Below are positions 1-20,590 of a stretch of DNA of 20,590 nucleotides, piece after piece. The DNA is from Oscillospiraceae bacterium (GTDB lineage: Bacteria; Bacillota_A; Clostridia; Oscillospirales; JAAYXM01). The stretch covers positions 1 to 20,590 of the forward strand of contig JAFXJK010000013.1 of NCBI GenBank assembly GCA_017532355.1. Reading direction: 5' to 3'. The notes under the pieces were generated by a model. It saw nothing but the letters and a program-made list of their open reading frames with translations, ran no database searches and was not told the DNA's origin. The position numbers and the translations under genes were made by a program. How positions within the stretch are numbered: the stretch's first letter is position 1; every line of letters begins with the position of its first letter.

Positions 1-805
1 ACGCGATAGAGAAAAGTGCTTCTCGCTGAAGTCCCGATGAATATGACATTTCACTTGCAACCGCTGTTGTAAGAAAACGCACACTTTTGAAAAGTCCGGG
101 CATATTCGCAACATTACCTGATACCATCATAACCGCCATTGCTTCGCCGATGCTTCTGCCAATACCGAGTACAACGGATGTTAGTATTCCGCTTTTTGCT
201 GCCGGAACAATAACCTTAAAAACTGTTTCGGTTTTGGTTGCACCAAGTGCAAGTGATGCCTCTTCATATTCCTTTGGTACAGCTCTAATTGCCGTTTCTG
301 ATACTGATATTACTGACGGTAATATCATAACAGTTAAAACGATAATTGCCGAGAATAGATTTGCTCCGTCTGGCAGATTAAAGGCTTCACGCACAAACGG
401 TACAATTATAATCATACCAACAAGACCGTAAACAACTGACGGTATTCCCGAAAGTAAGTCAACACTTGTGCGAACTGTTTTTGCTATCGATGTCTTTGCC
501 ATTTTTGCAACAAATATTGCACACATAAGACCTAACGGCACCCCGATTATTATTGCACCGAATGTACCATACACCGATGTAAGAATAAAAGGTAAAATGC
601 CGTAAGACGGAGTAGAGGCAGTAGATGCCCACTCCGTCCCGAATAAAAAGTCTGTGATACCGATTTTGCCAATAGCAGGCATACCTGATGTAAGAAGAAA
701 TCCGGTAATGAGAATGACGAAAGCAACAGCTAAAAATCCGCAAAAAGTAAAGATTATATTCATTGCTTTTTCAATAAAGTTTGCTGCTTTTTTAATTCTG
801 TTCAT
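1..805 (-). CDS. pstC: Phosphate ABC transporter permease PstC (3' end cut by window edge)
   Basis: This is one of the two membrane permeases of the high-affinity phosphate ABC importer (PstSCAB). The frame is open from an ATG at 805 to the left edge, giving 268 residues of a protein usually about 280-320 long, so only the C-terminus is missing. The first membrane helix lies at about residues 18-40 and later hydrophobic segments at about 72-100, 118-138 and 152-170. The ABC-permease cytoplasmic (EAA) loop is at about 181-201 (EEASLALGATKTETVFK) and is followed by the family-typical GIGRSIGEAMAVMMVSGN stretch near 214-231. An AAGGAG ribosome site overlaps the pstS stop codon, and the two genes are 12 nt apart, so translation is probably coupled. 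pstA, pstB and phoU would be expected beyond position 1 but cannot be seen. Confidence 0.95.
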   Translation of the reverse strand, partial: MNRIKKAANFIEKAMNIIFTFCGFLAVAFVILITGFLLTSGMPAIGKIGITDFLFGTEWASTASTPSYGILPFILTSVYGTFGAIIIGVPLGLMCAIFVAKMAKTSIAKTVRTSVDLLSGIPSVVYGLVGMIIIVPFVREAFNLPDGANLFSAIIVLTVMILPSVISVSETAIRAVPKEYEEASLALGATKTETVFKVIVPAAKSGILTSVVLGIGRSIGEAMAVMMVSGNVANMPGLFKSVRFLTTAVASEMSYSSGLQREALFSIA

Positions 806-817
806 TCTCTTTACTCC

Positions 818-1630
818 TTATCTTGCTACCGGTACGGCACCTGCTTTTACAATCAACTCGTCAGCTGCACCTGATGTTGCAAACTCGAAGAACGCTTTTG
901 CAGTTTCGGAAAGCTCCGTATTTTTCTTTGTTACGAAGATGAAGTTACGCTGAACCTTGTATGTGCCGTTTTGGATTGTTTCTGTTGTAGGTGTTACGCC
1001 CTCTACGGAAATCATCTTTACTGTATCTTTTACAGATGCAACGGAAGCATAGCCGATTGCATTGGGATTAGATGCTACTGTCTGCACAACATCGCCTGTT
1101 GATGTAAGCTCTTGAGAATACTTGCATACATCTTCTGTATCTGTGATAGATTCAAAGCCGTCTCTTGTTCCTGATGCTGCTTCTCTGCCTATAAGTACAA
1201 CGGGAGCATCTGCGCCGCCGACCTCGTTCCAATTTGTAATTTCGCCTTTGTAAAGCCCTGCAATCTGTTCGATTGTAAGGTCTTTAACAGGATTTTCAGG
1301 ATTTACAATTACCGCAATACCGTCAATGGCAACTACCGTTCCTACAAGGTCTGCTTTTTCTTCATCTTTCAAATCACGTGAAGAAAGACCGATGTCGCAT
1401 CTGCCCTCAAGCACTGCCTGAATGCCGCTGCCTGAACCTGTCGGATTGTAAGTAACCTTTAATCCAGGGTTTTCTTCCATATAGGCTTCAGATAAATATC
1501 CGATTACCTTTTCCATTGAGGTTGAGCCGTCTGTTGCAACTGTGCCGCCCTCTGTGGATGTGCTGCCGCAGCCTGCAAGAGAAGCCACCAACAAACCTAC
1601 TACTGTTAAAATACTTATGATTTTCTTCAT
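818..1630 (-). CDS. pstS: Phosphate-binding lipoprotein PstS
   Basis: This is the extracellular phosphate receptor that feeds PstC/PstA. It has 270 residues. A lipoprotein signal peptide ends in the lipobox LAGC, with lipidated Cys at 21, so the mature protein is tethered to the outer face of the membrane. Phosphate-binding motifs of the family are present: DGSTSM near 34-39, TGSGSGI near 64-70, and REAASGTRDGFE near 149-160. An upstream in-frame ATG at 1687 would add 19 charged residues ahead of the signal peptide. The ATG at 1630 was preferred because it follows an AAGGAG site and starts directly with MKKIISILTV. It is the first gene of the visible pst operon, is followed at 12 nt by pstC, and is preceded by Pho-box-like repeats, so induction by phosphate starvation is likely. 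Confidence 0.96.
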   Translation of the reverse strand: MKKIISILTVVGLLVASLAGCGSTSTEGGTVATDGSTSMEKVIGYLSEAYMEENPGLKVTYNPTGSGSGIQAVLEGRCDIGLSSRDLKDEEKADLVGTVVAIDGIAVIVNPENPVKDLTIEQIAGLYKGEITNWNEVGGADAPVVLIGREAASGTRDGFESITDTEDVCKYSQELTSTGDVVQTVASNPNAIGYASVASVKDTVKMISVEGVTPTTETIQNGTYKVQRNFIFVTKKNTELSETAKAFFEFATSGAADELIVKAGAVPVAR

Positions 1631-1693
1631 AAAAATCACTCTCCTTAATTTTTTCTTTTCTTTTTGACTACGATAACAGTTTAGCATAGGCTA

Positions 1694-1733
1694 TGTAAAC
1701 TCTAAAAGCAAAGGTATGTTAATTGTAGGTAAA
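1694..1733 (-). promoter_or_regulatory. Pho-box-like repeats upstream of pstS
   Basis: Reading the minus strand, TTTACC (1728-1733), TTAACA (1717-1722) and TTTACA (1694-1699) lie at spacings of 11 and 23 nt. This matches the TT(A/T)ACA repeats with about 11-bp period that PhoP-type regulators recognise in Firmicutes. The expected third unit near 1706-1711 is degenerate (TTGCTT). A weak -10 candidate, TATGCT, lies at 1683-1688, with that TTGCTT 17 nt upstream as its -35. The position directly upstream of pstS supports phosphate control; binding by PhoP is inferred. Confidence 0.5.
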
Positions 1734-1883
1734 TATGAAAAAGCCTATTAAGCTAATTTTAAGGTACAAAATTCAAGTGTTTCTTGGGCCATGTATCTTT
1801 GCATTCAAAAAGAAAAGTATGTAGAGAATGAATTAGATATTCATTTGAATTACTCTAAAGAACTCATAAATCGAACATAAAAA

Positions 1884-1910
1884 AGAAAAGTTTCACGATG
1901 AAACTTTTCT
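1884..1910 (-). terminator. Rho-independent terminator-like hairpin (third of a stack)
   Basis: The arms are a perfect 12-bp inverted repeat (AGAAAAGTTTCA / TGAAACTTTTCT) around a 3-nt loop. On the minus strand the stem runs straight into a T-rich tract, so it would stop leftward transcription before pstS. Confidence 0.75.
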
Positions 1911-1966
1911 TTGAGAGCAAATGCACCGCTTAAAATTATTGCATTAAAATTAGGCGTAAGTTCCAA

Positions 1967-2009
1967 CAAAAAAGTCTCTTTTGTCCATCAGACGAAAGAG
2001 ACTTTTTTG
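1967..2009. terminator. Bidirectional terminator-like hairpin (second of a stack)
   Basis: The arms are 19 bp with one G-T mismatch (core AAAAAAGTCTCTTT / AAAGAGACTTTTTT) around a 5-nt loop. T-runs on both strands allow termination in either direction. No gene ends directly beside it, so its parent transcript is unclear. Confidence 0.75.
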
Positions 2010-2072
2010 AATGATGTTTGCTTTTGGCAAATGCATCATATCGACAAGATCGATACCTCACTAATACACACA

Positions 2073-2104
2073 AAAAGACCGTTGCCTCCCGGTAACGGTC
2101 TTTT
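2073..2104 (-). terminator. Terminator of fucI
   Basis: This is a 14-bp stem (AAAAGACCGTTRCC type, one wobble pair) with a TCCC loop. It ends 9 nt past the fucI stop codon and is followed on the minus strand by TTTTTG. Confidence 0.85.
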
Positions 2105-2112
2105 CCTTTATT

Positions 2113-3915
2113 TTACTTGTACATCGGGCCGAATGTGGCACAAGCGCGATAGTCTGCGCCTTCCTTATCCATGCCAAATGCATTCCATGCGGCAGGACGG
2201 AAGATGTCCTTTGTCGGAACGTTGTGCATACATACGGGGATACGGAGCATTGAGCAGAGCGTGATAAGGTCTGCTCCTACGTGGCCGTAGGAAATTGCGC
2301 CGTGATTTGCGCCCCAGTTGTTCATAACGGAGTATGCATTCTCAAACGCGCTTCCCGAAATGCCGTCGCATCTCGGTGCAAACCAGGTGCACGGCCAGGT
2401 CGGGTTTGTTCTCTCCATAAGTGTGTCCGAAACCTCGTCAGGGAGATTTACCGTCCAGCCCTCTGCAATCTGCATAACGGGGCCGAGTCCCTTTACAAGG
2501 TTAAGTCTTATCATAGTTACAGGCATCTCGGCACGAGTTGTGAAGTGAGACGAGAAGCCGCCGCCACGGAAGTTGTCATATCCTGCCTCGCACCATACGG
2601 TAGCGTCGGTCATCTTCTTTATGTCCTCCTCCGTGACATCCCACCACTGCTTCATAACTGCGTTGCCGTTCTCGTCGCGGCACTCGCCGCACGCATCAAG
2701 GCAAGCTGCACCTGAATTGAGAAGGTGGATAATGCCGCCGTTTTCTGCGGCCTTTCCCTCAAAGTCATAACCCGTTACGCGCTTGGTTGCCTCGGGTGAC
2801 CAGTAGGTGCGGACGTCCGCAAAAATCTGTGCACGGTTTGTGAGAAGCTTTAAGAAAAGCATGCTGATGCCGTTGAGCACATCATTCTCGGTTGCAAGAA
2901 CAATCGGCTCTTTCTTTCCCTCGAAGTCAAACGAGGAGTTGAGAATTGCTTCGGGGTAGTCGCAGTTCGGCCAGTGGTCGGTCCACTGACGCTGACCCTG
3001 GAATCCCGCGCAGATTGCGTTGTGACCGAGTTTTTCTTCCTCGAAACCGTCGGGAAGGTCTGGATTACCCATAATGAGGTCCTTTATGATGCAGTACATC
3101 TTGATTGTGAATTCCCACTGTGTGTCCTTCTGTTCCCTCGTGAACTTTACGGAATCGGGATTGTCGTCTCTTCCCTCTTTGCAATGCTCACGTGTCCACT
3201 CAAGAGCACGTTCAACCTCTGCCTTGTTGTAGATTCCCTCTTCCATACGGCGGAGAACCTCAACCTCGTCAACTGACTCAACGCGGAGGCCGAGATATTC
3301 CTCCATGAATGCCTGGTCCATAATAGAACCGCCTATACCCATGCATACAGAGCCTATCTGGAGATACGACTTACCACGCATTGTTGCAACTGCAACAGCA
3401 GAACGGCCAAAGCGAAGAAGCTTTTCCTTAACGTCCTCGGGGATGTTTGTAACCTCGTCTCTGTCCTGAACCTCGTGACCGTAGATTCCAAAAGCAGGAA
3501 GCCCTTTCTGCGCATGTGTTGCGAGAACGGATGCGAGATAAACCGCACCGGGGCGCTCAGTTCCGTTAAATCCCCATACTCCCTTTATTGTCATGGGGTC
3601 TGTATCCATAGTCTCCGAGCCGTAGCACCAGCACGGTGTTACGGTGAGCGTAATGTCAACGCCCTCGCGGCGGAACTTTTCCGCACACGCCGCAGACTCC
3701 GGAACACGTCCGATTGTCGAATCGGCGATAACTACCTTTACAGGCTCGCCGTTTGAATAACGAAGATTTTCTTCAAAGAGCTTCTTTGCAGCCTTTGCCA
3801 TTCCCATTGTCTGGTCCTCAAGACTGTCACGGAGCTTAAGTGCACCGCCTCGTCCGTCGATAACCGGTCTTATTCCGATGACGGGGTAACCGCCGATAAG
3901 TGTTTTATTTGCCAC
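2113..3915 (-). CDS. fucI: L-fucose isomerase
   Basis: This cytosolic Mn-dependent ketol isomerase interconverts L-fucose and L-fuculose, and enzymes of this family also accept D-arabinose. It has 600 residues against about 590 for E. coli FucI, and I can follow the family sequence from end to end. Landmarks are [10 protein letters not shown] at the start, [12 protein letters not shown] near 93-104, and [15 protein letters not shown] near 114-128. The catalytic/metal residues are present: Glu343 in ATEND, Asp367 in [11 protein letters not shown], and His538 in GANHG. The start is GTG at 3915, placed 10 nt after AGGAG; an ATG just upstream is out of frame and closes at once. It is divergent from an AraC regulator. 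No fuculokinase, aldolase or transporter is adjacent, so the rest of the pathway lies elsewhere or the physiological substrate differs. Confidence 0.96.
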
Positions 3916-3950
3916 GAAAACCCATCTCCTGTCTTTGATTTTATACTGTA

Positions 3951-3996
3951 ATTATACCATTGACTTTATTAAAATACTTGCGCTATAATGGTATAA
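3951..3996. promoter_or_regulatory. Divergent fucI/araC promoters with 10-bp inverted repeat operator
   Basis: On the plus strand TTGACT (3960-3965) and TATAAT (3984-3989) are 18 nt apart and serve the AraC gene. On the minus strand a perfect -10 TATAAT (3951-3956) serves fucI, but the -35 position (AAGTAT) is poor, as expected for an activated promoter. A perfect 10-bp inverted repeat, TTATACCATT (3952-3961) and AATGGTATAA (3987-3996), covers both -10 boxes with 25 nt between. This is a plausible binding site for the AraC protein; binding is inferred. Confidence 0.6.
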
Positions 3997-4030
3997 AGTA
4001 TAAGAATCTTACTTTGAAAGGGATATTTTT

Positions 4031-4834
4031 ATGAATTCCTTAATCTATCAGGAGATTACTCAGAGAGGAACAAGCGATTTCCCGATTGAGTACTACTCCG
4101 TAACAGAGAAGCATCCTCGCTACTATATGCAGATGCACTGGCACAAAGATATCGAGCTCATACGGGTCACGAAAGGTCGGCTTGAATGCGTGATCGGCGA
4201 TAGAGCGTTCACTCTCCACCCGGGGGACGGTATGTATATTCCGAGCGACATCACCCACAGCGCAGTGCCCTATGACTGTGAGTACGAATGTGCCGTTTTT
4301 TCCCCGTCCATACTTTATGCGACACAGAGAATCCGCGCGGTTGTGAAATCGCAGATTCTCTCCCCCGTGAAATTCTCAAGAAACAATGAGCTTGACGGCA
4401 TTTTCGATAGGTTGATTGCGACGGAAATCGGATATGAATTTGAAGTTGCAAGCTCACTCTACAGACTCGCACGTCTCGCCCTTTCAGAGCAGTCGCGAAT
4501 CACCACTCCTGCAAACGGAAAGGCAGAAAGAATAAAACCTGCACTGTATTATATAATGAAGAATTTCAACGAAAAGATTTTGCTTGAAGCCCTTGCAAAA
4601 GAGTGCGGCATGAGTCCGAATTACTTCTGCAAGCTTTTCCGCGATGTAACCGGCGAGACCCCCGTTGAATATATAACAACCTATCGTCTTGAGATGGCAT
4701 CGGAGATGCTTCTCGCAGGTGCAAAGGTGACAGACGTAGCCCTCGACTGCGGCTTTAACGATTTGAGCTATTTCATACATATTTTCAAGAAAAGCTACGG
4801 TATCTCTCCGAAACAATACGCAAAAATGCAGTAA
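4031..4834 (+). CDS. AraC-family transcriptional regulator with cupin sensor domain
   Basis: This is a 267-residue sugar-responsive regulator type. The N-terminal AraC-type cupin spans about residues 15-95 and includes MHWHKDIELIRVTKG, HPGDGMYIP and the ITHSA strand. The C-terminal AraC DNA-binding domain has two helix-turn-helix motifs at about 168-265 (ILLEALAKECGMSPNYFCKLFRDVTGETP, then VTDVALDCGFNDLSYFIHIFKKSYGISP). The ATG at 4031 follows AAAGGGA at good spacing and lies about 35 nt below a near-consensus promoter. Its divergent position against fucI suggests that it controls fucI in response to fucose or a related sugar. The ligand cannot be read from sequence. Confidence 0.93.
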   Translation: MNSLIYQEITQRGTSDFPIEYYSVTEKHPRYYMQMHWHKDIELIRVTKGRLECVIGDRAFTLHPGDGMYIPSDITHSAVPYDCEYECAVFSPSILYATQRIRAVVKSQILSPVKFSRNNELDGIFDRLIATEIGYEFEVASSLYRLARLALSEQSRITTPANGKAERIKPALYYIMKNFNEKILLEALAKECGMSPNYFCKLFRDVTGETPVEYITTYRLEMASEMLLAGAKVTDVALDCGFNDLSYFIHIFKKSYGISPKQYAKMQ

Positions 4835-4876
4835 TAAGCCCCCGTATATGAAGTAAACCCCCAAGTTCAGACAAAA

Positions 4877-4909
4877 ATCCACCTATGACCAAATTAACCA
4901 TAGGTGGAT
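4877..4909 (-). terminator. Terminator of the toxin/immunity-like pair
   Basis: This is a perfect 11-bp stem (ATCCACCTATG / CATAGGTGGAT) with an 11-nt loop, followed on the minus strand by TTTTTG. It lies 24 nt beyond the stop codon at 4934. It may also slow plus-strand reading from the AraC gene, although there it lacks a proper T-tract. Confidence 0.7.
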
Positions 4910-4933
4910 AAAATCACAAATAAAGCGAGATTT

Positions 4934-5338
4934 TTAATTCAATTCGGCAATATCTATTTCCGGCAGAAGTCTGTCATGTTTTCGATATGTGCCTCCATAC
5001 TCTCCAATGAAAACTACCTCGAAACGATTTCTTCCGCGTGCCAGATGAAAAGTATCACTTTCGCTTTCCGGATCATATGCGAAAACTGAGGAATTCTTTA
5101 AAAGTTTTCCTTCGTCTTTCGGGAAAGTGCCCAGAAGACGGATGTCGCAATCTCGTGGACTTTCTATTACCATTACACATTCTATATATGCTTTATCGCC
5201 TTTAACATAGAAATCACTAAAGTAGCTGTTTTCTTCTATTATGAACATCCTACTATATTGGAGATATGCTAAACAGCCCATCGCCAGTATAGCTAAAAGT
5301 AATACAACTATTATGATTTTCATAATTTTAACCTGCAT
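4934..5338 (-). CDS. Small membrane-anchored protein, putative immunity partner
   Basis: The protein has 134 residues. A short basic start is followed by one strongly hydrophobic segment at about 7-26, then a soluble, beta-rich domain predicted to face outward. Features of the domain are YFSDFYVKGDKAYIECVMVI, VVFIGEYGGTYRK and the C-terminal RLLPEIDI. An upstream ATG at 5413 extends into the previous gene. The ATG at 5338 sits 6 nt after a perfect AGGAGG, whereas the ATG at 5344 abuts that site, so 5338 was chosen. The AGGAGG overlaps the TAG of the gene before, giving a 10-nt gap and probable coupled translation. A Cys at 22 looks lipobox-like, but hydrophobic residues continue past it, so a membrane anchor is more likely than a lipoprotein. 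An immunity role is inferred from gene order and topology, not from a recognised domain. Confidence 0.55.
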   Translation of the reverse strand: MQVKIMKIIIVVLLLAILAMGCLAYLQYSRMFIIEENSYFSDFYVKGDKAYIECVMVIESPRDCDIRLLGTFPKDEGKLLKNSSVFAYDPESESDTFHLARGRNRFEVVFIGEYGGTYRKHDRLLPEIDIAELN

Positions 5339-5348
5339 TTTCATCCTC

Positions 5349-6503
5349 CTATTTGAGCCAACCGGAATTCCAATTAAACAGTCCCGGATTAGCTCTGATT
5401 TTAGTTTTGTCATGCCAAGAAATTCTGATTATGTAGTCTTTGGGATTTGCAAATGGAATAGATTTTGCAAATTCAACTTTTTCAGCATCTGTGTCATAGT
5501 AATATTCAGGATCAATTATATCATTCCATGTATATGTTAAATCATATGTAATGTCTCCTTTTTCGTCCTTGTAAACCGTTCCCTTGATTTGAAAACCGCC
5601 AACATCAGCATTAGTACCATGCAAATATTGATAACCTATAATGCTTTCTCCGGTGTCAATTTTCATAGGCATTGTAATATCTACCTCTTTACTTTCATTT
5701 AAACCAAGGTCATCCGCGAGAGGAAGCACAATGTTCTTCACTTGCAAAGTCAATGCCTCATTGGATTTCATATAGTCGCCCCAAACACCATCTTCTTGGA
5801 TATAATCCTTACCTCCGCCAAATAACCAATGTGATAATATAGAAATACCTTGTTCATCGTTTTTATATGACCAAAAATCTTTATTTGACCTTCCTGATAA
5901 TGGTTTATTCGAATACTGCACCATAACAGGTTCTTTATTAGGGTCTCCAATGGCGTGTTCAAATTCGTTTTTGGCATTCGGCTTTCGATTGACAGCGTGC
6001 GTCATCGAGGGAGTGGAATTGACTTCTTGTATCGGTGGATTCAATTTACTCTCCAATTGCGCGCCACGGGAAGCAATTTGCAGTTCATTTAATGAACGGT
6101 TGGCTTCGTTGGGGAAAAATGGATTTAATATGCCGGGTGTTTTTTCTTTAAACAAATCGGATGCCCATTTGTTTTCTTCGTTTGATGTTCCGTTAAACCC
6201 ATCGAGAAACGGGTCTTTCTGCAAAGACCAATTTCGCTTATCCGCGTTTGCGCGGATATTCGCAAATCTCTCTTTCCGCTCCTGCTCTTTCTTTTCTCCG
6301 TACGGGTCATTGAAGCCTTCTAAGAAGTCATCCTTTTTCTGATTTGCCCGATTGTTTGAGGCTCCAAGAAGAGCATCTCTTTTTTCTTTGACATCTGCTC
6401 TTTCAATTTGCTTTCCTGTTCCGAAGTCGTAATAATAATTATTGCTTTTGTTAGTTTTCAGAATGTCATCTGAAAATAAGTTTTTGTTTTTGAAATTATA
6501 CAT
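5349..6503 (-). CDS. Putative secreted toxin with colicin M-like C-terminal domain (tentative)
   Basis: The protein has 384 residues. Residues 1-200 are polar, Asn/Lys/Glu-rich and probably disordered, without a Sec signal, membrane segment, LXG or RHS features. A short motif of the form DxFLxGFN appears twice, at about 58-65 and 97-104. Residues 220-370 look folded. By eye, against remembered colicin M, ILSHWLFGGGKD matches ALAHYLWGNGAE, GTVYKDEKGDITY matches GTLTISANGSWTY, and NDIIDPEYYYD falls where colicin M has its active-site DDKYDFNASTHR. Asp328 and Asp331 would match colicin M Asp226 and Asp229. The essential Tyr228, His235 and Arg236 are not conserved, so activity on lipid II is unproven and homology is weak. 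The ATG at 6503 follows AAAGGA. The gene is much richer in AT than its neighbours (32 percent GC at 5401-5460 by hand count). A coupled, membrane-anchored partner lies downstream. Confidence 0.45.
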   Translation of the reverse strand: MYNFKNKNLFSDDILKTNKSNNYYYDFGTGKQIERADVKEKRDALLGASNNRANQKKDDFLEGFNDPYGEKKEQERKERFANIRANADKRNWSLQKDPFLDGFNGTSNEENKWASDLFKEKTPGILNPFFPNEANRSLNELQIASRGAQLESKLNPPIQEVNSTPSMTHAVNRKPNAKNEFEHAIGDPNKEPVMVQYSNKPLSGRSNKDFWSYKNDEQGISILSHWLFGGGKDYIQEDGVWGDYMKSNEALTLQVKNIVLPLADDLGLNESKEVDITMPMKIDTGESIIGYQYLHGTNADVGGFQIKGTVYKDEKGDITYDLTYTWNDIIDPEYYYDTDAEKVEFAKSIPFANPKDYIIRISWHDKTKIRANPGLFNWNSGWLK

Positions 6504-6521
6504 TTTAAATTTTCCTTTCTA

Positions 6522-6550
6522 ATTATACTTTATTTGTATTCTTTTTGCAA
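6522..6550 (-). promoter_or_regulatory. Proximal promoter candidate for the toxin-like gene
   Basis: On the minus strand TTGCAA (6545-6550) and a perfect TATAAT (6522-6527) are separated by 17 nt. The -10 is only 18 nt from the ATG, so a transcript would begin inside or just after the AAAGGA site. It may therefore be weak or give a nearly leaderless mRNA. Confidence 0.4.
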
Positions 6551-6635
6551 CAAAAACGGATGCTCTGCGCACACGGGGCGACCAATTAAGAATTGCGCAC
6601 AAATTCATAAACGGTACACCCCAAAAGCATCGTTA
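6551..6635 (-). ncRNA. Candidate structured leader or small RNA
   Basis: Minus-strand RNA could fold as nested stems. The outer stem of 9 bp with one bulge pairs 6626-6634 with 6555-6564 (AACGATGCT with AGCATCCGTT). The next stem pairs GGGGUG (6617-6622) with CGCCCC (6575-6580) and uses a U-G pair that works only on the minus strand. A small AATT hairpin lies at 6583-6595. A TG-extended -10 (TATACT, 6642-6647) predicts a start near 6635, exactly at the stem base, and the stem ends in a U5 run. I do not recognise the family; this could also be an attenuator. Confidence 0.3.
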
Positions 6636-6641
6636 ATATAA

Positions 6642-6689
6642 AGTATAGCACAAATTTAATTTCGTGCTTGACAACTTTTTGACAACTTT
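6642..6689 (-). promoter_or_regulatory. Distal promoter with dyad and tandem 11-bp repeats
   Basis: Minus strand, in order of transcription: two identical 11-bp units AAAGTTGTCAA (6679-6689 and 6668-6678), then a 20-bp dyad GCACGAAATTAAATTTGTGC (6648-6667, 8 of 10 positions symmetric). The dyad runs into a TG-extended -10, TATACT (6642-6647). There is no good -35 at 17 nt, which suggests an activator bound at the tandem repeats and possibly a repressor at the dyad. Confidence 0.5.
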
Positions 6690-6696
6690 TCATAGC

Positions 6697-6741
6697 AAAA
6701 AATCACCTCTTGCGGCGCAAAACCGCAAGAGGTGATTTTTT
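6697..6741. terminator. Bidirectional terminator after ahcY
   Basis: This is a perfect 19-bp stem (AAAAAATCACCTCTTGCGG and its complement) with a 7-nt loop, 4 nt beyond the ahcY stop. Six-T runs on both strands allow termination both ways. It insulates the toxin-like island from ahcY. Confidence 0.9.
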
Positions 6742-6745
6742 CATT

Positions 6746-7984
6746 TTACCAGGATTTTAAGTATTCTTCCTGCTCTTTTGAGAGCGAATCTATTTTTATT
6801 CCGCAAGCTTTAAGCTTCTCTCTTGCAACGAGCGAGTCTATCTCCTCGGGGACTTTGTAAAGACCTGCTTCAAGCTTTTCGGGAAGACGCGCGATATGCT
6901 CCATCATAAGCGCCTGAACGGCGAAGCTCATATCCATAATTTCTGCAGGATGACCGTTGCCTGCGGCGAGGTTTACAAGGCGACCTTCACCGAGAAGGTT
7001 TAAGATTCTGCCGTCGGCCATTACGTAGCCTTCGATATTCGGCTTTCTTTCCTCAACGGAAACCGCAAGCGCCTTTAAGTCGTTCTTATTTATCTCACAA
7101 TCAAAATGGCCTGCGTTTGTGAGAAGAACGCCGTCCTTCATCTTTTCCATGTGACGGCGGAGAATTATGTCGCGGCAACCTGTGGTAGTAACGAAAATAT
7201 CGCCGACTTCCGCCGCCTCGTCCATACTCATTACGGAGTATCCTTCAGCATACGCTTCAAGCGCGCGGAACGGGTCTGCCTCGCAGATGATTACGTTTGC
7301 ACCGAGACCCTTTGCACGAAGCGCAACGCCGCGTCCGCAGAAGCCATAACCTGCAACGACCACACGTTTTCCTGCAATGAAGCAGTTTGTCGTATTCATA
7401 ATCGCATCCCAGACGGACTGACCCGTACCGTGACGGTTGTCGAAAAGGTGCTTGCACTTTGCATCGTTGACGGCAAACATCGGGAAGTTGAGCTCTCCGG
7501 CTTTTGCGCGTGCCGCGAGGCGCGCAACGCCTGTTGTTGTTTCTTCACAGCCACCGAGAAGGTTTTCTCCCAGCTCCGGATGTGCTCCGTGAAGAATTGC
7601 AACGAGGTCACCGCCATCGTCTATCATTATGTCAGGCTTGCACTTAAGCGTTTCCGTGAGGTGTGCGGTATATTCCTCTTCATTTACGCCTCGAATCGCA
7701 AAGGTTTCAATGCCAAGCGTTACGAGTGCAGCCGCAATATCGTCCTGCGTGGAAAGAGGATTGCAGCCCGTCGCATAAACCTTTGCACCGCCTGCGGCAA
7801 GGGTGAGTGCAAGGTACGCGGTCTTCGCTTCAAGATGAATGGACATTGCAATCGTTTTTCCTGCAAAAGGCTTCTCTTTATTAAAGCGCTCGCCGATAGC
7901 GGAAAGCACCGGCATATATGACTTTACCCAGTTTATTTTTTTAAGTCCCGAGGGCGCGAGATTCATATCTTTTACAATACTCAA
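6746..7984 (-). CDS. ahcY: Adenosylhomocysteinase (S-adenosylhomocysteine hydrolase)
   Basis: This NAD-dependent cytosolic enzyme splits S-adenosylhomocysteine into homocysteine and adenosine, recycling the by-product of methyl transfer. It has 412 residues, the shorter form found in archaea, Thermotoga and many Clostridia, without the insertion of the longer bacterial/eukaryotic form. Visible motifs are DDGGD at 122-126, GGCEETTTGV near 144-153, and NDAKCKHLFDNRHGTGQS at 173-190, which carries the catalytic Lys178/Asp182 equivalents. The NAD-binding GYGFCGRG is at 212-219, and AGNGHPAEIMD lies near 341-351. The start is TTG at 7984, 10 nt after AGGAG; the next in-frame ATG (7966) is too far from that site. 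It is monocistronic between its own promoter and terminator. Its leader is only about 15 nt, too short for an S-adenosylhomocysteine riboswitch. Confidence 0.95.
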   Translation of the reverse strand: MSIVKDMNLAPSGLKKINWVKSYMPVLSAIGERFNKEKPFAGKTIAMSIHLEAKTAYLALTLAAGGAKVYATGCNPLSTQDDIAAALVTLGIETFAIRGVNEEEYTAHLTETLKCKPDIMIDDGGDLVAILHGAHPELGENLLGGCEETTTGVARLAARAKAGELNFPMFAVNDAKCKHLFDNRHGTGQSVWDAIMNTTNCFIAGKRVVVAGYGFCGRGVALRAKGLGANVIICEADPFRALEAYAEGYSVMSMDEAAEVGDIFVTTTGCRDIILRRHMEKMKDGVLLTNAGHFDCEINKNDLKALAVSVEERKPNIEGYVMADGRILNLLGEGRLVNLAAGNGHPAEIMDMSFAVQALMMEHIARLPEKLEAGLYKVPEEIDSLVAREKLKACGIKIDSLSKEQEEYLKSW

Positions 7985-8005
7985 TTTAAATCAACTCCTG
8001 TGTCT

Positions 8006-8034
8006 ATATTACACTATTTTCCAATCTTTTTCAA
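8006..8034 (-). promoter_or_regulatory. ahcY promoter
   Basis: On the minus strand TTGAAA (8029-8034) and TAATAT (8006-8011) are separated by 17 nt. The expected start near 7999 leaves a short leader carrying AGGAG. Confidence 0.6.
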
Positions 8035-8069
8035 CATCGTAAATTTAAAAATAAATTTACATAAATGTC

Positions 8070-8098
8070 TTTCTTATCATATTAAATTGTGATATACT
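8070..8098 (+). promoter_or_regulatory. secA operon promoter
   Basis: The -10 TATACT (8093-8098) is preceded by TGA, giving an extended -10. The -35 position 17 nt upstream (TTTCTT, 8070-8075) is weak. The surrounding 100 nt are very AT-rich. No stronger promoter is visible before the ATG at 8144. Confidence 0.5.
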
Positions 8099-8143
8099 AA
8101 AATAGATTATTTATGTTTAATTTTTCGAAAGGAAATGAGATAA

Positions 8144-10885
8144 ATGAGTATCGTTTCAAAAATCTTCGGAACACGAAGTGAAAGAGAAATCAAAAAGCTT
8201 CTTCCGCTCGTTGACAGGACGGAAGCGCTTGCAGACGAGATGCGCGCGCTTACCGATGCCGAGCTTTCCGGAAAGACAGCGGAGTTCAGGTCGCGCCTTG
8301 CAGGCGGAGAGAGCCTTGACGCCCTTCTCCCCGAGGCGTTTGCAACCGTCCGCGAGGCGGCTTACCGTGTTCTCGGGCTTTATGCTTTCCGCGTTCAGCT
8401 CATCGGCGGTATCGTTCTCCATCAGGGACGCATCGCAGAAATGAAGACGGGTGAAGGTAAGACCCTCGTTGCTATCTTCCCTGCTTACCTTAACGCTCTT
8501 ACGGGTGAAGGCGTTCACATCGTTACGGTCAACGACTACCTCGCAAAGTATCAGGGCGAGCTTATGGGCAGAGTTTTCCGTTTTCTCGGTATGAGCGTCG
8601 GCATTATCGTCCACGGTCTTTCCCATGCCGAGAGATATGAAGCTCACCATTCCGACATAACCTACGGCACGAACAATGAGCTTGGCTTTGACTATCTCCG
8701 CGACAATATGGCACTTTACAAGGAGCGTATGGTCGGAAGGTCCAACCACGCTTTCGCAATCGTTGACGAGGTTGACTCAATCTTAATCGACGAGGCACGA
8801 ACACCGCTTATTATTTCAGGTCAGGGCGAAAAGCCCACACACATCTACCGTGAGGCTGACCGTTTTGCCGCATCACTTCGCAAGATTGTCGTTGCATCGG
8901 TTGACGACAAGGAAGAAAACGACAACGCCGACGGCGATTACATCGTTGACGAGAAGCACAGAAGCGCAACGCTTACGGCATCGGGTATCGCAAAGGCAGA
9001 GCGCGCTTTCGGAATCGAGAACCTCTCTGACCCCGAAAATGCAGAGCTTTTCCACCACATCAATCAGGCTATCCGCGCTCGAGGAATTATGAAGCGCGAT
9101 ATTGACTATGTTGTCCGCGAGGGCGAAATCATAATCGTTGACGAGTTCACGGGCCGCCTTATGATAGGCAGAAGATATTCTGAAGGGCTCCATCAGGCAA
9201 TTGAGGCAAAGGAAGGCGTTGACATTCAGAACGAGAGCAAGACTCTTGCAACAATCACCTTCCAGAACTACTTCAGAATGTACGACAAGCTCTCCGGTAT
9301 GACGGGTACTGCTCTTACGGAAGAGGTTGAGTTTGAGTCCATCTATAACCTCGACGTTATCGAGATTCCGACAAACCGCCCGATGATACGCCGCGACCTT
9401 ACTGATGCAGTATATAAGACCGAAGCAGGAAAGTTCCGCGCAGTTATTGCTCAGATTCGCGAGTGTAACGCAAAGGGACAGCCTGTCCTTGTAGGTACTG
9501 TTTCAATTGAAAAGAGTGAGCTTGTATCATCACTTTTGAAGCGTGAGAAAATTCCTCACGTTGTGCTCAACGCAAAGCACCACGAGATGGAAGCGCAGAT
9601 TGTTGCTCAGGCAGGTAAGCTCGGTGCTGTCACGATTGCGACCAACATGGCAGGTCGAGGCACGGACATTATGCTCGGCGGTAACGCGGACTTTCTCGCA
9701 AAGAACGACCTTCGAAAAACAGGAATGGACGAGAGCTTAATCGTCGATGCAGGCGGCTCAACCCCGACAAGCGATCCCGAAATTCTCGAAGCCCGTGCAA
9801 AATACAAGGAGCTTTATTCAAAATACAAGGCAGTCTGCGACGAAGAAGCAGAAAAGGTCCGCGCGGCAGGCGGCCTCTTCATCATCGGCACAGAGCGCCA
9901 CGAGTCGCGCCGTATCGACAACCAGCTCCGCGGTCGAAGCGGACGTCAGGGAGACCCCGGCGCATCCCGCTTCTACCTTTCTCTTGAGGACGATATCATG
10001 CGCCTTTTCGGCTCCGAGCGCATTATGGGCATGATGAACGCCCTCGGCATCGACGAGGACACTCCGATTGATCAGAAGATGCTGACAACTGCCATCGAAA
10101 ACGCTCAGAAAAACGTCGAATCAAGAAACTTTGCAGCACGAAAGAACGTTCTCGAATACGACGACGTTATCAACACGCAGAGAAATGTTATATACGGTCA
10201 GCGCCAGTCTGTTCTTGACGGCCGTGATCTTCGCGATACCATAAAGAAGATGATTGCAGATACCGTTTCTGCGGCAGTCTCCGATGCTCTCGGTGAAGAA
10301 ACCTATGTCCAGACAGAGCATCTTGACATAATCAGAAACCGTTTCCGCGGTATCTTCCTCACGGATAATGACCTTTGTATGACGCGCGATGACCTTGACC
10401 GCGTTGACTATAACGCAAACGACCTTATAAGCGATGTTCTCGAAATCGCAGAGCGTGTATATGCTGCTCGTGAAGAGGAATTCACCTCCGAGCGCATGCG
10501 CGAGATTGAGCGCATTATCCTTCTCCAGAATGTTGACGAGAACTGGATGGAGCACATCGATGCAATGAGCGACCTTCGCCGCGGCATCGGTCTTCGTGCC
10601 TATGCACAGCACGATCCCATCATCGTTTACAAAAACGAAGGTTTCGAGATGTTCGAGGAAATGATAAATACCATTCGCGAAAATACCGTAAGAATGATTT
10701 TCACAATCAGGCTCAGAAGCGAGAGCGATATGCAGCGTCGCGAGGTTGCAAAAATCACAGGCACGAGCGGTGGCGAAGAAGTTAAAAAAACTCCGCGCCG
10801 CGTTGAAAAAAAGGTCGGCCGTAACGACCCGTGCCCCTGCGGTAGCGGAAAGAAATATAAAAAATGCTGCGGCATCAATGAATAG
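8144..10885 (+). CDS. secA: Preprotein translocase ATPase SecA
   Basis: This is the motor that drives unfolded proteins through the SecYEG channel at the inner face of the membrane. It has 913 residues, long for a Gram-positive SecA (about 840 in Bacillus) but usual for clostridial forms. Walker A is EMKTGEGKT near 99-107, and the DEAD-type Walker B is [18 protein letters not shown] near 206-223 (DEVD 208-211). The second motor domain has MAGRGTDI at 502-509 and [20 protein letters not shown] from 582. An insert around [12 protein letters not shown] lies between them. The tail ends in a zinc-binding C-x-C-x8-CC motif (Cys897, 899, 908, 909), which in other SecA proteins contacts SecB, ribosomes or lipid. 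AAAGGA lies 10 nt before the ATG. It is the first gene of a six-gene plus-strand cluster. Confidence 0.98.
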
Positions 10886-10912
10886 ATAAACCCTTTTTCG
10901 GAGGATTAAGAA

Positions 10913-13453
10913 ATGAAAGGATATAAAAAGCTCATACGGCGGATTTCGGCACTGGCGCTTTCTCTTTGCCTTGTGTCGCAGGTCTCTGCCTTTTCATACG
11001 ACAGTATGTCATCCGTATTCTCCATCTCAAATTATGAGATTACCGCCGTTGCCCCCGATTCGAACCACATCGCGCTTACGGCTTGGGACATGAGCGGAGC
11101 ACAGAACATAAACGCAATAGAATTTGACCCTCAGAACCCCTATACCTCTCTCCGCGCAGGAAAGAGCGCAGGGTACGTTTACAGCGCACAAACCGTAAAC
11201 ACCATCGCAAACAATATGAGTGACCTTGATGGTGACGTTGCTTACGCGGCAGTAAACGGTGACTTCTTCGACTTCGGTGTCGGCGTTCCTCACGGCATTT
11301 TTATTGACGAGGGCGTTATTCTCTCAACCCCGCCGCAGTACTATGCCGCTTTCGGCCTTACCTACGATAACGAGCCGTTTATAGTTCGTCACGGTACGAT
11401 TCTCGATAAGGAATTCCGCATAAACGGCATCCTTTGCGACATTACGGGCATCAACAATGCCCACGCAAAGGGTAAGGATTCACTTATGCTTTACACCGCG
11501 GATTATGCCCTTGGTACAAAAACAGGAACGGAAGCTTACGAGCTCCGTTGCCGCGTTGATTCGGGTGAAGTAAAACACGGCGATACCCTCTCCTTTACCG
11601 TTGAGGAAGTCTTCGACGCTGTCGGAAACACCACTCTCGGCGACGGTTATATTGTTCTTTCTGCACAGGGTTCAAGGATTGAGGACCTTAAAAAGCTCGC
11701 AGTCGGCGAGACGCACGAGATATCTTTCCGCTTCAACGAGTTCTGGTCAAACGTCAAGTTTGCCGTTGGCGGAATTGAGCTTCTCCTCAAGGACGGCGAG
11801 GTTTACAGCACGGCGGACACGGCGAGACAGCCGCGCACCTCTATCGGCATCCGTGCAGACGGCACTGTTGTTATGGCGACCTTTGACGGACGTCAGAAGG
11901 ATGCTGTCGGTATGTCATACCAGACAGCCGCAGAGGCCATGCGCGCCCTCGGCTGCGTTGACGCGCTCAACCTCGACGGCGGCGGCAGCACGACCTTTGT
12001 CCTGAGACACCCCGGTTATGAGAAAACAGAAGTTGTAAACAAAGTCTCAGGCTCGAGCCCGCGTCAGGTTGCAAACGCACTTGTACTTATGAATACCGCA
12101 CCGACACAAGCTCCAACCAATCTCTCGCTCTCCCCCGAAAGTCGCGATGTCCTCATCGGCGGAATGTATGGTTTTGACGTTGTCGGTGCTTATGACAAAA
12201 ACTTCAAGCCGTCGAAAGTGCCTGAAGATATTGAATGGTACACCGACTCTGTCGGAGGGATTGACGAGCTCGGCGCATTCTATGCCGCAGAGCCTGGCAC
12301 ATTTGCAGTCGAAGCCTTTTCCGGCAGAGCGACAGGCAGTGCGCTTGTTACCGTTTACGATTACGTTGATGAAATAACGACTGATCGCCCTGCCATAAAA
12401 GCAACGCGCGGTGAAGTAATCCCGATTTCTGCCACAGCAATAGTGAACGGCAAGGCAATTGAGGCAACTCCGGACCTTTTTGCGTGGAATGTCCCCGAAG
12501 AGGTCGGCACATTCACCTCTCCCGGTGAGCTCACCGTTTCCGACAGTGCAGTCTCAGGCGAAGCTACCGTAAGCTATGGAGATATTTCGGCTTCGGTAAG
12601 AATCGAGCTTGATGCTCCGGAAGTACCTGAAGAAGAACCTGTTCCCGAGATTCCGCCGCGCCCGATTTCTGAATTTGAGGGTGACGAGGTTTCCTTCGTT
12701 CCCGTCGGTATCAGCACGAAGGTAAACCCCAACTGGAAATACGAAACTGAAAAAGACCTTGTTTACGACGGTCTCCGTTCGCTTAAGGTTTACTATAACT
12801 TCCTCAACACAGAGGGAAGTGTCGGCTCATACTATATGATTTCACCTGAGTCCGCTGATAACTCGGCTTTCAAGCTTGCAGAGCTTCCGAAGAAGCTCGG
12901 AATGTTCGTTTACGGTGATGAAAGCGGCGTTGAGCTCCGCTCAATTTTAGAAGGAGTTTCAGGTAAGCAGTATCACCTCTCCTACGGCAAAATCGAACAT
13001 TCAGGCTGGCAGTATATGGAAGTAGCTGTCCCCGAGGATATAACAGAGGAAGTCTATATCAAGGTTCCCGTTCACCTTGTTTCAAACCCTGAAAAGCTTA
13101 CGCAGGGATGTTTGTATTTTGACAAGATGCGCGCGGTCTATTCCGATATCGACGATGACCTCATAGCACCGTATATCACAAAGGCATGGCCCGATGACGG
13201 GATGCTGACATACGGCAGAACCCCGTCCCTCGGCATTATCCTTGCAGACGATGCAACAAAAATCGTTCCCGAATCAATTAAGCTCGTCGTCAACGGATGG
13301 GACTGCCCCGACCGTACATTTGACGAGGTGACAGGCAAGGTTTCATACGCAATCAAGCTTCCGTTAAAAGACGGTTTCCACACGGTCTTTATCAGCGCGC
13401 GTGACGAGCGCGGAAACCTGCTTGCAAAGGAATGGAAATTCGAGGTAAGATAA
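10913..13453 (+). CDS. Secreted phosphodiester glycosidase (NAGPA-like) family protein with accessory domains
   Basis: The protein has 846 residues. The signal peptide has a KKLIRR start, a hydrophobic core near 11-22 and probable cleavage after VSQVSA (26). The NAGPA-like (phosphodiester glycosidase/DUF2233) domain spans about 60-395, with AAVNGDFFDFG near 112-122, PRTSIGIRADGTVV near 307-320 and the hallmark NLDGGGST at 353-360. This family removes sugars joined through a phosphodiester, as in mammalian uncovering enzyme, but most bacterial members lack known substrates. After it come Ig-like segments at about 400-565, a Pro/Glu linker near 568-583, a carbohydrate-binding-like beta domain at about 590-745 and a final Ig-like domain at 752-846. 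No membrane anchor or sortase motif is visible, so it is either released or bound non-covalently to the wall. GGAGG lies 8 nt before the ATG. It follows secA by 27 nt without a terminator. Confidence 0.85.
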   Translation: MKGYKKLIRRISALALSLCLVSQVSAFSYDSMSSVFSISNYEITAVAPDSNHIALTAWDMSGAQNINAIEFDPQNPYTSLRAGKSAGYVYSAQTVNTIANNMSDLDGDVAYAAVNGDFFDFGVGVPHGIFIDEGVILSTPPQYYAAFGLTYDNEPFIVRHGTILDKEFRINGILCDITGINNAHAKGKDSLMLYTADYALGTKTGTEAYELRCRVDSGEVKHGDTLSFTVEEVFDAVGNTTLGDGYIVLSAQGSRIEDLKKLAVGETHEISFRFNEFWSNVKFAVGGIELLLKDGEVYSTADTARQPRTSIGIRADGTVVMATFDGRQKDAVGMSYQTAAEAMRALGCVDALNLDGGGSTTFVLRHPGYEKTEVVNKVSGSSPRQVANALVLMNTAPTQAPTNLSLSPESRDVLIGGMYGFDVVGAYDKNFKPSKVPEDIEWYTDSVGGIDELGAFYAAEPGTFAVEAFSGRATGSALVTVYDYVDEITTDRPAIKATRGEVIPISATAIVNGKAIEATPDLFAWNVPEEVGTFTSPGELTVSDSAVSGEATVSYGDISASVRIELDAPEVPEEEPVPEIPPRPISEFEGDEVSFVPVGISTKVNPNWKYETEKDLVYDGLRSLKVYYNFLNTEGSVGSYYMISPESADNSAFKLAELPKKLGMFVYGDESGVELRSILEGVSGKQYHLSYGKIEHSGWQYMEVAVPEDITEEVYIKVPVHLVSNPEKLTQGCLYFDKMRAVYSDIDDDLIAPYITKAWPDDGMLTYGRTPSLGIILADDATKIVPESIKLVVNGWDCPDRTFDEVTGKVSYAIKLPLKDGFHTVFISARDERGNLLAKEWKFEVR

Positions 13454-14530
13454 ATGCTTAAAAGAAGAATTGAACGTCTCCGCGAAAAGATGCGCGAAAA
13501 TTCGCTGTCAGCTTATCTCATAACTTCATACGAGAATTACAGATATTTCTCGAACTTTTCCGGAAGCAACTGTACTCTTATCATAACTTGCGATAAGCTC
13601 TTTGCACTCACCGACGGCAGGTATGACGTTCAGATCCGTTCTCAGGCAGACGGTTTTGACATAACCGTTATCTCACACCCGATGTCAGAACACGTCGGTG
13701 ACATTCTCAAGACTCTTGCACCTCTCGCAGTCGGCTATGAAACGCGAAGCATCACGGACTTTGAGCTGCGAAATATAAAGAGCGCTTCAGGTGACGGTGT
13801 CACATTCGTTCCCTGCCCCGATTTCGGAAGCGAAATCCGCGCGGTAAAAGACGACGGTGAAATTGCCTGCATCAGACGTGCGGCAAAAATCGCAGACGAA
13901 GCGTTTATCAGTATGTGCACTTCTCTCAAAAAAGGTATGACAGAACGAGGCGTTGCGGCACTTCTTGATTACGAAATGGCGCGTCGCGGAAGCGAGGGAA
14001 GCGCGTTTTCCACAATCGCCGCAAGCGGAATCCGCGGTGCAATGCCGCACGCGGAGGCAGAAAATATCGAAATCCCCGATAACTGCCTTATGACGTTTGA
14101 TTTTGGCGCAGTCTCGGGCGGTTACCGCTCCGACATAACGCGCACAATCCACATAGGCTCTCCGAAAAAAGAGCTTTCCGACCTTTGGGAGCTTGTTTTT
14201 GACGTTCAGCAAAAGTGCCTTAAGTCCGTAAAGCCGGGCATCTCCTGCCGCGAAATCGACGCTCTTGCACGCGAGCTTTTTGCAAAAGAGGGTATGGAAA
14301 AGTACTTCACCCACTCTCTCGGTCACGGTGTCGGCCTTGCAGTTCACGAAGCACCCACGCTCTCAAGGCGTTCTGAAGAAATACTTCGTGAAAATATGAT
14401 AGTGACAATCGAGCCCGGCCTCTACATTGAGGGGCTTGGCGGTGTCCGAATTGAAGACTCGGTTGTTGTCACAAAGGACGGCTCTGAGCTTCTCACTCAC
14501 GCGCCGTACAAGAGAAACATTGACTTTTAG
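13454..14530 (+). CDS. M24 metallopeptidase, Xaa-Pro aminopeptidase type
   Basis: This cytosolic, probably Mn- or Co-dependent exopeptidase removes the residue before proline from peptides. It has 358 residues, typical of the PepQ/YqhT-type enzymes in Firmicutes. The creatinase-like N-terminal domain covers about 1-130 and contains YLITSYENYRYFSNFSGS. The pita-bread catalytic domain covers about 138-350. All five metal ligands of the family are present: Asp216 (TFDFGA), Asp227 (YRSDITRT), His291 (LGHGVGL), Glu320 (TIEPGLY) and Glu334 (RIEDS). The ATG directly follows the stop of the preceding gene without a gap, and its GAGG ribosome site is inside that gene. Xaa-Pro aminopeptidase, prolidase and related dipeptidases cannot be told apart from motifs alone. 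Confidence 0.92.
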   Translation: MLKRRIERLREKMRENSLSAYLITSYENYRYFSNFSGSNCTLIITCDKLFALTDGRYDVQIRSQADGFDITVISHPMSEHVGDILKTLAPLAVGYETRSITDFELRNIKSASGDGVTFVPCPDFGSEIRAVKDDGEIACIRRAAKIADEAFISMCTSLKKGMTERGVAALLDYEMARRGSEGSAFSTIAASGIRGAMPHAEAENIEIPDNCLMTFDFGAVSGGYRSDITRTIHIGSPKKELSDLWELVFDVQQKCLKSVKPGISCREIDALARELFAKEGMEKYFTHSLGHGVGLAVHEAPTLSRRSEEILRENMIVTIEPGLYIEGLGGVRIEDSVVVTKDGSELLTHAPYKRNIDF

Positions 14531-14539
14531 AGGTTTTTT

Positions 14540-15553
14540 ATGAAAAAGAAAGTTCTTGTCGGCATGAGCGGAGGAGTTGACTCTTCCGTCGCCGCCGCTC
14601 TCCTCAAAAAAGAATATGAAGTCATCGGAGTCACTCTTCTTCTCCACGGAAATGACGACTCTGATGCGCGCGAGGTCTGCCGCAAGCTCTCGATAGAACA
14701 CGTCTCCTACAACGCGGAGAATGACTTCAAGCGGTATGTTATCGACAATTTCACAAGCGAATACCTCGCCGCAAGAACTCCGAATCCGTGTGTTCTCTGC
14801 AACGAACATATAAAGTTCGGCACCATGCTCACCCTTGCAGACGAGCTTGGTGCAGATATGATTGCAACGGGCCACTATTCCCGACTCGCGGAATATGAAG
14901 GAGAGCTTTTCCCCACCCGTGCGGCATACGGAGAAAAAGATCAGACCTATGCGCTTTATCGCCTCTCGCAGAAAAAGCTTTCGCGCTCTCTTTTTCCTCT
15001 CGGCGAGCTTTCGAAGGATGAAGTCCGAGCCATTGCGCGCGAAATCGGGCTCAACGTAGCGGACAAGAGCGACAGCCAGGATATCTGCTTTATCCCCGAC
15101 GGCGACTATGCAACGTATATTGAAGACCGCTTCGGCAAAGCAAAGCCCGGTCGTTTTGTCGGTCCTCGCGGCGAGGACCTCGGCGAGCATCAAGGGCTTA
15201 TCCGCTACACCGTCGGTCAGCGCCGAGGACTCGGAATTGCATACTCCGAGCGCATCTTCGTATCTCGCCTTGATGTGAAAAAAAACGAGGTTGTACTCGG
15301 TCTTGAGGGCTCGCAGTCAAAAAGCGAGGTCTCGGCGACAAATCTCTCCTGGATAAGTGACAGGGCTCCGAAAGCATCGTTTTCGTGTATGGGGAAAATC
15401 AGATACAACGCCCGTCCCTGCGAGTGTGACGTTGAGGTTTCAGGTGACCGCATAACAGCGCACTTTTCCTCTCCGCAACGTGGAGTGTCGCCGGGACAGT
15501 CGCTTGTACTTTACGACGGCGACCGTGTAATCGGCGGTGGCTTTATAGAATAA
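14540..15553 (+). CDS. mnmA: tRNA-specific 2-thiouridylase MnmA (CxxC variant)
   Basis: This ATP-dependent enzyme inserts sulfur at position 2 of the wobble uridine (U34) of Lys, Glu and Gln tRNAs. It has 337 residues, shorter than the usual 350-370 because the segment between the first strand and PNP motif is compact. The PP-loop is GMSGGVDSS at 8-16. The catalytic cysteines are Cys87 (PNPCVLCN) and Cys183 (SDSQDICFIP). Where E. coli MnmA has Asp in PNPDVLCN, this protein has Cys84, giving a CxxC plus a third Cys. The tRNA-binding insert IRYTVGQRRGLGI follows near 221-233. The ATG lies 6 nt after AGAGG, 9 nt behind the peptidase gene. The next gene, cysE, supplies cysteine precursor, the ultimate sulfur source for this reaction. 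Confidence 0.95.
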   Translation: MKKKVLVGMSGGVDSSVAAALLKKEYEVIGVTLLLHGNDDSDAREVCRKLSIEHVSYNAENDFKRYVIDNFTSEYLAARTPNPCVLCNEHIKFGTMLTLADELGADMIATGHYSRLAEYEGELFPTRAAYGEKDQTYALYRLSQKKLSRSLFPLGELSKDEVRAIAREIGLNVADKSDSQDICFIPDGDYATYIEDRFGKAKPGRFVGPRGEDLGEHQGLIRYTVGQRRGLGIAYSERIFVSRLDVKKNEVVLGLEGSQSKSEVSATNLSWISDRAPKASFSCMGKIRYNARPCECDVEVSGDRITAHFSSPQRGVSPGQSLVLYDGDRVIGGGFIE

Positions 15554-15574
15554 CCTTTTTAAGGGGGATAAGAT

Positions 15575-16216
15575 ATGTTTAAAAATATGAAGGCTGACCT
15601 TCGCGCCGCGCGCGAGCGTGACCCTGCCGCAAGAAGCAACCTTGAGGTTTTTCTTCTCTACTCAGGCTTCCACGCTATCTGCCGCCACCGCATCGCTCAC
15701 TTTTATTACAGACACGGTCTCCTCTTCCTTGCGCGTATGGTTTCGCAGTACAACAAATTCCTGACAGGCGTTGAAATTCATCCTGCAGCAAAAATAGGCC
15801 CCGGCTTCTTTATCGACCACGGTACGGGTATCGTCATCGGCGAAACTACCGAAATCGGTGCAAATTGCACGATTTATCAGGGTGCGACGCTCGGCGGTAC
15901 GGGTAAGGATGTCGGCAAGCGTCATCCGACACTCGGAAACAACGTTATGGTCGGCGCAGGTGCAAAGGTTCTCGGCCCGTTTACCGTCGGCGACAACTCA
16001 AAAATCGCCGCAAATGCCGTGGTTCTTGATACCGTTCCTCCTGATTCCACGGCCGTCGGTGTTCCTGCCCGTGTTGCGCGTCAGGGCGGCGTAAAACCGA
16101 AGAACGCAGAGCTTGACCAGATTCACATTCCAGACCCGATTGCGCAGGAGCTCTGTGCAATGCGAGTTGAAATAGCACGCCTTAAGAAGGAGCTTGAAGA
16201 TATTAAAAATGACTAA
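15575..16216 (+). CDS. cysE: Serine O-acetyltransferase
   Basis: This enzyme transfers acetyl from acetyl-CoA to L-serine, making O-acetylserine for cysteine synthesis. It has 213 residues, the short Gram-positive form whose N-terminal helical region is reduced compared with about 270 in E. coli CysE. The left-handed beta-helix of hexapeptide repeats runs from about 65 to 168. The active-site equivalents of E. coli His158 and His193 are His82 (FIDHGTGIVIGE) and His117 (GKRHPTLG). EIHPAA replaces the E. coli DIHPAA, a common change in this group. TLGGTGK and GVPAR are also present. The C-terminus ends in a charged helix near 190-213 that may be regulatory, but cysteine feedback cannot be judged. 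An AGGGGG-type ribosome site precedes the ATG. No cysK is adjacent. Confidence 0.94.
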   Translation: MFKNMKADLRAARERDPAARSNLEVFLLYSGFHAICRHRIAHFYYRHGLLFLARMVSQYNKFLTGVEIHPAAKIGPGFFIDHGTGIVIGETTEIGANCTIYQGATLGGTGKDVGKRHPTLGNNVMVGAGAKVLGPFTVGDNSKIAANAVVLDTVPPDSTAVGVPARVARQGGVKPKNAELDQIHIPDPIAQELCAMRVEIARLKKELEDIKND

Positions 16217-17207
16217 ACTTTACACAGAAGCTCCCGAAATAAGTGAGAGCGTAAGACGCGAATATCTCGACGGCATCCTCGCGCTTTGCGAGCGTGGCTT
16301 TGGTGACCTTCCTTTTCTTGATGCCCCGTCTCCCCTTTTGCAAGCTCTCGGTGCACCTCTTGACCGCGAAATTTCTCTTCCCTGCCCTGTATCGCAGGAA
16401 TATGTCTGACGTGATGAGACGTGCGAGATTTACCGTCTCCGCTTCTCTCCTCTTCCGAAAACTCCGTTTTTTGCGCTTCTCTTTATACCGCACGGTATAA
16501 AGGCTCCGTCTCCGCTCGTTGTTGCCGCGCACGGTCTTCTCGGCACACCCGAGCTCATGTACGGTATCCACGGCAAGAACGGATATTCAGATCTTATAGC
16601 GCGACTTCTCAGAAAGGGTGTCTGCGTTCTCTCTCCGCAATTTCTCCTCTGGAACTGTGGACGAAGCCCTGCAAAGCCGTGCTACGCGACAAAGTATGAC
16701 AGAATAAAAATCGACCGTGCTCTCAAAGAGCTCGGCGGCAGTATGACCTCGCTTGAGGTTTTCTTTCTCATCCGCGCGTTTTCCTCTCTTTCCAATCTCC
16801 GCTTCCTTGATATGTCGCGCATTGGCGTTTGCGGAATGTCGTACGGCGCGTTTCTGACGCTTCGCACGATGGCAGTCTGCGATAAGGTTTCTGCAGGCTA
16901 CTTTATGTCCTGCTTCAACGGAAGCCTTGACACGCGCTGGCCCGAATGGGCGTTTCGTGAGCCTTACAAAACATATTCCGACTCCGAACTCTGCGAACTT
17001 TGCGCTCCTCGTCCGGTTTTTGTCGAGGTCGGAGCCCGTGACGATATCTTCCCCGTCGCTGATGCAAAGCTTGAGGCAAGCAAGGCTCAAAAGCATTACA
17101 TATCACACGGTTTTGGAAGCAATTTCCGCTTCTCGGTATGGGACGGCGGTCATATAGTCAACCCATCAGATGACGGCATCGACTTTTTACTCAGTTTTTT
17201 ACAATAA
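16209..17207 (+). pseudogene. Alpha/beta hydrolase (dienelactone hydrolase-like) interrupted by in-frame UGA
   Basis: One reading frame runs from the ATG at 16209 to TAA at 17207 (332 codons) with a single UGA at 16407-16409 (codon 67). The two halves read as one protein: residues 68 on give RDETCEIYRLRF, then the oxyanion-region AAHGLLGTPELMYG near 106-119. The nucleophile is Ser211 in GMSYG, the acid is Asp278 or 279 in VGARDD, and His315 lies in WDGGH. Every catalytic element therefore lies after the stop. No ATG, GTG or TTG lies between the UGA and 16557 in this frame, and a start there would lose the first strands and the HG motif. The stop is followed by C, the leakiest UGA context, and by a 6-bp hairpin. 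The gene overlaps cysE by 8 nt. It may be a recent nonsense mutation, a readthrough gene or a sequence error. Confidence 0.75.
16416..16439 (+). other. Hairpin just downstream of the in-frame UGA
   Basis: GAGACG (16416-16421) pairs perfectly with CGTCTC (16434-16439) around a 12-nt loop, starting 6 nt after the UGA. It could assist readthrough. The loop lacks the GG/GU pattern of known bacterial SECIS elements, and a 6-bp hairpin may arise by chance. Confidence 0.3.
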
Positions 17208-17212
17208 ATATC

Positions 17213-17261
17213 CACTTTTCGATCTTTCAGTTATTGACATTTGTTCGAAAAGTGCTATAAT
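17213..17261 (+). promoter_or_regulatory. gdhA promoter with 10-bp inverted repeat operator
   Basis: TTGACA (17234-17239) and TATAAT (17256-17261) are 16 nt apart, and a TGC before the -10 makes it extended, so this is the strongest promoter in the window. A perfect 10-bp inverted repeat, CACTTTTCGA (17213-17222) and TCGAAAAGTG (17245-17254), flanks the -35, with the right arm inside the spacer. It looks like an operator, possibly for nitrogen control; the regulator is unknown. Confidence 0.75.
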
Positions 17262-17297
17262 GTTTACCATATTTTATTTTTTTCGGAGGTTCTTTTT

Positions 17298-18644
17298 ATG
17301 ACACCTTATATGCAAAGAGTCCTTGACTCGGTCAAGGAAAGAAACAAGGGAGAAACCCTGTTCATTCAGACAGTTGAAGAGGTTTTTGCAAGCATCGAGC
17401 CCATCGTTGCTATGCATCCTGAATACGAAAAGGTCGGTCTTCTCGAAAGACTCACCGAGCCTGACCGTCAGATTTCCTTCCGCGTTACCTGGGAGGATGA
17501 CGAGGGCAAGATCCACACGAACCGCGGATACCGCGTTCAGTTCAACGGCGCTATCGGTCCGTATAAGGGCGGTCTTCGTTTCCATCCGTCCGTTACTATC
17601 GACACTATGAAGTTCCTTGCTTTCGAGCAGACCTTCAAAAACAGCCTCACAGGTCTTCCGATCGGTGGCGCAAAGGGCGGTTCTGACTTTGACCCGCGCG
17701 GCAAGTCCGATTCCGAGATTATGCGTTTCTGCCAGAGCTTTATGACGGAGCTCTATCGCCACATTGGTCCGGACGTTGACGTTCCGGCAGGCGACATCGG
17801 CGTTGGCGCACGCGAAGTCGGCTACCTCTTCGGTCAGTATAAGCGCATCAAGGCTTGCTGGGAAAACGGCGTTCTCACGGGTAAGGGTCTCTCCTTCGGC
17901 GGCTCATACTTCCGCCCCGAGGCTACAGGTTACGGCGCTACATACTACCTTGAAGAAGTCCTCAAGCACTTTGGCGATACGCTTAAGGGCAAGACGGTCG
18001 CAGTTTCAGGCTTCGGTAACGTCGCTTGGGGCGTCTGCGAAAAGGTTGCGGAGCTCGGCGGCAAGGTTGTCACAATCTCCGGCCCTGACGGTTACTGCTA
18101 CGACCCCGACGGCGTTGTAACAAAGGAAAAGATTGACTATCTCCTCGAGATGCGCGCATCAGGCCGCGACCGTGCCGAGGATTATGCTGACAAGTTCGGT
18201 TGCAAGTTCGTTCCCGGAAAGAAAGTATGGGGCGAGAAGGTTGATATCGCAATGCCGTGTGCATACCAGAACGAAATCGGTATGGAAGAGGCTCGTCAGA
18301 TTGTTGCAAACGGCGTTCAGTATTACATCGAGGTTGCAAATATGCCGACAACCAACGAGGCTATTGCATACCTTAAGGAGAATGTAAAGATTGTTGCTCC
18401 GTCAAAGGCAGTTAACGCAGGTGGCGTTGCAACAAGCGCACTTGAAATGGCTCAGAACTCGATGAGATACAACTGGGAGCCGGCAGAGGTTGATGCAAAG
18501 CTCCGCTCCATTATGAAGAACATCCACGACAACTCCGCAGCTGCTGCAGAGGAAGTCGGCCTCGGTTATGACCTTATCGCAGGCGCTAACATCGCAGGCT
18601 TTAAGAAAGTTGCAGAGGCAATGCTCGCAGAAGGCATATACTAA
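17298..18644 (+). CDS. gdhA: Glutamate dehydrogenase, hexameric type
   Basis: This enzyme reversibly converts 2-oxoglutarate and ammonia to glutamate with NAD(P)H, linking nitrogen assimilation or amino-acid fermentation to central metabolism. It has 448 residues, the usual size of the bacterial hexameric form. Substrate and catalytic lysines are seen at Lys90 (GPYKGGLRFH), Lys114 (TFKNSLTGL) and Lys126 (GGAKGGSDFDP), with Asp166 in DVPAGDIGVG. The nucleotide fold carries GFGNVAWG. This stretch and the following SGPDGYCYDPDG resemble the NAD-linked Clostridium symbiosum enzyme more than E. coli GdhA, but coenzyme choice needs assay. An in-frame ATG at 17241 lies inside the promoter, so the ATG at 17298, 8 nt after GGAGG, was chosen. 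It is monocistronic, with a strong promoter and terminator. Confidence 0.97.
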   Translation: MTPYMQRVLDSVKERNKGETLFIQTVEEVFASIEPIVAMHPEYEKVGLLERLTEPDRQISFRVTWEDDEGKIHTNRGYRVQFNGAIGPYKGGLRFHPSVTIDTMKFLAFEQTFKNSLTGLPIGGAKGGSDFDPRGKSDSEIMRFCQSFMTELYRHIGPDVDVPAGDIGVGAREVGYLFGQYKRIKACWENGVLTGKGLSFGGSYFRPEATGYGATYYLEEVLKHFGDTLKGKTVAVSGFGNVAWGVCEKVAELGGKVVTISGPDGYCYDPDGVVTKEKIDYLLEMRASGRDRAEDYADKFGCKFVPGKKVWGEKVDIAMPCAYQNEIGMEEARQIVANGVQYYIEVANMPTTNEAIAYLKENVKIVAPSKAVNAGGVATSALEMAQNSMRYNWEPAEVDAKLRSIMKNIHDNSAAAAEEVGLGYDLIAGANIAGFKKVAEAMLAEGIY

Positions 18645-18653
18645 GATCTAACA

Positions 18654-18685
18654 AAAACACACCTTGCAAACGCAAGGTGTGTTTT
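18654..18685. terminator. Convergent bidirectional terminator of gdhA and the YczE-like gene
   Basis: A perfect 14-bp stem (AAAACACACCTTGC and its complement) with an AAAC loop lies between the two convergent stop codons. T-runs on both strands allow it to serve both genes. Confidence 0.9.
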
Positions 18686-18688
18686 CTA

Positions 18689-19381
18689 TTATTTTCTGCC
18701 TTCAAAAAACGAACGGAATGCAAACGCATCGCGGAACTCAAAGAAACGAGCAAACAGCCTTGAGAACAGGCTTATGACATAGCCGTTAAGGAACGCGGTC
18801 AAGATTGTTCCCCATCTTACTCCGACGAAGTTTCCAAAACCGAAGAACACAAAGCTCATAATTATTCCCAAAAGACAGCTTGAAAGGTCATATCCTATCT
18901 TGAATTTATGTATATCGACATTGAAATACCCCGAAAGCTCCTTTACCAAAAGCTCGTATGCCTCAGGCGAGATATATGTACTGAACATAAGTGAAACGCC
19001 TGCTGTCGCAAATATAAGCCCGACGGCATACCAGATTGCTCTCTGCCAGAAGAAATCCACCGGGATGAAGCTTGACAGGAGCATAAACCCATCCAGAGCG
19101 AGGCTGTATAAAACCGCAGTCACAAACGAGAAGAGATAGCCGAGCTTGAATCTGCGCATAACGAGCGCAGTTATCAGAATAAGCAATCCCTGGAAGCAAT
19201 ACTCCGCCATTCCGAAGGTAAAAAAGCTCCAGTACGGATTTAACCACTCATATAAAATGTATGCAGGCGCGACAATCATCGAAACACCGAAATCTGCCGC
19301 AACCATAAGAACCGTGCCAAACGCAATAGCGCAAAGGCCAATGAGATAGGCAAGCTCTGTATAAAAAACTCTTTTTTTCAT
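18689..19381 (-). CDS. YczE/YyaS/YitT-family integral membrane protein
   Basis: The protein has 230 residues with about five or six hydrophobic segments (roughly 8-30, 48-74, 80-104, 113-133, 162-186, 188-210). The opening LAYLIGLCAIAFGTVLMVAADFGVSMIVAPAYIL has the pattern of the YczE/YyaS/YitT (DUF6198-like) family, in which a small-residue first helix is followed by a dipping loop. No transport substrate or reaction is established for this family, so I give none. A charged C-terminal tail (FEFRDAFAFRSFFEGRK) is probably cytoplasmic. GGAGG lies 7 nt before the ATG at 19381. It follows the DUF2953 gene by 109 nt on the same strand. No good promoter was seen in that gap, so the two may be cotranscribed. 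Confidence 0.75.
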   Translation of the reverse strand: MKKRVFYTELAYLIGLCAIAFGTVLMVAADFGVSMIVAPAYILYEWLNPYWSFFTFGMAEYCFQGLLILITALVMRRFKLGYLFSFVTAVLYSLALDGFMLLSSFIPVDFFWQRAIWYAVGLIFATAGVSLMFSTYISPEAYELLVKELSGYFNVDIHKFKIGYDLSSCLLGIIMSFVFFGFGNFVGVRWGTILTAFLNGYVISLFSRLFARFFEFRDAFAFRSFFEGRK

Positions 19382-19404
19382 TCACTAACCTCCGCACAAA
19401 AATA

Positions 19405-19442
19405 AAATAACCATTTCCGCAAAAAGCAAAAAAAGGTTATTT
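19405..19442 (-). terminator. Weak hairpin between DUF2953 and YczE-like genes
   Basis: An 8-bp stem (AAATAACC / GGTTATTT) with a 22-nt A-rich loop is followed on the minus strand by a T-rich tract. It may be a partial terminator reducing readthrough into the YczE-like gene; the long loop makes it doubtful. Confidence 0.25.
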
Positions 19443-19490
19443 ATATATTTACTACGCATCAAAAAACAGTACTTTCTGTCGATCGTCATT

Positions 19491-20090
19491 TCACTTTTTT
19501 TGACGAGCTCTTCGAAGCTCATCGAAAATAATCATAATTGCCGCAGAAAGAATTCTGAAAACCCGGACAGAAAGCGCAGTTTCAAATTCTATTGAGCCTT
19601 TTTCTTTTGAATAGTCGCAAACAATGCTTATGTCTTCGTTGTTTTCGTCGACTTTCATTCCGGAATGTAAAAGGTTTATAACAGGCCAGATAATCGCGTT
19701 GCATTTACCGTAGCTTATCGCAGTTTTTGCCGCATCTCCCTCTGCACATACTACTCGAAGCTTCAGCGTTCTGACCTTAAAGTGACCGAGCAGTTTAAAA
19801 ACTCTCTTCAAAATCGAAGCAATTATAGAAAGCTTCTCGCTGAGAGTTGTTGCAGCAACGTAAGCTTTGAGTTTTTCAAGAACGCCTTCTTTTCCGGCAT
19901 CAGAAACCTTTTTGCGTTTCTTCGTCTGTTCTCTGTCCGAAGGCTTCTCGCCATATAATTTATTCAAAAACTTAACTCTGAAAATCAACTTGCCGTCGTT
20001 TGCCGTCTTTAAGATAACTTCCACAGGCAACATCAATATAACGACAAGAAGCAATATTAAAAAAGCTACAATGCCAAGAAAAATCAACAT
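19491..20090 (-). CDS. DUF2953 domain-containing membrane-anchored protein
   Basis: The protein has 199 residues. The N-terminal hydrophobic anchor is at about 2-24, and a Lys/Glu-rich, probably flexible stretch lies at about 50-75. The folded part from about 100 contains VVCAEGDAAKTAISYGKCNAIIWPVINLL, the core signature of DUF2953 proteins. The family is widespread in endospore-forming Firmicutes, where the gene is often next to ytfJ/gerW or chromosome-segregation genes. Neither neighbour is present here, and the molecular role is unknown. The ATG at 20090 follows GAGGTG at 7 nt. It is the only gene in the window with a natural TGA stop. A good promoter lies 80 nt upstream. Confidence 0.75.
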   Translation of the reverse strand: MLIFLGIVAFLILLLVVILMLPVEVILKTANDGKLIFRVKFLNKLYGEKPSDREQTKKRKKVSDAGKEGVLEKLKAYVAATTLSEKLSIIASILKRVFKLLGHFKVRTLKLRVVCAEGDAAKTAISYGKCNAIIWPVINLLHSGMKVDENNEDISIVCDYSKEKGSIEFETALSVRVFRILSAAIMIIFDELRRARQKK

Positions 20091-20169
20091 TACCTTTCAC
20101 CTCAGCCTACTACTTTTTGTTGGACTTCGGACAATTTCTCTTATTATCAACTTCATTATTGTCATAAAA

Positions 20170-20198
20170 ATTATACACTATCCGAAAATATATTTCAA
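20170..20198 (-). promoter_or_regulatory. Promoter of the DUF2953 gene
   Basis: On the minus strand TTGAAA (20193-20198) and a perfect TATAAT (20170-20175) are separated by 17 nt. A start near 20163 gives a leader of roughly 75 nt. Confidence 0.75.
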
Positions 20199-20237
20199 GA
20201 AACATTTTACCGGCCGAGCCCTTCCATATTCGGACAC

Positions 20238-20267
20238 AAAAAAGACATCCTTTCGGATGTCTTTTTT
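20238..20267. terminator. Bidirectional terminator
   Basis: This is a perfect 13-bp stem (AAAAAAGACATCC and complement) with a TTTC loop and six-T runs on both strands. It would end leftward transcripts from the small right-end ORF and protect the DUF2953 promoter. Confidence 0.9.
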
Positions 20268-20300
20268 GAAGATACCGCCTAATTTTGATACAAAAATCAG

Positions 20301-20390
20301 GAGGGGGTGCATTTTGCTTGATTTTTGGGGTTCGAGGGTGCAAAATAGCTGTTTTTTGACCCGAGGGGGTGCAAACGTACTTTTTGAGCT
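20301..20390. repeat. Three imperfect tandem repeats of about 30 bp
   Basis: Units begin at 20301, 20334 and 20363 with GAGGGGGTGCA, GAGGGTGCA and GAGGGGGTGCA. Each continues with an A/T stretch, a GCTTG/GCTGT/GAGCTG-like element and a T-run. The spacing is 33 and 29 nt. The repeats lie between a small SHOCT-like ORF and a terminator, which may suggest a recombinase or integration-related site; function is not shown. Confidence 0.45.
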
Positions 20391-20393
20391 GTT

Positions 20394-20588
20394 TTACTCC
20401 TCATCTTTGTACGGATCAAGGGGAGGTTTGTACTTTTTCAGCATCTCCTCTTTGCATAAATGCAGTTCTTTTTCGTTGCTAATACCACGGAAGTGCATCA
20501 TCTTGAACATAATGACAGCGTTCATATAGTAGAGCTGTCTTTCGGTTTCTTCGGGAGTCATCCCCGGTAATGGCTTTTGGATTTTCAT
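20394..20588 (-). CDS. Small SHOCT-like protein (possible mobile-element passenger)
   Basis: The ORF has 64 residues, with a charged N-terminus (MTPEETERQLYYMNAV) followed by a helix and a short SHOCT-like motif, MMHFRGISNEKELHLCKEEMLKKY, near 30-53. Small proteins with this layout (hydrophobic/Met-rich helix, turn containing GI/GL, then EExxxxKxxMxxKY) commonly sit beside large serine recombinases in Clostridia mobile elements; this link comes from memory of such loci. Only two bases precede the ATG at 20588, so no ribosome site can be seen and the protein may begin further upstream. A strong terminator follows at 20267-20238. Function is unknown. Confidence 0.5.
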   Translation of the reverse strand: MKIQKPLPGMTPEETERQLYYMNAVIMFKMMHFRGISNEKELHLCKEEMLKKYKPPLDPYKDEE

Positions 20589-20590
20589 AA

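Follow-up and report, generated by a model that had tools for sequence, protein, structure and literature searches.

A gene pair of an Oscillospiraceae bacterium encoding a protein with a predicted colicin M-fold domain and a putative anchored immunity protein

Two adjacent genes of an Oscillospiraceae bacterium raised the question of whether a toxin of colicin M type, together with its immunity protein, may be encoded in a Firmicute, and on what such a toxin would act. They lie in a stretch of 20,590 nt (contig JAFXJK010000013.1), referred to here as the window, and their products were designated P0001 and P0002. No Pfam, NCBIfam or PADLOC model fitted either product, two Pfam rows for P0001 being below the cut-offs. 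Important antibiotics act on lipid II, and to our knowledge few protein toxins against it have been characterised.

The gene pair and its surroundings

The region from 4934 to 6503 contained two coupled minus-strand genes, as described in the initial annotation (Table 1): the stop codon of the P0001 gene and the ATG of the P0002 gene were 10 bases apart, and an AGGAGG ribosome-binding-like site lay over the stop. The list of open reading frames gave an alternative P0002 start at 5413, within the upstream gene; most P0002 homologues had 131 to 134 residues and aligned from the start at 5338. Terminator-like sites in the window were above chance (5 found, 1.3 expected), and promoter-like sites were not (5 found, 6.6 expected). 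The pair was flanked by an adenosylhomocysteinase-like gene (6746-7984) and, on the plus strand, an AraC-type regulator gene (4031-4834), both named by reading their translations. Elsewhere in the window, two plus-strand frames (16194-16409 and 16557-17207) apparently shared one esterase-like product, which would suggest a broken gene, again by reading of translations.

Table 1. Positions of the gene pair and of its sequence features in the window
Feature	Position	Strand	Detail and basis
Putative toxin gene, product P0001	5349..6503	-	384 aa; list of open reading frames and translation
Putative immunity gene, product P0002	4934..5338	-	134 aa; ATG at 5338, stop ends at 4934
AGGAGG, ribosome-binding-like site	5345..5350	-	Overlaps the stop codon of the P0001 gene (coupling); read in the sequence
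Terminator-like hairpin 3' of the pair	4877..4909	-	15 pairs; terminator scan
Promoter-like TTGCAA-17-TATAAT 5' of the P0001 gene	6522..6550	-	Consensus match only, 10/12
Putative C-terminal toxin domain, predicted colicin M fold	5352..5897	-	Residues 203-384; homologue search, model, fold search, profile alignment
Residues 326-334, WNDIIDPEY	5502..5528	-	D328 aligned with colicin M D226, D331 with D229, I330 at the place of Y228; profile alignment
Residues 336-342, YDTDAEK	5478..5498	-	Y336, D339 and K342 near-invariant; 337 and 338 at the places of H235 and R236
Residues 290-298, GYQYLHGTN	5610..5636	-	H295 invariant (96/96); candidate relocated active-site residue

The C-terminal domain, its carriers and its relation to colicin M

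With residues 200 to 384 of P0001 as query, the domain was found in 99 of 288 candidate proteins at E ≤ 0.001, P0001 included, many of them from short contigs and possibly cut. In 91 of the 99 it ended no more than 40 residues from the C-terminus, in 87 it started after residue 60, and in 80 both held. The parts preceding the domain varied. According to precomputed Pfam assignments, 23 of the 99 were RHS-type carriers (PF05593 or PF25023, the latter of which we take to be an RHS-type shell), nine had PF13699, one of these being named 'eCIS core domain-containing protein', five had WXG100 (PF06013), and PF14107 and PF00005 occurred in one protein each, while 60 possessed no listed Pfam domain; at E ≤ 10, WXG100 was matched by 13 of the 55 members of set A1. 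The folded C-terminus proposed for the first product was a conserved domain with a confidently predicted structure, and it recurred as a variable C-terminus on RHS, WXG100 and eCIS-core carriers among others. One domain placed C-terminally on varied carriers is the pattern of polymorphic toxins, and by two features, the varied carriers and the partner gene directly downstream (see below), the family would be classed among them as a putative toxin.

By their record labels, the loci with the domain spanned Bacillota, Actinomycetota, Chloroflexota, Cyanobacteriota, Bacteroidota, Balneolota and Pseudomonadota, with members in Mycobacteriaceae and Nocardia as well as in Clostridia. Among viral contigs, 23 stretches matched the search pattern, and none of them encoded a relative of P0001.

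The AlphaFold2 model of the domain had a pLDDT of 90.2. When it was searched against the PDB, all of the top 12 matches were colicin M-type bacteriocins with a probability of 1.00, at middling TM-scores (0.38 to 0.50 of the query) and rmsd values of 5 to 10 Å. Credible structural matches were confined to bacteriocins and one type VI secretion system (T6SS) effector, and no unrelated non-toxin fold emerged; the C-terminal domain of BtpeA, a T6SS effector of Bacteroides fragilis (PDB 9jdi), gave a Foldseek E value of 0.15, and the literature search found no paper on it. Judged by the model, a colicin M-type fold of the domain is highly probable.

The relation in amino acid sequence was far more distant. 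Searches of PDB sequences with P0001 or its profile gave nothing, no colicin M chain being reached by the profile at E ≤ 10. The Colicin_M family (PF14859) was not matched by P0001 at E ≤ 10 and was absent among the best 25 of the 50 Pfam families listed for the 55 A1 members; DUF3289 (PF11692) likewise was not matched by P0001, was absent among the same best 25, and was found by Pfam in none of 274 genomes. Colicin_M was found by Pfam in none of 3 and then 369 genomes, in a scan in which the controls gave no match either.

Profile-profile alignment was made with 96 of the 99 domain sequences, three being left out by length, and with those 18 of 21 colicin M relatives that passed the length filter. 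The score of 29.1 was reached by none of 100 column shuffles and by one of 100 block shuffles. With a second colicin M set of 19 rows, to which pectocins M1 and M2 were added and from which the poorly aligned P0125 was removed, the score was 30.3 over 140 colinear columns, a value reached by none of 200 column and none of 200 block shuffles. The HH-suite probability was 28 to 36% (36% with the 19-row set), a low value that in our opinion is due to the shallow colicin M set (Neff 2.7); the earliest alignment, run with an option foreign to the program, had given a score of 12.9 and a probability of 1.4%. In the profile alignment, HWLFGGG paired with HYL(W/F)GNG, GTV..TY with GTL or GVL..(T/S)Y, and WNDIIDPN with YNDxYDAN, that is, WND328-II-D331-PN with YND226-xY-D229-AN. 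The alignment to colicin M that had originally been made by eye is therefore borne out by these pairings as well as by the top 12 fold matches.

The anchored partner

The model of P0002 (pLDDT 91.8) consisted of a helix at residues 2 to 28 followed by a beta-sandwich domain, and the hydropathy of the protein peaked at 3.02, in agreement with the single anchor originally ascribed to it. Its structural matches in the best rows listed were generic, for example glycoside hydrolase domains, and Cmi (YebF fold) was absent among the best 50 listed. Besides P0002 itself, 21 homologues were found.

Conservation of gene order was assessed at 35 loci with the domain, obtained in one scan of genome contigs. 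A partner was defined as a gene for 124 to 180 aa whose start lay between 41 bases ahead of the end of the domain frame and 170 bases beyond it. Such a gene was located 3' of the domain at 30 of the 35 loci, the domain frame being short or partial at two loci (L026 and L034), so homologues do not consistently lack the partner. Left out of the count were L029 and L035, whose lipoprotein-like frame fell outside the rule, L023, in which the toxin frame was broken, and L032 and L033, which lacked an open frame at the match. A hydrophobic N-terminus was present in 29 of the 30 partners and in 48 of 228 control frames, and a lipobox-like motif in 21 of 30 and 34 of 228, respectively, the controls being other open frames of similar length from the same loci, taken mechanically and not curated as genes. 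None of the 30 partners possessed a further hydrophobic segment.

Three types of partner were distinguished. Type A (6 of 30) was P0002-like, with 22 to 40% identity to P0002; type B (22 of 30) possessed SPSG...W.YSGDVG or a variant of it; and type C (2 of 30), both from one Lachnospiraceae strain, was weakly A-like. No relation between types A and B was detected by profile comparison (probability 0.07), and the partners scanned had no Pfam or NCBIfam match above cut-off. At these loci type A occurred in Bacillota only, whereas type B was spread across seven phyla by record label. To see whether partner types are exchanged freely, the partner-type label was traced on a tree of 30 rows, comprising the window and 29 loci (L034 was left out for length). 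It needed 5 changes, the least possible number being 2, but the deep forks were weak and type A may have had a single origin, so that free exchange is not claimed.

The partner probably confers immunity on the producer, and as far as gene order and sequence features tell, the two genes very probably constitute a toxin-immunity pair.

Some loci deviated from the simple two-gene arrangement. At a Saccharofermentans locus (L015, 6516-7448), a short toxin frame preceded a tandem of two anchored genes resembling type A, an arrangement similar to stacked immunity arrays. Broken copies of the toxin domain were observed at L035 (Apibacter adventoris) and L023, and the former retained a lipoprotein-like gene 3' of the broken toxin, as if immunity had outlived the toxin.

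Active-site residues, possible targets and known systems

In colicin M, replacement of D226, Y228, D229, H235 or R236 by Ala leaves less than 2% activity, and the residue of syringacin M that corresponds to D226 is a metal ligand, as stated in the review PMC8469651. The position of D226 (D328 in P0001) was occupied by Asp in all 96 aligned sequences and that of D229 (D331) in 90 of 96. At the place of Y228 (residue 330), Tyr occurred in 0/96 and I, M, L or V was found instead; the place of H235 (337) was variable, with His in P0006 alone (1/96); and that of R236 (338) had Arg in 0/96 and T or S in 94/96. This agrees with the initial annotation, in which Tyr228, His235 and Arg236 were considered not conserved. 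Of the DXYDX5HR catalytic motif of Colicin_M, only the two Asp remained. By two features, the match to the Pfam model and this motif, the domain is placed outside PF14859 on its sequence.

A different set of residues was near-invariant in the family, namely H295 and Y244 (96/96), Y336 and D339 (95/96), and K342, N284 and E286 (94/96), and some of them may build a replacement active site. The copy in the window departed from the family at two positions, with T284 (N in 94/96) and E333 (N in 93/96), for which reason P0001 may be drifting.

Taken as a whole, the locus is likely to encode a colicin M-fold toxin and its anchored immunity protein, the toxin being directed at lipid-linked precursors of the wall on the outer side of the membrane and its domain being homologous to the Colicin_M family yet clearly apart from it. 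We infer that it works like colicin M, as follows. Since the partner is anchored and predicted to face outward, the toxin domain would probably act outside the cytoplasm, at the outer face of a competitor's cytoplasmic membrane. Its colicin M fold and the retention of the metal-site Asp suggest that the pyrophosphate is the site of cleavage, the substrate most likely being lipid II or another undecaprenyl-pyrophosphate-linked wall precursor. A divalent metal would be held by D328, perhaps also by D331, and the candidates H295, Y336, D339 and K342 would be employed in place of the Y228, H235 and R236 of colicin M. P0002 would have its N-terminus in the membrane of the producer and its beta-sandwich outside, blocking the toxin there, and the relatives of P0001 would be delivered on their carriers. 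There is a moderately good chance that the target is lipid II or a lipid-linked precursor close to it; according to PMC8469651, colicin M itself hydrolyses in vitro the lipid II of Gram-positive chemotypes.

The same fold and the same toxin-immunity logic could instead serve against another outer-face target, such as a phospholipid head group or a teichoic-acid or polysaccharide precursor, or for lipid binding without cleavage, the lost Tyr, His and Arg then marking a change of chemistry. We consider this unlikely. The absence of these residues at the aligned places, save for the one His, and the different invariant set are in its favour, as are the differing envelopes of the Mycobacteriaceae, Nocardia and Clostridia that carry members; moreover, colicin M degrades both lipid I and lipid II according to PMC8469651, so that the fold can accept related lipids. 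Nevertheless, the metal-site Asp and the N-D-x-x-D-x-N loop frame were kept, and motif changes are reported also for known colicin M-type proteins, the activity of the variants being described in that source as doubted or untested (PMC5821083).

The N-terminal part of P0001 bears on a second alternative. Residues 1 to 200 were polar, with K, E, D, N, Q, S, P and G making up 60% of them and 52% of the remainder. The highest 19-residue hydropathy mean of P0001 was 0.98 (P0002: 3.02), and neither a signal peptide nor a transmembrane segment was detected by hydropathy, consistent with the lack of a Sec signal noted previously. A Pfam scan recognised no carrier domain in the 384 residues; there was no match to WXG100 or LXG at the N-terminus, though WXG100 is carried by relatives.

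Residues 1 to 110 recurred in P0003 (93 of 110 aligned positions identical) and in P0005 (43 of 96), and residues 111 to 200 recurred in P0006 (41 of 90) and P0010 (27 of 90) as well. A search of 295 genomes of one order with P0001 gave matches in five, three of which were known domain loci. In genome G514, a 103-aa frame at a contig end matched residues 4 to 71 at 53% and had a different tail; in genome G456 residues 19 to 153 were matched with an E value of 6.7e-4 by what looks like an unrelated sequence. The front was present in one of nine genomes of the family of G514, namely G514 itself, and no match to it was found in 10 genomes of related loci. Its recurrence in P0003, P0005, P0006 and P0010, together with the G514 frame bearing another tail, hints that it may be a separate module. 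The sequence D-x-F-L-(D/E)-G-F-N was repeated in it (residues 58-65 and 97-104; 6192-6332, minus strand) and occurred also in the gene of G514. As a candidate loading motif it was dropped, because the DNA pattern was found in three of the 295 genomes (one being the G514 gene) with one match in the control, which is near chance.

With neither a carrier domain nor a signal, and with two near-invariant residues altered, P0001 might be the relict of a former toxin module that lost its carrier and now either decays or is retained for the sake of its immunity gene alone. This appears quite improbable, given that both frames were intact and that the recurrence of the two parts of the front in relatives speaks for a maintained form. 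A third alternative has no antibacterial function in it: one product would be secreted or displayed on the surface, and the other would be its chaperone or anchor subunit, as with a polymer-binding RHS tip and its lipoprotein. In its favour, P0002 was modelled as a generic beta-sandwich like those of glycoside hydrolase domains, and a toxicity, binding or enzyme result was found for none of the members. It is nonetheless very improbable, for a compact terminal domain borne by several unrelated carriers, with a small gene from one of at least two unrelated families behind it at 30 of 35 loci, is a toxin-immunity signature, and credible structural matches were limited to bacteriocins and the T6SS effector.

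The preferred reading, a colicin M-fold toxin with an anchored immunity protein, has counterparts among known systems. With the Colicin_M family (colicin M, pectocins M1 and M2, syringacin M and PaeM) the domain shared the fold, the order of elements, the HYL(W/F)GxG and NDxxDxN stretches and the metal-site Asp; it differed in showing no PF14859 match, in a motif reduced to two Asp, in RHS, WXG100 and eCIS-core carriers and in its spread over seven phyla. The colicin M immunity protein Cmi resembles P0002 in its small size, its N-terminal anchor and its outer domain, but its fold, as described in PMC8469651, is different; other colicin M-type toxins are also reported to have differing immunity partners (PMC5821083). 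Among T6SS effectors, DUF3289/DUF943 is described as a colicin M homologue with its immunity protein, tested in Escherichia coli (PMC11148199), and resembles the present pair in a colicin M-like fold found by structure search, a cognate immunity protein and, by that account, action in the periplasm; P0001 gave no Pfam match to DUF3289. Also comparable is a novel divergent colicin M-fold domain of polymorphic toxins with a Cystatin-like carrier and a membrane-anchored, BamE-like immunity protein (PMC12419801); going by the textual description, its carrier and immunity fold differ from those found here, and overlap in sequence is possible. No title or abstract retrieved in the literature search, the scope of which excluded the supplements of PMC12419801, described the domain or the partner families.

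For Gram-positive bacteria, TelC/TipC of Streptococcus intermedius is described as a calcium-dependent lipid II toxin acting outside the membrane and its cognate immunity protein (PMC5555719; PMC6193138), which is the arrangement proposed here; unlike the present domain, TelC is assigned to the Lipocone superfamily and not to the colicin M fold (PMC12419801). Its authors proposed separate origins of lipid II toxins, with colicin M in Gram-negatives and TelC in Gram-positives (PMC5555719).

If our reading is correct, the colicin M fold extends beyond Gram-negative bacteriocins and is used by a family for which no Pfam or NCBIfam model was found, and the two unrelated partner families would represent two ways to block it. 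The mechanism of colicin M is called unknown by reviewers (PMC8469651), and a family in which three of the five catalytic positions have been lost naturally would help to ask how it works. More tentatively, and with the odds slightly against it, the family may constitute a second, much wider branch of the colicin M enzymes in which the active site was rebuilt and which serves generally as a weapon against lipid-linked precursors of the wall. RHS, type VII and contractile-injection proteins would carry it in seven or more phyla, among them Gram-positives, and immunity proteins of two or more unrelated families, anchored at the outer face, would counter it. On this view colicin M itself would be a local offshoot, and the use of this fold against lipid II would not have been invented by Gram-negatives.

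Two further loci are mentioned for their records or their organization. The one labelled Klebsiella pneumoniae (L020), from a metagenome-assembled genome, grouped in the tree with a contig of an uncultured proteobacterium (L013) and may be misbinned. In Enterococcus moraviensis (L002), a second long carrier gene began at about 7203, 614 bases after the first toxin frame, and was very like the first over the residues compared, as if whole units had been repeated.
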